64,000 bases of DNA. It comes from an uncultured Pelagibacteraceae bacterium. Lineage in GTDB: Bacteria; Pseudomonadota; Alphaproteobacteria; Pelagibacterales; Pelagibacteraceae. The notes under the pieces are model-generated. The model was not told the origin of the DNA. It saw only the letters and a list, made by a program, of their open reading frames with translations, and did no database searches. Where the stretch lies: positions 1-64,000 of the forward strand of contig CACKAJ010000003.1 of assembly GCA_902598125.1 (NCBI GenBank), in the 5' to 3' direction. Below are positions 1 through 64,000 of this stretch, piece by piece. Positions within the stretch are counted from its first letter, which is position 1; every line of letters begins with the position of its first letter. Made by a program: the position numbers and the translations under genes.

Positions 1-534
1 GAAGTAAAGGCATTAAATAATTTTAAAAATACAGTGATATTAAGACCAAGCGTTGTTTGTGGAACCGAAGATAACTTTACGAATCTTTTTTCAAAATTAA
101 GTATTCTTCCTGTCATTCCAATTGTTGGAATAAATTATAAATTTCAACCTATTTTAGTAGATGACGTTGCTGATGCTATCGTTCAAGCTATTGAACTTAA
201 AGGCAATGAAGGAAAAATTTATGAAATTGGTGGACCGAAAGTAATTAGTTTCGGTGACATGGTTAAATCAATCTTAAAGACAATAAATAAAAAAAGATTT
301 GTTGTACCGATGCCAATGCCGATCGCAAAGATTCAAAGTGCTATTACTGACCTTTTACCTTTTCCTCCGATTTTAACGAAAGATCAGTGTCAGATTTTAT
401 CAGAGGCTGACAATGTAGTTTCAAATAATCATTTAACTTTAAAAGATTTAGATATTGAACCGTCAGATGTAGAAGAGGAAATGAGGAAATGGCTATGGAG
501 ATATAAAGATGGCGGTCAGTTTGCAAAAACTTAA
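1..534 (+). CDS. NAD(P)-binding NDUFA9-like oxidoreductase (complex I 39 kDa subunit type), 5' partial
   Basis: The frame is open from base 1, so the N-terminal Rossmann motif lies outside the window and about 177 C-terminal residues are visible. The GTG at base 34 is an internal valine, not a start. The stretch FQPILVDDVADAI followed by YEIGGP is typical of the extended short-chain dehydrogenase branch that contains the complex I accessory protein NDUFA9 and its bacterial relatives; in this family it is the substrate-side half of the fold. Its stop codon directly abuts the ATG of the next gene. The family is clear; the substrate is not known from sequence. Confidence 0.75.
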   Translation, partial: EVKALNNFKNTVILRPSVVCGTEDNFTNLFSKLSILPVIPIVGINYKFQPILVDDVADAIVQAIELKGNEGKIYEIGGPKVISFGDMVKSILKTINKKRFVVPMPMPIAKIQSAITDLLPFPPILTKDQCQILSEADNVVSNNHLTLKDLDIEPSDVEEEMRKWLWRYKDGGQFAKT

Positions 535-879
535 ATGAAAAGTATGACTTTACTATCAGGGTATATATATCTTGCTTTAGCGATTATCACAGGAATTGCC
601 TCAAATGGTTTTTTAAAAACAACTGAAGGATTTTCAAAAATAAGCCCGACAATTTTTTGTGTTACAAGTATTGTGGTTTGTTTATTTTGCATTTCAAAAG
701 CAATGACAATAATTCCAGTTGGCTTTACTTACGCAACTTACGGCGCTTTAACTATAACTGCAGTAACTCTCTTTGGAATATTTAAATATAATCAAACTCC
801 AAATATCTACGGGACTATTGGGTTAGTACTAATCATCTCTGGAGTAATACTTTTAAACCTTTTTGGAAAAGTAAAATAA
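535..879 (+). CDS. SMR-family (EmrE-like) four-helix membrane protein lacking the key glutamate
   Basis: A 114-residue protein with four hydrophobic helices, the usual length of small multidrug resistance proteins. It aligns with EmrE without gaps across helix 1 (YIYL...KTTEGF against YIYL...KFSEGF) and again at the helix 3 motif (PVGFTYATYGAL against PTGIAYAIWSGV). EmrE Glu14, which carries the coupling proton and binds the cation, falls on Gly in this protein, and EmrE Trp63 falls on Tyr. Ordinary proton-coupled drug or guanidinium export is therefore doubtful; it may act as a different small transporter or as half of a heterodimer. It starts immediately after the preceding stop codon, so it is probably co-transcribed with it. 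Confidence 0.8.
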   Translation: MKSMTLLSGYIYLALAIITGIASNGFLKTTEGFSKISPTIFCVTSIVVCLFCISKAMTIIPVGFTYATYGALTITAVTLFGIFKYNQTPNIYGTIGLVLIISGVILLNLFGKVK

Positions 880-974
880 AACCCTAGGTAGAATCTAAAT
901 TTAATAAGCGACTCCTCTTTATATATATTTTGTGCTAGCTTTTTTCTTTTTAAAGAAAACGGGGGACATTAAAA

Positions 975-2288
975 ATGAAAACAATAAAAGCAATAATTGC
1001 TTCGTTGGCACTTTTCGCAATGTTTGCGGGAACAACTGCCCAAGCAAAAGTAGAAATACAATGGTGGCATGCTTTTGGTGGAAGACTTGGTGAATTACTT
1101 GATGAGCAAGTAAACAAGTTTAATGCATCACAAGACAAATACACTGTTGTTCATACTAGAAAAGGTAATTACTCAGAAACTCTTAATGCTGGTATCGCTG
1201 CATTCAGAGCTGGACAACATCCAAATATCCTTATGGTATTTGAAGTTGGAACAGCAAGTTTAATGGCAGCAAAAGGAGCTTACGTTCCTATGTACCAACT
1301 TATGAAAGATGCTGGTCAAAGATTTAATCCTAAGGGATTTGTTTCAGCCGTATCTGGTTATTATACGACAACAGATGGCAAAATGTTATCAATGCCATAT
1401 AACTCTTCAACTCCAGTTCTTTGGGTAAATAAAGACTTGATGAAAAAAGCAGGTTTAGATCCTGAGATGGACTTGAGTACTTGGAAAAGAGTTGGAAATG
1501 CACTTGATGCTGCAAAAGCAAAAGGTATTGATATGCCTTTCTGTACTTGCTGGCACTCATGGGTACATTTAGAAAACTTTTCAGCGTACCACAACATACC
1601 GTTTGCAACTAAATCAAATGGATTTGCTGGTTTAGATACTGAGCTATCATTTAATAGCCCAGTACACATCAAACACATTCAAACTTTAGGTAAATGGGCA
1701 CAAGAAGGTAAATTTAAGTATATGGGTAGAAGAAATGAAGCTGGTAAAAATTTTAGAGCCGGTGAATGTATGTTAATGACAGAGTCTTCTGCTGGTTATG
1801 CTGGTATCAAAAAAGAAGCAAAATTTGAATTTGGTATTAGACACTTACCTTACTATGGAGCAACTGAAGCACCTCAAAACACAATTATTGGTGGTTCATC
1901 TCTATGGGCATTATCTGGAAAATCTAAAGAAGAGAATAAAGCAACAGCAGCATTTTTAGCTTTCTTATCAAGAACTGATATTCAAGCTAAGTGGCACCAA
2001 GACACGGGTTATTTAGGTGTTACCACTGCAGCTGCTTCAGCTACTAAAAAGTCAGGGTTCTATAAATCAAATCCTGGAACTGATTTAGCAGGAATACAGA
2101 TGATGAGAAATAAAGTTACTCAAAACTCTAAAGGCTTACGTCTTGGATCTTTTGATCAAATAAGAGGAATAATTGATGAAGAGATGGAAGGAGTTTACAA
2201 CGGTACTAAAACTGCTCAAGTAGCTTTAGACAGCGCTGTAAAAAGAGGTAACGTTCTTTTAAGAAGATTTGAAAGAGCAAACAAGTAA
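975..2288 (+). CDS. ugpB: Periplasmic binding protein of a glycerol-3-phosphate ABC importer
   Basis: A 437-residue extracellular solute-binding protein family 1 member. Residues 1-24 form a Sec signal peptide ending in TTAQA, and the mature part begins KVEIQWWHA, as in UgpB proteins. The protein should bind sn-glycerol-3-phosphate or glycerophosphodiesters in the periplasm and pass them to UgpAE. It is followed by ugpA, ugpE, ugpC and a phosphodiesterase gene, which supports the substrate call. The start is set by a GGGGGA ribosome-binding site about 8 bases upstream. Only one Pho-like half site (ATTTAAT at 899) lies upstream, so PhoB control is plausible from context but not shown. Confidence 0.92.
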   Translation: MKTIKAIIASLALFAMFAGTTAQAKVEIQWWHAFGGRLGELLDEQVNKFNASQDKYTVVHTRKGNYSETLNAGIAAFRAGQHPNILMVFEVGTASLMAAKGAYVPMYQLMKDAGQRFNPKGFVSAVSGYYTTTDGKMLSMPYNSSTPVLWVNKDLMKKAGLDPEMDLSTWKRVGNALDAAKAKGIDMPFCTCWHSWVHLENFSAYHNIPFATKSNGFAGLDTELSFNSPVHIKHIQTLGKWAQEGKFKYMGRRNEAGKNFRAGECMLMTESSAGYAGIKKEAKFEFGIRHLPYYGATEAPQNTIIGGSSLWALSGKSKEENKATAAFLAFLSRTDIQAKWHQDTGYLGVTTAAASATKKSGFYKSNPGTDLAGIQMMRNKVTQNSKGLRLGSFDQIRGIIDEEMEGVYNGTKTAQVALDSAVKRGNVLLRRFERANK

Positions 2289-2299
2289 ATCAATTTAAT

Positions 2300-2325
2300 G
2301 TATCAGGGGCGAAAGCCCCTGGTAT
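2300..2325 (+). promoter_or_regulatory. Stable GNRA-loop hairpin between ugpB and ugpA
   Basis: CAGGGGC (2304-2310) pairs with GCCCCTG (2315-2321) around a GAAA tetraloop, and wobble and A-T pairs extend the stem to about 11 bp. No U-run follows, so it is not a standard intrinsic terminator. Hairpins at this place in binding-protein operons (for example malE-malF) protect the upstream message and lower expression of the membrane subunits; the same role is inferred for this hairpin. Confidence 0.7.
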
Positions 2326-2340
2326 ACTTCTTAAGATCAA

Positions 2341-3222
2341 ATGGAAAAAAGAGTTTTTTTTAAAGGCTGGTGGTTACCAGCACTGTTAGTTGCACCTCAG
2401 CTACTGATTTCTTTTGTCTTCTTTTTTTACCCATCAGGACAAGCCATTTGGAATTCTTTATTTCTACCAGATCCTTTTGGATTAAAGACAGAATTTGTAG
2501 GTTTAGATAATTTTAGATTTTTATTATCTGATCCTTATTATTTAGCAAGTTTTAAAACGACAGTTATTTTTTCAACTGCTGTATCCGTTTCATCAATGGC
2601 TTTGGGTTTATATTTAGCTGCATTAGCTGATCGATTAATTAAAGGGGCGGGCGTTTATCAAACCTTATTAATTTGGCCTTACGCTATAGCACCTGCTATT
2701 GCAGGAGTGTTATGGTTATTTATGTTTAATGGAAACATTGGTTTAGCTTCTTATTATCTTAAAGCTTTAGGTTATGAATGGAACCATACTTTAAAAGGTG
2801 ATCAAGCAATGTTTCTAGTTATCTTAGCCTCATCATGGGGAAGAATAAGCTATAACTTTTTGTTTTTTTTAGCAGGACTACAAGCTATTCCAAAATCGAT
2901 TATTGAAGCGGCTGCAATAGATGGTGCTAGTTTTTGGAAGCGATTTGGAACGATTGTAATACCTCTACTTTCACCGATTACATTCTTTTTATTAGTCGTA
3001 AATATTGTTTACGCTTTCTTTGATACTTTTGGAGTAATTCACACCATTACTTCTGGAGGACCTGAACAGTCGACTACTATTCTTGTTTATAAAGTATTCT
3101 CAGACGGTTTCGTGAGCCAAGACCTTGGATCAAGTGCAGCGCAGTCTGTAATTCTTTTAGTTTTAGTTGGAATCTTAACTGTCATTCAATTTAAATATAT
3201 AGAGAGAAAGGTTCATTATTAA
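2341..3222 (+). CDS. ugpA: Glycerol-3-phosphate ABC importer permease UgpA
   Basis: A 293-residue MalF-type permease with six predicted membrane segments. The cytoplasmic EAA loop, which contacts the ATPase, is near residues 186-205 (EAAAIDGASFWKRF). The N-terminus (KGWWLPALLVAPQ) is typical of UgpA. It forms the translocation pore together with UgpE. Its stop overlaps the first base of the ugpE start codon (TAATGG), indicating translational coupling. It lies 52 bases after ugpB, across a stable hairpin that probably sets the ratio of binding protein to permease. Confidence 0.92.
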   Translation: MEKRVFFKGWWLPALLVAPQLLISFVFFFYPSGQAIWNSLFLPDPFGLKTEFVGLDNFRFLLSDPYYLASFKTTVIFSTAVSVSSMALGLYLAALADRLIKGAGVYQTLLIWPYAIAPAIAGVLWLFMFNGNIGLASYYLKALGYEWNHTLKGDQAMFLVILASSWGRISYNFLFFLAGLQAIPKSIIEAAAIDGASFWKRFGTIVIPLLSPITFFLLVVNIVYAFFDTFGVIHTITSGGPEQSTTILVYKVFSDGFVSQDLGSSAAQSVILLVLVGILTVIQFKYIERKVHY

Positions 3223-4076
3223 TGGTTGAGAAAAAGAAATCAGGCTATTGGTTAACTCACCTTGGTTTAATCCTAGGGGTTTTATTTATATTCTTTCCGG
3301 TTTGGCTAACGTTTGTTGCATCCACTGTAACACAAGATGCAATTATTTACCCTCCTTTACCAATGTTACCAGGCACAGAATTCTTTGAGAATTATGCGAA
3401 TGCATTATTTAGAGGTTCACCAGAAGGATACGGAGCCAAAGTTCCTGTTATAAAAATGATGATGAACTCTGCAATCATGGCAATCGGAATTACAGTTGGA
3501 AAAATTATTATTTCATTATTATCAGCTTTTGCATTTGTCTATTTTAGATTTCCATTCAGAAATTTATGTTTCTGGTTAATCTTTATTACTCTGATGCTTC
3601 CAGTTGAAGTAAGAATAGTTCCAACTTATGAAGTAGTTGCGAATTTAAATTTATTAAATTCTTACACCGGATTAATCTTTCCGTTAATTGCATCAGCGAC
3701 AGCAACTTTTTTATTTAGACAATTTTTTATGACCATACCTGATGAAATGGTTGAAGCAGCTAGAATGGACGGATGTAGTCCGATGCGTTTCTTTTTTGAT
3801 ATACTAGTTCCAATAAGCAAAACTAACATTGCAGCGTTATTTGTTATTTTATTTATTTTTGGTTGGAACCAATATTTATGGCCACTATTAATGACAACCG
3901 ATCCTGACATGAGAACTATTGTAATGGCAATTGACTCAATGATACCTACAGGGGATGATTATGCACACTGGCCAACGGTTATGGCAACAGCAATGTTAGC
4001 TATGGTTCCACCAGTCATAGTAGTGATAAGTATGCAAAAGTTTTTTGTTAAAGGTTTATTAGAAAGCGATAAATAA
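3222..4076 (+). CDS. ugpE: Glycerol-3-phosphate ABC importer permease UgpE
   Basis: A 284-residue MalG-type permease with six hydrophobic segments and an EAA loop near residues 172-192 (EMVEAARMDGCSPMRF). It pairs with UgpA in the inner membrane to carry G3P or glycerophosphodiesters into the cytoplasm. The start codon overlaps the ugpA stop by one base, and the stop (TAATG) overlaps the ugpC start, so the three inner-membrane and ATPase genes form one tightly coupled unit. Length and motif order match the family; nothing unusual was seen. Confidence 0.92.
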   Translation: MVEKKKSGYWLTHLGLILGVLFIFFPVWLTFVASTVTQDAIIYPPLPMLPGTEFFENYANALFRGSPEGYGAKVPVIKMMMNSAIMAIGITVGKIIISLLSAFAFVYFRFPFRNLCFWLIFITLMLPVEVRIVPTYEVVANLNLLNSYTGLIFPLIASATATFLFRQFFMTIPDEMVEAARMDGCSPMRFFFDILVPISKTNIAALFVILFIFGWNQYLWPLLMTTDPDMRTIVMAIDSMIPTGDDYAHWPTVMATAMLAMVPPVIVVISMQKFFVKGLLESDK

Positions 4077-5131
4077 TGTCTCAAATTAGTTTACAAAATT
4101 TAAAAAAATCTTTTGGAAAAACTCAGGTTATTCATGATCTGAGTATTGATGTAAAAGATGGTGAACTGATTGTAATAGTTGGACCCTCAGGTTGCGGAAA
4201 ATCAACATTATTGAGAATGGTTGCGGGGCTAGAAGATGCTAATGAAGGAAATATTTTAATTGATAATAAAAAAGTAAATGAGCTTGAGCCTATGGAGAGA
4301 AATATTGCCATGGTATTTCAAAATTACGCTCTTTATCCTCACATGACTGTATTTGGTAACATGGCTTATGGTTTAAAGATTGCGAAAGTGCCAAAAGAAG
4401 AAATTGAGTCTAGAGTTCAAAAAGCAGCTGAAATTTTAGAGCTTGGAGAATTACTAGAGAGAAAACCTAATCAATTATCAGGAGGACAAAGACAAAGAGT
4501 TGCTATGGGAAGAGCTATTGTAAGAAATCCTGTAGCTTTTTTATTTGATGAGCCATTATCAAATCTAGATGCCAAATTAAGAGTTCAAATGAGATTAGAG
4601 ATTAAAAAACTTCAAACTCAATTAAAGACAACCTCTTTATATGTAACGCATGATCAAGTCGAAGCAATGACATTAGCAGATCGTATGATTGTGATGAATG
4701 AAGGTAATGTAGAACATATTGGAACGCCTTTAGAAGTTTATACGAAGCCCAAAACTTTGTTTACGGCTCAATTTATCGGAAGCCCAGCGATGAATATTTT
4801 AAAAGGGAACTGCGAAAATAATAAAGTGAGTTTTGCAAACAAATCTTCGCTTTCAATTAATTCAAAATTTAACGGGCCCGTTAATGTAGGCATGCGACCT
4901 GAAGATTTTGAATTAGATCAAAATGGTCCAATCAAGTTAAAAGTTGAACTTGTAGAGTTGATCGGAGCTAATACACTTATTCATGGTAAACTTGAAAATA
5001 GTAATGAAATTTTAGTTGCAAGTATCTCAGGTGTTGTTAAAGAAGATACTATTGGAAAAAACATAAATCTTTCCATTCAAAATGACAAACTACACCTGTT
5101 TGATACTAATACTGATTTGAGGATTAATTGA
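4076..5131 (+). CDS. ugpC: Glycerol-3-phosphate ABC importer ATPase UgpC
   Basis: A 351-residue MalK/UgpC-type ATPase. Walker A is GPSGCGKST (36-44), the ABC signature LSGGQRQRVAMGRA begins near 134, Walker B is FLFDEP near 156, and the switch histidine sits in YVTHDQVEAMTLADR. The C-terminal third is the TOBE regulatory domain (GMRPEDFEL). It powers the UgpAE importer. Specificity is inferred from the binding protein and the downstream ugpQ-type gene, since ATPases of this group are interchangeable between sugar importers. The last codons overlap the TTG start of the phosphodiesterase gene. Confidence 0.9.
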   Translation: MSQISLQNLKKSFGKTQVIHDLSIDVKDGELIVIVGPSGCGKSTLLRMVAGLEDANEGNILIDNKKVNELEPMERNIAMVFQNYALYPHMTVFGNMAYGLKIAKVPKEEIESRVQKAAEILELGELLERKPNQLSGGQRQRVAMGRAIVRNPVAFLFDEPLSNLDAKLRVQMRLEIKKLQTQLKTTSLYVTHDQVEAMTLADRMIVMNEGNVEHIGTPLEVYTKPKTLFTAQFIGSPAMNILKGNCENNKVSFANKSSLSINSKFNGPVNVGMRPEDFELDQNGPIKLKVELVELIGANTLIHGKLENSNEILVASISGVVKEDTIGKNINLSIQNDKLHLFDTNTDLRIN

Positions 5132-6060
5132 TCAATCCATTTTTAACGAAACCTAACTACATAAGAATATACGGCCATAGAGGAGCTAGAGGTGATATTG
5201 TTGAAAACTCAATCTCTGGTTTTAAATATACTTTTGATCTTGGTATTAAAGCAGTTGAATTTGATGTTGTAATTTCAAAAGACAATATTCCAACGATATT
5301 TCATGACTACAGATTAAATCCTGATTTAGTTAAAGATACCTCAGGGAACTGGATCACAGATAAAAGCATGAAATTAGTAGAACTGACTTATGATGAAATA
5401 AGTAAGTATAGTATTGGAAGTATAAAACCCGAAACAAAGTACGCAAAAAGATTTAAAAATCAAAAACCTATTACAGGTGAAAAAATACCAAAATTAACTG
5501 ATTTCTTTAAATTAGTGACGGAAGATAAATATAAAGATGTTTTTTTAAATTTAGAAATTAAATCAACTCCCACACAAGAAAACGTAACACCTGACCCAGA
5601 AAAAATGGTTTCTTTGATCCTTAAAGATATTAAAGATTTTAAACTTGAGGACAGAACTTTAATCACTTCTTATGATTTTAGAATTCTTTACGCCCTTAAA
5701 AAACAAAATCCAAATATTTTAAGAGGATTTATTACCCTGCAACAAGGTCTTTCAATCACTAAAAAGAATATTTATGAAAATTCTCCGTGGATGGTTAAAA
5801 ATTATCCAATGGAAGAATTATTTTTGCTTCCTAATATAATTAAATCATTAGAAGGGCATGTGTGGAGTGCTTTCTACCGAGATATTACAAAACAAAATGT
5901 AGAATTAGCACATAAACATGGTCTAGCTACGTGTGTTTGGACAGTGAATAGAGAACAGGATATTATTCGAATGATTGAGTACGGTGTAGATGGAATTATA
6001 ACTGACTATCCAAAAAAAGTTCAAGAAATTTGTAAAGCAAAAAATATTTCTTGGTTTTAA
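5128..6060 (+). CDS. ugpQ: Cytoplasmic glycerophosphodiester phosphodiesterase
   Basis: A 310-residue GDPD-family TIM-barrel enzyme. Motifs are HRGARGDIVENSISGF near residue 17 (catalytic His plus the metal-binding Glu), EFDVVISKDNIPTIFHD near 44, LNLEIKS in the middle, and WTVNREQDIIRMIEYGVDGIITDYP at the C-terminus. There is no signal peptide, so it acts in the cytoplasm, splitting imported glycerophosphodiesters into G3P and an alcohol. The start is a TTG inside the ugpC stop region (TTGA overlap); no in-frame ATG would keep the N-terminus. It completes a ugpBAECQ operon for scavenging phosphorus from lipid head groups. Confidence 0.9.
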   Translation: MINPFLTKPNYIRIYGHRGARGDIVENSISGFKYTFDLGIKAVEFDVVISKDNIPTIFHDYRLNPDLVKDTSGNWITDKSMKLVELTYDEISKYSIGSIKPETKYAKRFKNQKPITGEKIPKLTDFFKLVTEDKYKDVFLNLEIKSTPTQENVTPDPEKMVSLILKDIKDFKLEDRTLITSYDFRILYALKKQNPNILRGFITLQQGLSITKKNIYENSPWMVKNYPMEELFLLPNIIKSLEGHVWSAFYRDITKQNVELAHKHGLATCVWTVNREQDIIRMIEYGVDGIITDYPKKVQEICKAKNISWF

Positions 6061-6103
6061 TTCTAAAACTTGATCTTTTTACGTTCTTGATATAAATACA
6101 CGC

Positions 6104-6241
6104 ATGGCAAAAAAAAAATATCAAAGAAATTGGTTAGAAAGAAAATTGGATGAATATAATCATACAATGGAACTTATTAGGACTATTCTACCTTTTTTAA
6201 TCCTTTTGCTACAAATTTACATACTTACTAAACTCATTTAA
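6104..6241 (+). CDS. Small single-helix membrane protein (45 residues), unknown function
   Basis: A 45-codon ORF begins ATG GCA AAA and ends TAA at 6241. The protein has a strongly basic start (MAKKKYQRNWLERK), an amphipathic middle, and one C-terminal membrane helix (ILPFLILLLQIYILTKL). It sits between ugpQ and another small membrane protein gene just ahead of phoR, all on one strand. The compositional switch from charged to hydrophobic supports a real gene, but no family was recognised. It may be a small regulator or accessory of the neighbouring transport or sensor proteins; that is only positional inference. Confidence 0.5.
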   Translation: MAKKKYQRNWLERKLDEYNHTMELIRTILPFLILLLQIYILTKLI

Positions 6242-6272
6242 CACCTCGTTAAATATCAGTTATAATCTCAAA

Positions 6273-6515
6273 ATGACTTTATTGTTTTTATCACTAGCAG
6301 GTATCATTGCTATTATTGTTATTCTTGTATCGGCAAAATTTATTAAAGCAGGGTTTGATGCTAGAGGTGAGGTTAAAGAGGAACAAAGAGAGGAGAAACT
6401 CAAGAAAGAGGATGAAGATATTTTAGATGAATTAAAAAGAAAAAATTTGTCCGAAGAAGATTTAAAAGATCTTTACGAAAAAATCCAAAATAATAAAAAA
6501 GATAAAGATGAATGA
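6273..6515 (+). CDS. Small membrane-anchored protein with charged coiled-coil tail, in front of phoR
   Basis: An 80-residue protein. Residues 3-25 form one membrane helix (LLFLSLAGIIAIIVILVSAKFI), and the remainder is highly charged and helical (EVKEEQREEKLKKEDEDILDELK). It overlaps phoR by 8 bases in a different frame. The PhoR-like kinase that follows has no membrane segment, whereas enterobacterial PhoR has membrane helices plus a charged region before its PAS domain. This gene could therefore encode the anchor half of a split sensor. It ends just after a run of six A's (6495-6500), a place where a +1 shift would join the two frames. Confidence 0.65.
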   Translation: MTLLFLSLAGIIAIIVILVSAKFIKAGFDARGEVKEEQREEKLKKEDEDILDELKRKNLSEEDLKDLYEKIQNNKKDKDE

Positions 6516-7539
6516 ATTATTAAAGGAAATAAAATTTTTAGAAGATTTACCAGATCAAGTTTTAATAATAGATAAATTTAAATCAATAGGTTACGCTAAT
6601 AAAGCAGCAAAAAATCATTTTGGATCAAGCATAGTAAATCAAAATATCTCAAGTATTGTAAGAGACCCAAGTTTGTTAAGTCAAATCGATGATTCTTTAG
6701 AAAATAATAAAAGTGGAATTTTAGATATAGAAATTAAAAAACCGAATTTTCAATTTTTTAAAGTAAGTGTGATGCCAGGACCAAGTAATTTGCTTGAAGA
6801 CAGTAACTCGGTAATAATCTTTTTTAAAGATTTGACAGATATTATAAAAGTTCAAAAATTAAAATCTGATTTTGTTGCAAATGTCTCTCATGAACTTAGA
6901 ACCCCACTTCAAAGTATTAAGTTAGGTCTCGAAACTATAAATAATGGGCATGCAGCTAAAGATCTCGAAAGTCAAAAAAAAATATTACCTGTGGTACTTC
7001 AACAAACATCAAGAATGGAAAATATTGTCAATGATCTTTTATCACTATCTAGAATCGAACTTCAGGAACATATTAGACCAAATGAAAAAGTAAATTTAAA
7101 TGATATTATCTCACACTCTATTGAGCTTCATCAAGAAATTTTAAAGAAAAACAATATTGAATGTCAATTTGAGCGAGAGTCGAAAAATGTAAAAATTAAT
7201 GGTGACAGAAATCGCTTAATAGAAGTTTTTAACAATCTTATAGATAATGGAATAAAATATAGTGAAAAAAATAAAAAAATTACAATCACTACTAAATCAG
7301 AAAATAAAAATTTTTTAGTAACGATTAAAGATCAGGGTATTGGCATATCAAAAGAGAATATACCACAAGTCACAGAAAGGTTTTTTAGAGTTGATCCAGC
7401 TAAAAGCAAAGAAGTTGGTGGAACTGGCTTAGGTTTAGCAATTGTAAAGCACATAGTTAATCAGCATAGAGCTGAAATGACCATTTCAAGTGAGATCAAT
7501 AAAGGCACTGAAATATCCCTAAATTTTCCAACTATTTAA
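6508..7539 (+). CDS. phoR: Phosphate-regulon sensor histidine kinase, without its own membrane domain
   Basis: A 343-residue kinase. A PAS-like domain occupies residues 12-115 (DLPDQVLIIDKFKSIGYAN), the HisKA helix has the phospho-acceptor His128 in NVSHELRTPLQSIK, and the HATPase domain has the N-box NNLIDNGIKYS, DQGIGIS and GGTGLGLAIVKHI. Located directly upstream of pstSCAB-phoU-phoB, it should phosphorylate PhoB when Pi is low. No transmembrane segment is present, unlike E. coli PhoR; the preceding 80-residue membrane protein overlaps it by 8 bases and may supply the anchor. The start ATG 6508 fits the beginning of the PAS domain; the ribosome-binding site is weak. Confidence 0.88.
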   Translation: MNELLKEIKFLEDLPDQVLIIDKFKSIGYANKAAKNHFGSSIVNQNISSIVRDPSLLSQIDDSLENNKSGILDIEIKKPNFQFFKVSVMPGPSNLLEDSNSVIIFFKDLTDIIKVQKLKSDFVANVSHELRTPLQSIKLGLETINNGHAAKDLESQKKILPVVLQQTSRMENIVNDLLSLSRIELQEHIRPNEKVNLNDIISHSIELHQEILKKNNIECQFERESKNVKINGDRNRLIEVFNNLIDNGIKYSEKNKKITITTKSENKNFLVTIKDQGIGISKENIPQVTERFFRVDPAKSKEVGGTGLGLAIVKHIVNQHRAEMTISSEINKGTEISLNFPTI

Positions 7540-7562
7540 GAAATTCAACTAAAAAGTTAGGT

Positions 7563-7591
7563 CTGTAACAAAAATTTAATATTTGTTTAAT
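7563..7591 (+). promoter_or_regulatory. Candidate PhoB box upstream of pstS
   Basis: Three 7-base units recur at exact 11-base spacing: CTGTAAC (7563-7569), ATTTAAT (7574-7580) and GTTTAAT (7585-7591). PhoB boxes are 7-base direct repeats of CTGTCAT type with 4-base A/T-rich gaps, giving the same 11-base period. The same CTGTAAC and TTTAA units recur before pstC. PhoB binding is inferred, not shown. Confidence 0.6.
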
Positions 7592-7633
7592 AAATCAATA
7601 ACCTTGAAAGTTTAAGTCTCATTTATGTTTATA

Positions 7634-7640
7634 AAGGAGA
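7634..7640 (+). promoter_or_regulatory. Ribosome-binding site that fixes the pstS start
   Basis: AAGGAGA ends 5 bases before ATG 7646. A second in-frame ATG at 7625 lies upstream of this site, so the site chooses 7646; the protein from 7646 also begins with a proper signal peptide. Confidence 0.85.
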
Positions 7641-7645
7641 CAAAT

Positions 7646-8662
7646 ATGAAAATTATAAAAAACATAATAGCAGTTATTGCTATTCTTTCTTTTGCTTCAT
7701 ACGCGCAAGCAAGAGATCAAATTAAAATTGTAGGTTCTTCAACAGTTTATCCATATGCAACAGTAGTTGCTGAAAAATTTGGAAAACAAGGTAGTTTTAA
7801 AACTCCAGTAATTGAAAGTACAGGTACTGGTGGTGGAATGAAATTATTTTGCGCTGGCATTGGAGTAAATCACCCAGATATCACTAACGCTTCAAGAGCA
7901 ATCAAATCGAAAGAAAAGGCATTATGTGAAAAAAATGGTGTAAAAGATATAATTGAAGTAGTAGTAGGAAATGATGGTATAACATTTTCTCACTCAGTAA
8001 AATCACCTGACGCAAATTTCACAAAAGAGCAACTTTGGAGAGCTTTAGCAGCTAAAGTAGATGTTAATGGTAAATTAGTAGAAAACCCATATAAAAAATG
8101 GAGTGATATAGATGCAAGTTTACCTAGCAAAAAAATAGAAATCTTAATTGCGCCCCCAACATCTGGAACGAGAGATGCTTGGAATTCATTAGTAATGAAT
8201 AAAGGGTGTTCAAAAGCAGCTAAATCACTATTTGGTGATAAAGCTAAAAAAGAATGCGCAAAAATGAGAGAAGATGGTTACGCAGTTGAAGCAGGTGAAA
8301 ACGATACTCTAATCGTACAAAAACTTGCAGCTAATCCTGACGCTTACGGTTTCTTTGGCTATAGTTATTATTTAGCTAACAAAGATAAAATAAAAGCAGC
8401 AGCTATAAATGGAGTAAAACCTTCATTAGAAGGAATTCAAGATTATTCTTATCCAATAGCAAGACCATTATTCTTTTATGCAAAGAAAGCTCATGTTGGA
8501 GTAGTCCCTGGTCTAAAAGAATTTTTAGATGCATTCACTTCAAAAAAAGCTATGGGATCTAGAGGTTACCTAACTGATATTGGATTAGTGCCACTAGCTA
8601 GTGACAAATATAAAGTTACTAGAACTGCAGCGAAAGACTTAGTTACAATTGCCCTCAAGTAA
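7646..8662 (+). CDS. pstS: Periplasmic phosphate-binding protein
   Basis: A 338-residue PstS-type protein when started at ATG 7646. The signal peptide covers about residues 1-22 (basic MKIIK, hydrophobic core, ASYAQA). The mature protein begins RDQIKIVGSSTVYPYA, the phosphate-binding P-loop-like motif of this family, followed by STGTGGGMKLFC and, later, PPTSGTRDAWNSL. It captures inorganic phosphate in the periplasm for PstCAB. It is preceded by phased Pho-box-like repeats and followed by a strong intrinsic terminator, so it can be expressed well above the rest of the operon. In SAR11 cells PstS is known to be abundant under low Pi. Confidence 0.95.
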   Translation: MKIIKNIIAVIAILSFASYAQARDQIKIVGSSTVYPYATVVAEKFGKQGSFKTPVIESTGTGGGMKLFCAGIGVNHPDITNASRAIKSKEKALCEKNGVKDIIEVVVGNDGITFSHSVKSPDANFTKEQLWRALAAKVDVNGKLVENPYKKWSDIDASLPSKKIEILIAPPTSGTRDAWNSLVMNKGCSKAAKSLFGDKAKKECAKMREDGYAVEAGENDTLIVQKLAANPDAYGFFGYSYYLANKDKIKAAAINGVKPSLEGIQDYSYPIARPLFFYAKKAHVGVVPGLKEFLDAFTSKKAMGSRGYLTDIGLVPLASDKYKVTRTAAKDLVTIALK

Positions 8663-8679
8663 AAGTTGTTAATTAATGA

Positions 8680-8709
8680 AAAAAGGCCGATTATTCGGCC
8701 TTTTTTTTT
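8680..8709 (+). terminator. Intrinsic terminator between pstS and pstC
   Basis: An 11-bp stem (8680-8690 with 8695-8705, core AGGCCGA/TCGGCCT) with a TTAT loop is followed by a run of T's to 8709. It should stop or attenuate transcription after pstS, uncoupling the binding protein from pstCAB-phoU-phoB. Confidence 0.9.
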
Positions 8710-8731
8710 ATTCTCAATTCTAAGTTTAAAT

Positions 8732-8765
8732 ATTTAACAAATCTGTAACATTACTCATCTACATA
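8732..8765 (+). promoter_or_regulatory. Candidate internal PhoB-dependent promoter for pstC
   Basis: ATTTAAC (8732-8738) and CTGTAAC (8743-8749) are spaced by 11 bases, as in the pstS box. A -10-like TACATA (8760-8765) follows after 10 bases, the Pho-box-to-minus-10 distance known from E. coli pho promoters. The predicted start falls at about 8772, at the beginning of pstC, so the message could be leaderless or nearly so. This is inference from sequence only. Confidence 0.5.
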
Positions 8766-8768
8766 AAG

Positions 8769-10151
8769 ATGATGAATTCTTTAATTGCGGGAGTAATTTT
8801 AATTCTCTGCCTTTCTAGTTATTTTTTTGGTAGATCTGAAGCTCGTAAGTTAGTTACTCAAAATATTAAATTAAAAGCCCTTCCTGCTTATTATGGTTAT
8901 TATTTATCTCTATGGTGTGGCTTACCGGCCTTAATTATTTTTGGATGTTGGTCACTGTTTGAACCCACAATAATCAAAGTTTTGATACTTAATAATTTTC
9001 CTCAAATTGAGTCTAAAGACTTATTTTATGAGCAAACATTATCATTTTTTAATGGAAATTTTTCAGGTGAAATAACAAATGAAATTAAAGCAGCTTCAAT
9101 TAAGTACTCATCAATTAATATTATTGCCCAAAATTCAAAAATTGTAATTATAGCTGCTGCGTTAATTGGCTCTCTAACTTTTGCATACAGAAAAATTCAA
9201 AAAAACAATAAAGCCAGAGATGATGTTGAGATAATACTAAAAATTTTATTATTTACCTCCTCTTTAGTAGCAATTTTAACAACAGTTGGGATAATTGTAT
9301 CTCTGTTATTTGAAAGCATAAAGTTTTTTTCTACGATAAACATATTTGAATTTATATTTGGTACCTCTTGGAGCCCCCAACGTGCTTTCGTAAGAGATGC
9401 ATCTGCTATAACTCCTGAAGAACTTTTAGAGCTTCAAGATGCTTTTGGTTCTGTGCCTTTATTTGCTGGTACTGCATTCATCGCTTTAATTGCTATGTGT
9501 GTTGCCGTACCAATAGGTCTATTTTCTGGAATATATTTAGCTGAATATGCTTCAACGAAAGCAAGAAAGTATTCTAAACCAATTATTGAAATCTTAGCTG
9601 GTATACCAACTGTGGTTTACGGTTTTTTTGCTGCTTTAACTGTTGGACCTTTCTTTAGAACGCTTGGTGAGAGTTTGGGTCTTACTGTTTCATCAGAAAG
9701 TGCACTAGCAGCTGGATTAATCATGGGAGTCATGATTATTCCTTACATATCTTCTTTATCTGATGATGTTATAAATTCAGTTCCGCAATCTTTAAGAGAG
9801 GGCTCTTACGCGATTGGTGCTACAAAATCTGAAACTATTAAAAAAGTTGTAATACCAGCAGCTTTACCTGGAATAATAGGATCTATTCTTTTAGCGGTCT
9901 CTAGAGCTATTGGAGAAACTATGATCGTAGTGATGGCTGCAGGTTTAGCTGCAAACCTAACTATAAATCCTCTTGAGTCCACTACAACCATCACAACTCA
10001 AATTGTTATGATATTGGTAGGAGACCAAGAATTTGATAGCCCTAAAACACAAGCTGCGTTCGCTTTAGGATTAACATTATTTATCGCAACACTAATTTTA
10101 AATTACATCGCATTAAGAGTTGTTAAAAAATATAGAGAAAAATATGACTAA
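8769..10151 (+). CDS. pstC: Phosphate ABC importer permease PstC
   Basis: A 460-residue permease, longer than E. coli PstC (319) because of an N-terminal extension with extra membrane segments and a loop (residues 1-160), a form common in alphaproteobacteria. The C-terminal core carries the permease fold (VPIGLFSGIYLAEYA), the EAA-type loop SLREGSYAIGATKSETIKKVVIPAALPGI, and SRAIGETMIV. It forms the channel with PstA. Two adjacent ATGs (8769 and 8772) are possible starts. A terminator and a candidate PhoB-type promoter lie just upstream. It overlaps pstA by 8 bases. Confidence 0.93.
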   Translation: MMNSLIAGVILILCLSSYFFGRSEARKLVTQNIKLKALPAYYGYYLSLWCGLPALIIFGCWSLFEPTIIKVLILNNFPQIESKDLFYEQTLSFFNGNFSGEITNEIKAASIKYSSINIIAQNSKIVIIAAALIGSLTFAYRKIQKNNKARDDVEIILKILLFTSSLVAILTTVGIIVSLLFESIKFFSTINIFEFIFGTSWSPQRAFVRDASAITPEELLELQDAFGSVPLFAGTAFIALIAMCVAVPIGLFSGIYLAEYASTKARKYSKPIIEILAGIPTVVYGFFAALTVGPFFRTLGESLGLTVSSESALAAGLIMGVMIIPYISSLSDDVINSVPQSLREGSYAIGATKSETIKKVVIPAALPGIIGSILLAVSRAIGETMIVVMAAGLAANLTINPLESTTTITTQIVMILVGDQEFDSPKTQAAFALGLTLFIATLILNYIALRVVKKYREKYD

Positions 10152-11406
10152 AGAACAACGATTAAAAAAAAGATATAGAGCAGAAAAGAGATTTAAGATG
10201 TACGGCTTAATCTCTGTCAGCTTAGCAGTTATCTTTGTATTAATTCTTGTTCAAAATATTTTTTCTAAGGGAAGTTCAGCTTTCAGCAGAACAATGATAG
10301 AGGTGGAAGTAAACTACGACTCGTCTCTTCTAGAATTAGATAGTCCAATTAATCAAAATTCTCTCAAAGATGCAGATTTCTATGATTTAGCGGTGGAAAG
10401 CCTTTTAAAAATATATCCTGCAAAAGACTCTAAAGAAGAAAGGCAGATTTTAAGATTGTTTAGTCCTGATTTTGAGTTTGAGATTAAAGATTTTTTAATT
10501 AAAAACCCAAATAAAATTGATCAAGTTGTTCCAGTAAAAATCACAGCCTCTGATGATATCGATCAACTCAATAAAGGAAATTTTCCTCGAGATTTACCGG
10601 AGGACCGAAGACGAGTTAGTAATTATCAATTAAATATTTATGACAATTTGATTGAAAAAGAAAAAATTAACAAAAAGTTTAATAATTATCTTTTTACTAA
10701 AGGAGACTCTAGAGATCCTGAGTTAGCTGGTATTGGAGGTTCATTAATGGGATCATTCTTCACAATTATAATTTGTTTAGTCTTGTCTTTTCCAATAGCA
10801 ATAATGGCCTCAATTTATCTGGAAGAATTTGCTCCAAAAAATAAGATAACCGACTTTATTGAAATAAATATTAATAATTTAGCAGCAGTGCCTTCGATAG
10901 TTTATGGTCTTTTAGGTTTGGGAATATTATTAAGTGTAATGGAATTTCCTAGGTCTACCCCATTAGTTGCAGGAATTACATTATCTCTAATGACTTTACC
11001 GAGAATAATAATTCCGTGCAGAGCATCATTAAAAGCAGTTCCACCTTCGATAAGAGAAGCAGCGTTATCAGTTGGAGCTTCAAAATTTCAGACAGTGTTT
11101 CATCACGTTGTTCCACTAGCCATGCCAGGAACTTTATCTGGAACAATAATTGGTCTAGCTCAAGCTTTAGGAGAGACCGCTCCTTTAATTCTTATCGGGA
11201 TGGTCGCTTTTGTAGTTGATATTCCAAGTTCACCGGTTGATCCATCAGCATCTTTACCAGTACAGGTTTATTTATGGTCTGAACAAGCTGAGAGAGGATT
11301 TGTGGAAAAAACATCGGCAACAATTATGATGTTACTTGGCTTTCTTATTGTAATGAATTTCATTGCTGTTTATCTTAGGCAAAAATTTGAAAAAAAATGG
11401 AATTAA
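10144..11406 (+). CDS. pstA: Phosphate ABC importer permease PstA
   Basis: About 420 residues from ATG 10144 ([17 protein letters not shown]). An in-frame TTG at 10120 would add eight residues inside pstC and is less likely. The first membrane helix is followed by a large periplasmic insert (residues 50-180) of the type seen in alphaproteobacterial PstA. The permease core has [21 protein letters not shown], the EAA loop [28 protein letters not shown], and [10 protein letters not shown]. It pairs with PstC in the inner membrane for high-affinity Pi import. It overlaps pstC by 8 bases and pstB by 10. Confidence 0.93.
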
Positions 11407-12170
11407 ATAATTCAAAAATAAAAATAAAAGCAAAAAACTTAAATGTTTTCTACGGAAAAAAACAAGCCTTATTTGATATTAATTTAGATATTAATCAAAA
11501 AGAAGTAACAGCATTAATTGGACCATCAGGATGTGGTAAATCAACATTTATAAGATGCATTAATAGAATGAATGATGTGATTGATATTTGTAAGGTAGAA
11601 GGTTCTGTTGAAATAGACGGAGCTGAAATTAATGAAAAAAATGTTGATGTAGTTACATTAAGAGAAAAAGTGGGAATGGTTTTTCAGAAACCAAATCCTT
11701 TTCCAAAGAGTATTTATGATAATATTGCTTATGGCCCAATTATTCATGGCGCTGCTGAGAACAAAGATCAAATGGATAACATAGTTGAGACAAGTTTAAA
11801 AAAAGCAGCTCTATGGGATGAAGTGAAGGATAGATTAAATGAGCCAGGCACAAGTTTATCAGGAGGCCAGCAACAAAGACTTTGCATTGCAAGAGCGCTA
11901 TCGGTCAATCCAGAAGTGATTTTGATGGATGAACCATGCTCTGCTTTAGATCCAATTGCTACAGCAAAAATAGAAGAGTTAATTGACGATTTAAAAAAAA
12001 GTTACACAATTGTAATTGTTACGCACTCAATGGCTCAAGCAGTAAGAGTTTCTCAAAAAACAGGTTTTTTTCATCTTGGAAAAATTATAGAAGTAGATTC
12101 TACGGAAAAAATATTTAAGAATCCGGCTAATAAAATGACGCAAGACTATATAACTGGGAGATTTGGATAA
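11397..12170 (+). CDS. pstB: Phosphate ABC importer ATPase PstB
   Basis: A 257-residue ATPase of the usual PstB length. It shows Walker [10 protein letters not shown] near residue 42, the PstB-specific INRMND after it, Q-loop [18 protein letters not shown], signature [15 protein letters not shown] and Walker [16 protein letters not shown]. It hydrolyses ATP to drive Pi import through PstCA and takes part in Pi sensing with PhoU and PhoR. The start lies inside the last codons of pstA (10-base overlap), and its stop codon directly abuts the phoU start codon. Confidence 0.96.
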
Positions 12171-12866
12171 ATGTCTGGAACAGGCCATACAGTAAAATCA
12201 TACGAAGAGGAGATGCAAAATTTAAATGACAATCTTGTTATGATGGGAAGTTTGACAGAAAGTCAAATGGCAGATGCAATGGCTGCTGTAATTAAAGTTG
12301 ATAAAGACTCAGTTGATAAAATTGTAAAAAATGATGGAAAAATAAATGAATTGAGATCTGTAATTGATAATCAAATTACTACTGTTTTAGTTAAAAGAGC
12401 TCCAATGGCAGTAGACTTAAGGATAACTATTTCAACAATGAAAATATCACACGATTTAGAAAGAATAGGAGATCTTGCTAAGAGTGTTGCTAAAAAGGTA
12501 AAACCTTTACCAGTGGATTTGCCTGACGAACTCATAGGAAGTTTAAGAAGGCTAGGTGATTTAGTTCAAAAACAATTAAAAGATGCTCTAGACGCTTATC
12601 TTAATAAATCAAAAGATAAGGCAATTGAAATTTGGAAAAAAGATGAACAAGTAGATGATTTGACTAATTTAGCAATGAATGAAGTTGCAACTTATTTACA
12701 AAAAGACAAAAAAAATTTAGAAATGGCAACTCATTTATTATTTGTAACAAAAAACATAGAAAGAGCTGGAGACCATATAACCAACATCGCAGAGTCTCTT
12801 TATTATTTAATCGAAGGTGAATATCTTGAGGGAGCAAGACCAAAAGGCAAACCTATAGAAAGTTAA
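12171..12866 (+). CDS. phoU: Phosphate signalling complex protein PhoU
   Basis: A 231-residue, all-helical protein with two PhoU repeats. The conserved segments are SHDLERIGDLAKSVAK near residue 95 and KNIERAGDHITNIAESLYYLIEG near 197, which carry the E/DxxxD metal-binding motif of the family. PhoU links the Pst importer to PhoR and keeps the Pho regulon off when phosphate is plentiful. The gene begins immediately after the pstB stop and its own stop overlaps the phoB start by one base, so all three are co-translated. Length matches the family. Confidence 0.95.
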   Translation: MSGTGHTVKSYEEEMQNLNDNLVMMGSLTESQMADAMAAVIKVDKDSVDKIVKNDGKINELRSVIDNQITTVLVKRAPMAVDLRITISTMKISHDLERIGDLAKSVAKKVKPLPVDLPDELIGSLRRLGDLVQKQLKDALDAYLNKSKDKAIEIWKKDEQVDDLTNLAMNEVATYLQKDKKNLEMATHLLFVTKNIERAGDHITNIAESLYYLIEGEYLEGARPKGKPIES

Positions 12867-13549
12867 TGAGCGCCCATATTTTTGTTGTAGAAGACGAAAA
12901 ACCAATTTTAACTCTACTTACATACAATCTTGAGAAAGAAGGATACAAAGTATCATCTAGCTCAAACGGAGAAGAAGCCCTTTCATTAATTAAAGAAAAA
13001 AAACCAGACCTTGTTTTATTAGATTGGATGCTCCCTGATTTATCAGGAATAAAAATTTGCCAATATTTAAAACAAGATGAAAAAGTAAAAAATATACCCA
13101 TTATTATGCTTACGGCAAAAGGTGAAGAAGAAGATAAAGTCAAAGGACTTAATACTGGTGCCGAAGATTACATGACTAAGCCTTTCAGTTTTCCAGAGCT
13201 GTTAGCAAGAATAAAATCCCTTTTAAAAAGAGTTAAACCAAATATTGTTAGTGAAGAGGCTACTTATTTAGATCTTAAAATAGATAGAGAGTCTATGAAA
13301 GTATTTAGGAAAGAAAAAGAAATTTTTTTAGGTCCTAAAGAATATAAATTGCTTGATTTTTTAATTAAGCAACCAAAAAGAGTTTATTCCAGAGAGCAGT
13401 TGTTAGAATATGTTTGGGGAGACGATATCAATGTAGAGTCTAGAACAGTGGATGTTCATATTACCAGATTAAGGCAATCAATAAATATCGAAGGGGCTAA
13501 ACCTTTAATTAGAACTGTTCGTTCAGCAGGGTATTCTTTAGAAAATTAA
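12866..13549 (+). CDS. phoB: Phosphate-regulon response regulator PhoB
   Basis: A 227-residue OmpR/PhoB-type regulator. The receiver domain has the acidic pair EDE at residues 9-11, the phosphorylation site in DLVLLDWMLPDLSG (Asp about 53), and the conserved Thr and Lys in MLTAKGEEED and YMTKPFSF. The C-terminal winged helix has FLGPKEYKLLDFLI and the recognition region SRTVDVHITRLRQSI. It should bind the phased repeats before pstS and pstC. It is the last gene of the Pho block; its end overlaps the convergent small membrane gene by 12 bases. Confidence 0.95.
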   Translation: MSAHIFVVEDEKPILTLLTYNLEKEGYKVSSSSNGEEALSLIKEKKPDLVLLDWMLPDLSGIKICQYLKQDEKVKNIPIIMLTAKGEEEDKVKGLNTGAEDYMTKPFSFPELLARIKSLLKRVKPNIVSEEATYLDLKIDRESMKVFRKEKEIFLGPKEYKLLDFLIKQPKRVYSREQLLEYVWGDDINVESRTVDVHITRLRQSINIEGAKPLIRTVRSAGYSLEN

Positions 13550-13762
13550 TTGATAAAAACCTATTAAAAATAAAGGAATTTGTAATCCGAAGTTTGTAAG
13601 AATAGCTTTATCTTTTGAGAGAAAACCAGCAATCGTCCAGCCTACAACTCCTGCACCATGAAACATGATATTAATCGGGTACATATTAAGATTGGTAAGC
13701 AGTATTCCTGTTAGAACTAAAAAAGTGCTTAACCACTTAAGGTATTTTTTAATAAATTCCAT
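13538..13762 (-). CDS. Small membrane protein downstream of gcrA
   Basis: A 74-residue protein with a basic start (MEFIKKYLKW) and two to three hydrophobic segments (LSTFLVLTGILLTNL, GAGVVGWTIAGFL, FGLQIPLFLIGFYQLIF). It lies 11 bases after gcrA on the same strand and overlaps the end of phoB by 12 bases. The pattern YLKW..lvltGil..lN.yP recalls small membrane proteins annotated as DUF6552 in marine alphaproteobacteria, but that link is from memory and uncertain. The function is unknown. Clean composition and coupling to gcrA favour a real gene over a shadow ORF. Confidence 0.6.
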   Translation of the reverse strand: MEFIKKYLKWLSTFLVLTGILLTNLNMYPINIMFHGAGVVGWTIAGFLSKDKAILTNFGLQIPLFLIGFYQLIF

Positions 13763-13773
13763 TTGAGTTTGAA

Positions 13774-14271
13774 TTAGCCTGAGGCTTTAACTTTTTTCTC
13801 AATAAATTCTGGAATGTCATCTTCTTTATCAAGAACCTCTTCTTTTGTACCTTTAGGTTGAAATGCATATAACACGTGTAATTTACAATACGGGAATTCC
13901 CCTTCAGGTTTTCTTCCGCAGAAATAAAATTTTTCTTCATTAGGGTGTCCTATAGGCCATTTACAGGTTTGATCAGTTAACTCCTCTAAAGACTTAGGGT
14001 TTTCTGGTTCAAAATTTTTATCAAGTAAAATTGATTGAAATTTAGCTTTTCTTGAAATAGGGGCAGATCCTCTCTTTATAGGTCTATTTACCGATGTCGA
14101 TGATTGACTAGATTGTTTAGATGGAGCTCTCGCCTCTAAGTTTAATCTATGAGCTTTACCAATTACTGCGTTTCGTGTGGTGTCACCTAAAGCTTCGGCT
14201 ATCTGACTTGCGGTATGGCCTTTAGACCAGAGTTCTTTTAATTTAGCGACTTTTTCTTCTGTCCAACTCAT
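13774..14271 (-). CDS. gcrA: GcrA-family cell-cycle transcription regulator
   Basis: A 165-residue GcrA homologue. The N-terminal helix-turn-helix (MSWTEEKVAKLKELWSKGHTAS, then TRNAVIGKAHRLNL) is the GcrA DNA-binding domain. The C-terminal part has the conserved CKWPIG and FCGR...YCKLH cysteine and histidine cluster that binds RNA polymerase sigma-70 in Caulobacter. In that organism GcrA acts at promoters carrying CcrM-methylated GANTC sites. The linker (residues 48-95) is poorly conserved. It is transcribed away from the ABC-2 permease and argDF genes and is probably co-transcribed with the following small membrane gene. Confidence 0.9.
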   Translation of the reverse strand: MSWTEEKVAKLKELWSKGHTASQIAEALGDTTRNAVIGKAHRLNLEARAPSKQSSQSSTSVNRPIKRGSAPISRKAKFQSILLDKNFEPENPKSLEELTDQTCKWPIGHPNEEKFYFCGRKPEGEFPYCKLHVLYAFQPKGTKEEVLDKEDDIPEFIEKKVKASG

Positions 14272-14347
14272 AGTATATAATTACAATATTTAGTAATTAA
14301 GAAAAACTTAGGACATAATATTGGGGTTTAAAACATTAAAAGACCTT

Positions 14348-14384
14348 AAAGCTGTGAGTAGTTTTAGTTGTGCACAGTTTTTTT
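14348..14384 (+). other. Weak terminator-like hairpin before the ABC-2 permease gene
   Basis: AAAGCTGTG (14348-14356) can pair, with one bulge, with CACAG plus T's (14373-14380), and a T-run continues to 14384. It lies in the 136-base gap between gcrA and the permease gene, the rest of which shows nothing clear. It could attenuate transcription entering the permease gene; this is a weak call. Confidence 0.3.
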
Positions 14385-14407
14385 AATAAGAGGTTATAAG
14401 ACTATCA

Positions 14408-15220
14408 ATGGTTGAAATTACAAAAAAATATAAAATTGGATCTAGAAGATTTGGATTAATAAATTGGGTTGGAGCTTGGACTTTATATAAAAAAGAAGTC
14501 TTAAGATTTTTAATTGTTTGGATACAAACTATTTTTTCTCCACTAATTTCATCTTTACTCTTTTTACTTGTTTTATCTTTAGCAATAGGCGCAGATAGAG
14601 GAGACGTACTCGGTGTGCCTTTTATAACTTTTTTAGCGCCAGGGTTGATTTCAATGCAAGTTATTCAACAATCCTTTTCCCATTCGTCTTCATCTTTTAT
14701 GATTGGAAAAATACAAGGTAATATCGTTGATCTACTTTACGCGCCATTGTCAGCAACAGAAGTAACCATTTCAGTAGCTCTTGCAGCAGTTACAAGAAGT
14801 GTGGTGATAGCAATCGTTTCCATCATTGTATTTAAACTCATTATAGATATTGAGATCACGAATTATCTTTTACTTATAGTATTTACTTTGCTTTCCTCTT
14901 TTATTCTCGGAAATATTGGAATTATCGCAGGTTTATGGGCTGAAAAATTTGACCATATGGCAACGGTAACTAATTTTGTGATTGTTCCATTATCTTTTTT
15001 ATCGGGTACTTTTTATTCAATAGAGAGATTACCGGAAGTTCTTCAAATTATAAGCAAAGCTAATCCATTTTTTTATATGATAGATGGTTTTAGATACAGT
15101 TTTATTGGCAAAGCAGATGGTTCAATTTTTATTGGATTAATATACTTATCAGTATTAAGTTTCGTTAGCTGGTTTGTTACTTACTTATTGTATAAAAAAG
15201 GTTATAAAATTAAATCTTAA
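14408..15220 (+). CDS. ABC-2 type transport permease without a neighbouring ATPase
   Basis: A 270-residue protein with about six membrane helices and the ABC-2 family signature near its C-terminal half (PLSFLSGTFYSIERLPEVLQIISKANPFFYMIDGFR). The N-terminal segment NWVGAWTLYKKEVLRF is an amphipathic connecting helix. It resembles YadH/NodJ-type export permeases for lipids, polysaccharides or drugs. The partner ATPase is not in this window, so it must be encoded elsewhere or shared. It ends two bases before argD. The substrate cannot be deduced. Confidence 0.85.
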   Translation: MVEITKKYKIGSRRFGLINWVGAWTLYKKEVLRFLIVWIQTIFSPLISSLLFLLVLSLAIGADRGDVLGVPFITFLAPGLISMQVIQQSFSHSSSSFMIGKIQGNIVDLLYAPLSATEVTISVALAAVTRSVVIAIVSIIVFKLIIDIEITNYLLLIVFTLLSSFILGNIGIIAGLWAEKFDHMATVTNFVIVPLSFLSGTFYSIERLPEVLQIISKANPFFYMIDGFRYSFIGKADGSIFIGLIYLSVLSFVSWFVTYLLYKKGYKIKS

Positions 15221-15222
15221 AA

Positions 15223-16389
15223 ATGAGTGCAATATTAAATACATATAATAGAAAAAAAGTTGCTTTTAATAAAGGCAAAGGTTCTTTTCTATATGGGACT
15301 AATGGAAAAAAATATTTAGATTTTGTCCAAGGAATAGCCGTGAATTGTTTAGGTCACGCAAACAATCACTTAATTAACTCTATTTCTAAACAATCAAAAA
15401 AATTATGGCATGTTTCTAATGCTTTTATTATTCCTGAACAAGAAAGATTGGCTAAAAGATTAAAACAAAAAACTTTTGCTGATTTTGTTTTCTTTCAAAA
15501 TTCTGGCGCCGAAGCTACAGAGGCAGCAATAAAATTTGCGAGAAGATATTTTTATTCAAAGGGTCAACCAAGAAAAAACAGAATTTTGTGCATTAACAAT
15601 AGTTTTCATGGAAGAACTCTTGCAACTATTTTTGCGAGTAACAGCAAAAAAGCCACTGAAGGTTTTGGACCTAAAGTTGATGGATTTGATCATTTTAATT
15701 TTGGTGATCATAAAAGTTTAGAAAAATCTATTACAAGCAGAACTGCTGCAATTATGGTTGAGACTATTATGGGAGAAGGTGGAATAAAAGTAATACCAGA
15801 CTATTGTTTAGTAGGATTAAGAAAATTATGTAATAAAAAGAAAATTTTATTAATTTTAGATGAAGTCCAGTGTGGAATAGGAAGAAGTGGAAAATTCTTT
15901 GCATTCGAACACGCAAAAATTAAACCTGATATCGTCCCAATAGCAAAAGGGATAGGAGGTGGCTTTCCAATAGGTGCAGTATTAGTTAATAAAAAAGTAG
16001 CATCTGGAATGAAACCAGGGACGCATGGATCAACCTTCGGAGGCAATCCTTTAGCGATGAGTGCTGGAAATGCTGTGATGGATGTGATGTTTAAAAAAGG
16101 TTTTTTTAGTAATGTTACTAAAAATGGAAATCATTTTTTTAAAGGTCTTTATAAGTTAAAAGAAAAATATCCGAAAATAATTAAAGAAGTAAGAGGTAAA
16201 GGATTACTCATTGGACTTTGTTTACACAAAGATCAAACTAAATTTATTCAAAAGCTAATGGACAATAAGCTTTTAACTGTAAGAGCTGCAGAAAATGTGG
16301 TCAGACTTTTGCCTCCTTTAAATGTCACAAGACAAGAAATTAATTTAGGATTAAAAATATTAAATAAGGTTTGTAAAAACTATAGATGA
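15223..16389 (+). CDS. argD: Acetylornithine aminotransferase (class III)
   Basis: A 388-residue PLP enzyme of arginine biosynthesis that makes N-acetylornithine from N-acetylglutamate semialdehyde; in many bacteria it also serves as the succinyl-diaminopimelate transaminase of lysine synthesis. Visible motifs are FVQGIAVNCLGHA at the N-terminus, FFQNSGAEATEAAIKFARRY, the PLP aspartate in LLILDEVQCGIGRSG, the Schiff-base lysine in PIAKGIGGGFPIGA, and HGSTFGGNPLA. It overlaps argF by 4 bases (ATGA), giving an argDF operon typical of alphaproteobacteria. Confidence 0.95.
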   Translation: MSAILNTYNRKKVAFNKGKGSFLYGTNGKKYLDFVQGIAVNCLGHANNHLINSISKQSKKLWHVSNAFIIPEQERLAKRLKQKTFADFVFFQNSGAEATEAAIKFARRYFYSKGQPRKNRILCINNSFHGRTLATIFASNSKKATEGFGPKVDGFDHFNFGDHKSLEKSITSRTAAIMVETIMGEGGIKVIPDYCLVGLRKLCNKKKILLILDEVQCGIGRSGKFFAFEHAKIKPDIVPIAKGIGGGFPIGAVLVNKKVASGMKPGTHGSTFGGNPLAMSAGNAVMDVMFKKGFFSNVTKNGNHFFKGLYKLKEKYPKIIKEVRGKGLLIGLCLHKDQTKFIQKLMDNKLLTVRAAENVVRLLPPLNVTRQEINLGLKILNKVCKNYR

Positions 16390-17312
16390 AAAATTTTATA
16401 AATATATCTGATCATTCATCGAATGATTTAAGAGCTATTATTGATGAAGCAAAAACTAGAAAGCTTAACAGAGAAAATTTAAATAAATCTGCGCCAGATG
16501 AGGATAAACCTTTCGAGGGAAAATCTATGGCGATGATCTTTGAAAAGCCATCTACAAGAACTAGAATGTCTTTTGATATTGCTGTGAAACAATTAGGCGG
16601 TACATCGATTATACTAAATCCAGATGGAATACATTATGGTAAAGGCGATGAAACATTGAAAGATACTGCAAAAGTTTTGACTGAATATATTGATATCGTA
16701 ATGTTAAGAACATCCTCTCATAAAAATCTTGAAGAGTTTGGAAAACATTTAGACATTCCGATTATTAATGGTTTGTCAGATATAGGACATCCTTGTCAAA
16801 TCATGTCAGACATTCTTACATACGAAGAGAGTAATGGAACTATTGAGGGTAAATCAGTTGCATGGCTTGGTGACGGAAACAATAATATGTCTAACTCTCT
16901 AATTGAGGCTGCTGGAAAATTTAAATTTAACTTAAGGATTGCTTGTCCTAAAAAATACTCTCCAAATAAAAAGATACTAAGTTGGGCAAAGAAAAATAAA
17001 GTCAATCTGATTGTCACAACGAAACCTGAAGAAGCTGTGAAAAAATCAGATTGTGTTATGACTGATAAATGGGTCTCTATGAACGATAAAGTAAATAAAA
17101 AAACAAAGAAAAAAATCTTAAAACCTTTTCAAGTAAATAAAAAATTAATGAGTAAAGCTAATTCAGACGCCATTTTTATGCACTGCCTTCCTGTAGGAAG
17201 AGGGGAGGAAGTAACAGACGAAGTGATTGACGGTAAACAATCTGTAGTTTGGAGACAAGCTCTTAACAGAGTACATGCACAAAAAAGTATAATTAAGTGG
17301 TGCTTAGATTAA
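16386..17312 (+). CDS. argF: Ornithine carbamoyltransferase
   Basis: A 308-residue enzyme joining ornithine and carbamoyl phosphate to citrulline. It has the carbamoyl phosphate site EKPSTRTRMSFD near residues 53-64, HPCQIMSD in the middle, the ornithine-side DKWVSM and the C-terminal catalytic HCLPVGRGEEV (Cys and His). Length is standard. It starts within the argD stop and ends on a TTAA palindrome that also contains the stop of the convergent cytochrome c gene, so there is no room for a terminator between them. Confidence 0.96.
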   Translation: MKNFINISDHSSNDLRAIIDEAKTRKLNRENLNKSAPDEDKPFEGKSMAMIFEKPSTRTRMSFDIAVKQLGGTSIILNPDGIHYGKGDETLKDTAKVLTEYIDIVMLRTSSHKNLEEFGKHLDIPIINGLSDIGHPCQIMSDILTYEESNGTIEGKSVAWLGDGNNNMSNSLIEAAGKFKFNLRIACPKKYSPNKKILSWAKKNKVNLIVTTKPEEAVKKSDCVMTDKWVSMNDKVNKKTKKKILKPFQVNKKLMSKANSDAIFMHCLPVGRGEEVTDEVIDGKQSVVWRQALNRVHAQKSIIKWCLD

Positions 17313-17857
17313 GGTAAAGGTTTTGGACTGTTACTTTTAGAGTTCATGTACAAAATTACAGACGCTCTATCTTTTTCTTTTCGTAATCCAGCAAAAGCCA
17401 TTTTAGTTCCTTTAATATGAGCCTGAGGTTTGATTAAGTAGCTATTCATTTCTTCAAAAGACCATTCTTTTCCATGAGCTATCATAGCCTTAGAATATTT
17501 GTAATCACTAACCGATCCAGAGGTCCTACCAATCACACCCCATAGGTTTGGACCAATCATGTTTTTACCACCAACTGCAATTTGATGACAAGCAGTACAT
17601 TTTTTGAAAACCTTTTCTCCGTGAGCGAGATCACCCATAGCTAAAAGAGCTTTAATATCTACAGCTTCTATAACTTTTGCTTCAGCACTATCAGCGGAAG
17701 CATTAGTAGCAGCAACTTCTAAACCCTCAATTTTATAAGCTGACTCCTTAGGTTTTTCAACGTAGAACAAAATATCGGCGAATTTACCAATTCCAATAAT
17801 TATTAATGCAGTAAGAAGTACTGCAGCTATGATTTTATTTATTTCAAAACTATCCAT
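17309..17857 (-). CDS. cycM: Membrane-anchored class I cytochrome c (CycM/c552-like)
   Basis: A 182-residue protein with one N-terminal membrane anchor (about residues 7-30) and a periplasmic c-type haem domain. The haem site is KKCTACHQ near residue 84; the axial methionine is probably in KMAFAGLRKEKD, and the family's MIGPNLWGVIGR lies between. Such anchored cytochromes pass electrons from the bc1 complex to aa3 oxidase in alphaproteobacteria, and the cox genes lie about 32 kb away. A linker rich in Ala and acidic residues separates anchor and haem domain. It is convergent with argF, sharing the TTAA stop palindrome. Confidence 0.85.
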   Translation of the reverse strand: MDSFEINKIIAAVLLTALIIIGIGKFADILFYVEKPKESAYKIEGLEVAATNASADSAEAKVIEAVDIKALLAMGDLAHGEKVFKKCTACHQIAVGGKNMIGPNLWGVIGRTSGSVSDYKYSKAMIAHGKEWSFEEMNSYLIKPQAHIKGTKMAFAGLRKEKDRASVILYMNSKSNSPKPLP

Positions 17858-17929
17858 AATTTTGATAAATACTTAAGTGACGTATAACACGACTTTTATA
17901 AAAAAACTTAAATTACTTAAATTTTTTTT

Positions 17930-17944
17930 GCGTCTTTGAGACGC
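17930..17944 (+). promoter_or_regulatory. Perfect hairpin just upstream of the kdsB start
   Basis: GCGTCT (17930-17935) and AGACGC (17939-17944) form a 6-bp stem with a TTG loop, ending 6 bases before ATG 17951. It is preceded by a T-run rather than followed by one, so it is not a + strand terminator. It covers the place where a ribosome-binding site would lie and could limit kdsB translation. Confidence 0.45.
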
Positions 17945-17950
17945 ATAATT

Positions 17951-18688
17951 ATGAATAAAACTGTAATAATAATACCATCACGATTAGAGGCGGTGAGATT
18001 ACCAAATAAGCCATTAGAACTCATAAATAATAAAGAGATGATTCTTCACGTCTATGAAGCCGCAAAAAAAACAGAAACAGGTGAAGTTTACGTTGCTACT
18101 CCTGACCAAGAAATTGTTAACCTTATAACAGAAAATGGCGGTAAAGCTATTCTTACCGCAATTGATCATCAAACTGGCACTGATCGGGTTTACGAAGTAT
18201 TTAAAAATAAGTTAAAGAGCGAACCAAATATTGTTGTTAACTTACAAGGTGATATGCCAAATATAGATCCTAAAGACATAACTAATTTAATTTCTTATAT
18301 GAACCAAAGAAAATGTGATATTGGGACTTTAGCAAGCTCTTTTGAGTCAGCAAAGGAAATAGCGGATGAAAATAATGTCAAAGTTTCAGTGAGCGGTAAG
18401 TTAGAAAACAATAAATTTGGGCTAGCTACTGATTTTTTTAGAAAAAATACAAAAAACTATAAAAATTTCTATCATCATATTGGTATTTATGCCTTTACTA
18501 ACAAAGCTTTAGTGAGGTATGTAAGTTTAAATAGATCAAAGCTTGAATTAGAGAGGAAATTAGAGCAGTTGAGAGCTTTAGAAAATTCAATGACAATTCA
18601 TGTAGGATATATTAACTCTTCACCATTAAGTGTAGACACTAAAAATGATTTAATAGAAGTTAGAAAATTGATGAAAACTAATGGGTAA
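17951..18688 (+). CDS. kdsB: 3-deoxy-manno-octulosonate cytidylyltransferase (CMP-KDO synthetase)
   Basis: About 245 residues. It activates KDO with CTP for lipopolysaccharide core synthesis, working upstream of WaaA (encoded near 42 kb). Motifs are IIIPSRLEAVRLPNKPL at the N-terminus, TGTDRVYEVF, VNLQGDMPNIDP for metal and nucleotide binding, and YHHIGIYAFTNKAL. ATG 17951 is chosen because the family begins right at this beta strand; an in-frame TTG at 17936 lies inside a hairpin and would add five residues. The stop overlaps pheA by 8 bases. Confidence 0.93.
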   Translation: MNKTVIIIPSRLEAVRLPNKPLELINNKEMILHVYEAAKKTETGEVYVATPDQEIVNLITENGGKAILTAIDHQTGTDRVYEVFKNKLKSEPNIVVNLQGDMPNIDPKDITNLISYMNQRKCDIGTLASSFESAKEIADENNVKVSVSGKLENNKFGLATDFFRKNTKNYKNFYHHIGIYAFTNKALVRYVSLNRSKLELERKLEQLRALENSMTIHVGYINSSPLSVDTKNDLIEVRKLMKTNG

Positions 18689-19523
18689 AATAAAAATTGC
18701 TATTCAAGGAGAGTTGGGAGCTTATTCTCATATTGCGGTAGAAAATATCTATAAAGATGCAGAAATAAAAACATGTTCAACTTTTGAAGATACTTTTAAA
18801 CAAGCTTATAATGACTCAGCCTATAAAATTATAATTCCAATAGAAAATTCTTTGGCGGGGAGAGTTGCAGATATTCATTATTTACTTCCAAAATATAAAT
18901 TACAAATTCATGGAGAGTACTTTCTTCCAGTTGTACATAATTTACTCGGAAAACCGGATGCATCGATTGATGATATTAAGTATGTACGAAGCCACGCTCA
19001 AGCAATTAGTCAATGCCAAAAAATAATTTCTCAAAAAGGTTTTAAACCAATAGTATCGGTTGATACAGCAGGTTCAGCAAAAGATTTAGCTGAAGGAAAA
19101 GATAAATCTATAGCTGCAATTGCCTCAGATCTTTCAGCTAAAATGTATAATCTAAAAATTTTAAAAAAAAATATTGAGGACGATAAAGGAAATGTTACTC
19201 GATTTTTGATTATGGGAAAAAATATCGAACAACCCGAGTATGATAAAAATAAAAAATATATTACAAGCTGTATTTTTAGAGTAAAAAGTGAACCGTCTGC
19301 ACTTTATAAGTGTCTAGGAGGGTTCGCAACTAATCAAGTTAATTTAACGAAGTTAGAAAGTTTTTCTGTCAAAAACACTTTTGACCAAGCAAATTTTTAC
19401 TTAGATTTAGAAGGTCACTTGGAGCAGGATGGAGTAAAAAAGGCTCTTGAAGAACTTGGCTTTCATACTGAGACTTTAAATATCCTTGGAGTATACGAAT
19501 CTTCAACATTTAGGCAAAAATAG
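18681..19523 (+). CDS. pheA: Prephenate dehydratase (monofunctional PheA)
   Basis: A 280-residue enzyme turning prephenate into phenylpyruvate for phenylalanine synthesis. The catalytic domain starts IAIQGELGAYSHIA and contains IPIENSLAGRVADIHYLL, VRSHAQAISQC, the TAGSAKDLAEG loop and NVTRFLIMG. Residues 190-275 form the ACT regulatory domain (CIFRVKSEPSALYKCLGGFA, with the Phe-binding ESF motif in KLESFSV). There is no chorismate mutase domain. It overlaps kdsB by 8 bases, a common alphaproteobacterial pairing, and is followed by the SRP RNA gene. Confidence 0.94.
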   Translation: MGKIKIAIQGELGAYSHIAVENIYKDAEIKTCSTFEDTFKQAYNDSAYKIIIPIENSLAGRVADIHYLLPKYKLQIHGEYFLPVVHNLLGKPDASIDDIKYVRSHAQAISQCQKIISQKGFKPIVSVDTAGSAKDLAEGKDKSIAAIASDLSAKMYNLKILKKNIEDDKGNVTRFLIMGKNIEQPEYDKNKKYITSCIFRVKSEPSALYKCLGGFATNQVNLTKLESFSVKNTFDQANFYLDLEGHLEQDGVKKALEELGFHTETLNILGVYESSTFRQK

Positions 19524-19581
19524 TCCACAAAATTTAAATCAAGTCTTGTAGTATTTAAATCGATCTTGATATACTCATGAT

Positions 19582-19673
19582 GAGGTTGGCATCAGGTGGA
19601 TGTTTCATAAACCCGGTCAGGTCTGAAAAGAAGCAGCCGTAGTGAAAATTTTTCAGGTTGTTGCCTGCCTCTT
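19582..19673 (+). ncRNA. ffs: Signal recognition particle RNA, small bacterial (4.5S) type
   Basis: The universally conserved SRP core is present: GGTCAGGTC (19615-19623), a GAAA tetraloop (19625-19628) and GAAGCAGCC (19630-19638). GAGG at 19582-19585 pairs with CCTC at 19668-19671, giving a single hairpin of about 92 bases. It binds Ffh to target membrane proteins. A -10-like ATATAC lies at 19569-19574, with an upstream TTGTAG as a possible -35. It sits in the 156-base gap between pheA and dnaX and ends about 7 bases before the dnaX start. The exact ends are estimates. Confidence 0.93.
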
Positions 19674-19679
19674 TAAAAA

Positions 19680-21347
19680 ATGACTAATAAAGTTCTAGCA
19701 CTTAAATATAGACCGCAAGAGTTTAAAGATTTAATTGGGCAAGAGATCATGGCTCAAACAATTACTAATGCAATCAAACTTGGAAAAACCCCAAATGCAT
19801 ATTTATTAACTGGAATAAGAGGTGTAGGTAAAACTACAACAGCTCGTTTAATTGCAAAAGCTTTAAATTGTACAAAAAATTTTTCTATAGGAGAGAAGTG
19901 TAGCGCAAGTGAGAAGTGTCATTGTAAAGAAATTGTCGACTCTAATCATATGGATGTTTTAGAAATGGATGCTGCATCTAAAACTGGTATAGATGACGTA
20001 AGAGAATTAATTGAAAATTCGAAGTACAGCCCAACTAGTGCAAAGTTTAAAATATTTATAATTGATGAAGTGCACATGCTTTCAAAACAAGCATTTAACG
20101 GATTACTTAAAACTTTAGAAGAACCGCCGCCAAGTTTAAAATTTATATTAGCAACCACTGAGGTAAGAAAAATACCTGTAACTATTTTATCAAGATGTCA
20201 AAGATTTGATCTTAAAAGAGTTAGTGTAGAGCAACTTTGTGAGCATCTTAAGAAAATAGCAGTTAAAGAAAAAGGAAAAATATCTGAGGATGCTATAAAA
20301 CTTATCGCGAGAACTTCAGAGGGATCAGTTCGAGACTCAATATCATTGTTAGATAGAGCTTTACTTTCTCAATCTATTAATGAAAACAAACAAATAGAGG
20401 AACCTGATGTTAGGATGATGTTAGGATTGGCAGATAAAAGCAAAGTTATCACACTGTTTAAAGAAGTTTTGAGCGGCAATGAAAAGAATGCTTTAAACAT
20501 ATTAAAAGAATTAATAAATGACGGTATAGATGCCAAGAATTTTCTGAATGATATTTTAGAAGTTCTTTATCTTTTTAGCAGAAGAATTGGCTTGGGAACT
20601 ATTGAAAAAGATATGTCAGTGTCAGAGGCTGAAGTACAAATGATTGATCAGTATTCAAAAAACATTGACATGCAAGATATAGGATTATTTTGGCAGCTTA
20701 CAATTAAAACTATTGATGATTTGAGAATTGTAGGAAATGAAAATTTAACATTGGAAATGTATGTAATGCAGTTAGTATATTTGAAAAGTATAGACACAAA
20801 AAAACAAATTTCAAATTTAGAAAATGAAAGTAGCAGACTATCTAGCGATACTATGGTTGGAAAAAAAATTGACGATCAACAGATGGACAATATTCCTAAT
20901 CAAATAAAAAACCAACTTAAGAATATAAATCAAATAAAAACTAGTCCAATTAAAAATTTATCCAAAGAAAATCAAAAAACAAAAATTGAAATAAAAAGTT
21001 TTCAAGATTTAATCTATTTAGCTAATAAAGAAAAAGAAATAGAACTTAAGTATGATCTCGAGAGAAATGTAAAATTAGTAAGCTTTAATAAAGGTAAAAT
21101 TGATATAAGCTTTAACGAAAAACTGAACAAAAATTTTATAAAAAACCTCACAGAAAAATTATTATCATGGACAGGTGAAAGATGGATTATCTCTTTGAGT
21201 AAAAATCATGATGCAAAGAGTGTTTATGAAAAAAATTTAGAAAATAAGGATAACATGATTGAAGAATTTAAGAAAAGTAAAGCAGCTCAAGATATACAAA
21301 AAGCTTTTCCAGATGTACAGTTAGTTGATTTAACAGAAGAGGAATAA
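19680..21347 (+). CDS. dnaX: DNA polymerase III subunits tau/gamma
   Basis: A 555-residue clamp-loader subunit. Walker A is GIRGVGKTTTA (45-55), a four-cysteine zinc module spans about 64-82, Walker B is IFIIDEVHML, sensor 1 is EVRKIPVTILSRCQRFD, and GSVRDSISLLDRA is sensor 2. Domain III ends near residue 365. A Lys/Asn/Gln-rich linker and a C-terminal domain follow (tau). An A8 run at codons 394-396 would give a shortened gamma form by a -1 shift. It is the first gene of dnaX-ybaB-recR, the classical bacterial order. ATG 19680 lies directly after the SRP RNA. Confidence 0.95.
   Translation: MTNKVLALKYRPQEFKDLIGQEIMAQTITNAIKLGKTPNAYLLTGIRGVGKTTTARLIAKALNCTKNFSIGEKCSASEKCHCKEIVDSNHMDVLEMDAASKTGIDDVRELIENSKYSPTSAKFKIFIIDEVHMLSKQAFNGLLKTLEEPPPSLKFILATTEVRKIPVTILSRCQRFDLKRVSVEQLCEHLKKIAVKEKGKISEDAIKLIARTSEGSVRDSISLLDRALLSQSINENKQIEEPDVRMMLGLADKSKVITLFKEVLSGNEKNALNILKELINDGIDAKNFLNDILEVLYLFSRRIGLGTIEKDMSVSEAEVQMIDQYSKNIDMQDIGLFWQLTIKTIDDLRIVGNENLTLEMYVMQLVYLKSIDTKKQISNLENESSRLSSDTMVGKKIDDQQMDNIPNQIKNQLKNINQIKTSPIKNLSKENQKTKIEIKSFQDLIYLANKEKEIELKYDLERNVKLVSFNKGKIDISFNEKLNKNFIKNLTEKLLSWTGERWIISLSKNHDAKSVYEKNLENKDNMIEEFKKSKAAQDIQKAFPDVQLVDLTEEE
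20859..20872 (+). other. Possible slippage site in dnaX giving a gamma-length product
   Basis: Eight A's (20861-20868) follow GG in the linker after domain III. Reading in frame is GGA AAA AAA ATT GAC. A -1 shift, or one extra A in the transcript, reads AAA AAT TGA and stops at 20870-20872, yielding a product of about 397 residues, close to E. coli gamma (431). A 4-bp hairpin (TTGA CGA TCAA) follows. A-runs are common in this genome, so chance is possible. Confidence 0.35.
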
Positions 21348-21668
21348 ATGACAAATTTTTCTGATATGCTTTCAAAGGCAAAAGCGATGCAAGAGAAAAT
21401 GAAAGAAGCTCAAGACCAAATAAAAAAAATTGAAGTCGAGGGTGAAGCTGGAGGAAACCTTGTAAAGGTTAGATTGTCAGGAGATTATGAATTAAAATCT
21501 ATTACTATTAGTGATGCTGCAAAAAAAGAGAGTCAAGAAATAATTAATGATTTAATAATTGCAGCTTATAATAATGCAAAAGAGAACTTAAAAAGAAAAT
21601 CTGCTGAAGAGCTTTCTAAAGTGACAGGTGGACTTAATCTACCCTTAGATTTTAAACTTCCTTTCTAA
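21348..21668 (+). CDS. ybaB: YbaB/EbfC-family nucleoid-associated protein
   Basis: A 106-residue DNA-binding protein with the family layout: an N-terminal helix (MLSKAKAMQEKMKEAQDQIKK), a beta sheet (VRLSGDYELKSITIS) and C-terminal helices ending in the conserved VTGGLNLP. It forms dimers that bind DNA and is nearly always located between dnaX and recR, as found at this locus. It begins immediately after the dnaX stop, and its stop overlaps the recR start by one base. It is thought to help in nucleoid organisation or repair. Confidence 0.95.
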   Translation: MTNFSDMLSKAKAMQEKMKEAQDQIKKIEVEGEAGGNLVKVRLSGDYELKSITISDAAKKESQEIINDLIIAAYNNAKENLKRKSAEELSKVTGGLNLPLDFKLPF

Positions 21669-22273
21669 TGGATAATGAAATTCCAGAAATAAACGAATTA
21701 ATCCAGCAATTCTCTAAATTACCTGGATTAGGACCAAAGTCAGCAAAAAGAATAATACTTAAGTTGATTAACAATAAAGATGGTATGGTTAAACCTTTAG
21801 CTAAATCTCTAGCTGAGGTTTATAAAAAAGTTGTTAGGTGTGTAGATTGTGGAAATTTAAAGATAATCGATAAAGTTTGTATTTGTTCTTCTGACAACTC
21901 TTATGACAAGATTTGTGTTGTAGAAAATTTAGCTGATATGTGGGTTATCGACTCTGCAAATATTTACAAGGGCCATTATCATATTTTAGGAGGAACATTA
22001 AACTCAAACGAAAATCATGAGCAAAAAAATCTTTTAATTGAGTCCCTTGTCAAAAGAATTAAAAAAAATAATTTAAAAGAAGTGATTATTGCTACCAGCG
22101 CTACAGTTGAGGGTCAAACCACAGCCCATTATATTGAAGATACTATAAAAAACGATAAGCTTAAGATCACCAAGTTGGCTCAAGGCCTACCTGTTGGTGG
22201 AGAAATTGAACAGTTAGATGATGGAACTTTATTTTCAGCTTTTAAAAATAGAGTCCCAGTTACTGGAAGTTAA
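21668..22273 (+). CDS. recR: Recombination mediator protein RecR
   Basis: A 201-residue protein of standard length. The helix-hairpin-helix is [12 protein letters not shown] (about 18-30), followed by a zinc finger ([17 protein letters not shown]), a Toprim domain ([14 protein letters not shown]...YHILGGTLN) and the C-terminal [12 protein letters not shown] with a Walker-B-like [20 protein letters not shown]. With RecO and RecF it loads RecA on SSB-coated DNA. It ends on a TTAA word that also holds the malate synthase stop on the other strand, so the two genes overlap by four bases. Confidence 0.95.
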
Positions 22274-24414
22274 TTACCTGCTTTTTTTTCTAATCTTTTT
22301 TGGTGGAGCAAAGGTTCTGTATATCCGGATGGTTGGGTACGACCTTTAAATACAAGATCGCAAGCAGCTGAGAAAGCTACAGACTCGTTGAAGTTATTTG
22401 ACATTTTTTGATAAGCAGGATCATTTTTATTTTGTTCATCAACAATTTTAGCCATTTTCTTCATCACTTCCATAACTTGATCTTCTTTGCAAATTCCGTG
22501 ATGCAACCAGTTTGCAATATGTTGAGAAGAAATTCTAAGTGTCGCTCTATCTTCCATAAGACCTACGTTATTTATGTCTGGAACTTTTGAGCAACCTACA
22601 CCTTGATTAATCCATCTTACTACATATCCTAAAATCCCTTGTGCATTATTTTCTAACTCTCGGTTGATATCATCTACCGCCCAATTAGGTCTATCTGCTG
22701 TAGGTATTTCCAAAATATCATTTAGTTTAGCTTTAGATCTTGATTTGATATTATTTTGCTCTTTAAAAACATTAACTTTATGATAATGCATCGAATGTAA
22801 AGTAGCTGCAGTAGGTGAAGGGACCCAGGCACAATTGGCTCCAGATTTAGGGTGATCTATTTTTTGATCCATCATATTTGCCATCTGATCTGGCATAGCC
22901 CACATACCTTTTCCAATTTGAGCTTTACCTGAAAAACCACAACTTAATCCAACATCTACATTCCAGTTTTCGTAAGTGCTAAGCCAAGTAGATTTTTTCA
23001 TATCTCCTTTAAAGATCATTGGCCCAGCTTCAAAAGATGTGTGCATTTCATCTCCTGTTCGGTCTAAGAAACCTGTATTAATAAAAACAATTCTATTTTT
23101 TACCTGCCTGATACATTCTTTTAAATTAACTGTAGTTCTTCTTTCTTCATCCATTATTCCAACTTTAATAGAGTATTTTTTTATTCCCAAAACCTCCTCA
23201 ACTTTTTCAAACAATGTATTAGTGAAAGCCACTTCTTCTGGTCCATGCATTTTTGGCTTAACAATATAGACTGATCCAGTTCTTGAATTTTTTTTATTTT
23301 TAAAGTCATGAAGAGCACATAGCGTAGATATAAATGCATCCATTATGCCTTCTGGTATCTCTGCACCGTCTTCAAGTATGATAGCTGGGTTGGTCATTAA
23401 ATGACCTACATTCCTATTTAATAACAAAGCTCTGCCATGCAGATTAATTTTATTTCCGTCCTTTGATATATAAGTTCTATCTGGATTTAATTTTCTAACA
23501 AATTTTTTTCCGTTTTTTTCCATATTGGCAATCAAATTGCCTTTCATTAAACCTAGCCAATTACGATAGCATTTTACCTTATCTTCAGCATCGACTGCAG
23601 CAACAGAGTCCTCATTATCAATTATTGTTGAAAGAGCAGACTCAACAATAAAATCCGAGATTGATGCTTTATCAATTTTTCCAATAAAATGATTAGGATC
23701 AATTTTAATTTCAATATGTAAATTATTATTTTTTAATAAAATTGACTTAAGTTTCTCCTTTTCACCATTGTATCCAATAAATTGATTTCTATTTTTTAAA
23801 TATATTTCTTTTTTTTCTATAAAAAACACCATGTCACTATCTCTAACTTTCATTCCAGAAATTTCATTCCAGCTTCCATTTTCAAGTGGGGTAATTTCGT
23901 CTAGAAATTTTCTTACATAAGCTATGACTGTCTGAGCTCTTTGTTCATTGAAATCTTTACCTTTGTCGCCAGGGATTACATCAGTTCCATACAAGGCGTC
24001 ATATAAACTCCCCCATCGAGCGTTAGCTGCATTTAAAGCGTACCTAGCATTATCGACCGGAACAACAAGTTGAGGACCAGCAATCTTTGCTATCTCATCA
24101 TCTACATCTGCTGTTTCAATATTAAATTGTTCTTTTTCTTCAACAATATAGGTAATAGATTTTAAAAAATCCAAATACTCTTTTTTATTTAATTCTTTCC
24201 CTTTATTTATTTTGTGCCACTCATCAATTTTTTTTTGAATGTCTTCCCTTTTTTGAATCAGCTTCTTATTTATAGGTGCAAGTTCATGAACAGTTTTTCC
24301 AAATTTAGTCCAAAATTCTTCAGATTTTATATTAGTTCCAGGAATAATTTCATTATTAACAAAATCAAATAATTTTGTACTAATTTTTAGCCCGTTTTTC
24401 TCTGTAATACTCAT
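22270..24414 (-). CDS. glcB: Malate synthase G
   Basis: A 714-residue enzyme condensing glyoxylate with acetyl-CoA to malate, the usual isoform G length of about 720. Visible regions include the catalytic-loop [71 protein letters not shown] and the C-terminal [17 protein letters not shown]11 cells use this enzyme to feed glyoxylate from glycine and glycolate into the TCA cycle. Only 57 bases separate its ATG from the divergent accA start, so no glycine riboswitch of the kind reported upstream of SAR11 malate synthase fits in front of it. Confidence 0.95.
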
Positions 24415-24471
24415 AGTAACCGATCTTTACATTTTATTATAATACATTAATAGTAGCATTATTAGCTCAGT

Positions 24472-25578
24472 ATGAAAAATTATTTAGAATTTGAAAAAGA
24501 GATTAAAGCATTAGAAGAAGAAGTTGATGCTCTAAAAAGTCCATTTGGTTCTGAGGGAATTTCTGAAGTTGATACTAAAAAAATCAAAAATACACAAAAT
24601 GAGATAAATGAAAAACTTAAAGAGACATATGCAAATTTAAATAGCTGGCAAAAAACTCAAGTCGCAAGACACGAAGATAGACCAAAGGCAAATTTTTATA
24701 TAAAAAAAATATTCTCTCAATTTACATTATTGTCTGGTGATCGTTATTTTGGTGATGACAAATCTGTTATTGCTGGATTTGGTTTAATCGATAACAAATC
24801 CGTTTTAATTATTGGTCAAGAAAAAGGCGAGGATCTTAACAGCAGAATTGAAAGAAACTTTGGGATGATGAGACCAGAGGGATATAGAAAATGTATAAGA
24901 TTAATGAAATTAGCTGATCGTTTTCAAATTCCAGTCGTTAGTTTTATCGATACACCTGGAGCTTACCCAGGACTAGGAGCTGAGCAAAGAGGACAAGCTT
25001 CAGCAATTGCAAATTCAATTGAATGCTGTATGTCATTGACTGTACCTAACTTATCAATAATTATTGGAGAAGGTGGCTCAGGTGGAGCTATAGCATTAGC
25101 ATCATCAAATAAAGTTATTATGTTAGAGAACTCAATTTATTCAGTAATCTCTCCCGAAGGATGTGCCTCAATACTTTGGCGTGATCCAAGTAAATCATTA
25201 CAAGCAGCTGAAGCAATGAAACTTACGGCAAAAGATTTATTAAAACTTGGAGTAATAGACGAGATTATTGCTGAACCTATAGGTGGAGCACATAGAGACC
25301 CAGAAAGAATAGCTGGAGATATAAAAAATTCAATAATTAAGAATTTAAAAAGTTTTGAAAATTTAAGTAAAGAGGAAATTTATGATCATAGAAAAGCAAA
25401 ATTTCTTCAGATAGGTAGAGGTCAAGGCTTTAGTAAATCTACTAATCTTGAGGGCCATGGCTTAACTTATAAAAATTCAAATATACAAAAATTAGTGTCA
25501 CATATTGACAAAAATAAACTTTTTTACGCTGGAATAGCCTTATTAGGCTTAACAAGCCTAATTGCCCTTATATATTGA
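24472..25578 (+). CDS. accA: Acetyl-CoA carboxylase carboxyltransferase subunit alpha with C-terminal membrane helix
   Basis: A 368-residue AccA, about 50 longer than the usual 317-320. The first 320 residues are standard: YLEFEKEIKALEEEVDAL, FIDTPGAYPGLGAEQRGQ, GEGGSGGAIALA, SVISPEGCASILWRD, and the C-terminal EPIGGAHRDP. With AccD it transfers carboxyl groups to acetyl-CoA to make malonyl-CoA. The extra tail ends in a clear membrane helix (about residues 348-368, LFYAGIALLGLTSLIALIY), which suggests membrane tethering of the carboxyltransferase. It is divergent from malate synthase. Confidence 0.94.
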   Translation: MKNYLEFEKEIKALEEEVDALKSPFGSEGISEVDTKKIKNTQNEINEKLKETYANLNSWQKTQVARHEDRPKANFYIKKIFSQFTLLSGDRYFGDDKSVIAGFGLIDNKSVLIIGQEKGEDLNSRIERNFGMMRPEGYRKCIRLMKLADRFQIPVVSFIDTPGAYPGLGAEQRGQASAIANSIECCMSLTVPNLSIIIGEGGSGGAIALASSNKVIMLENSIYSVISPEGCASILWRDPSKSLQAAEAMKLTAKDLLKLGVIDEIIAEPIGGAHRDPERIAGDIKNSIIKNLKSFENLSKEEIYDHRKAKFLQIGRGQGFSKSTNLEGHGLTYKNSNIQKLVSHIDKNKLFYAGIALLGLTSLIALIY

Positions 25579-25658
25579 GCATTGTTGCAAAAAAACAATT
25601 CAATTAAAAAATATTTTTTCCCATTGACTTTTATTGCTCAAATCTATTTAAGAGGCAA

Positions 25659-25679
25659 TAACTAATTTATAATTAGTTA
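25659..25679 (+). promoter_or_regulatory. Perfect inverted repeat in the cold-shock gene leader
   Basis: TAACTAATT (25659-25667) and AATTAGTTA (25671-25679) form a 9-bp stem with a 3-base loop, ending 29 bases before the csp start. Upstream, TTGACT (25624-25629) with TATTTA near 25645 is a possible promoter (spacing 15). The repeat could be an RNA hairpin in the leader or an operator; cold-shock genes are commonly controlled through their leaders. Confidence 0.5.
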
Positions 25680-25708
25680 AAGTAAATAATAATAAGGAAA
25701 CTTAAAAT

Positions 25709-25921
25709 ATGAGTACACTAAAAGGTAAAGTAAAGTGGTTCAATGGAACTAAAGGATATGGTTTCATTGAAAGAGAAGACAAAGAAAAAGACGTGTTCGT
25801 ACATTCTTCAGCTGTTAGAGAAGCAGGTTTAAAATATTTAAACGAGGGTGATGAGTTAACGTTTGAAGTGGAGAGCACGGAAAAAGGTCCTTCAGCAGTA
25901 AAACTGCAGAAAACATCTTAA
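25709..25921 (+). CDS. Cold-shock domain protein (CspA family)
   Basis: A 70-residue single cold-shock domain that binds single-stranded RNA and DNA. RNP1 is KGYGFIERE (about 16-24) and RNP2 is VFVHSSAV (about 29-36), inside the usual [14 protein letters not shown] context. A good AAGGAAA ribosome-binding site lies about 9 bases upstream. The codon and residue usage suggest high expression. It is probably monocistronic: a hairpin-bearing leader precedes it and a long imperfect stem-loop follows. The exact Csp paralogue cannot be named. Confidence 0.95.
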
Positions 25922-25948
25922 TCTAAATTTCCAAAAATCACTGGTTAA

Positions 25949-25986
25949 CGGGGCATTAAGATAAGCTTAGCTTTTTTATTGTCCCG
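25949..25986 (+). terminator. Long imperfect stem-loop after the cold-shock gene
   Basis: CGGGGCATTAAGATAAGC (25949-25966) pairs imperfectly with GCTTTTTTATTGTCCCG (25970-25986), with G-U pairs and a few mismatches, around a TTA loop. The T-run is inside the 3' arm rather than after it. It probably ends or protects the csp transcript. Confidence 0.5.
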
Positions 25987-25997
25987 CTAATTTCATC

Positions 25998-26026
25998 TTG
26001 AAAAAGTCACAATTATTTTCTACATA
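25998..26026 (+). promoter_or_regulatory. Sigma-70-like promoter for the tRNA-His/hisS unit
   Basis: TTGAAA (25998-26003) and TACATA (26021-26026) are separated by exactly 17 bases. The predicted start is at about 26033, leaving a leader of about 130 bases before tRNA-His. This is the best promoter match in the 240-base gap between the csp gene and the tRNA. Confidence 0.5.
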
Positions 26027-26032
26027 GAGATC

Positions 26033-26113
26033 ATGATTATAGAAAAAAGAATCATTTCAACATTTAGAGCACATTCTCACAGAATGCACGCTAGGCTATT
26101 GCTTAGCTTATAA
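26033..26113 (+). CDS. Putative 26-residue His-containing leader peptide before tRNA-His/hisS
   Basis: A 26-codon ORF reads MIIEKRIISTFRAHSHRMHA and ends RLLLSL. Three histidines lie within five residues (H15, H17, H20 region). It begins at the predicted transcription start of the unit that carries tRNA-His, hisS, hisZ and hisG, so it would be leaderless. Two hairpins overlap its end: CATTCT/AGAATG (26072-26086) and GCTAGGC/GCTTAGC (26090-26107). The arrangement resembles an amino-acid-sensing leader, but no clean terminator follows and the His count is low. It may equally be a chance ORF. Confidence 0.3.
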   Translation: MIIEKRIISTFRAHSHRMHARLLLSL

Positions 26114-26161
26114 TCAAAAATATATAAATTTAACTAAAATTAAGATAAAAATAATAGGGAT

Positions 26162-26238
26162 GCAGCAGTAGCTCAGTTGGTTAGAGCACTAGTTTGTGGA
26201 ACTAGGGGTCGGTGGTTCGAATCCACCCTGCTGTACCA
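26162..26238 (+). tRNA. tRNA-His (GTG anticodon)
   Basis: A full cloverleaf is present: acceptor GCAGCAG/CTGCTGT, D arm GCTC...GAGC, anticodon stem CTAGT/ACTAG with GTG at 26196-26198, T arm GGTGG TTCGAAT CCACC, and encoded CCA at 26236-26238. The base before position 1 is T, not the G-1 that marks tRNA-His in most organisms, and base 73 is A instead of C, as known for many alphaproteobacteria. Pair 1-72 is a G-U wobble. The hisS start codon lies 5 bases after the CCA, so the tRNA and the synthetase mRNA come from one transcript. Confidence 0.96.
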
Positions 26239-26242
26239 AAAA

Positions 26243-27577
26243 ATGACAAATGAAAAAAAGAACAAACCTTTTAAAGAACTTCCATTAGGGTTTGTAGATA
26301 GACAAGAAAAAGAATTACTCGTACGTGACTTTATAATTTCTAATATTAAAGAAGTTATGATCAAATACGGTTTTCAATATCTCGAAACTCCAAGTTTTGA
26401 GTATTCGGATAGTATTGGAAAATTTTTACCTGACAAAGATAGACCTGACGAGGGCGTATTCTCATTTAAAGATGAAAATAAATGGTTGTCTTTAAGGTAT
26501 GATCTTACAGCACCGCTTGCAAGATATGTTGCAAAAAATTATTTAGAAATTCCAAAACCATTTAAAAGATATCAATTAGGAACCGTCTGGCGAAATGAAA
26601 AACCTGGACCAGGAAGATTTAGGGAATTTCTACAATTCGATGCTGATTTTGTAGGTACAAAAAGCCTACAGGCAGATGCTGAGTTATGTGTTATGATTTC
26701 AGAAATTCTTGAAAAGTGTGGTCTTACTAAATCAGAATATATAATCAAGATTTCATCTAGGAAAATCACTGACGAATTATTTAAAAAAATAAAAATAAAT
26801 GACGACCAACAAAAACTTACAACCCTTAGAGCCTTAGATAAAATTGATAGACTTGGTTGGAATGGAGTAAAAGAATTATTAGGCGAGGGCAGAAAAGATA
26901 AATCTGGTGATTTTACAAAAGGTGCAAATTTAAATCCAGAGAATATCAAAACAATAGAAGAAACGATTAAGAAGAATTCACCTGAAACGGAAGATTTAGT
27001 TGAAATATTGAAAATTTTTAAAGATTACAATTTTAATAATTTTGAATTCGATCCATCAGTAATTCGAGGACTAGAATATTATACAGGAGTAATCTTTGAG
27101 GTGAATTTACAATTTGATGTAACAAATAATAAAGGGCAAATAATTCAATTCGGATCCATAGGAGGTGGTGGGCGGTATGATAATTTGGTAAATAATTTTG
27201 GCAATTATGATGCTCCAGCTACAGGCATATCTATTGGCCTTGATCGTTTAGTTTATGCCTTGATGCAAAAAAAAGAATTTAAAGTAAAGCAATCTAAACC
27301 AGTCGTAATTTGTGTTTTTGATAAAAATTCAATGAAAGATTATATAAATGTTCAAACAATATTAAGAAAGGCTGGTGTTAGTACTGAAATTTATCCTGGA
27401 GAAAGTAAATTAAAAAAACAAATGGAGTATGCGAATAAAATTAAATCTCCAGCAGTTATTTTATATGGAGAGAATGAAATTAAATTAAGGAAGCCAACTA
27501 TAAGGAACCTAAGCACAGGTGAAGAAAAATTAATTGAAATAAAAGAATTAGTTAATGAAATCAAAAAAATTATCTGA
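26243..27577 (+). CDS. hisS: Histidyl-tRNA synthetase
   Basis: About 444 residues from ATG 26243, the first start after the tRNA-His gene; the open frame extends into the tRNA and any earlier start there is not credible. Class II motifs are GFVDRQEKELLVRDF, motif 2 (YQLGTVWRNEKPGPGRFREFLQFDAD) and motif 3 (GISIGLDRLVYAL), with RGLEYYTGVIFEV as the His-A region. The C-terminus is the anticodon domain. It charges the adjacent tRNA-His, which has an altered identity element. No room exists for a normal leader, so ribosome binding probably uses tRNA-derived sequence or an upstream cut product. Confidence 0.95.
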   Translation: MTNEKKNKPFKELPLGFVDRQEKELLVRDFIISNIKEVMIKYGFQYLETPSFEYSDSIGKFLPDKDRPDEGVFSFKDENKWLSLRYDLTAPLARYVAKNYLEIPKPFKRYQLGTVWRNEKPGPGRFREFLQFDADFVGTKSLQADAELCVMISEILEKCGLTKSEYIIKISSRKITDELFKKIKINDDQQKLTTLRALDKIDRLGWNGVKELLGEGRKDKSGDFTKGANLNPENIKTIEETIKKNSPETEDLVEILKIFKDYNFNNFEFDPSVIRGLEYYTGVIFEVNLQFDVTNNKGQIIQFGSIGGGGRYDNLVNNFGNYDAPATGISIGLDRLVYALMQKKEFKVKQSKPVVICVFDKNSMKDYINVQTILRKAGVSTEIYPGESKLKKQMEYANKIKSPAVILYGENEIKLRKPTIRNLSTGEEKLIEIKELVNEIKKII

Positions 27578-28592
27578 ATTAATAATTAAAAACTTTAAGA
27601 CTAGTGGTTTTGTTTTATCGGAACCTGATGTTCTTTTAGACTCAGATTATATCATTGAAAGATCCGGTGAAAAATTTAGAAGTTCAATGCTTACCTTTGA
27701 TAGAGAGGATGGAAAAACAATGTGTCTAAGACCAGACTTAACGGTTGCATCATGTATAAGTTTTTTGCAAAAAAAAACTTCCTCAAAAATTTATTATTCT
27801 GGTCAAGCATATAGAAGATCAAGCGGTAAAGGTGTAAATTTTATTAATGATCAATTAGGTATTGAAATTCTAGGTTCGAAAAACTTCATTAAAGATGATT
27901 TTAAAGTAATTAGCACAATCTTAAATTCAGCAAAAAAAATTAAAATGAAAAAAATTAAAATTAAAGTAGGTGACATAAGTTTATTTAAAAGTTTAATTAA
28001 TTCTCTTGAGATGCCTGAAAGATGGAAGTTAAGATTAATTAGACATTTTTGGAGACCAAGTTATTTTGAAGAACTTTTAAAGAGATTAGAAAAAAATACA
28101 GATATTGATTCAGTAACTTTTGACTCAGATAAAAAAAGATTTAATGAAATGAAAAAACTAGATCAAGAAAAAGTGATTGCCGGAAGATCAATATCAGAAA
28201 TTTTAAAAAGATTCGACAAAAAAATAAAAGATCCAAGATCTTTCACAGATGGAAAAGAAATTGTAAAAATTATTAAATCCTTTCTAAAAATTAATTGTAA
28301 ACTCTCAGAACTTGACAAAAAATTATTTGATTTTATTAAAAAAAATAATCTAAAAAAAAATATTTTTAAAAATTTTAAATCAATTCTTAATTTAGAAAAA
28401 CTTGATCAAGATATTGAATTTATTGCAAATTTTGGCAGAGATGTAGAATACTATACTGGAATTGTATTCGAAGTATTTTCAGGAAAAAAAGAAATTGCTA
28501 GAGGCGGTCGTTATGACGATTTACTTAAAAGTTTGGGAGCTAAAAAAAATATTCCAGCTGTTGGAGCAGCGATTAATTTAAAAAATATATGA
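27555..28592 (+). CDS. hisZ: ATP phosphoribosyltransferase regulatory subunit HisZ
   Basis: A 345-residue paralogue of histidyl-tRNA synthetase without the anticodon domain. It keeps the class II catalytic scaffold (MCLRPDLTVASCISFL, YYSGQAYRRSSGKGVNF, ARGGRYDDLLKSLGA) but serves as the activating and feedback subunit of short HisG. The middle region (120-270) is very Lys-rich and diverged. It overlaps hisS by 23 bases and hisG by 4 bases, giving the order hisS-hisZ-hisG also found in other alphaproteobacteria. Start ATG 27555 is the first of the frame. Confidence 0.92.
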   Translation: MKSKKLSELIIKNFKTSGFVLSEPDVLLDSDYIIERSGEKFRSSMLTFDREDGKTMCLRPDLTVASCISFLQKKTSSKIYYSGQAYRRSSGKGVNFINDQLGIEILGSKNFIKDDFKVISTILNSAKKIKMKKIKIKVGDISLFKSLINSLEMPERWKLRLIRHFWRPSYFEELLKRLEKNTDIDSVTFDSDKKRFNEMKKLDQEKVIAGRSISEILKRFDKKIKDPRSFTDGKEIVKIIKSFLKINCKLSELDKKLFDFIKKNNLKKNIFKNFKSILNLEKLDQDIEFIANFGRDVEYYTGIVFEVFSGKKEIARGGRYDDLLKSLGAKKNIPAVGAAINLKNI

Positions 28593-29266
28593 ATGATTTA
28601 ATTACTATAGGTCTACCAAGTAAAGGACGTTTAAAAGATAAAGCAATATCATTTTTTAATGATAGAGGATTTAAGATTTTACAAAGTGAAAAAGAAAGAA
28701 ATTATTTTGGGACAATTGAAAATAATCCTAAAATAAAAATTATTTTTCTTCATGCTAAAGAAATTATTCAGAGATTAGGAGATGGCACTTTAGATTTAGG
28801 TGTATCTGGGTTAGATCTTTTAAAAGAGTCTGATAAAAATTTACAACGTAAAATAAATATTCAAAAAAAACTTGATTTTGGTAATGCCAACCTAGTCATC
28901 GCGGTGCCTAATGATTGGATAGATGTTCAGACCATTGCCGATCTTGAAGAGGTATCATTTGATATTAGATCTAAAAGAAATTCTAGATTGAGGGTGGCAA
29001 CTAAATATCCAAATTTAACAAATGATTTTTTTATTTCTAGAGGAGTTACTCAATATAAATTAATACTTAGTCTCGGCGCTACCGAAACCTATCCATTTAT
29101 AGGTTCTTCTGAAATTATTACAGATATAACTTCTACTGGTAGAACTTTAGCTGACAATAATTTAAGAGTTCTTAAAGATGGATTAATACTAAGCTCAAAT
29201 GCATGTTTGTTTATTGCAAAAAAAAAGGCTGCAAAATTGCAGCCTTTTTTAAAATCTTTTGTGTAG
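28589..29266 (+). CDS. hisG: ATP phosphoribosyltransferase catalytic subunit, short form
   Basis: A 225-residue HisG of the short type that lacks the C-terminal regulatory domain and requires HisZ, which is encoded just before it. Motifs are IGLPSKGRLKD at the N-terminus, RLGDGTLDLGVSGLDLL, and the PRPP loop in EIITDITSTGRTLADNNL. It catalyses the first step of histidine synthesis. The last codons (AKKKAAKLQPFLKSFV) also encode a strong intrinsic terminator, so the protein end and the transcription stop are superimposed. It is convergent with groEL, only six bases away. Confidence 0.95.
   Translation: MNDLITIGLPSKGRLKDKAISFFNDRGFKILQSEKERNYFGTIENNPKIKIIFLHAKEIIQRLGDGTLDLGVSGLDLLKESDKNLQRKINIQKKLDFGNANLVIAVPNDWIDVQTIADLEEVSFDIRSKRNSRLRVATKYPNLTNDFFISRGVTQYKLILSLGATETYPFIGSSEIITDITSTGRTLADNNLRVLKDGLILSSNACLFIAKKKAAKLQPFLKSFV
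29221..29250. terminator. Bidirectional terminator inside the 3' end of hisG
   Basis: AAAAAAGGCTGC (29221-29232) pairs perfectly with GCAGCCTTTTTT (29239-29250) around a 6-base loop. The A and T runs flank the GC core symmetrically, so it can end hisG transcripts on the + strand and groEL transcripts on the - strand. It lies wholly within the hisG reading frame, before the stop at 29264-29266. Confidence 0.9.
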
Positions 29267-29272
29267 GTGAAA

Positions 29273-30940
<1,668 letters not shown>

Positions 30941-30949
30941 CTATAAAGG

Positions 30950-31246
30950 TTATTTTTTACTTTTTGAAATTCCCATTATGTCTGACTCTTTCATAATGCT
31001 GTATTCTTTACCGTCAATTTTAACTTCAGTTCCAGACCACTTTCCGAAAAGAACTATATCTCCAATTTTTACATCCATTGGAGAAACTTTACCTTCTTCA
31101 TTTTTGGCACCTGGTCCTACGGCTACAACCTCACCTTCTTGAGGCTTTTCTTTAGCAGTGTCCGGTATAATAATCCCGCCAGCAGTTTTTTCCTCACTGT
31201 CTAGCACTTTAATAAGCACACGATCGTGCAGAGGTCTAAATTTCAT
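30950..31246 (-). CDS. groES: Co-chaperonin GroES (Hsp10)
   Basis: A 98-residue lid protein for GroEL. It starts [29 protein letters not shown], which includes the mobile loop (about 17-33), and contains [16 protein letters not shown] and [21 protein letters not shown]. The ribosome-binding site AGGAGAAAA precedes the ATG. It is the first gene of a groES-groEL operon. A CTTGAAA/CCATAT heat-shock promoter is present 35-60 bases upstream, and no CIRCE operator was found. Confidence 0.98.
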
Positions 31247-31280
31247 ATGTATTTTCTCCTATAAATTTTTACTTAGTCTT

Positions 31281-31309
31281 GATATGGTATGTTTTAACTA
31301 TATTTCAAG
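31281..31309 (-). promoter_or_regulatory. RpoH (sigma-32)-type promoter of groES-groEL
   Basis: Read on the - strand, CTTGAAA (complement of 31303-31309) is the -35 element and ACCATATC (complement of 31281-31288) the -10, 14 bases apart. This fits the heat-shock consensus CTTGAAA-N(11-15)-CCCCATNT with a relaxed -10. Just upstream is a direct repeat ATCATTAAA at 31318 and 31330. Confidence 0.7.
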
Positions 31310-31377
31310 AGGCAAAAATCATTAAAAATATCATTAAATACTATATTAATAAGCCTTAAAAGGAGAGAAATAGTACA

Positions 31378-32184
31378 TTGAAAGAATTAAACCACCTTGC
31401 AGATATATTCAAAAACTACGACACTTTTATTATAGACTTATGGGGAGTAATGCATAATGGGGTTGCTCTTAATCCTAATGCTATAGAAGCAGTATACAAC
31501 TTGAAAAAACATTCAAAAAAAATAGTGTTTTTATCCAATGCACCTAGGCCTAGTTCGAAAGTAATTAATTTTTTACTTAAAATGAAAATGGATAAAAAGT
31601 ATCTAGAGCATGTAATGACCTCAGGTGAAGCAGCAATGCACGCAATAAACCAAAAAAAGTTTGGAAAGACATTTTATCATCTTGGACCTAATAGAGATAT
31701 CTCTGTATTTGAAAAAGTAAAAGATAATAGAACTGACCTTCAGAGTTGCGATTTTATTTTATGCACCGGATTATTTGATGACCATGATAATGATTTGAAT
31801 TATTATAAAAATCTTTTATTGAGTCATGTCTCAAAAAAATTAATTTGTACTAATCCAGATTTAATAGTTCATAAAGGCAGTGTTGAAGAACTATGCGCAG
31901 GTTCAGTAGCAAAAGTTTTTGAAGAACTTGGAGGAGAAGTTATTTATTTTGGTAAACCACACAAAGAGGTTTATAATATGTGTTTTAATTCCAATGAAAA
32001 AGTTTTAGCTATTGGTGACAATTTAAGAACAGATATTAAAGGTGCAAATAATTTAAAAATAGATTGTATATTCATAACTGAAGGTGTGCATAGAAAAGAA
32101 TTCAATAATTTTTCTGAAATTAACAAACTTTTAAAAAAATATGACGTAAAAGTAAATTTTTTTCAAAGAGAATTAAAATGGTGA
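31378..32184 (+). CDS. HAD-superfamily class IIA phosphatase (NagD-like, TIGR01459 type)
   Basis: A 268-residue hydrolase. The nucleophile motif is FIIDLWGVMHNGVAL (first Asp near residue 20), the second motif VFLSNAPRPS, and the metal motif LAIGDNLRTDIKGANNL near 215; FGKPHKEVYN supplies the conserved Lys. The cap lies between, as in NagD relatives. The physiological substrate of this family is unknown, possibly a sugar or pyridoxal phosphate. The start is a TTG with an AAGGAGAG site 11 bases upstream. It precedes ribF by one base, as in other alphaproteobacteria. Confidence 0.85.
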   Translation: MKELNHLADIFKNYDTFIIDLWGVMHNGVALNPNAIEAVYNLKKHSKKIVFLSNAPRPSSKVINFLLKMKMDKKYLEHVMTSGEAAMHAINQKKFGKTFYHLGPNRDISVFEKVKDNRTDLQSCDFILCTGLFDDHDNDLNYYKNLLLSHVSKKLICTNPDLIVHKGSVEELCAGSVAKVFEELGGEVIYFGKPHKEVYNMCFNSNEKVLAIGDNLRTDIKGANNLKIDCIFITEGVHRKEFNNFSEINKLLKKYDVKVNFFQRELKW

Positions 32185-32185
32185 A

Positions 32186-33094
32186 ATGAAAGTTTACAAT
32201 AATCCAAATTTAAATAAAAAACATTGTAATGGCGTAATAGCTATAGGTAATTTTGATGGATTACATTTAGGTCATCAAAAAGTTATTAAAGAGGCAAAAC
32301 AAAAAGCAAAAAAAAACAGGATACCTTTTGGGGTAATGACTTTTGAACCTGTACCAGTAATGTTTTTTAATAAAAGAATTAAAAATCATAGAATTAATTC
32401 TTTTGAACAGAAAAAAACTCAATTAAAAAAATTAAAATTAGACTTTTTAATAATTGTCAAATTTAATAAAAATTTTTCAACTCAATCAGCAGAGCAGTTT
32501 ATAAAAGAAATAATTTTTAAAAAAACAAAATGTCAATATTTGTATGTAAGTAAAAATTTCAAGTTTGGTTTTAAAAGGCAAGGAAATATAAAAACACTTA
32601 AGAAATTCGAAAAAAAATATAACTTTAAAAATATTGTTACCAAACCATTTAAAAAAAGTAATAAAATAATTTCATCCACTCTTTTAAGAAATAAAATAAG
32701 ATTAGGTAAAATAGAAGAAGTAAATAAATTATTAAACCGCAATTGGAGCATCAATGGTATGGTAATTAAAGGACAAAGAAGAGGTCACAAAATTGGCTTC
32801 CCAACATGTAATCTAAAATTAAGGGATTATGTTGTCCCTAAACTTGGGGTCTACGCTGTTAAAGTTAAAGGTAAGAATTTTTTTAAAAACGGTATTGCAA
32901 ATATAGGTTATAGACCAACATTTAATGGAAAAAATTTATTATTGGAAACAAATATCTTTGGAATTAATAAAAACTTATATAATAAAGTAATTAGTGTTTA
33001 TTTTAAAAAATTTATAAGATCAGAAAAAAAATTTAGAAATTTGAAACAATTAAAAAAACAAATCAAACTAGATTTAAAAGAGGTAAAAAAATAA
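32186..33094 (+). CDS. ribF: Bifunctional riboflavin kinase/FAD synthetase
   Basis: A 302-residue enzyme that phosphorylates riboflavin to FMN and adenylates FMN to FAD. The N-terminal nucleotidyltransferase has AIGNFDGLHLGHQKVI (residues 18-33, HxGH) and SSTLLRNKIRLGKIEEVNKLL. The C-terminal kinase has KGQRRGHKIGFPTCNL and NIGYRPTFNG, LETNIFG. It is unusually Lys-rich for a ribF. Its stop overlaps the ileS start by one base. The gene order HAD-ribF-ileS-lspA is conserved in the class. Confidence 0.94.
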   Translation: MKVYNNPNLNKKHCNGVIAIGNFDGLHLGHQKVIKEAKQKAKKNRIPFGVMTFEPVPVMFFNKRIKNHRINSFEQKKTQLKKLKLDFLIIVKFNKNFSTQSAEQFIKEIIFKKTKCQYLYVSKNFKFGFKRQGNIKTLKKFEKKYNFKNIVTKPFKKSNKIISSTLLRNKIRLGKIEEVNKLLNRNWSINGMVIKGQRRGHKIGFPTCNLKLRDYVVPKLGVYAVKVKGKNFFKNGIANIGYRPTFNGKNLLLETNIFGINKNLYNKVISVYFKKFIRSEKKFRNLKQLKKQIKLDLKEVKK

Positions 33095-35823
33095 TGTCAA
33101 AAGACACATTACAACTTCCCAAAACAGCTTTTTCAATGAAGGCTAGCTTACCAATTAAAGAGCCAGAAATTTTAAAAAAATGGGAAAAAAATAAAATGTT
33201 TGAAAAGCTTAGAAAAAAGTCTAATGGAAAAGAAAAATTTGTTCTGCATGACGGTCCGCCTTATGCGAATGGTCATATACATATGGGAACTGCATTAAAC
33301 AAAATTTTGAAAGATATGATTACTCGCTTTCATCAGATGAATGGAAAAGACTCTATCTACGTTCCAGGTTGGGATTGTCACGGGTTACCAATAGAATGGA
33401 AGATAGAAGAGCAATATAAAAAAAAGAAGAAAAATAAAGACGAAGTACCTATTAAAGATTTTAGGCAAGAATGCAGAGAATTTGCAAAAAGTTGGATTGA
33501 AGTTCACATTAAAGAGTTTAAGAGATTAGGTGTAGTCGGAGATTTTGAAAATTATTATTCTACTATGAGTTACGAAGCAGAAGCTCAAATTGTAAGAGAG
33601 CTAGGTAAATTTCTTTTAGATGGAAGTTTATATCAAGGGTTTAAACCAGTTCTTTGGTCAACTGTTGAAAAAACTGCTTTAGCTGATGCAGAAGTGGAAT
33701 ATTTAGATCATACTTCAAATACAATTTATGTTGCATTTAAAGTTAAGGAGACTAACAAAGATTTTCTAAAAGATTCCAGCATTATAATTTGGACTACTAC
33801 ACCCTGGACTATACCTGCTAATAAAGCATTAGCTTTTAACAGTAATATTGAATATGCACTTTTGGAGATTGATCAGCTTGAGTATTTTAAAGATAAGAGA
33901 ATTGTAGTTGCAAAAAATTTAATTGAGTCAATCACAAAAGAGTGTGAAATTAAGAATTATAAGCAATTAAAGACTTTTAAGGGTTCTGAATTTAAAGGAA
34001 CAGTATGTAATCATCCATTCTTAAAAATGAATTTTGAGTACGATGTTCCAATGTTGGATGCTCAATTTGTTAATTTGGAACAAGGAACTGGGATTGTTCA
34101 TTGTGCTCCAAGCCACGGTCCAGACGACTTTAATTTATGTTTAAAAAATAATATACCATCTCTTTATACGGTTGATAACTCAGGTGTTTATACTAAAGAG
34201 GTACCTTACTTTAAAAATACACACGTTTTTAAGGCTGACCCGATTGTTATAGACAAACTAAAAGAACAAAAACAATTACTTAAAAACGATAAACTTAATC
34301 ATAGTTATCCTCATTCATGGAGATCTAAGGCTCCATTAATTTACAGAGCGACACCTCAATGGTTTATATCAATGCAAAAAAATAAACTAAGAGATAAAGC
34401 CATTAAAGCAATAGATGAAACCATCTTTTATCCAAATAAAGGTAAGGATAGGCTTCTATCAATGATTGAAGGAAGACCGGATTGGTGTGTTTCAAGACAA
34501 AGAGTTTGGGGAGTACCATTACCAATTTTTATTAATAAAAAAACAAAAGAGCCATTAAGAGATCAAAAAATTATTGATAGAATTGCCTCAATTTATGAAA
34601 AGCAAGGCTCTGACTGTTGGTTTACTGATGATGCTAAACTTTTTTTAGCTGATGATTACGATGCTAAAGATTATGAGAAACTTAACGATATCGTTGAAGT
34701 TTGGTTCGATAGTGGCTCAACACATAGTTTCGTTCTAGAGAAAAGAAAAGATTTGAAATGGCCTGCAGACATGTATCTAGAGGGATCTGACCAACACAGG
34801 GGATGGTTTCACTCATCTTTACTAGAGTCGTGTGGAACTAGAGGCAAAGCACCATTTAAAAGTATTCTTTCACATGGTTTTGTCGTAGACGGTAAAGGTA
34901 TGAAAATGTCTAAATCAATGGGCAACGTAATTTCTCCAGAAGATATTTTAAAAAACTATGGAGCAGACATACTTAGAGTTTGGGCGTCAGCATCTGATTA
35001 TGCTGAAGATTTAAGAATTGATAAAAATATTTTAGCACAGCATGCAGAATCTTATAGAAAAATTAGAAATACCTTTAGATTTATGCTTGGAAACTTAAAA
35101 GATAATTTTGAGAAACAAAGCTTTGAAAAAATCAAACTAAATGAGTTAGATGAATTAGAACAATTTATTTTACATAAATTATTTCTATTAAATAAATCCG
35201 TTGATGAAAATTTGAATAATTATAATTTTCATAAATTATATAAAGAGTTATTAAATTTTTGTACACTGGATCTTTCATCATTTTATTTTGATATTAGAAA
35301 AGATGTTCTTTACTGTGATAGCATAGATTCAAAAAAAAGAAAAAATTGTGTAGTTGTTTTAAATATAATTTTAGAGAGCTTATTAAAGTGGTTTGCTCCA
35401 ATTTTAGTTTTTACCTCAGAGGAAATTTATAGCTTAGTAAGTAAAGATAAAAATGAAAGTATTCATGAATGTAATTTTGTTAAAATCCCGGCTAATTGGA
35501 AGAATGATAAACTGAATTATAAATGGTCAAATTTATTTAAAATTAAGCAAGAGGCAAATATCGCTATTGAAGAAAAGAGAGCTAATAAAGAGATCGGATC
35601 AAGCTTAGAAGCTGAAATTAAAATAATATTAAAAAAAGATCAATTCGAACTTCTCGACAAATTAGATTTACCAGATTACTTTATCGTTTCAAAAGCTGAA
35701 AAAGAATTATCAAATAATGATGAAACTAAGATTGAAGTGAAAAAAGCTCAAGGAATAAAATGCGAAAGATGTTGGAAGATTCTAGAAAAAAAATGCCAAA
35801 GAGAAAGTTGTCCAATAAAATAG
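33094..35823 (+). CDS. ileS: Isoleucyl-tRNA synthetase
   Basis: A 909-residue class I synthetase. HIGH motif GPPYANGHIHMGTALNKILKD (near 53), editing-domain segments WTTTPWTIPANKALAF and GTGIVHCAPSHGPDDFNL, the WFDSGSTHSFVLE region, and KMSKS in GKGMKMSKSMGNVISPEDI are all present, so charging and editing should both work. The C-terminal zinc site is CERCW followed by CQRESC, a slightly altered spacing for the second pair. Length is near the bacterial norm (about 930). It is in the ribF-ileS-lspA unit, overlapping ribF by one base. Confidence 0.97.
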   Translation: MSKDTLQLPKTAFSMKASLPIKEPEILKKWEKNKMFEKLRKKSNGKEKFVLHDGPPYANGHIHMGTALNKILKDMITRFHQMNGKDSIYVPGWDCHGLPIEWKIEEQYKKKKKNKDEVPIKDFRQECREFAKSWIEVHIKEFKRLGVVGDFENYYSTMSYEAEAQIVRELGKFLLDGSLYQGFKPVLWSTVEKTALADAEVEYLDHTSNTIYVAFKVKETNKDFLKDSSIIIWTTTPWTIPANKALAFNSNIEYALLEIDQLEYFKDKRIVVAKNLIESITKECEIKNYKQLKTFKGSEFKGTVCNHPFLKMNFEYDVPMLDAQFVNLEQGTGIVHCAPSHGPDDFNLCLKNNIPSLYTVDNSGVYTKEVPYFKNTHVFKADPIVIDKLKEQKQLLKNDKLNHSYPHSWRSKAPLIYRATPQWFISMQKNKLRDKAIKAIDETIFYPNKGKDRLLSMIEGRPDWCVSRQRVWGVPLPIFINKKTKEPLRDQKIIDRIASIYEKQGSDCWFTDDAKLFLADDYDAKDYEKLNDIVEVWFDSGSTHSFVLEKRKDLKWPADMYLEGSDQHRGWFHSSLLESCGTRGKAPFKSILSHGFVVDGKGMKMSKSMGNVISPEDILKNYGADILRVWASASDYAEDLRIDKNILAQHAESYRKIRNTFRFMLGNLKDNFEKQSFEKIKLNELDELEQFILHKLFLLNKSVDENLNNYNFHKLYKELLNFCTLDLSSFYFDIRKDVLYCDSIDSKKRKNCVVVLNIILESLLKWFAPILVFTSEEIYSLVSKDKNESIHECNFVKIPANWKNDKLNYKWSNLFKIKQEANIAIEEKRANKEIGSSLEAEIKIILKKDQFELLDKLDLPDYFIVSKAEKELSNNDETKIEVKKAQGIKCERCWKILEKKCQRESCPIK

Positions 35824-35826
35824 AGA

Positions 35827-36327
35827 GTGAAAAATTTGATTAATCTTAAAGAAATAAGAAATAAAATTATTACAAAAAATAATCTTTATTGCTTTTGTAT
35901 TATTTCAATAATATTTTTTTTAGATAGGTATACAAAATTATTAATTTTAAATAATTTTACAGAAGATACATATTATTTAAATGATTATTTAAACTTTGAT
36001 TTAGTTTGGAACACTGGGGTTGGTTTTGGTTTGTTTGCCACGAATTCCTCAGTGATTTATAATCTAATTACATTTTTAATAGGTTTTATAATCTTAGCTT
36101 TGATTTATATGACAATCTCCTTTAAAAATTTAGATAAATTTATTTTTTCAATTATTATTGGAGGTGCATTAGGTAATTTTTATGACAGACTAAATTTAAA
36201 TGCTGTTCCAGATTTTATTGATTTACACTATAATGAATTTCATTGGTTTACATTTAATATCGCGGATATATTTATTACTTTGGGTATCATAATTTTTATA
36301 ACTAGGGGTACATTTGAAAAAAACTAA
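35827..36327 (+). CDS. lspA: Lipoprotein signal peptidase II
   Basis: A 166-residue inner-membrane aspartic protease with four membrane helices that cuts prolipoproteins before the lipidated Cys. Family motifs are FFLDRYTKLLIL, VWNTGVGFGLF, the first catalytic Asp in GGALGNFYDRLNLNAVPDFIDL and the second in FNIADIFITLG. The start is a GTG four bases after ileS. The next gene encodes a lipoprotein that would be its substrate. Its end overlaps that gene by 14 bases. Confidence 0.95.
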   Translation: MKNLINLKEIRNKIITKNNLYCFCIISIIFFLDRYTKLLILNNFTEDTYYLNDYLNFDLVWNTGVGFGLFATNSSVIYNLITFLIGFIILALIYMTISFKNLDKFIFSIIIGGALGNFYDRLNLNAVPDFIDLHYNEFHWFTFNIADIFITLGIIIFITRGTFEKN

Positions 36328-36613
36328 TTTATTTTTAATACTATTTTTCGTATTTTTAATTTCTTGTGGAAATGTTGGTAAGGTTTTGAGAAATGAAAAA
36401 ATTGAAACTACAGATGAGTTCCTGGTTAAAAAAAAAGATCCGCTAATTTTACCACCAGATTATGATAATGTGCCTGAGCCAGGCTCTAAATCTAAAAATA
36501 AAAAAAAAGAGAGAGAGTCTCTCAGAGAAATTTTAAAAAATAAAGAAAATACAAAAGTAAAATCAAGTACCTCCTCATCAGTCGAGCAGTCAATTTTAAA
36601 TAGGCTTCCTTAG
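36314..36613 (+). CDS. bamF: BamF-like (DUF3035) outer-membrane lipoprotein
   Basis: A 99-residue lipoprotein. The N-terminal signal peptide ends in the lipobox LISC with Cys18. The mature part has TTDEFLVKKKDPLILPPDYDNVPEPG, the core of the DUF3035 family known as BamF, an alphaproteobacterial subunit of the beta-barrel assembly machine. The rest is charged and probably disordered, and the protein is shorter than most homologues. The start is a TTG within the end of lspA. Location after lspA is the classical BamF position, which strengthens the call. Confidence 0.75.
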   Translation: MKKTNLFLILFFVFLISCGNVGKVLRNEKIETTDEFLVKKKDPLILPPDYDNVPEPGSKSKNKKKERESLREILKNKENTKVKSSTSSSVEQSILNRLP

Positions 36614-37818
36614 TGATTAAACCAAATCTATATTTAAGTAATTCTTTTCAAACAAAAAAAATAAAAAAGAGTTCATTTAGAGATTTTTTAAAATCAATTG
36701 GTGAAATAAAATACGAGATAAAAAATAAAAAAAAAACACTTAATATTTTAAGTAAGGAATATAAATTTAATTTTAAATTAAGTGATCTTAGAAAATTTAA
36801 AAATTACAAAACTTTAGCCTTGATTGGAATGGGTGGATCTATCCTAGGTGCAGAAGCGATAAATAATTTTTTAGAAAAAAAAATTAAGAAAAAAATCTAT
36901 TATTTTAATGACTTAAATCTTAAAAAAATATCCAACTTTAAAAAAAAAGAAAATAAAAAAAAGGTATTATTCTTAATTATATCAAAATCTGGTAATACTA
37001 TTGAGACATTATCAAATTTACTAGCTTTGAAAATATTAAAAAAAAATGCATCGAATATTATAATTATATCTGAAAAAAAAAATAATTTACTATTTTTAAT
37101 ATCAAAAAAATTAAATTTATTTTATATTGAGCATAAAAGTAATATTGGCGGAAGATTCTCAGTTTTATCTGAAGTTGGACTTGTACCCGCTTATTTAATG
37201 GGAATTAATATATTAAAACTTAGATCAGCCATTAGAGAATTTCTAGATAAAAAAAATATTTCATTTCTAAGGGAGAGTTCAATTAAACTCTCATATTTAA
37301 TTAATTCAAAGAAAATTAATAATTTAATATTTTTAAATTATGCTCCTGAGCTTAATAAATTTCTTTTTTGGTGTCAGCAACTGATTGCAGAGAGTCTGGG
37401 TAAAAAAGGAAAAGGTTTATTTCCAGTTATTTCGACAGTTCCTAAAGACCATCACAGTTTGTTACAACTTTACATCGATGGCCCCAGAGATAAGTTGTTC
37501 CATATTTTTAGTTTAGAAGATGAGAAAAGTGAAAAAATAAATTTAAAAAAAATATTAAATAGTAATTTTTTTTTAAACAATAAAAGACTAGATAAAATTA
37601 AAAGAGCTCAAAAAGACGCTTTAATCTTATCGTTGAAGAAAAATAAAATTCCTTACAGAGAATTTAAAATTAATAAAATTAATGAGGAAGTTCTAGGGAA
37701 ATTATTTTCTTACTTTATACTTGAAACAGTTTTAATTGGAAAAATTATCAATTTGAATCCTTTTAATCAGCCCGCAGTTGAGCAAGTAAAAATTTATACA
37801 AAAAAATTACTCAATTAA
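36613..37818 (+). CDS. pgi: Glucose-6-phosphate isomerase, short form
   Basis: A 401-residue phosphoglucose isomerase, shorter than the 549-residue enterobacterial enzyme but with the expected sites: GMGGSILGAEAI near residue 73, SKSGNTIETLSNL, NIGGRFSVLSEVGLVPA, PKDHHSLLQLYIDGP with the catalytic His, and NPFNQPAVEQVK at the C-terminus. It interconverts glucose-6-P and fructose-6-P. Residues 15-60 and 280-350 are very rich in Lys and Asn. It starts with GTG overlapping the preceding stop and ends 8 bases inside the convergent rsmD gene. Confidence 0.9.
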   Translation: MIKPNLYLSNSFQTKKIKKSSFRDFLKSIGEIKYEIKNKKKTLNILSKEYKFNFKLSDLRKFKNYKTLALIGMGGSILGAEAINNFLEKKIKKKIYYFNDLNLKKISNFKKKENKKKVLFLIISKSGNTIETLSNLLALKILKKNASNIIIISEKKNNLLFLISKKLNLFYIEHKSNIGGRFSVLSEVGLVPAYLMGINILKLRSAIREFLDKKNISFLRESSIKLSYLINSKKINNLIFLNYAPELNKFLFWCQQLIAESLGKKGKGLFPVISTVPKDHHSLLQLYIDGPRDKLFHIFSLEDEKSEKINLKKILNSNFFLNNKRLDKIKRAQKDALILSLKKNKIPYREFKINKINEEVLGKLFSYFILETVLIGKIINLNPFNQPAVEQVKIYTKKLLN

Positions 37819-38371
37819 ACAAACCAAATATAATTTTAGATCTCCCATACTGTTTGACTAGTATTGTATTTAAAAAATTCTCTAGATCATCTTTGCTTTT
37901 TCTATCTCTGTGTATGATTACAATATGTTTTGTTTTGAATAATTTATTTTTTTTTATTGAGTCTAAATTTTGAGTAAAATCTTTATCTGCGTATGGCGGA
38001 TCTAAAAAAAAAATATTAAATTTATTTCTACGTTGTTTTTCTAACTCTACTTCTATTCTATTATTAAAAACTTCTACTTTGTTATGTATTGATAACTGTT
38101 TTAAGTTTTTTTCAAGAATTTCAGAGGCTTTTTTATCTTTTTCTATAAAAGTGACTTTTTGTGCCCCTCTTGAGATGCATTCTATACCAAAAGAGCCTAC
38201 TCCTGAATAAAGGTCTAAGATTTTTGATTTTTCTACTCTAATATTTATTAACTTTGAGTGATTTAAAATATTAAATATATTTTCTCTTACTGAGTCTTTA
38301 AGTGGTCTAGTTGTTAAATTTTTTAAAAAATTAAGTGATTTACCTTTTAAAAAACCGCTAATAATTCTCAT
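37811..38371 (-). CDS. rsmD: 16S rRNA (guanine966-N2)-methyltransferase RsmD
   Basis: About 186 residues, started at the ATG (38371) that gives MRIISGFLKGKSL, the conserved RsmD beginning; an upstream in-frame ATG at 38389 would add six residues inside purD. SAM motif I is ILDLYSGVGSFGIECISRGA and the catalytic motif IV is FFLDPPYAD (NPPY-type with Asp). RPLKDSVRENIFNIL is the RNA-contact segment. It modifies a 16S base in the small subunit. It overlaps purD at its start and the pgi end by 8 bases. Confidence 0.92.
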   Translation of the reverse strand: MRIISGFLKGKSLNFLKNLTTRPLKDSVRENIFNILNHSKLINIRVEKSKILDLYSGVGSFGIECISRGAQKVTFIEKDKKASEILEKNLKQLSIHNKVEVFNNRIEVELEKQRRNKFNIFFLDPPYADKDFTQNLDSIKKNKLFKTKHIVIIHRDRKSKDDLENFLNTILVKQYGRSKIIFGLFN

Positions 38372-39633
38372 TTTTTTATAACTCTCCATCCAATATCTTT
38401 TCTATAAAAACCATCCTTCCAATTTATTTTATTTATTATTGATAATATTTTTTTTCTAACTCCATAAAAACTATTCCCAATAGATGTTATATTTAAGACT
38501 CTTCCGCCATTAGAGTATACTTTATCATTTTTTATTCGAGTTCCTGCATGATAAATAAAATCATTATTACCTAGTCCAACTTTATTAATGTTTTCTATGC
38601 AACTATTTTTTTTATAATTTCCTGGGTAACCTTTTGAGCATAAGACAACCGTCATGCTTTTACTTTTTTTCCATTTAATATTAATTTTTTTTAATTTATT
38701 TAATACTGTATTTAATAAGATTTTAAACAAATCTGTTTTTAATCTTGGCAATATGACCTGACATTCAGGATCACCCATTCTTATATTATATTCAATTAAA
38801 AATGGCTCATTTTTTTTTATCATTAAGCCTACATATAAAAATCCATTATAAAATTGTCCTTTTTTTTTGAGAGCTCTTAAAGTTGGTTTTACTATTTTGT
38901 TAATTATTTTTTTTTCAAGAGATTTATTTATAATTGGTGCAGGTGAATATGCACCCATCCCGCCAGTGTTAGGTCCTTTGTCATTTTCAAAAACACGTTT
39001 ATGATCTTGAGCTGATCCAAAAAATTTAAAATAATTATTATCAACAATAAGAAAATAACTTGCTTCTTCTCCTTCTAAAAACTCTTCTAAAACTATTTTA
39101 TTTGATGATTTAAATTGTCCTGCAAAAATAGCCGAAGAAATATTAATTACTTTTTTTTTGGTATGACAGATGGTTACCCCTTTGCCTGCAGCTAAACCAT
39201 CTGCTTTAACAACTACAGGTAAATTACATCTTTTTAGAAATTTTAAAACTTGACTTTTCTTATGACAAATTTTGAATTTAGCTGTTGGTATATTATTTTC
39301 TTTACAAAGTTTCTTTACAAAAGCTTTTGAACCTTCAAGTTTCGAGGCGTATTTACTCGGACCAAAAACTAAGATTTTGTTTTTTTTTAGGAAATCAACT
39401 ATACCTTTTACTAATGGTTCCTCGGGACCAACTACTACTAGATCAATTTGATATATCTTTAATAATTTTAAAATTTTTTTAAAATCTAAAATATCCACAT
39501 CTATATTTGTAGCTATTTTTGAAGTTCCAGCATTTCCAGGTAAACAAACAATTTTATTAACCTTTTTTGACTCACTTAACTTTTTACAAAGAGCGTGTTC
39601 TCTTCCTCCACTACCAATTAATCCAATATTCAT
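38368..39633 (-). CDS. purD: Phosphoribosylamine-glycine ligase (GAR synthetase)
   Basis: A 421-residue ATP-grasp enzyme of purine synthesis that joins 5-phosphoribosylamine and glycine. Motifs are IGSGGREHALCKKL (2-17), VVGPEEPLVKGIVDFL, ATP-grasp VVKADGLAAGKGVTICH, DHKRVFENDKGPNTGGMGAYSPAP, and the metal site EYNIRMGDPECQVILPRL. Composition is strongly Lys/Asn/Ile-rich. The ATG lies 28 bases from the divergent DUF2093 gene start. It reads into rsmD with a 4-base overlap. Confidence 0.95.
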   Translation of the reverse strand: MNIGLIGSGGREHALCKKLSESKKVNKIVCLPGNAGTSKIATNIDVDILDFKKILKLLKIYQIDLVVVGPEEPLVKGIVDFLKKNKILVFGPSKYASKLEGSKAFVKKLCKENNIPTAKFKICHKKSQVLKFLKRCNLPVVVKADGLAAGKGVTICHTKKKVINISSAIFAGQFKSSNKIVLEEFLEGEEASYFLIVDNNYFKFFGSAQDHKRVFENDKGPNTGGMGAYSPAPIINKSLEKKIINKIVKPTLRALKKKGQFYNGFLYVGLMIKKNEPFLIEYNIRMGDPECQVILPRLKTDLFKILLNTVLNKLKKINIKWKKSKSMTVVLCSKGYPGNYKKNSCIENINKVGLGNNDFIYHAGTRIKNDKVYSNGGRVLNITSIGNSFYGVRKKILSIINKINWKDGFYRKDIGWRVIKK

Positions 39634-39661
39634 GACAATTTATATATTGTATAATTTATTG

Positions 39662-39859
39662 ATGATTAAAAAAAAAGCTAAACTTATTTTTAAACACAAT
39701 TATTTTGAAATTGTAGAAGAGGGTGACTATGTTTTGTGCGCAATATCTAGAAAAAAAATACCACTAACAAATCTGAATTATTGGAATGTAGAATTACAGG
39801 AAGCATATTTTTCACCTATAGAAGTAAATGAAAGATTTAAGAATTTAAAGAAAAAATAA
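39662..39859 (+). CDS. DUF2093-family small protein
   Basis: A 65-residue protein when started at ATG 39662 (MIKKKAKLIFKHNYFEIVEEGDY); an earlier in-frame start at 39632 would overlap the purD start and lacks conservation. The segment GDYVLCAISRKKIPLTNLNYWNVELQEAYFSP matches the alphaproteobacterial DUF2093 family, whose function is unknown; the CAISRKKIPL stretch recalls a degenerate metal-binding knuckle. It is divergent from purD and its stop adjoins the end of the acyltransferase gene on the other strand. Confidence 0.85.
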   Translation: MIKKKAKLIFKHNYFEIVEEGDYVLCAISRKKIPLTNLNYWNVELQEAYFSPIEVNERFKNLKKK

Positions 39860-40726
39860 TTATTTCCATCTATTGTGTGTCCAAATCCATTGATTTGGAT
39901 TTCTTATAATCATTTTTTCTAATATTTCATTTAAATTCCTTGTTATTTCTTTTTTTGAACTAAAGTCTTTTGGATTAATTTGATTTTGAAATTCTATTTT
40001 AAAAATATTATTTTGATTTCTCTCTATAAAAACAGGAATTATTTTTAGGTTAAATTTTAAAGCAAGTTGTGCTGGCAGAGTTGTGGTAAGCGCTTTTTTA
40101 CCAAAAAAAGTAATTAGTTCACCTTCGCTTACCCTCTGATCAACCATAAGAGCTATAGAATGGCCTTTTTTAATATGTTGGATTGTTTCACGAACTCCAT
40201 TTATTCCTTTTTTAATTTGATTTTTGCAAATATATTTCTTTCTTAAATATTCCATTAAAGGATTTAAATAAAAATTATTTAATGGTCTATAAATTGTAGC
40301 TAAATCTATTTTTTTTTTCGTAATTTCCATCGACATTAATTCAAAATTAGCAAAATGACCCGATATAAAGATTACAGGTTTTGAATTTTTTTCCTCATCA
40401 ATTAAATTTTTTTCTCCACTAATTTCAACATGTTCGTTACTTTTTCTAAAATAATTTAAGAACATGTATTCGATAAATGTCATTCCATAATTATTCCACA
40501 TATTTTTGATAATTTTTTCTTTTTCAGATGTAGAAATATTTTTGGAAAAGTTTGAAAGATTCCGTGTTATTATTTTTTTTGATTTAAAAAGCGGGCCTAT
40601 TAAAGAAAATAATCTTGAAAAAATTTTTCTACTTAAATTTAATCCTAAAATACGACCAAAAATAAAAAAAAAACCTACAACACAAGCTTGTAGAAAATAA
40701 TTAATCTTTTTTAGCATATACTTCAT
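39860..40726 (-). CDS. lpxL: Lipid A late acyltransferase (LpxL/HtrB family)
   Basis: A 288-residue acyltransferase with an N-terminal membrane segment (ACVVGFFFIFGRILG). The catalytic HX4E motif is GHFANFELMSME near residue 120; further conserved parts are MVDQRVSEGELITFFGKKALTTTLPAQLALK and WIWTHNRWK at the end. It should add a secondary fatty acid to KDO-lipid A at the inner membrane. It is the last gene of the msbA-waaA-lpxK-lpxL set. The start could also be ATG 40717; both overlap the lpxK end. Which acyl position it serves is not decidable. Confidence 0.88.
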   Translation of the reverse strand: MKYMLKKINYFLQACVVGFFFIFGRILGLNLSRKIFSRLFSLIGPLFKSKKIITRNLSNFSKNISTSEKEKIIKNMWNNYGMTFIEYMFLNYFRKSNEHVEISGEKNLIDEEKNSKPVIFISGHFANFELMSMEITKKKIDLATIYRPLNNFYLNPLMEYLRKKYICKNQIKKGINGVRETIQHIKKGHSIALMVDQRVSEGELITFFGKKALTTTLPAQLALKFNLKIIPVFIERNQNNIFKIEFQNQINPKDFSSKKEITRNLNEILEKMIIRNPNQWIWTHNRWK

Positions 40727-41642
40727 TTATAAGTTTCATAAATTCTTCTTTTTTTTCTATTTCTAAAGACAGTTTCAAATAATTTACATCTTTAATATCA
40801 AACTCTTTAACTTTATAAAAATCTTTTTCAGTAGTTATTATTTGATAATTCTTATTTTTTACATTTTGAACAATTTTTTCAAATTCCTCTTTTGAAAATT
40901 CATAATGATCTGGAAACGTTAGATAATCTTTAATGTTTAAATCATATTCTTCCAAAATTTTTTTAAAATTTTCTGGATTTCCAATCCCAGCAATTGCAAC
41001 TAAATCTTTATTTTTAAATTGATCCACATTTGTAGCCCTGTAATAAGAACTAAAAATTTTAAGGTCCTTGTTAATATTCAATATTTTTTTCTCAAATTCT
41101 AAATTTTTTTCACCATTAATTAGAACAATATTTGCTTCCTTGAGAGAGTTTAAACTTTCTCTTAGTGGACCCGAAGGTAGAAAGAGACCATTTCCATCTA
41201 ACTGATTTGTATTAAAGCATATAATATTTAAGTCTTTCTTGATTTTAAAATCTTGATAGCCATCATCAAGGATAACAATATCATATTTTTGCTTTTCAGC
41301 TTCTATTATTCCTTCTTGTCTATTTTTAGTTACAATTAAATTTTTAAATTTGCTTTTTATTAAATTGTATTCATCAACTTGATCTTTGTAATATTTTCTT
41401 AATATTACTGTTTTTTTCCCAAGTTTAGATATCTCATTAGCTAAAAAAATTGATGTTGGTGTTTTGCCGGTTCCACCTAGATAAATATTTCCTATACACA
41501 CAATAGGAATATTAAAATTGCTTTGCTTTGTAAGTTTTTTTTTTATTATTAATAAAAAAAAATATACAATCGATATAGGCATTAATAAAATTGAAAAAAA
41601 ATTATATTTTGTTCGCCAGAACTTGGGTTTATTAAATTTCAT
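40701..41642 (-). CDS. lpxK: Tetraacyldisaccharide 4'-kinase LpxK
   Basis: A 313-residue membrane-associated kinase that makes lipid IVA. The N-terminal helix (FFSILLMPISIVYFFLLII) precedes the P-loop GNIYLGGTGKTPTSIFLA near residue 51. DDGYQDFKIKKDLNIICFN, GPLRESLNSLKEANIVLING and the C-terminal FPDHYEFSKEE...TTEKDFYK are family hallmarks. It sits between waaA and the acyltransferase gene, overlapping both (11 and up to 26 bases), so Raetz-pathway steps are made from one transcript. Confidence 0.93.
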   Translation of the reverse strand: MKFNKPKFWRTKYNFFSILLMPISIVYFFLLIIKKKLTKQSNFNIPIVCIGNIYLGGTGKTPTSIFLANEISKLGKKTVILRKYYKDQVDEYNLIKSKFKNLIVTKNRQEGIIEAEKQKYDIVILDDGYQDFKIKKDLNIICFNTNQLDGNGLFLPSGPLRESLNSLKEANIVLINGEKNLEFEKKILNINKDLKIFSSYYRATNVDQFKNKDLVAIAGIGNPENFKKILEEYDLNIKDYLTFPDHYEFSKEEFEKIVQNVKNKNYQIITTEKDFYKVKEFDIKDVNYLKLSLEIEKKEEFMKLINEVYAKKD

Positions 41643-42903
41643 TTAATATGTGATTGTTTATATTCTTAATAGTATTTATTAAAGTTTGATTACCAAGCTC
41701 TTCAATTAATTTTGTATTCCCTTGTTGAAAAGTCTGCATATTAAAATCATCTGTAATATAATTTGCTAAATCGTCAATATTTTCAATTTTTTTAGATATT
41801 TTATGTTTTTCAAGAATTTTATAAATTTCCTCAAAGTTATAAACGTAGGGACCGTGATAAATTTTGCAACCAAATTTAGCGGCATCTATAGGATTTTGAC
41901 CACTATCATTTTTAAGTTTTTTAATTAAAGATTTACCTATAAAAACACTTTTCGAGAATTTATAAAAATTATTTAATATACCGAAAGAATTAACTATTAT
42001 TAACTCTTTATCTTCTTGTATTTGATCTTCTTTATTCAGTACTTGAAAGTTCAGATTTAATTTTTCACACAAGTATTTGATTTGTTTTATACGAACTATA
42101 TGGCGTGGTGCTATTATTGTTTTAATATCCTTAAATATTTCTCTTAATCTTAAGTGAACTTTTAAACAAAAATCCTCTTCAAAATTATGAGTGCTTGCAG
42201 CTAACCAAAATCTCATTTTAGGAAGAGTATTTGAGTACAGACTCTCTTCATTTTTTTTACTGATTGTATTAATCAATTTTATATTTCCACAAAAGAAAAT
42301 ATTTCTTGCATTTAATTTTGATAGAAAATTTTTTGTTTCAGAATTAGATGTTAAGCATAAATTAAATGAATTAAATATTTTTCCAGCAGTTTTGGGAAAT
42401 GTCATCCATCTATTAAAAGTTTTAGATGTGATTCTTGCATTCAAAAGTGCAATAGGAATTTTGTGATTTTTTGCTACAAATATTAAATTTGGCCAAATTT
42501 CAGAGTCGACAAGAAATATTGCATCTGGTTTCCAAGTTTTAATAAATTTGGTGATTAAAAAATTTACATCAAGAGGTAAAAATCTATGAATAGTATTTTT
42601 AAACTTTTTTAATTCTTCTTTTGCTAAATTACTTGAACTTAAAGTTGTTGTGGTAATTAAAAATTGAAATTTACTATCGTCTAATTTTTCTATTATTGGT
42701 ATTATGCTTTTAAATTCACCTATACTAGCAGCGTGGAACCAAATTAATTTAAATTTTGAATTTTTCTCCACATTAAAGTGAGAGGGAAAAATTTTTTCTT
42801 TATACCTAATAGGATCTTCTTTTTTGTTTAATTTTCTAATAAATATAAAAAAAATTAAGAATGGATAAATAAATGTTGTTAAAACTCTATATGCTAGAAA
42901 CAT
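41632..42903 (-). CDS. waaA: 3-deoxy-manno-octulosonic acid transferase (WaaA/KdtA)
   Basis: A 423-residue GT30 glycosyltransferase anchored by one N-terminal helix (YPFLIFFIFIRKL). Family features are KFKLIWFHAASIGEFKSIIPII with the catalytic Glu, LDVNFLITKFIKTWKPDAIFLVDSEIWPNLI, LLNARITSKTFNRW and IIAPRHIVRIKQI. It adds KDO, activated by KdsB (18 kb), to lipid IVA. How many KDO units it adds cannot be told. It lies one base after msbA and overlaps lpxK by 11 bases. Confidence 0.93.
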   Translation of the reverse strand: MFLAYRVLTTFIYPFLIFFIFIRKLNKKEDPIRYKEKIFPSHFNVEKNSKFKLIWFHAASIGEFKSIIPIIEKLDDSKFQFLITTTTLSSSNLAKEELKKFKNTIHRFLPLDVNFLITKFIKTWKPDAIFLVDSEIWPNLIFVAKNHKIPIALLNARITSKTFNRWMTFPKTAGKIFNSFNLCLTSNSETKNFLSKLNARNIFFCGNIKLINTISKKNEESLYSNTLPKMRFWLAASTHNFEEDFCLKVHLRLREIFKDIKTIIAPRHIVRIKQIKYLCEKLNLNFQVLNKEDQIQEDKELIIVNSFGILNNFYKFSKSVFIGKSLIKKLKNDSGQNPIDAAKFGCKIYHGPYVYNFEEIYKILEKHKISKKIENIDDLANYITDDFNMQTFQQGNTKLIEELGNQTLINTIKNINNHILNEI

Positions 42904-42904
42904 A

Positions 42905-44647
42905 TTATTTTAGTTGTTTTTGATAAAGAGATTTATACTCATTACAATTTTTTATTAAAAATTCATGTTTTCCTGAGTCAATAATTTCACCATTTTTAAC
43001 AACAAAAATTTTATCTGCATTATGTATAGTAGATAGTCTATGAGCTATAACTAAAGTTGTTTTATTTTTTGTTAAATTGACTATAGCATTTTGAACTATT
43101 TCCTCTGAATCAGCATCTAAAGATGATGTTGCCTCATCTAATAAAATTATTGGAGACTCCTTAAGTATTGCTCTAGCTATAGAAATTCTTTGTTTTTGAC
43201 CGCCTGAAAGTCTTACACCATTTTCACCAATTCTAGTTTCAAATTTATTTGGTAATTTTTCTATAAACTCACTTGCCGCTGCAAAATCACATGCTCTATC
43301 AATTTCTTTGTCACTAGCATCCTCTTTGGCATAAGATATATTTTTTTTAATTGTGTCATCAAAAAGAATAATATCTTGACTTACTAAAGAGATATTTTTT
43401 CTAAGAGAACTTAATCGAACCTTGGATATATTTTGATTATCAATGTTTATTTGTCCTTTCTGAGGATCATAAAATCTTGGTAATAGATTTAAAATAGTGC
43501 TTTTACCAGCTCCACTATGACCAACAAATGCTGCCATAGTACCGCCTTTTATAGAAAAATTTATATTTTTAATTGTTGGTTTATCTACTGTTATATATTT
43601 AAAAAATACATCATGAAAATCAATATTTGTATTTTTTATCATTAATTCCGGTAAAGCCTTTTCCTCTTTAATTTCAATTTCTTTATCTATGATTTTACTC
43701 ACCCTTTTAAACGCAGTCACACCTTGAAAAACTGATAGATTGAGCGTAGCTAAAGATCTAATTGGTTGATAAGCCATCATCATTGCTGCGAGGAAAGAAA
43801 AGAAATTATTAACTTCTAACTCACCTGCAGCGATTAATTTACCTGAAAATGCAATAAACCCTGCAATCATTATACCAGTGAGGGTTTCCATTAAAGGTGC
43901 AGCTCTTATAAGTATTGATGATGTTTTTACATTTTTTTTTATAACATCATTTATAACATCATTAGCCTCAGATCTTACTTTATTTTCTCTCTGATAAATT
44001 CTTATCATTCTTGAGCCCTTAAACATTTCAGATAAAAAAGTCACAAGTACACCAGAAGCCTCTCCTGCTTGACCCACAGCTTTACCAATTCTTTTTCCTA
44101 ATGATTTAGCCAACCCAGCGGCAAGCGGCATCATAAGCATCGCAAAAAATGCTAATTTCCAATTTTGGTAGAACATTACTCCTACTAATGCAATTACTGA
44201 AAAACCATCCTTCATCAAACTTAATACACTTGTACTAACAAGATTTTGTATCTGGCCGGTATCGTACATAACATTAGATATATATTTTCCAGAGTGCCTA
44301 TTGTCTAATGTGTGGATGTCTGATCTTATTATATTTTCAGCTATTTGCTTATTTACTTCTCCTGATATTTCAGCTCCAACTTTAATAATTGTTAATCTTG
44401 CTACGTAGAGTGATAAACCTTTACCGCTGAAAGCTAAAATAATTAAAATAGGTATAACCCAAGTAAGAGTTGTATTTTTTTCAATAAAAATTTTCTTAAC
44501 TGCTGGATCTAACAACCACGCAATAGACGCAGTACACCCCGCAACTATTATGGATAAGAATAAAGATAAAAAAATTTTATCCAAATGTTTTCTTACATAA
44601 TCTTTATATAGTCTTATTAAGATAGGTTTAATTTCTTTAAATTTCAT
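42905..44647 (-). CDS. msbA: Lipid A export ABC transporter MsbA-type
   Basis: A 580-residue half transporter. The N-terminal six-helix membrane domain (1-320) carries MLMMPLAAGLAKSLGKRIGKAVGQAGEA, typical for MsbA. The ATPase domain has GHSGAGKSTILNLLPRFYDP (Walker A near 375), LVSQDIILFDDTIKKNI, signature LSGGQKQRISIARA, and Walker B IILLDEATSSLD. As a homodimer it flips lipid A-core across the inner membrane. Position ahead of waaA-lpxK-lpxL supports this over a general drug exporter. It lies one base after ubiA. Confidence 0.9.
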   Translation of the reverse strand: MKFKEIKPILIRLYKDYVRKHLDKIFLSLFLSIIVAGCTASIAWLLDPAVKKIFIEKNTTLTWVIPILIILAFSGKGLSLYVARLTIIKVGAEISGEVNKQIAENIIRSDIHTLDNRHSGKYISNVMYDTGQIQNLVSTSVLSLMKDGFSVIALVGVMFYQNWKLAFFAMLMMPLAAGLAKSLGKRIGKAVGQAGEASGVLVTFLSEMFKGSRMIRIYQRENKVRSEANDVINDVIKKNVKTSSILIRAAPLMETLTGIMIAGFIAFSGKLIAAGELEVNNFFSFLAAMMMAYQPIRSLATLNLSVFQGVTAFKRVSKIIDKEIEIKEEKALPELMIKNTNIDFHDVFFKYITVDKPTIKNINFSIKGGTMAAFVGHSGAGKSTILNLLPRFYDPQKGQINIDNQNISKVRLSSLRKNISLVSQDIILFDDTIKKNISYAKEDASDKEIDRACDFAAASEFIEKLPNKFETRIGENGVRLSGGQKQRISIARAILKESPIILLDEATSSLDADSEEIVQNAIVNLTKNKTTLVIAHRLSTIHNADKIFVVKNGEIIDSGKHEFLIKNCNEYKSLYQKQLK

Positions 44648-44648
44648 T

Positions 44649-45509
44649 TTAATAATTATTTAAGTAAATTCCTAAAAATAAAAATAAGCCTGCAAAATTA
44701 TTTTGTTTAAATGTTTCTAAGCAAATACGTTGATCTCTACTATCAAGTTTAAATACTTGATAAAATAAACAAATTATGAATAACAAAATTAACAAAAATG
44801 ATAAATTTATACTAATTTTGTTTCTAAACAGAAAAATTAGAATTAAAGAAGTTATTGAGTAGCAAACACCCACAAATAATCTAATATTATTTTTAAACTT
44901 AATTGAGGTGGACTTAAGTCCAATTATTTCATCATCTGACATATCTTGAGCTCCATAAATCGTGTCATAGCCTAATGTCCAAAATATGGCCGCGATGTAG
45001 AGCAAAACAATTTCGATAGAAATGTTATTATGAATTGAACTCCAAGCCATTATTATTCCCCAATTAAAAGTAATTCCTAAAAATAATTGTGGCCAATAAG
45101 TGAGTCTTTTCATAAAAGGGTAGGTAAAGGCTAAAATCATCGAACCAATACCTAGCCAAATTGTAAATAAATTAAATTTAATTAATATTAGGAATGCAAT
45201 TGAACATAATATCGTTGCATAAAAAATTGATTGTTTTACAGATATAATTTCAGAGGCTATTGGTCTCCTTTTAGTACGCTTAACTTTTTTATCATAATCT
45301 TTATCAACTATATCGTTGACTATACATCCTGCGCTTCTCATTAAAACGGAGCCTAAAAAAAATAAAATTAAATAATAGATAAATAAATCTAAATCTTTAT
45401 TATATGAATAAGCATAGGCTAAACCCCATGAGCAAGGCCAGAAAAGAAGCATAAAACCTATTGGCTTGTTTAATCGAGTTAATTCTATGAAAATATTTAA
45501 ATGCTTCAT
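44649..45509 (-). CDS. ubiA: 4-hydroxybenzoate polyprenyltransferase UbiA
   Basis: A 286-residue membrane enzyme with about eight helices, attaching the isoprenoid tail to 4-hydroxybenzoate in ubiquinone synthesis. The two Asp-rich motifs are GCIVNDIVDKDYDKKVKRTKRRPIAS near residue 60 and DTIYGAQDMSDDEIIGLKSTS near 178. The N-terminal NKPIGFMLLFWPCSWGLA is also typical. It heads a - strand run with msbA, waaA, lpxK and lpxL. The ATG is 53 bases from the divergent DUF2721 gene. Confidence 0.94.
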   Translation of the reverse strand: MKHLNIFIELTRLNKPIGFMLLFWPCSWGLAYAYSYNKDLDLFIYYLILFFLGSVLMRSAGCIVNDIVDKDYDKKVKRTKRRPIASEIISVKQSIFYATILCSIAFLILIKFNLFTIWLGIGSMILAFTYPFMKRLTYWPQLFLGITFNWGIIMAWSSIHNNISIEIVLLYIAAIFWTLGYDTIYGAQDMSDDEIIGLKSTSIKFKNNIRLFVGVCYSITSLILIFLFRNKISINLSFLLILLFIICLFYQVFKLDSRDQRICLETFKQNNFAGLFLFLGIYLNNY

Positions 45510-45562
45510 GAAATATTACTTGTAAATATCAAACACTAACTTCATAATCAATTTGATTCGAT

Positions 45563-45973
45563 ATGGATATAGACTACACAGTTTCAGCGTTAATGTTTCC
45601 GGCAATACCTTTGATGATGACGATGTATAGCAATAGATTTCATACATTAAGTGGATTGATTAGAAAATTACATGATCAATTAACTGTTGAAAAAAAAGCT
45701 CCTCCTCAACTAGAAAATCAATTACATGTTCTCAACAACAGAACAAATCTTTTAAAGTATACAATGGGTTTTGCTGCATTTGGTTTTTTATTCAATATGA
45801 CAACAGTTTTATTACTTTACCTTGGAAGCTTACAAGTTGCTAGATTAAATTTTGCGGCTTGCTGTATTTGTATGATTGTTTCAATTTTTTTATTTTTACA
45901 AGAAATAAGACTTTCTAATCAGGCCTTAAAATTTCATTTGAGCGATATGGACTCAATGAAAAATGATTTATAA
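45563..45973 (+). CDS. DUF2721-type membrane protein
   Basis: A 136-residue protein with three hydrophobic segments: one near the N-terminus (SALMFPAIPLMMTMYSNRF), and two in FAAFGFLFNMTTVLLLYLG and FAACCICMIVSIFLFLQEI. A cytoplasmic helical stretch (TLSGLIRKLHDQL...LHVLNNRTNLLKYTMGF) separates them. This pattern fits the DUF2721 family of bacterial membrane proteins, function unknown. It is divergent from ubiA and ends at the stop of the DUF1289 gene on the other strand, so it stands alone on the + strand. Confidence 0.75.
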   Translation: MDIDYTVSALMFPAIPLMMTMYSNRFHTLSGLIRKLHDQLTVEKKAPPQLENQLHVLNNRTNLLKYTMGFAAFGFLFNMTTVLLLYLGSLQVARLNFAACCICMIVSIFLFLQEIRLSNQALKFHLSDMDSMKNDL

Positions 45974-46237
45974 TTATTTGCTATCTAATAAATTTTTTTT
46001 AAATAAAGAGATACCTTTGTTTTTTTTATGCTTATAGGACTCTTTAAATGTTTCTAGTTGCCAACCCTGCATTCTAGTAATAATTATTTTTAAATTTTTT
46101 TCTTTCCAATCATCTTTTGTATTTTCGTCTTTCCATTGCTTCTTCTCTTCGTTGGTTCTTGCACAACCATAGCAAAAACCTGTAACAGGGTCAGTTCTGC
46201 AAATGCTTATACAAGGAGAAATAATTTTTTTTTCCAT
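45974..46237 (-). CDS. DUF1289-family cysteine-rich small protein
   Basis: An 87-residue protein. The conserved core is SPCISICRTDPVTGFCYGCARTNEEKKQW, with four cysteines in a CxxxC...CxxC arrangement, as in the DUF1289 family, likely binding a metal or Fe-S cluster. The rest is a charged helical tail. In proteobacteria this domain often accompanies redox genes. It is last of a five-gene - strand run with quinone oxidoreductase, pirin, CDGSH and haloacid dehalogenase genes, overlapping the oxidoreductase stop by one base. Confidence 0.85.
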   Translation of the reverse strand: MEKKIISPCISICRTDPVTGFCYGCARTNEEKKQWKDENTKDDWKEKNLKIIITRMQGWQLETFKESYKHKKNKGISLFKKNLLDSK

Positions 46238-47211
46238 TATGGAATTAGAATAGCTGGGCCCAAGAGTTTTCTGGCCTCTAAATCTTGATGGGCCTTTTTT
46301 GCATCTATTAGGCTATACTCTTTTGAAATTTTAATTTTAATTTTACCAAATTTAACTTTTTCAAATACCGCATCTGCTCCAGCCTGCAGTTCTTTTCTAT
46401 TAGTAAAATACTGACCAATTGATGGTCTTGTTAAATAAAGACCTTTTGGTTGAATATCTTTTGGAACATTAACTGGATCTAAAGGACCTGAAGCATTTCC
46501 AAAACTCACCATCATTCCTCTAATTTTAAGGCATGCTAGAGAGCCGTGAAAAGTATTTTTTCCAACACCGTCAAATACTGCTGGAACTCCTTCATTATTT
46601 GTTATCTCCATAACTTTTTTTGCAAAATCATCTTTAGTATAATTTATGACATGCGCGTAACCATTTTCTTCTGCAATTTTAATTTTTTCATCTGCCCCAA
46701 CTGTCCCAATAACTTTTGCTCCAATGCTATTTGCCCATTGGGCGAATATTTGACCAACTCCCCCAGCAGCAGCATGAAATAAAACAGTTTCTCCTGCTTT
46801 AAGTTTATAAGTTTTGCAGATTAAATAATTTGTGGTTAGACCTTTAGTCATTAAAGTTGCAGCTTGTTTATGAGATATACCTTCAGGTACTTTAACAGCT
46901 ATCTTAGCTGGGATAATTCTTTGTTGTGAATATGCACCTAGAGGTACAGAAGCGTAAGCTATATTATCACCTATATTAAATTCATTAACTGCAGATCCAA
47001 CTTCTTCTACCTTGCCAGCAGCTTCTAAACCAATTCCACTTGGTAGCTTAAGAGGATATAAACCTGATCTATGATAGGTATCAATATAATTTAATCCAAT
47101 CGCGTAATTAGTAACTTTAATTTCATCTGGACCAGGCGCCCCAACCTTTACATCCTGGAGCTCTAAAACTTCAGGTCCACCATTTTTTTTTATTATTATG
47201 GATTTTGGCAT
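46237..47211 (-). CDS. NADPH:quinone oxidoreductase, zeta-crystallin (MDR) type
   Basis: A 324-residue zinc-free medium-chain dehydrogenase. The quinone reductase signature spans LFHAAAGGVGQIFAQWANSIGAKVIGTV near residues 145-172 with the AAxGGVG cofactor loop. GLNYIDTYHRSGLYPLKLPSGIGLEAAG is the N-terminal family segment. The catalytic-zinc cysteines of alcohol dehydrogenases are absent, as expected. It reduces quinones with NADPH by one or two electrons. Its place between pirin and DUF1289 suggests a role in redox or quinone stress; that is inference. Confidence 0.9.
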   Translation of the reverse strand: MPKSIIIKKNGGPEVLELQDVKVGAPGPDEIKVTNYAIGLNYIDTYHRSGLYPLKLPSGIGLEAAGKVEEVGSAVNEFNIGDNIAYASVPLGAYSQQRIIPAKIAVKVPEGISHKQAATLMTKGLTTNYLICKTYKLKAGETVLFHAAAGGVGQIFAQWANSIGAKVIGTVGADEKIKIAEENGYAHVINYTKDDFAKKVMEITNNEGVPAVFDGVGKNTFHGSLACLKIRGMMVSFGNASGPLDPVNVPKDIQPKGLYLTRPSIGQYFTNRKELQAGADAVFEKVKFGKIKIKISKEYSLIDAKKAHQDLEARKLLGPAILIP

Positions 47212-47232
47212 TAGAGGAACGTACTTGAACTT

Positions 47233-48075
47233 TTAATATTTAGCAAATGTTCCGTTATTATAATCTTGAATAGCTTCTAGTATCTCTGCTTTAGTATTCA
47301 TGACAAATGGTCCGCCTCTAGCTATAGGCTCTCCAATGGGTTTACCAGCAATGAATAAAAATTCTGTTTTTTTGTTAGCCTTCACAATTAATTTATTTCC
47401 TCTCTCCAACAAAATGAGATTTGAATTAGCTGTTTTAGAGTGATCCTTTTCTCCAATTTTTAATTCACCATTTAATAAATAAATAAAACTGTTGTGACCT
47501 TCAGGTACCTCGCAAGTGAAATTTTTTTTTTCACTTAAAACTATATGAAAATATATCGGATCAACATTATGATTTTTCTCTGGGCCTTCAGCTTTCTCAT
47601 ATTTGCCAGCAATGACTTTTACTGTCTTTTCATTGTCTTCATGAACCCCAAGTTCATTACTCTTTATATATAAATATTCAGGCTTATTTTTTTTGAGCTT
47701 TGCTGGCATATTCACCCAAAGCTGAAATCCTAATAATTTACCATCTGACATAGCTGGCATTTCTGAATGAATTATTCCTCTACCAGTTTTCATCCATTGC
47801 ACATCTCCAGATGACATAATTCCTTTAGCTCCAGTGCTATCTTGATGCTCAAATTCGCCTTTAAGCAGATAAGTAACTGTTTCTATTCCTCTATGTGGGT
47901 GAGGAGGAAAACCAGCAATGTAATCATCTTTATTTTCTGAACCAAACTCGTCTAACATTAAGAAAGGATCAATATAATCTGCCTCCGGAGTTCCGATACT
48001 TCTCTTTAATTTAACACCAGCACCATCAGATGTTTCTACCGCTTGTACAATTTTTTTTACTTCAATATTCTTCAT
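47233..48075 (-). CDS. Pirin-family cupin protein
   Basis: A 280-residue two-cupin protein. The N-terminal cupin has the metal-binding FPPHPHRGIETVTYLLKGEFEHQDSTG motif (His pair near 57-59) and GDVQWMKTGRGIIHSEMP. The second cupin lies at 165-280 and ends in the conserved PIARGGPFVMNTKAEILEAIQDYNNGTF. Bacterial pirins bind Fe(II) and some cleave quercetin; others regulate enzymes. It lies 8 bases after the CDGSH gene and 21 before the quinone oxidoreductase gene, so the three are probably co-transcribed. Confidence 0.93.
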   Translation of the reverse strand: MKNIEVKKIVQAVETSDGAGVKLKRSIGTPEADYIDPFLMLDEFGSENKDDYIAGFPPHPHRGIETVTYLLKGEFEHQDSTGAKGIMSSGDVQWMKTGRGIIHSEMPAMSDGKLLGFQLWVNMPAKLKKNKPEYLYIKSNELGVHEDNEKTVKVIAGKYEKAEGPEKNHNVDPIYFHIVLSEKKNFTCEVPEGHNSFIYLLNGELKIGEKDHSKTANSNLILLERGNKLIVKANKKTEFLFIAGKPIGEPIARGGPFVMNTKAEILEAIQDYNNGTFAKY

Positions 48076-48083
48076 AAAGATTA

Positions 48084-48320
48084 TTAAACGTTATGTGACC
48101 CATCACACATTGGCTGATCATTAGTTTGTTTGCAAGTACAGAAAAAAACTTTTTTAGATTGATCAGCTTTATATTGCAAAGGCTTAAATGGAGTGTCTTT
48201 ATGTGATCCATCACAAAATGGTTGTTTCGCACTTTTTCCGCAAGTACACCAATAATAAGATTTACCTTCTAATACATTTACTCCAATAGGGGTATCCCCA
48301 GCTCTTTGTCCTTTAATCAT
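48084..48320 (-). CDS. Tandem CDGSH iron-sulfur protein
   Basis: A 78-residue protein with two complete CDGSH [2Fe-2S] sites: CTCGKSAKQPFCDGSH (about 28-43) and CTCKQTNDQPMCDGSH (about 60-75). Each follows CxCx2(S/T)x3PxCDG(S/A/T)H exactly, so each should hold a cluster with three Cys and one His ligand. Two sites in one chain match the bacterial and MiNT-like class rather than mitoNEET. The function is probably redox sensing or cluster transfer. It lies between the dehalogenase and pirin genes in a - strand operon. Confidence 0.93.
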   Translation of the reverse strand: MIKGQRAGDTPIGVNVLEGKSYYWCTCGKSAKQPFCDGSHKDTPFKPLQYKADQSKKVFFCTCKQTNDQPMCDGSHNV

Positions 48321-48345
48321 TTAGTTCTCTATAATTTTAGTTTGC

Positions 48346-49008
48346 TTATACAATATCTAATAACTGTTTTAAATTTTTAATTTCATTCTTTGGTTTATAA
48401 TCAAGATTATCAAAAATATTATTATTTCTATTCACCCAAATTGAGTTGTAACCGTAATTTCCGCCACCTGAAACATCCCAGGTGTTTGCACTTAAAAATG
48501 CAACTTCACTTTTTTGTATATTATATTTTTTTATTGGTATGTCATAAACTTTTGAATTTGGTTTATAAATACCAACTTCTTCAATCGAAAAAACATCGTC
48601 AAAAATATTTTTTAAATTATTACTTTCAATTAACTCATTGAGAAGAGCAGGTGTCCCATTTGAAAGAATTCCTAGATTATAATTTTTCTCTTTTAAAGTC
48701 TTTAAAACTTCAGGAACTTCTTTAAATGGCGAGAGCACTTTATAAAGATTGAGTAATTCATCTTTCATTGAGACTTCGATCTCAAAAGCTTTCATTGATT
48801 TATCTAAACTATCCTCTGTAATTTGCCAGAAGTCTTTATGCCTATTCATTAAACTTCTAAGCCAAGTATATTCTAATTGTGTGGTTCTCCAATAATTAGC
48901 AAAACCTTCCCACTTAGTTCCAATTTTATCTTTACATTTTTCTGCAGCTGAATTGACGTCGAAAAGAGTGCCGTAAGCGTCAAAAATTATTGCTTTAATT
49001 TTTTTCAT
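48346..49008 (-). CDS. Haloacid dehalogenase, type II
   Basis: A 220-residue HAD hydrolase of the L-2-haloacid dehalogenase subgroup. The nucleophile Asp is in IFDAYGTLFDVNSAA near residue 9, the substrate Arg in YWRTTQLEYTWLRSLM, NGTP follows, and the diagnostic SANTWDVSGGGNYGYNSIWVNR replaces the usual phosphatase GD motif. These features favour true dehalogenation of 2-haloacids to hydroxyacids over phosphatase activity. It is the first gene of the five-gene redox cluster; its ATG lies 17 bases from the divergent rsmE start. Confidence 0.88.
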   Translation of the reverse strand: MKKIKAIIFDAYGTLFDVNSAAEKCKDKIGTKWEGFANYWRTTQLEYTWLRSLMNRHKDFWQITEDSLDKSMKAFEIEVSMKDELLNLYKVLSPFKEVPEVLKTLKEKNYNLGILSNGTPALLNELIESNNLKNIFDDVFSIEEVGIYKPNSKVYDIPIKKYNIQKSEVAFLSANTWDVSGGGNYGYNSIWVNRNNNIFDNLDYKPKNEIKNLKQLLDIV

Positions 49009-49025
49009 AATTTAAATTGATCTTA

Positions 49026-49739
49026 ATGAGCAATATTAGATTATTTCACCCAGAAAATATAATAGAAAATACTACAAGCTTATTATCTAAAGAGCACACT
49101 CATTATGTCGTAAATGTAATGAGAATGAAAAGAGGCTCTAATATAAATTTTTTTAATAAAAATGGAGAATGGTTAAGTGAGATAGTTTTTCTAGATAGAG
49201 ATCGAGTTGAAGTTAAATTTTTGAATAAATTAAGAGAACCAACTAAAAATTCTAATATTGAATTAGCCATCTGCTTAGTAAAGAAAAGTCCAATGGACAC
49301 TATTTTACAAAAAGCTACAGAACTTGGTGTTATTAAAATCACACCGATTGTATCTGAAAGAACAGAAATTAAAGAATTAAATTTTGAAAGAGCGAAAAAA
49401 ATTGTGATTGAGGCTACTGAACAATCTAATCAATTAATTCCGCCAGAAATTTCTAAAGTTACAAAGCTTAGAGATTTTTTAAATAATTTAGATGGAACCA
49501 CAAAATTATTATTCGCAGATGTAAATTCTGAAGACAATTTAAAAAAAGAAGTTTTAAGTGAAGCTAAATCTTTATCCGTACTTATAGGTCCAGAGGGAGA
49601 TTTTTCACCCTCAGAAATAGAACTTATTCATAGAAACCCGAACGTTGTGCCATTTACAATATCTAAAAACATTCTAAGGTCAGATACTGCTGTAATAAGC
49701 GCTATTTCATTAGTGAATTTTATCAATAACTTTCATTAA
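49026..49739 (+). CDS. rsmE: 16S rRNA (uracil1498-N3)-methyltransferase RsmE
   Basis: About 237 residues from ATG 49026 (MSNIRLFHPENI); a TTG at 49017 would add three residues and lies at the edge of the divergent promoter gap. It is a SPOUT-fold enzyme: IELAICLVKKSPMDTILQKATELGV, IVIEATEQSNQLIPPEI, and the knot LSVLIGPEGDFSPSEIELI and ISKNILRSDTAVISAISLV near the C-terminus bind SAM. It methylates U1498 in the decoding region. It is divergent from the dehalogenase gene and precedes the cox operon by about 50 bases. Confidence 0.95.
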   Translation: MSNIRLFHPENIIENTTSLLSKEHTHYVVNVMRMKRGSNINFFNKNGEWLSEIVFLDRDRVEVKFLNKLREPTKNSNIELAICLVKKSPMDTILQKATELGVIKITPIVSERTEIKELNFERAKKIVIEATEQSNQLIPPEISKVTKLRDFLNNLDGTTKLLFADVNSEDNLKKEVLSEAKSLSVLIGPEGDFSPSEIELIHRNPNVVPFTISKNILRSDTAVISAISLVNFINNFH

Positions 49740-49790
49740 TTGTCGCATTAATTGAAATTGTGAAATTGTCTAAAAACTGTATAAAAACTC

Positions 49791-52219
<2,429 letters not shown>

Positions 52220-52220
52220 A

Positions 52221-53141
52221 TTGAGCCAAACACTTTCAAAAACTAGAAACTCTAAACTTGGTTTAGCTTTAGATCTTAATTCATTTTTTAACCTGATGAA
52301 GCCAAGAGTAATGTCTCTTGTTTTATTTACATGCATGGTTGGCTTATTGATTGCACCTTACAGTGTTGATTTAAAAACTTCTTTGATTTCATTACTAGCA
52401 GTAGCGATCGGTTCCGGTGCAGCCGGTGCTTTAAACATGTGGTACGAGTCTGATGTTGACGCTTTAATGAGCAGAACTTGTTTAAGACCAATACCAACTG
52501 GAAAAGTAAAAAGAAATCAGGCTTTATATTTTGGAATTATTTTATCATTCCTATCTATAACTATGCTTTATTATTCCGCAAATCTGATTTCAGCAATATT
52601 GTTAGCTTCAACAATCAGTTTTTATTTTTTTATTTACACAATCTGGTTAAAAAGAAAAACTTCACAAAATATTGTCATTGGTGGTGCTGCTGGAGCTTTA
52701 CCCCCTGTCATTGGATGGACAATAGCTACAGGAACAATAACAATCGAACCAATAATACTTTTCTTAATTATTTTTGTTTGGACGCCGTCTCATTTCTGGG
52801 CATTAAGTTTATATAAATCTGGAGATTATAAGAAAGCTAAGATACCTATGTTACCAGTTATTGCAGGAACAAAAACTACAAAAACAAATATTTTAGCTTA
52901 CTCATTTGCGATGCTTCCAGTTGTAATAGCTCCATATTATTTTGAATTTGCAAGCTTATTATACTTAGTTTCAGCATTAGCTATGACATTTTATTACAAC
53001 TATTTATGTTTAGAATTATTTAAAGCAAAGGTTACAAAATTCTCAAACAAAATTGCAAGAAAAGTATTTATCTACTCAATCTTTTATCTATTTTTTATTT
53101 ATCTAATTTTACTTTTTGATAATGCTAGGAGCCTTTTTTAA
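52221..53141 (+). CDS. ctaB: Protohaem IX farnesyltransferase (haem O synthase)
   Basis: A 306-residue UbiA-superfamily membrane enzyme with about eight helices that farnesylates haem B for the oxidase. The two Asp motifs are NMWYESDVDALMSRTCLRPIPTG near residue 73 and YKSGDYKKAKIPMLPVIAG near 198. FWALSLY and GAAGALPPVIGW are also typical. The start is a TTG one base after ctaD, giving MSQTLSKTRN. The stop overlaps the start of the 36-residue ORF. Confidence 0.94.
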   Translation: MSQTLSKTRNSKLGLALDLNSFFNLMKPRVMSLVLFTCMVGLLIAPYSVDLKTSLISLLAVAIGSGAAGALNMWYESDVDALMSRTCLRPIPTGKVKRNQALYFGIILSFLSITMLYYSANLISAILLASTISFYFFIYTIWLKRKTSQNIVIGGAAGALPPVIGWTIATGTITIEPIILFLIIFVWTPSHFWALSLYKSGDYKKAKIPMLPVIAGTKTTKTNILAYSFAMLPVVIAPYYFEFASLLYLVSALAMTFYYNYLCLELFKAKVTKFSNKIARKVFIYSIFYLFFIYLILLFDNARSLF

Positions 53142-53251
53142 TGAATAAAAAAAAGAAAAACGTAATAACTGCAATATTATTAGTGCTGTTTATGATCTTT
53201 TTATTTGCTCTTACTTTCTACAATATTGGAATTTATAATAGAGAAATTTAA
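53141..53251 (+). CDS. Small CoxF-like single-helix protein between ctaB and ctaG
   Basis: A 36-codon ORF, ATG at 53141 to TAA at 53251, overlaps the stop of ctaB and the start of ctaG by one base each. The protein is basic at the N-terminus (MNKKKKN), has one membrane helix (ITAILLVLFMIFLFALTF) and a short tail (YNIGIYNREI). Alphaproteobacterial cox operons often carry a small protein at this position (CoxF) with the same basic-helix-short-tail layout. Overlap on both sides and position make a real gene likely. It may assist oxidase assembly with CtaG. Confidence 0.7.
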   Translation: MNKKKKNVITAILLVLFMIFLFALTFYNIGIYNREI

Positions 53252-53802
53252 TGACCATCAATAAAAAAAATTTAACGCCAATAGCTTTAGTTTCAATATT
53301 TCTTTTAATGTTGGCTTTATCTTTTGCAGCGGTACCCTTATATGATTTATTCTGTAGGGTTACTGGCTTTGGAGGAACAACACAAAATGCTTCAAACAAA
53401 GAAATTCCAAAAATAATAGTTAATCAAGATTATAAAATGAGGTTTGATACTAATGTTCACAGTACTTCAGATTGGAGGTTTTATCCTGAAAAGAATACTT
53501 TAGATTTAAAACCGGGCCAAGTTCACACAGTCAAATTTAATGTGGAAAATCCAAGTAACCAGACATCATCAGGTTCAGCTTCATTTAATGTTTCTCCTTC
53601 TTCATTTGGCAAGTATTTAAATAAGATTGGCTGTTTTTGTTTCGAAAAACAAACTTTAAAGCCTAATGAGAAACAAGAGTTTGTTTTAACATTTTTCTTG
53701 GATCCCAAAGTAGTTGATGATAATAAAACTAAGAATATTTCTGATGTAACACTATCTTTTACGTTTTTTGCATCTGAATTTTATGAAAAGGGAAAAATTT
53801 AA
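53251..53802 (+). CDS. ctaG: Cytochrome c oxidase copper chaperone CtaG (Cox11)
   Basis: A 183-residue protein with one N-terminal membrane helix (ALVSIFLLMLALSFAAVPLYDLFC) and a periplasmic immunoglobulin-like domain. The copper-binding CFCF motif is in IGCFCFEKQTLKPNE near residue 128, and the family signature PLYDLFCRVTGFGG follows the helix. It delivers copper to CuB of subunit I. The gene is bounded by one-base overlaps with the small ORF upstream and ctaE downstream, as expected for co-assembly. Confidence 0.96.
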   Translation: MTINKKNLTPIALVSIFLLMLALSFAAVPLYDLFCRVTGFGGTTQNASNKEIPKIIVNQDYKMRFDTNVHSTSDWRFYPEKNTLDLKPGQVHTVKFNVENPSNQTSSGSASFNVSPSSFGKYLNKIGCFCFEKQTLKPNEKQEFVLTFFLDPKVVDDNKTKNISDVTLSFTFFASEFYEKGKI

Positions 53803-54593
53803 TGTCGGCTGAAAAAAAGAAACACGATTTTCATTTAGTAGATCCAAGCCCATGGCCGATATATGTATCTTTTGCAACATTAGTATTAGCAGTCGGTGCA
53901 GTTTATTATTTTCATTCTAAAGCTCTTTGGCTTTTATTAGTTGGTTTTGCTTTAGTTGTGTATGGAGCCTTTATGTGGTGGAGAGATGTTATTGAGGAAG
54001 CAGAGCATCAAGGTCATCATACTCCAGTAGTACAAATTGGTCATCGATATGGGATGACACTTTTTATTGCATCTGAAGTGATGTTTTTTGTTGCATGGTT
54101 TTGGGCTTATTTTAATGCAAGTTTATTTCCAACAGAGTCAATTGGAGGCACTTGGCCGCCACCGGACATTAAAACATTTGACCCTTGGGATATACCATTA
54201 ATTAATACTCTTATTTTATTATTATCTGGAACAACTGTGACTTGGGCACACCACGCAATGTTAGAAAATGATAGAAAAGGACTTGTGAATGGATTAATCG
54301 CAACTGTGTTTTTAGGATTTATATTTTCATGCTTTCAAGCTTACGAATATCACCACGCTACATTTACTTTAGACGGAAATATTTATGGCTCTACATTTTA
54401 TATGGCAACAGGCTTCCATGGTTTCCATGTAATTGTAGGTACAATTTTTTTGGCAGTGTGTCTATTTAGATCAATGAAAGGACATTCTACACCAACACAT
54501 CATTTTGGTTTTGAGGCTGCCGCATGGTATTGGCACTTTGTCGACGTTGTTTGGTTATTCCTTTTTGCTGCAATCTATATTTGGGGAAGCTAA
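53802..54593 (+). CDS. ctaE: Cytochrome c oxidase subunit III
   Basis: A 263-residue membrane subunit with seven helices. Family features: HLVDPSPWPIYVSFA at the N-terminus, GMTLFIASEVMFFVAWFWAYFNASLFP with the conserved Glu, LLLSGTTVTWAHHA, and YMATGFHGFHVIVGTIFL plus WYWHFVDVVWLFLF at the C-terminus. It stabilises proton pumping by subunit I. It overlaps ctaG by one base and is followed after 7 bases by the SURF1-type gene. Confidence 0.97.
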   Translation: MSAEKKKHDFHLVDPSPWPIYVSFATLVLAVGAVYYFHSKALWLLLVGFALVVYGAFMWWRDVIEEAEHQGHHTPVVQIGHRYGMTLFIASEVMFFVAWFWAYFNASLFPTESIGGTWPPPDIKTFDPWDIPLINTLILLLSGTTVTWAHHAMLENDRKGLVNGLIATVFLGFIFSCFQAYEYHHATFTLDGNIYGSTFYMATGFHGFHVIVGTIFLAVCLFRSMKGHSTPTHHFGFEAAAWYWHFVDVVWLFLFAAIYIWGS

Positions 54594-54600
54594 TCTCAAA

Positions 54601-55260
54601 TTGAAAAGACAATTACTTTTTCAGTTATTTGTAGTTCTGTTTATCACATTATTTTGTGCATTAGGTACTTGGCAGCTTTATCGCTTGCAATGGAAAATGG
54701 AGTTAATAAGTGAAATTAATTTTGGTTTAAACTCTACTCCTATTAAATATTCAAACTCAATTAAAAAAAATTACCAAAGAGTAGTTTCTGAGGGTTTTTT
54801 TAATTACAAAGACCAAATTTATTTATACAGTTTAAATGAGAAAGGAAAACCTGGTTATGATGTCATTACCCCATTTAAAACGAATAATAATGAAAATGTT
54901 TTAGTTAATCGAGGATGGATCGAAAAAGAGCTTAAAGGATCTTCAGAAATAAATAAAAACATAAAATCAAAAAAAATTACAGGCCTTTTAAGAAAAATTT
55001 ATAAACCTAACATGTTCAAACCTGAGAATGATTTAAAAAACAATATTTGGTTTTCAATTAATTTGAATGACATGGAGAAATTTACAAAAACTAAGTACCC
55101 TAATTTTGTAATATTTTTAGAAAATCCAGAAACCAAAGTACCATTATCTAAAAAAATAACAATTGATGTGCCAAATAATCACCTCAAATATGCTATAACT
55201 TGGTATTCTATAGCAATATCAATTTTACTTTATTATTTATATTTTAGAAGAAAGAAATGA
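54601..55260 (+). CDS. SURF1-family cytochrome oxidase assembly protein
   Basis: About 219 residues from a TTG at 54601. The frame is open further upstream inside ctaE, but the SURF1 fold starts with the membrane helix LLFQLFVVLFITLFCALGTWQLYRLQWK, so TTG 54601 is the sensible start. VLVNRGWIEK is the central family motif and the C-terminus is the second helix (HLKYAITWYSIAISILLYYLYF). It is thought to help insert haem a into subunit I. It is the last cox gene; its stop overlaps the thrC start. Confidence 0.9.
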   Translation: MKRQLLFQLFVVLFITLFCALGTWQLYRLQWKMELISEINFGLNSTPIKYSNSIKKNYQRVVSEGFFNYKDQIYLYSLNEKGKPGYDVITPFKTNNNENVLVNRGWIEKELKGSSEINKNIKSKKITGLLRKIYKPNMFKPENDLKNNIWFSINLNDMEKFTKTKYPNFVIFLENPETKVPLSKKITIDVPNNHLKYAITWYSIAISILLYYLYFRRKK

Positions 55261-56633
55261 ATTATTTAAGCACCAGGGACAAGTCTTTAAATTTTAATTT
55301 TAAGGATATCTTCTTAAGAGGCCTAGCACCAGATGGAGGGTTATTCTTACCTTCAGAAATTAGGTATTACAATAAATCAGAGTTAGAAAACTTAAGTAAA
55401 TTATCTTATTCTGATCTTGCAGTAGAAATTTTACTTAACTTTTGCTCTGACAATTTATCTGAAGATGAACTTAGATCTTTGATTCAAGATGCTTATAAAA
55501 ATTTTGAAGATAAAGAAGTTGTAAGAATTAAAAAAATTGGAAATATAAATCTTTTAGAACTATATCACGGGCCAACTTTAGCTTTTAAGGATATTGCCAT
55601 GCAGGTTATAGGCAATATGTATGATCAATTAAAAGTAGCCGAAAAAAAAACGGTTAACGTTGTTGTAGCAACTTCGGGAGATACTGGGTCGGCTGCCATA
55701 TCTGCACTTAATAACAGAAAAAATATAAATTTATTTGTACTGCACCCTCATAATAAAATTTCAAAAGTGCAGAGAAAAATTATGACTACAATTGGTTCAA
55801 ATAATATTTTTAATATAGCTATTGAGGGTTCATTTGATGATTGTCAAAGAATTGTAAAGGACCTTTTTAATGAAAATGATTTTAGAGAGAAAATAAATAT
55901 GTCAGGAGTAAATTCAATCAATTGGGCAAGGATAATTTGTCAAATCGTTTATTATTTTTATACTTACTTTTTCATTGGAAAAGAAAAGATTAGCTTCTCA
56001 GTACCTACAGGAAATTTTGGAGACGTTTATGCCGGCTACGTTGCGAAAAAAATGGGTTTGCCTATAGATAAATTAATAGTTGCAACAAATGAAAACAACA
56101 TTCTACAAAGAGTAATTAATACTGGAGAATACAAGCCAGATAAGGTCAAACCATCTTTATCTCCAAGTATGGATATACAGGTATCAAGTAACTTTGAAAG
56201 ATTATTATTTTATATTTTAAATGAGGATGATCAAAAAGTAGCCTCTCTGATGAAAAATCTCAAAGATAAAGGGTCGTTTAAACTAAATAAAGAAGAAATA
56301 AGAGAGATTAAAAAAGATTTTAAAGCTGAAAAAATAAGTGATATTGAAACTCTATCAATAATAAAAGAGGTTTATGATAAAGAAAAATTTATTATTGATC
56401 CACATACTGCCACTGCCTTTGGAGCTATCAATAAGATTGGAGAGTTAAATGATACGGTTGCGCTAGGAACAGCTCATCCATATAAATTTTTAGAGACTGT
56501 AAAAAAAGCTACTGGTGAAAATGTTGAGGCACCACATCAATTAGAAAAGTTTATAGATAAAGATGAAAAATTTGATATAGTTGAAAATAATAACGAAAAA
56601 ATCAAAAAATACATCCTTAATAAAATACAATGA
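55257..56633 (+). CDS. thrC: Threonine synthase
   Basis: A 458-residue PLP enzyme converting O-phosphohomoserine to threonine. It starts MNYLSTRDKSLNFNFKDIFLRGLAPDGGLFLP, typical of the longer bacterial form, and carries the PLP lysine in HGPTLAFKDIAMQVIGN near residue 109, VVATSGDTGSAAISAL for phosphate binding, and VPTGNFGDVYAGYVAKKMGLPID. It overlaps the SURF1 gene by 4 bases and the peroxiredoxin gene by 4. The homoserine kinase gene lies nearby on the other strand. Confidence 0.95.
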   Translation: MNYLSTRDKSLNFNFKDIFLRGLAPDGGLFLPSEIRYYNKSELENLSKLSYSDLAVEILLNFCSDNLSEDELRSLIQDAYKNFEDKEVVRIKKIGNINLLELYHGPTLAFKDIAMQVIGNMYDQLKVAEKKTVNVVVATSGDTGSAAISALNNRKNINLFVLHPHNKISKVQRKIMTTIGSNNIFNIAIEGSFDDCQRIVKDLFNENDFREKINMSGVNSINWARIICQIVYYFYTYFFIGKEKISFSVPTGNFGDVYAGYVAKKMGLPIDKLIVATNENNILQRVINTGEYKPDKVKPSLSPSMDIQVSSNFERLLFYILNEDDQKVASLMKNLKDKGSFKLNKEEIREIKKDFKAEKISDIETLSIIKEVYDKEKFIIDPHTATAFGAINKIGELNDTVALGTAHPYKFLETVKKATGENVEAPHQLEKFIDKDEKFDIVENNNEKIKKYILNKIQ

Positions 56634-57118
56634 AAATAAAAGTAGGCGAAAAAATACCAACAACAGATTTCTTTCATATTGATAATAGCGGAGCAGTAAA
56701 AAAAGTAAAAAGCACTGAGTTACTAGCTAAGCAAAAAGCTATTCTGATAGGGGTTCCAGGAGCTTTTACTAAAGTTTGCTCCGCAAAACATTTACCGGGA
56801 TATGTAAATAATTTTGAAGAAGCTAAAAAGAAAGGAATAACTAAAATTTTGTGTATTTCTGTTAATGATCCCAATGTAATGAAAGCTTGGGGAGAAAATC
56901 AAAATGTTGGAGATAAGATCTTTATGGCAGCAGATCCTTATTGTGAATTTACAAAAGCTATCGGAGCAGAGATAGATAGAACCGAGCGTGGATTGGGAAT
57001 TAGATCAGCAAGATACACCATGTTAGTTGAAGATAACGTAATTAAGATAATAAAAGCAGAGGAAGATACTGCTAACTGTGAAATTTCTGCAGCAGAAAAT
57101 TTTATAAAAGGAATTTAA
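56630..57118 (+). CDS. Peroxiredoxin, Prx5/AhpE-like (atypical)
   Basis: A 162-residue thiol peroxidase. The active site is GVPGAFTKVCSAKHLPGYV near residues 42-60, with the peroxidatic Cys after the PGAFT turn (PxxxTxxC). RSARYTMLVEDNVIKII supplies the conserved Arg. The family reduces H2O2 and alkyl peroxides, using glutathione or thioredoxin. It overlaps thrC by 4 bases and ends on a TTAA word shared with the convergent RNase H gene. Confidence 0.93.
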   Translation: MKIKVGEKIPTTDFFHIDNSGAVKKVKSTELLAKQKAILIGVPGAFTKVCSAKHLPGYVNNFEEAKKKGITKILCISVNDPNVMKAWGENQNVGDKIFMAADPYCEFTKAIGAEIDRTERGLGIRSARYTMLVEDNVIKIIKAEEDTANCEISAAENFIKGI

Positions 57119-57543
57119 TTTTTTATTGCTTGAGTTGCAAGTTCATCTGCTAAATTATTATATTTGTTTGTCGAGTGACCTTTAACCCACTTCCATGACA
57201 CATTATTTTTTTCACACATTTCATCTAATTTTATCCAAAGATCTTTATTTTTTACTGGTTTTTTATTTGAATTTTTCCAGCCATTTTTTTTCCACTTAAC
57301 CATCCATTCTGTAATACCGTTTTTTACGTAAGTCGAGTCAGTATAAATCACTACATCTGATCCACTTTTTATTTTTTTTAAAGCCATAATTGCAGCAAGA
57401 AGCTCCATTCTATTGTTTGTAGTATTTTTCTCGTTCCCAGAAATATTTTTTTGAGTTTTATCTTTGTCAAAAATTACTGCACCCCAACCGCCTGGACCTG
57501 GGTTTCCAGAACAAGCCCCATCAGTGTAAATTTTAAATTTCAT
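57115..57543 (-). CDS. rnhA: Ribonuclease HI
   Basis: A 142-residue enzyme cutting RNA in RNA-DNA hybrids. The active-site DEDD residues are in IYTDGACSGNPGPGGWG (Asp near 8), NRMELLAAIMALKKI (Glu), VVIYTDSTYVKNGI (Asp) and NNLADELATQA (Asp near the end). WMVKWKKNGWKNSNKKPVKNKDLW is the basic substrate handle. Its start overlaps the thrB stop by one base and its stop shares TTAA with the peroxiredoxin gene. The order ispH-thrB-rnhA is common in alphaproteobacteria. Confidence 0.97.
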   Translation of the reverse strand: MKFKIYTDGACSGNPGPGGWGAVIFDKDKTQKNISGNEKNTTNNRMELLAAIMALKKIKSGSDVVIYTDSTYVKNGITEWMVKWKKNGWKNSNKKPVKNKDLWIKLDEMCEKNNVSWKWVKGHSTNKYNNLADELATQAIKN

Positions 57544-58511
57544 TAAAAAAAATAATCCTCATGGTTTTTTGCATTTTTATGAAATTCCAGTCTTTTTAAA
57601 TATTCTATGGGATCTTTTACTTTCACCATTGCCCCTTCAACAGTATTTAAAGCATCAAAAACTCGAGTTAGTAAAAACCTTAGAGCGGCTCCTTGAGAAA
57701 GTACTTTTATACTTTGTTTTTCTAGTTCTGATAATTTTCTAACTGAGGAATAGCCATCAATAAAGTTTTTAGCTTTTGTTACATTAAAACTCAAATTTTC
57801 CTTAGCTCCGTCAAAACATAATGCATTGAAACATATAGCTATCTCAAAAGCAAAAAAATCTTCACATGAAAAATAAAAATCTATAATTCCACTAAGCTTA
57901 TCTTTATTAAAAAAAATATTATCATGAAATAAATCTGCATGAATTATTCCTTTTGGTAAATCTTTAGGCCATTTCTTTTCAACACTATTAAGACTCTCTT
58001 CTATCAGTTTTGGCAGATCCTTATGTAACTTAGAGCATTGATCTTTTACAGTTTCGAATAAACCTCTCCATGAATTAACAGATAAATCATTTTGTCTTTT
58101 AATTTTTATATTTTTTGTTAATTCGTGCATTTTAGCTGTTTCAATTCCTATATCCTTACAATTGTTAGGAGATAAATTAGATTTAGCTTTGCCATCAAGA
58201 AAAGAAACTATCATTAATTTTTTGCCATCAAAATTTGTAATTGTAGAATTGCTATTATTTATAATGGGAGCAGGGCATTTAAATTTTGCCTTATTTAAAG
58301 ATGACATCAAATTTGAGAAAAAAGGAAGATCTTCAGATTTAACTCTTTTTTCATAGACAGTAAGTATTAACTTTTTTTTATTTACTGATAAAAAATAGTT
58401 TGTATTTTCTATCCCTTCTTCGATCCCTTTAAATGAGTCTAATTTACCTAAATTATAATTAGATAAAATTTCCTCAATTTTATTTTGATTTAATCGTGTG
58501 TAAACAGCCAT
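57543..58511 (-). CDS. thrB: Homoserine kinase (APH-fold, alphaproteobacterial type)
   Basis: A 322-residue kinase of the aminoglycoside phosphotransferase fold rather than the GHMP-type ThrB of E. coli. The catalytic loop is GIIHADLFHDNIFFNKDKLSGIIDFYFSCED near residues 190-220, with the catalytic Asp and metal Asp. The N-terminal VYTRLNQNKIEEIL and GIENTNYFL are typical of the family. It phosphorylates homoserine for ThrC. It overlaps ispH by one base and rnhA by one base. Confidence 0.93.
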   Translation of the reverse strand: MAVYTRLNQNKIEEILSNYNLGKLDSFKGIEEGIENTNYFLSVNKKKLILTVYEKRVKSEDLPFFSNLMSSLNKAKFKCPAPIINNSNSTITNFDGKKLMIVSFLDGKAKSNLSPNNCKDIGIETAKMHELTKNIKIKRQNDLSVNSWRGLFETVKDQCSKLHKDLPKLIEESLNSVEKKWPKDLPKGIIHADLFHDNIFFNKDKLSGIIDFYFSCEDFFAFEIAICFNALCFDGAKENLSFNVTKAKNFIDGYSSVRKLSELEKQSIKVLSQGAALRFLLTRVFDALNTVEGAMVKVKDPIEYLKRLEFHKNAKNHEDYFF

Positions 58512-59455
58512 TAATTTAGTTCTTTTGGTAATTTGAATACAACTTTTTCCTCTGCAACTACCACCTCTTCTATAAACACTTTTCGATCTTTTTTTATATT
58601 ATTTAATAACGCTTGTACTAATTTTTCCGGTGCCGATGCACCAGATGAAATTCCTATTGTATCTGAATTCTTTATATCCTGAAAAGGTATCTCTTTTTCA
58701 GAATGCATTAATTGAGAGTTTTTGCATCCTGCTTTTTTTGCTACCTCAACTAGTCTTACTGAATTTGACGAATTTCGACTTCCAACTACAAAAAACAAAT
58801 CACACCTAGATGCTATTTCTTTTACTGCAGATTGACGATTAGTTGTAGCGTAACAAATATCCTCTTTAATTGGACCTTTAATCTCAGGAAATTTTTTTTT
58901 AAGAGCATTAATAATATCTGCTGTGTCATCAACCGAAAGGGTTGTTTGAGTTATATACGCTAAAGGTCTTTTAAAATTACCTACTTTAAGATTTTCGACA
59001 TCGCTTTTAGTTTCTATTAATTTAATCGATCCTGTCGGAAGTTGTCCCATTGTACCAATAACCTCAGGATGATTTCTGTGTCCAATTAAAAATATCTCAT
59101 ATCCCTTTTTATGCAATTGTTCGGACTCTCTATGCACTTTAGATACCAAAGGGCAAGTTGCATCTACAAAGGATAAATTTTTTAATTTTGCTTCGTCAGG
59201 AACTGACTTGGGAACCCCATGAGCTGAAAAGATCACAGGTCTGCTACTATCTTTTATGTCAGAGAGTTCGTCCACAAAAATTGCACCTTTTTCTTTTAAC
59301 TCATCAACAACTTGTTTATTGTGAACTATTTCATGCCTGACATATACAGGAGTCCCATATTTATTTATTGCTTTTTCGACAATTTCAATAGCTCTTTTAA
59401 CACCAGCACAAAATCCTCTGGGAGAAGCTAAATAAATTTTAAGATCTTTTTTCAT
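58511..59455 (-). CDS. ispH: 4-hydroxy-3-methylbut-2-enyl diphosphate reductase
   Basis: A 314-residue [4Fe-4S] enzyme, last step of the MEP pathway, giving IPP and DMAPP. Cluster cysteines are in SPRGFCAGVKRAIEI (near 17), VDATCPLVSKVHRE (near 102) and KEDICYATTNRQSA (near 201). Substrate residues appear in FSAHGVPKSV, IGHRNHPEV and ISSGASAPEKLV. It overlaps the end of the carotene dioxygenase gene by 17 bases, so it is probably translated from the crt-blh message and feeds precursors to the same pathway. Confidence 0.96.
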   Translation of the reverse strand: MKKDLKIYLASPRGFCAGVKRAIEIVEKAINKYGTPVYVRHEIVHNKQVVDELKEKGAIFVDELSDIKDSSRPVIFSAHGVPKSVPDEAKLKNLSFVDATCPLVSKVHRESEQLHKKGYEIFLIGHRNHPEVIGTMGQLPTGSIKLIETKSDVENLKVGNFKRPLAYITQTTLSVDDTADIINALKKKFPEIKGPIKEDICYATTNRQSAVKEIASRCDLFFVVGSRNSSNSVRLVEVAKKAGCKNSQLMHSEKEIPFQDIKNSDTIGISSGASAPEKLVQALLNNIKKDRKVFIEEVVVAEEKVVFKLPKELN

Positions 59456-60386
59456 TCTTTTCTAACAAGTATTCGAGCAATATATGCGGAAAAGTAAGAG
59501 ACGCCAAACCAATAAATATTACTTTTAGTATAGAGGCCTGTAACGTGTAATAATTACTAAGAAAAAATATTCCTAATATAAATAAAAGCGCAGTAATTAT
59601 TGTTAAAGGAGCTGCTTTTTTTAAAAAAAGATAAAATCCTTTTTTAAGATCTTTTTTATTTAATTCATGCATTAAAGATATTGAGTGTCTTATCGAATGT
59701 AAGAAGCAAAAATATAATGTAAAAGCAATCAATGGATGAAAAATTATGTTAAGAAATAGTATTGATATAGTGTCTAAGGTCGCTTGCCCCCAAAACTCAT
59801 TGAGAAAGTAGTGTGAAACTAAACTTAAAATTATAAATATCCCAACTAAATTTTGGGATATAGTGAGTTCAACACTTAAAACTTTAAAAATTTGAAATGT
59901 TTCAACTGGGTGCATAAAAAGAGGAGCTGAAATAACAATCGATCCTTTTAGAAATAAGAAAAAAGACTTAAATTTAATATTGGGCATTTTTTCAAATACA
60001 TAAAGTTGAATATTATCCTCTTTTCCAAAATGATAGCTTGCTAAAACTAAAAACATTATGATTGTAAAAGTAGGAAAAATTAACCAAAATAAAACAACAA
60101 AACTTGCTACAACTAAATAGGATAAATAAAAAAATAAAATATTTCTAATTTTAAACTTTTTAAGTAATTGCGCTCCTTTTAAATTATCTAACGCACCGTG
60201 AGAAACACCAATTGTAGCTATAAGAAAAAAACAAATTACAGAAAAAATACTTGGAATTTTTTTTTCTAGAGGAAAAACGTAATCACCAAACAAACCTGAC
60301 CCACTTAAAAAAACAGTTAATATAAAAAATATTACAGAATGAAACCTGTTCAATTCAAAATTATTCATATTTTTAAAATAATCCAT
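59439..60386 (-). CDS. blh: Beta-carotene 15,15'-dioxygenase, Brp/Blh family
   Basis: A 315-residue integral membrane protein with about eight helices. Conserved iron-ligand histidines occur in ATIGVSHGALDNLKG (near 62), VLASYHFGKEDN (near 137) and FLHSIRHSISLMHEL (near 230), as in the Brp/Blh family. It splits beta-carotene into two retinals, the chromophore of proteorhodopsin. It follows crtY by 3 bases and overlaps ispH by 17. The opsin gene itself is not in this window. Confidence 0.92.
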   Translation of the reverse strand: MDYFKNMNNFELNRFHSVIFFILTVFLSGSGLFGDYVFPLEKKIPSIFSVICFFLIATIGVSHGALDNLKGAQLLKKFKIRNILFFYLSYLVVASFVVLFWLIFPTFTIIMFLVLASYHFGKEDNIQLYVFEKMPNIKFKSFFLFLKGSIVISAPLFMHPVETFQIFKVLSVELTISQNLVGIFIILSLVSHYFLNEFWGQATLDTISILFLNIIFHPLIAFTLYFCFLHSIRHSISLMHELNKKDLKKGFYLFLKKAAPLTIITALLFILGIFFLSNYYTLQASILKVIFIGLASLTFPHILLEYLLEKNEKRS

Positions 60387-60389
60387 AAA

Positions 60390-61454
60390 TTAAAACATCT
60401 TTTTTAAAAAAATCCACTTTGGCATTTTTAAAATAATTAATAAATCTTCAATAAGATTACTCTTATTAGATAAAAATTTGATAACAGTATCTGAGGAAGC
60501 CTTAAACATATTGAAGAAAATTTTTGGCATTTTTTCTGGATAATCTTTTAAAACTTTTAAAAAAATATTATCAAGAAATTGATATTTTTTCCCTAGGTTG
60601 AATATTTTTGCTCCATAAATATTGTCAATATTTTTTACAATATACTTACTATGTTCTTGTATATTTAAAAAAGTATATCCCGTGCTTAATCGTGTCATAC
60701 CCCCTGCAGATCCAATATTGATTATTTTGTTTTCACTTTTTAATGATGGATAAAAAAGCGGTATGGCACCTTTTTCAGTAAAATTTATTTTATAGTTTTT
60801 TATACCTAAATTATTTTTTATATAATTTTCTAATTGAAGATCGTAATCCATTAAGCTTTGATTCTCTAAAGCTGAGAGCCAAGTTGTTTCAATTAAGGCT
60901 CTATTTTTACTAAATGGCAAAGTGTAAAAAAAGTGAACATCATTTCTTTGGTCACAATTAAAATCCATTAGATTTATTATTTCTTCATCAAAAATATTTT
61001 TAGGTGTCTCTATCTCGATACCTTGAAAGTGTTGCCATAATTTAGATTTATCTAATTCTTCCTCATGAACACTATTAAAAATTATCGAATTTTCTGATTT
61101 GATTTCACTTAGGTTTTTAAAAAAACTTATATTGGAATTTGTAGATAGCTTAGAATTTATTTTTTTATAAAATTTACCACTATCGATGCTTTGATAGGGA
61201 AATTTTTTATTAGTTAATTCATGCGAACTATCTGGAGAATTTATGGTAAAATTGTTCCAACTTTTAATTACACAATCATCAAAGTTATGATTAAAAACTT
61301 TCCAAAAAGACCACGTTTTGTCTCTTTTATATTCTTCACGAGTTTCAATAATTGCTAAAGTTTTTTCTTTTAATTTATCATTAATTTCGAGCTCATAAGC
61401 TAAAGATAGGCCAGCGCATCCACCGCCAATAATTATATAATCAAATTCTTTCAT
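60390..61454 (-). CDS. crtY: Lycopene beta-cyclase
   Basis: A 354-residue FAD-dependent cyclase turning lycopene into beta-carotene, slightly shorter than typical CrtY (about 380). The dinucleotide fold is DYIIIGGGCAGLSLAYEL at the N-terminus; DKTWSFW and FYTLPFSKNRALIETTWLS are CrtY family motifs, and GSAGGMTRLSTGYTFLNIQEHSKYIV is the C-terminal FAD segment. It overlaps crtB by 14 bases. Between CrtB and Blh it completes a phytoene-to-retinal route. Confidence 0.92.
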   Translation of the reverse strand: MKEFDYIIIGGGCAGLSLAYELEINDKLKEKTLAIIETREEYKRDKTWSFWKVFNHNFDDCVIKSWNNFTINSPDSSHELTNKKFPYQSIDSGKFYKKINSKLSTNSNISFFKNLSEIKSENSIIFNSVHEEELDKSKLWQHFQGIEIETPKNIFDEEIINLMDFNCDQRNDVHFFYTLPFSKNRALIETTWLSALENQSLMDYDLQLENYIKNNLGIKNYKINFTEKGAIPLFYPSLKSENKIINIGSAGGMTRLSTGYTFLNIQEHSKYIVKNIDNIYGAKIFNLGKKYQFLDNIFLKVLKDYPEKMPKIFFNMFKASSDTVIKFLSNKSNLIEDLLIILKMPKWIFLKKMF

Positions 61455-62289
61455 TTAAATTAATCTCTTGATTTAAGATATTATGATTTGTTTGGTTATT
61501 GTAACTTAAATCTTTGATGAACAATAATTTAATAAAGTCAAAAACAGATAAAAAGGTCTGAGTTACTTTTTCAAACATGGGCACATAGATTTTGCCAGCT
61601 TTATTGTAATTATCTATATTTTTTTGTTTAAGGATGTAGTCACCTATTTTTCTATACACACGCCTTGCAACAATAACTGAAAATCTTGACCTAAAAGGTA
61701 TATTGCTAATAGAGCTAAATGAATTTTCATAAAATATTTGAGACTCTTTAATTATCTCTTGAATTGAGAAAAAATCGTGTTTGATATATTGTCTATTACG
61801 TTCTTTATCTTCACAAACATCTCGGGCGATATTAGTAAGTTGCATGGCTATTCCTAGATCAATCGCACCTTTTAGTGCTTCTTTATTTTTGACTTTTAGT
61901 ATTTTTGACATCATTAATCCTACTGTTCCGGCAACTCTATAAGAATAAATAAGTAAATCTTTTTTTGAATTAATTATTACTTTTTCTTTTAAGTCTGTCT
62001 CAACACCGTCAAATAAATCTAATACTATTTGTTTAGAAATATTTTCACTATCAATAATTGACCACATATCTTTTATAATTTGATTGTTAAGACTTCTATT
62101 TTCAAAATCCATTTTAAATTTTAAAAAAATTTCTTTCTTTATTTCCAGATCTTTATTATCATCAACTATATCATCTAAGGTTCTACAGAAATTATATAGA
62201 GATGAGCATTTAACTAAAGTGTTATTCGACAGAAAAAAACTTGCCCAATAAAAAGATTTAGCATGTTTTCTTAATAGATTATTTTTCAT
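61441..62289 (-). CDS. crtB: Phytoene synthase
   Basis: A 282-residue trans-isoprenyl diphosphate synthase joining two geranylgeranyl diphosphates to phytoene. The two Asp-rich sites are CRTLDDIVDD near residue 37 and LTNIARDVCEDKERNRQYI near 152; AKSFYWASFFL near the start and YRVAGTVGLMMSKIL are also conserved. The start overlaps the crtI stop by one base. Its substrate would come from a CrtE-type synthase, whose gene is not in this window. Confidence 0.94.
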   Translation of the reverse strand: MKNNLLRKHAKSFYWASFFLSNNTLVKCSSLYNFCRTLDDIVDDNKDLEIKKEIFLKFKMDFENRSLNNQIIKDMWSIIDSENISKQIVLDLFDGVETDLKEKVIINSKKDLLIYSYRVAGTVGLMMSKILKVKNKEALKGAIDLGIAMQLTNIARDVCEDKERNRQYIKHDFFSIQEIIKESQIFYENSFSSISNIPFRSRFSVIVARRVYRKIGDYILKQKNIDNYNKAGKIYVPMFEKVTQTFLSVFDFIKLLFIKDLSYNNQTNHNILNQEINLNERI

Positions 62290-63755
62290 TAAAATAAGTT
62301 GTCTAGAACTTTTGCCGATGAAAGAACTCCCGGCATACCAGCTCCTGGGTGTGTACCGGCACCCACAAAGTATAAGTTTTTATATATTTCAGATTGATTA
62401 TGAAATCTAAAATAAGCTGACTGAGAAAATTTTGGTTGAATTGAAAATCCGGACCCATAAAGCGTTGCTAGATCGATTTCAAAGTAATCAGGCGTTAAAT
62501 AAAAATCGCTTACTACATTTTCTTTAATGCCAGGCAGAACAGTTTTGTCCATTTTATCTAAAACTAAATCTTTAAATTTTTCACCTTCTTTGATCCAATT
62601 AACTTTAGATAAATTATTTGGCACTGGAACCAATACATAGAAGGCATCTTGACCTTCTGGAGCCATATTTGGATCTGTTGCAGATGGTCGATGTAAATAA
62701 TAACTTATGTCATCAGAAAGTATCTTCTTTTCAAAGATTTTATAAAGATGTTTTTCATAAGCTTCTCCAAAATAAATTGTATGATGCGCAACATTTTTAT
62801 ATTTTTTTTTAGAGCCGAAATAATAAACAAATAATCCCATTGAATAATCCATTCTTTTCATTTTTTGTTTGAAGAAAAAATCATAATCTTCTTTTGATTT
62901 GATCAAGTTATTGTAAACATTTGGGGGATCAGAGTTACAAATGACATAATCGGTATTGATTATTTTTGAATTATTAACCTTTACACCTTTAACCTTTTTA
63001 TTTTCTGTAAGTATTTCTGTAACTTCAGCGTCTTTAATGATTTTAATATTTTCCTCGATCATTAATTTTTCTAGGGCTTTAACAACACTTCCTGTTCCTC
63101 CCATTGAATAATGAATACCCCATTTTTTTTCTAAAAATAAAATTAATGCATATATTGATGTAGTGCTAAAAGGATTTCCTCCCACTAAAAGAGGATGCAT
63201 ACTAAATACTCTTCTTAATTTTTCGTTTGTTATATAATTAGAAACTAAGCTGTAGACTGACTTGTAACTTTTTAATTTTAATAAAGATGGAATTTGTTTT
63301 ATCATGAAAGTTAAATTGTTAAATGGTTTATCTGACAAATCAGTAAAACCTTTATTAAAAATTTTTTCAGTAAAATTTACAAGCTTTAGGTAACCTGTGT
63401 AATCTTTAGCACAAAACTTTTTAACTTGTTCTTCCATTGATTTAATATCGCCATTGTAATCAAAAGTTTCACCGTCATTAAATACAAAACGATACCATAA
63501 ATCTAATGGAACAATTTTAACGTAGTCAGAGATTTTTTTATTAAATAGTTCAAATAGTTCCTCAAATAAATATGGTGCAGTTATTACTGTCGGTCCACCA
63601 TCATAAATAAATTCATCTTTTTTGAAAACTCTAGCTCGCCCTCCTAGATCTGGGTGTTTTTCAACTAAAGTAACCTTGTATCCTTTAGCTTTTAATCTTA
63701 ATGCTGCAGCTAACCCACCAAAACCAGAGCCTATAATTAATATTTTTTTTGCCAT
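62289..63755 (-). CDS. crtI: Phytoene desaturase
   Basis: A 488-residue FAD enzyme making lycopene from phytoene in four steps. The N-terminal FAD site is KILIIGSGFGGLAAALRLKAKGYKVTLVEKHPDLGGRA, followed by DGGPTVITAP; the C-terminal signature is NLYFVGAGTHPGAGMPGVLSSAK. Length matches bacterial CrtI. It is the first gene of crtI-crtB-crtY-blh and starts 17 bases after the stop of the ATP synthase subunit gene, with no obvious terminator or strong promoter between them. Confidence 0.96.
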   Translation of the reverse strand: MAKKILIIGSGFGGLAAALRLKAKGYKVTLVEKHPDLGGRARVFKKDEFIYDGGPTVITAPYLFEELFELFNKKISDYVKIVPLDLWYRFVFNDGETFDYNGDIKSMEEQVKKFCAKDYTGYLKLVNFTEKIFNKGFTDLSDKPFNNLTFMIKQIPSLLKLKSYKSVYSLVSNYITNEKLRRVFSMHPLLVGGNPFSTTSIYALILFLEKKWGIHYSMGGTGSVVKALEKLMIEENIKIIKDAEVTEILTENKKVKGVKVNNSKIINTDYVICNSDPPNVYNNLIKSKEDYDFFFKQKMKRMDYSMGLFVYYFGSKKKYKNVAHHTIYFGEAYEKHLYKIFEKKILSDDISYYLHRPSATDPNMAPEGQDAFYVLVPVPNNLSKVNWIKEGEKFKDLVLDKMDKTVLPGIKENVVSDFYLTPDYFEIDLATLYGSGFSIQPKFSQSAYFRFHNQSEIYKNLYFVGAGTHPGAGMPGVLSSAKVLDNLF

Positions 63756-63772
63756 TATGAATATGGCCTATT

Positions 63773-64000
63773 CTAACTGGATTTTTTCTTAAGTGCTAAT
63801 TTTGTTTCTTCAATACTAGACATGTAAATTTTGTCTAATTTGCTTTTATCTAGGGAATTTTTTAATAATTTCTCTACTGCTTCGATCGCTATTATAACCG
63901 AGGTATTTTTAATATCTTTAAGAGCTTGATTTTTTAGTTGTTTTATTCGTTCTTCAGCATTTCGCTTTCTATTCTCCATTAATTTATGAAAATTTTCATT
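63773..64000 (-). CDS. atpF: ATP synthase F0 subunit b (or b'), 5' partial
   Basis: The C-terminal 75 residues of a frame open to the end of the window; an internal ATG at 63979 is not the true start. The sequence is a long charged helix (KLMENRKRNAEERIKQLKNQALKDIKN) followed by TSVIIAIEAVEKLLKNSLDKSKLDKIY, which is the delta-binding end of F0 subunit b in the peripheral stalk. The N-terminal membrane helix lies outside. It is co-directional with and 17 bases ahead of crtI. Whether it is b or b' cannot be decided from this part. Confidence 0.78.
   Translation of the reverse strand, partial: NENFHKLMENRKRNAEERIKQLKNQALKDIKNTSVIIAIEAVEKLLKNSLDKSKLDKIYMSSIEETKLALKKKSS

Follow-up and report, generated by a model that had tools for sequence, protein, structure and literature searches.

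A PhoR-like histidine kinase that has no membrane helix raises the question of what, if anything, holds it at the membrane. In the stretch of 64 kb analysed here (the window), which comes from a SAR11-type genome (1.02 Mb in 10 contigs), such a kinase lies directly behind s80, a small gene encoding a single membrane helix. The initial annotation saw in s80 the missing front of a PhoR and offered three readings of the pair: a genuine two-part sensor, one protein joined by a frameshift, or a single gene broken by an indel in the sequence.

The kinase, s80 and their neighbourhood

Both ORFs and their 8-base overlap are where they had been placed (Table 1). The domain assignment is sound for HisKA (Pfam, E 6e-19) and HATPase_c (E 2e-27), as is the lack of a membrane helix: 19-residue hydropathy peaks at 2.96 in s80 versus 0.82 in the kinase, and by this measure no N-terminal membrane part was found within the kinase protein itself. 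The PAS domain is less secure, being represented by weak matches to PAS_8 (E 0.004) and PAS_9 (E 0.005), each below its cut-off. Among the families listed for the kinase the best is TIGR02966 (PhoR, NCBIfam) with 292.3 bits, below the cut-off of 334.2. The kinase is in an operon with pst, phoU and phoB genes; PstC, PstA, PstB, PhoU and PhoB score above their cut-offs and PstS below. AlphaFold models of s80 (mean pLDDT 57) and of a fused PhoR from a relative (L225; mean pLDDT 68, anchor below 50) are given no weight for mechanism.

A promoter-like sequence precedes s80, and a TATAAT-like box is found at the equivalent place in several other alleles. Promoter-like matches in the region are at chance level (20 against 21 expected), so the promoter of s80 is to be read as a consensus match. 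No E. coli-type pho box was found near the locus, and the three matches in the whole window are what chance would give. For the neighbouring genes we use ugpA, ugpE, ugpQ, plcP, agt, dgk and W1 as provisional names or handles; proteins labelled ugpQ, plcP and agt gave no NCBIfam match at E 1e-30. The gcrA and SMR genes were identified by Pfam match.

Between ugpQ and s80 lies a second small gene, s45, which is present in 33 of 37 named loci bearing ugpQ at 91-100% identity and is better conserved than s80. It gave no Pfam match at E≤1, and in G023 a pair of adjacent copies is present.

Table 1. Features of the s80-kinase locus and its flanks (positions in the window)
Feature	Positions	Strand	Remarks
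UgpC neighbour	4076-5131		NCBIfam
ugpQ-like gene	5128-6060	+	left flank common to many PiT-type genomes
s45	6104-6241	+	45-aa one-helix small protein
promoter-like TTAACA-17-TATAAT	6238-6266	+	ends 6 bases 5′ of the s80 ATG
s80	6273-6515	+	80-aa ORF with one membrane helix; borders the phosphate cassette on its left
s80 residues 1-44	6273-6404	+	membrane helix and basic segment; common to fused PhoRs and TM-SHOCT relatives
s80 residues 48-80	6414-6512	+	predicted helical hairpin (low confidence); in aligned stand-alone and split forms, missing from aligned fused forms
AAAAAAG run	6495-6501	+	not conserved in the split relatives; nothing points to a frameshift site
overlap ATGAATGA	6508-6515	+	8 bases; kinase start and s80 stop
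PhoR-like histidine kinase	6508-7539	+	343-aa ORF, no membrane helix
PAS-like region	6535-6840	+	weak Pfam matches below cut-off
HisKA domain	6862-7059	+	Pfam
HATPase_c domain	7201-7530	+	Pfam
pstS	7625-8662	+	TIGR02136, below cut-off
pstC	8769-10151	+	NCBIfam
pstA	10120-11406	+	NCBIfam
pstB	11397-12170	+	NCBIfam
phoU	12171-12866	+	NCBIfam
phoB	12866-13549	+	NCBIfam
gcrA	13774-14271	-	right border of the exchanged segment; PF07750

The junction is that of two genes

The kinase frame had been described as open back through the AAAAAAG run, so that a +1 shift would join it to s80. Both points were confirmed: the frame is open for 14 codons upstream, to position 6466, across the run. Together with the fused forms found in relatives (see below), this open frame is what speaks for a programmed +1 frameshift, or some other recoding, that fuses s80 and the kinase into one sensor. 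However, comparison of 15 junctions (the window, 12 split named contigs, and those of L204 and G107) revealed no conserved slippery site with a shift, as in a programmed frameshift gene pair. The window shares an A6G run with L160, L162, L165 and L180 (5/15); the run is A9G in L169, L172, L173 and L179 (4/15) and A8 in L159 (1/15); it is missing at L207, L208, L219 and L204 (4/15). In G107 the run is A6 and joining needs a +2 shift, rather than the +1 needed at the other 14. Because the run is variable or missing, and one relative would need a different shift, there is no conserved frameshift. Nor is the sequence suited to -1 slippage: known -1 slippery sites use the phase X XXY YYZ, whereas the phase of the run is AAA AAA G. 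The heptamer AAAAAAG is also at background level in the window (30% GC), with 62 copies on the + strand and 58 on the - strand, and each of the 15 kinases has an ATG or TTG start of its own. We consider recoding highly improbable, and the earlier suggestion of a joining frameshift is not upheld.

The remaining reading of a broken gene would make the layout a sequencing or assembly indel, or the decaying pseudogene of a formerly fused phoR. Fused orthologues do exist, but 12 named SAR11 contigs share the layout, at kinase identities of 68 to 99%, so it is not a sequencing indel. In the split loci s80 has a length of 79-80 aa, save in G107 (87 aa), and its conserved hairpin is missing from the aligned fused forms. 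Moreover, the two split kinases in alignment A2 retain the invariant columns of what we take to be the H, N and G boxes. The chance that the locus is an artefact or a pseudogene is close to negligible. On comparative grounds, then, s80 and the kinase are two genuine genes in the window.

Split, fused and stand-alone forms of s80

Whether other SAR11 genomes carry a single fused ORF at this locus was determined for a genus set of 66 genomes that are at least 80% complete, the window's included. A match to the kinase is found in 41 of them, to the anchor (the membrane half of s80) in 54, to pstS in 42 and to a 322-aa PiT-like permease gene in 14. The split arrangement of the window occurs in six. 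In 34 the membrane half of s80 and the kinase form one ORF (that of G106 is cut by a contig end), and one, G023, has two kinases under divergent membrane fronts. In a further 14 genomes s80 is present without a match to PhoR or PstS; the PiT-like permease is present in exactly those 14 and is convergent with s80 in the loci drawn. The remaining 11 match neither anchor nor kinase, and two of these (G006, G010) have pstS. Since the genomes are incomplete a single absence is weak evidence, which cannot be said of the overall pattern.

Named genomes were sorted likewise. From 112 relatives found, 80 loci were retained; those nearly identical to the window's are filed as uncultured Pelagibacteraceae. 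A script called the 80 loci as s80 alone with the PiT-like gene (39), fused (28), split (12) and alone (1). By eye, the locus called alone (L162) is a split one cut by a contig end and is counted among our 12 split contigs; L204, called split, is left out of the 12 because it is a truncated PhoR joined to DNA-polymerase-like sequence. These 12 contigs and the six split genomes of the genus set may overlap. Two other calls need qualification: L297 (called soluble) has a helix of its own, and G030 (L075, called ownTM) has an s80-like anchor. Where s80 matches relatives with fused kinases, the matches lie inside open frames of 399-422 aa. The alignments establish that these other lineages have an in-frame fusion in which the kinase follows approximately the first 45-58 residues of the s80 membrane segment and takes the place of the C-terminal hairpin, and that in further lineages s80 is alone with a convergent PiT-like permease.

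Several loci have features of their own. L204 (355-2367) has the start of PhoR in frame with what is presumably a DNA-polymerase-like protein; the MAG is filed as Rhodobacteraceae and the contig is probably chimeric. Most fused-type loci drawn have a 203-aa protein between PhoR and pstS (L062, 3385-3996) that gave no Pfam match at E 0.001; the cassette of the window shows no counterpart. G092, which we count as fused, holds a stand-alone s80 copy as well: there (L285, 4097-9471), and in L223, an s80-like gene with a split-type tail is followed by a repeated piece of W1, lipid genes and the fused PhoR. This layout looks like a half-erased earlier exchange.

The 322-aa gene is called PiT-like by its motifs, and is presumably such a permease. 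Its match to PHO4 has an E of only 0.33 and there is no NCBIfam match at E≤0.1, so the label rests on those motifs together with a remark on pitA in the accessible part of PMC12636525, whose pitA we infer to be this gene.

Anchor and kinase have separate histories

In genus g9 one anchor stands alone with the PiT-like gene in G327, is fused to one type of kinase in G165, G325 and G269, and to another in G284, G419 and G224 (anchor types, and kinase types K1-K7, are labels coined in this analysis). The fused G284 and the PiT-type G327 are 96-100% alike over the first 135 nt of the anchor and 50-57% on either side. Conversely, G284 and G036 are 93-94% alike in the kinase past nt 300 and 53-67% in the anchor; the split pair G078 and L219 behaves likewise, with 91-95% past nt 300 and 53-69% in the anchor.

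The anchor tree rejects grouping of the K4, K2, split or fused rows (AU p < 1e-45 each), a test that used 135 nt of 19 anchors, carried a long-branch warning and took groups named after the data had been seen. In the kinase tree (32 rows) the five split kinases form one clade with support 100/99; the sister of this clade is without resolution, so the order of events is not fixed. Taken together, the alignments and trees demonstrate different histories for the membrane segment (the first ~135 bases of s80) and the kinase.

The sequence around s80 indicates where alleles part. G015 (split) and G026 (PiT) are 93-98% alike from -900 to nt 180, with 97% over the upstream interval from -300 to 0, and then fall to 71% and 49%. 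Just upstream of s80 the window matches L184 at 98 and 93% and L161 at 85 and 88%. Fused alleles differ in this respect: upstream of the anchor, G014 and G026 are 49-60% alike.

s80 appears older than the phosphate cassette

Homologues of s80 are under purifying selection, with median dN/dS from 0.013 to 0.111 over three sets: the stand-alone medians are 0.078 (27 unique) and 0.013 (9 unique), with 38 of the 39 named PiT loci represented, and the split set (14 unique) included L204 and the stand-alone copy of L223. In kinase-free genomes this selection includes the tail.

A relative of s80 is found in the related genus g6. Ten g6 loci were fetched, and in nine of them it has the W1 gene on one side and gcrA directly after it, no phosphate cassette intervening (L277, located elsewhere, was left out of the alignment; many further g6 matches are weak). 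All nine aligned relatives match SHOCT (PF09851), and their membrane half matches that of s80, residues 1-44 (hhalign 97.4%, E 1e-11). In eight of these nine genomes PhoR is elsewhere, under a different short membrane helix; no PhoR was found in the ninth, G126. That a TM-SHOCT relative occupies the matching site without a phosphate cassette makes s80 look like a host gene for a small membrane protein that has long been there, older than and separate from the cassette.

A SHOCT domain in s80 itself was considered and rejected: 0 of 11 members match at E≤0.05, with none in the window's own genome at E≤10. The similarity of the s80 tail to the g6 tails is weak (hhalign score 17.5, reached by 1 of 100 column shuffles).

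These observations bear on the possibility that an ancestral fused PhoR underwent fission to give the split form, the stand-alone s80 of PiT genomes being a leftover anchor. Most kinase rows are indeed membrane-fused (86/116 by script, some genomes being counted twice under two ids), and the kinase tree does not resolve at its base. Against fission, however, the g6 relative has a SHOCT tail at the matching site while PhoR is elsewhere under a different helix in 8/9, and stand-alone s80 keeps a selected C-terminus that is missing from the aligned fused forms. We regard fission as a poor prospect. The original view of s80 as the lost front of PhoR is thus half right: s80 is homologous to the anchor fused to like kinases in relatives, but it also stands alone under purifying selection where no PhoR or PstS matches, and its g6 relative has no phosphate cassette beside it.

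A probable exchange of phosphate gene sets at s80

We think it probable that SAR11 genomes exchange phosphate gene sets at s80, a gene of the host, and that PhoR sits beside it, as in the window, or was fused onto it. This judgement is on the locus and leaves the tether aside. The phosphate cassettes would be swapped by homologous recombination, on the left within s80 or close to it and on the right in the flank, and an arriving cassette would then supply its own 3′ end of s80: either an in-frame kinase or the hairpin tail with a separate gene behind it. Where split and PiT alleles are compared, the left break would be inside s80, the tail travelling with the kinase or the permease. A one-sided boundary misfits the fused alleles, since their upstream DNA differs too (G014/G026, above); there the anchor would be a short island of shared sequence inside the exchanged DNA. 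Split and PiT alleles have, between conserved flanks, different gene sets at a single site, as a replacement island does; the left flank of fused alleles differs. The start of the window's kinase overlaps the stop of s80, which makes coupled translation likely, and in this lineage the kinase may be made from the s80 message via this stop-start overlap.

A bolder version makes s80 a shared membrane adaptor for phosphate uptake, with a tail supplied by the cassette, that is paired with the PiT-like permease or with a separate or fused PhoR, the kinase being rebuilt at each island replacement by a change of whatever is joined to the constant anchor. We hold this to be rather unlikely.

Tethered or soluble kinase

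Does s80 do anything for the kinase? Near PstSCAB-PhoU it could tether the kinase, made as a separate protein, to the membrane, as the non-covalent counterpart of the fusion in relatives. The proposal is attractive because the kinase is fused to a membrane helix or lies directly behind s80 in 41 of 41 genus genomes with a kinase match, and because E. coli PhoU contacts PhoR via the cytoplasmic PAS domain of PhoR (PMC4423584, accessible part); we put it slightly short of an even chance. Adjacency alone could also produce fusions without physical partnership.

Alternatively, s80 may lend only a promoter and translation to whichever gene follows, the kinase being soluble and meeting PhoU or PstB in the cytosol, and the fusions being accidents of position. 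A soluble PhoR, 58% identical, sits in the pst-phoUB operon of G113, a complete genome of the sister genus with no s80 match anywhere at E≤0.01, and in the family f2 loci that were read the PhoRs have neither a membrane helix nor an s80 match; there, at least, PhoR can do without a membrane tether. Split and PiT alleles, where compared, have similar DNA immediately upstream of s80 (85-98%), s80 is conserved without any kinase, and E. coli PhoR freed of its membrane part passes phosphate to PhoB in vitro (PMC5458449, accessible part). On the other hand, all family f1 PhoRs examined, save that of G113, either have a membrane helix or follow s80 immediately, and the existence of several unrelated kinds of membrane front suggests that anchoring is favoured. 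Moreover, the fused alleles lack common upstream DNA (49-60%, G014/G026), so capture of a promoter cannot explain all cases. The soluble reading might well be true, though we stop just below calling it a balanced bet.

These loci have further features of note. In G113 (L304, 10062-12147) the soluble PhoR is divergent from a PiT-like permease and pstSCAB-phoUB is also there, so that in that genus the PiT-like gene and Pst do not exclude each other. Three family f2 loci (L093, 2933-3655; L089, 3828-4544; L077, 3272-6905) have a TMEM164-family protein beside PhoR, and in L077 polyphosphate kinase and Ppx/GppA genes lie directly upstream.

If the exchange reading, with s80 as the point of junction, is true, it shows how a bacterium re-plugs its phosphate sensor while trading phosphate islands. 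The locus would be a natural experiment in one of the ocean's most abundant bacterial groups, with related kinases that do or do not have a covalent anchor and one anchor with three kinds of partner, through which the role of the PhoR membrane part can be tested directly. A partner is also proposed for a family of small proteins that had otherwise gone unnoticed.

Comparison with known systems

The kinase resembles PhoR as defined by TIGR02966 in its HisKA and HATPase domains, PAS-like front and operon with pstSCAB-phoU-phoB; it differs in having no membrane helix of its own and in scoring 292 bits against a cut-off of 334. TM-SHOCT proteins (PF09851) include the g6 relatives at the matching site (9/9), but s80 does not match the model. 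Small proteins that act on sensor kinases are described, in the parts of the papers available, for DUF1127 on PhoR (PMC12501420) and MgrB on PhoQ (PMC8404706). The likeness, that of a small protein that may act on a sensor kinase, is drawn without a claim of homology, and the Pfam listing for s80 of the window at E≤1 does not include DUF1127.

In offshore Pelagibacteraceae, pstSCAB-phoU/phoB/phoR is reported from 55% of genomes and the remainder are said to use pitA (PMC12636525); the accessible part of that paper does not place pst and pitA at one site, and the small membrane gene is unmentioned there. Within the literature searched, in so far as its text was available, we found no mention of a split, s80-fused or interchangeable-anchor PhoR in SAR11. 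Closest to our proposal are replacement islands. As far as the available portions of these sources go, phosphate islands that vary at one place have been described in HIMB59 (PMC10734472), SAR11 phosphate genes lie within a flexible island (PMC7318151), and replacement flexible genomic islands are known in general (PMC4033161). The three have in common with the present locus one place, alternative phosphate sets and homologous recombination as the proposed means. In contrast to what those portions mention, the exchange proposed here cuts into a small gene and, in some lineages, yields a chimeric sensor kinase. Exchange of phosphate islands was thus already known; relative to the literature as searched, the split or interchangeable anchor of PhoR is new.
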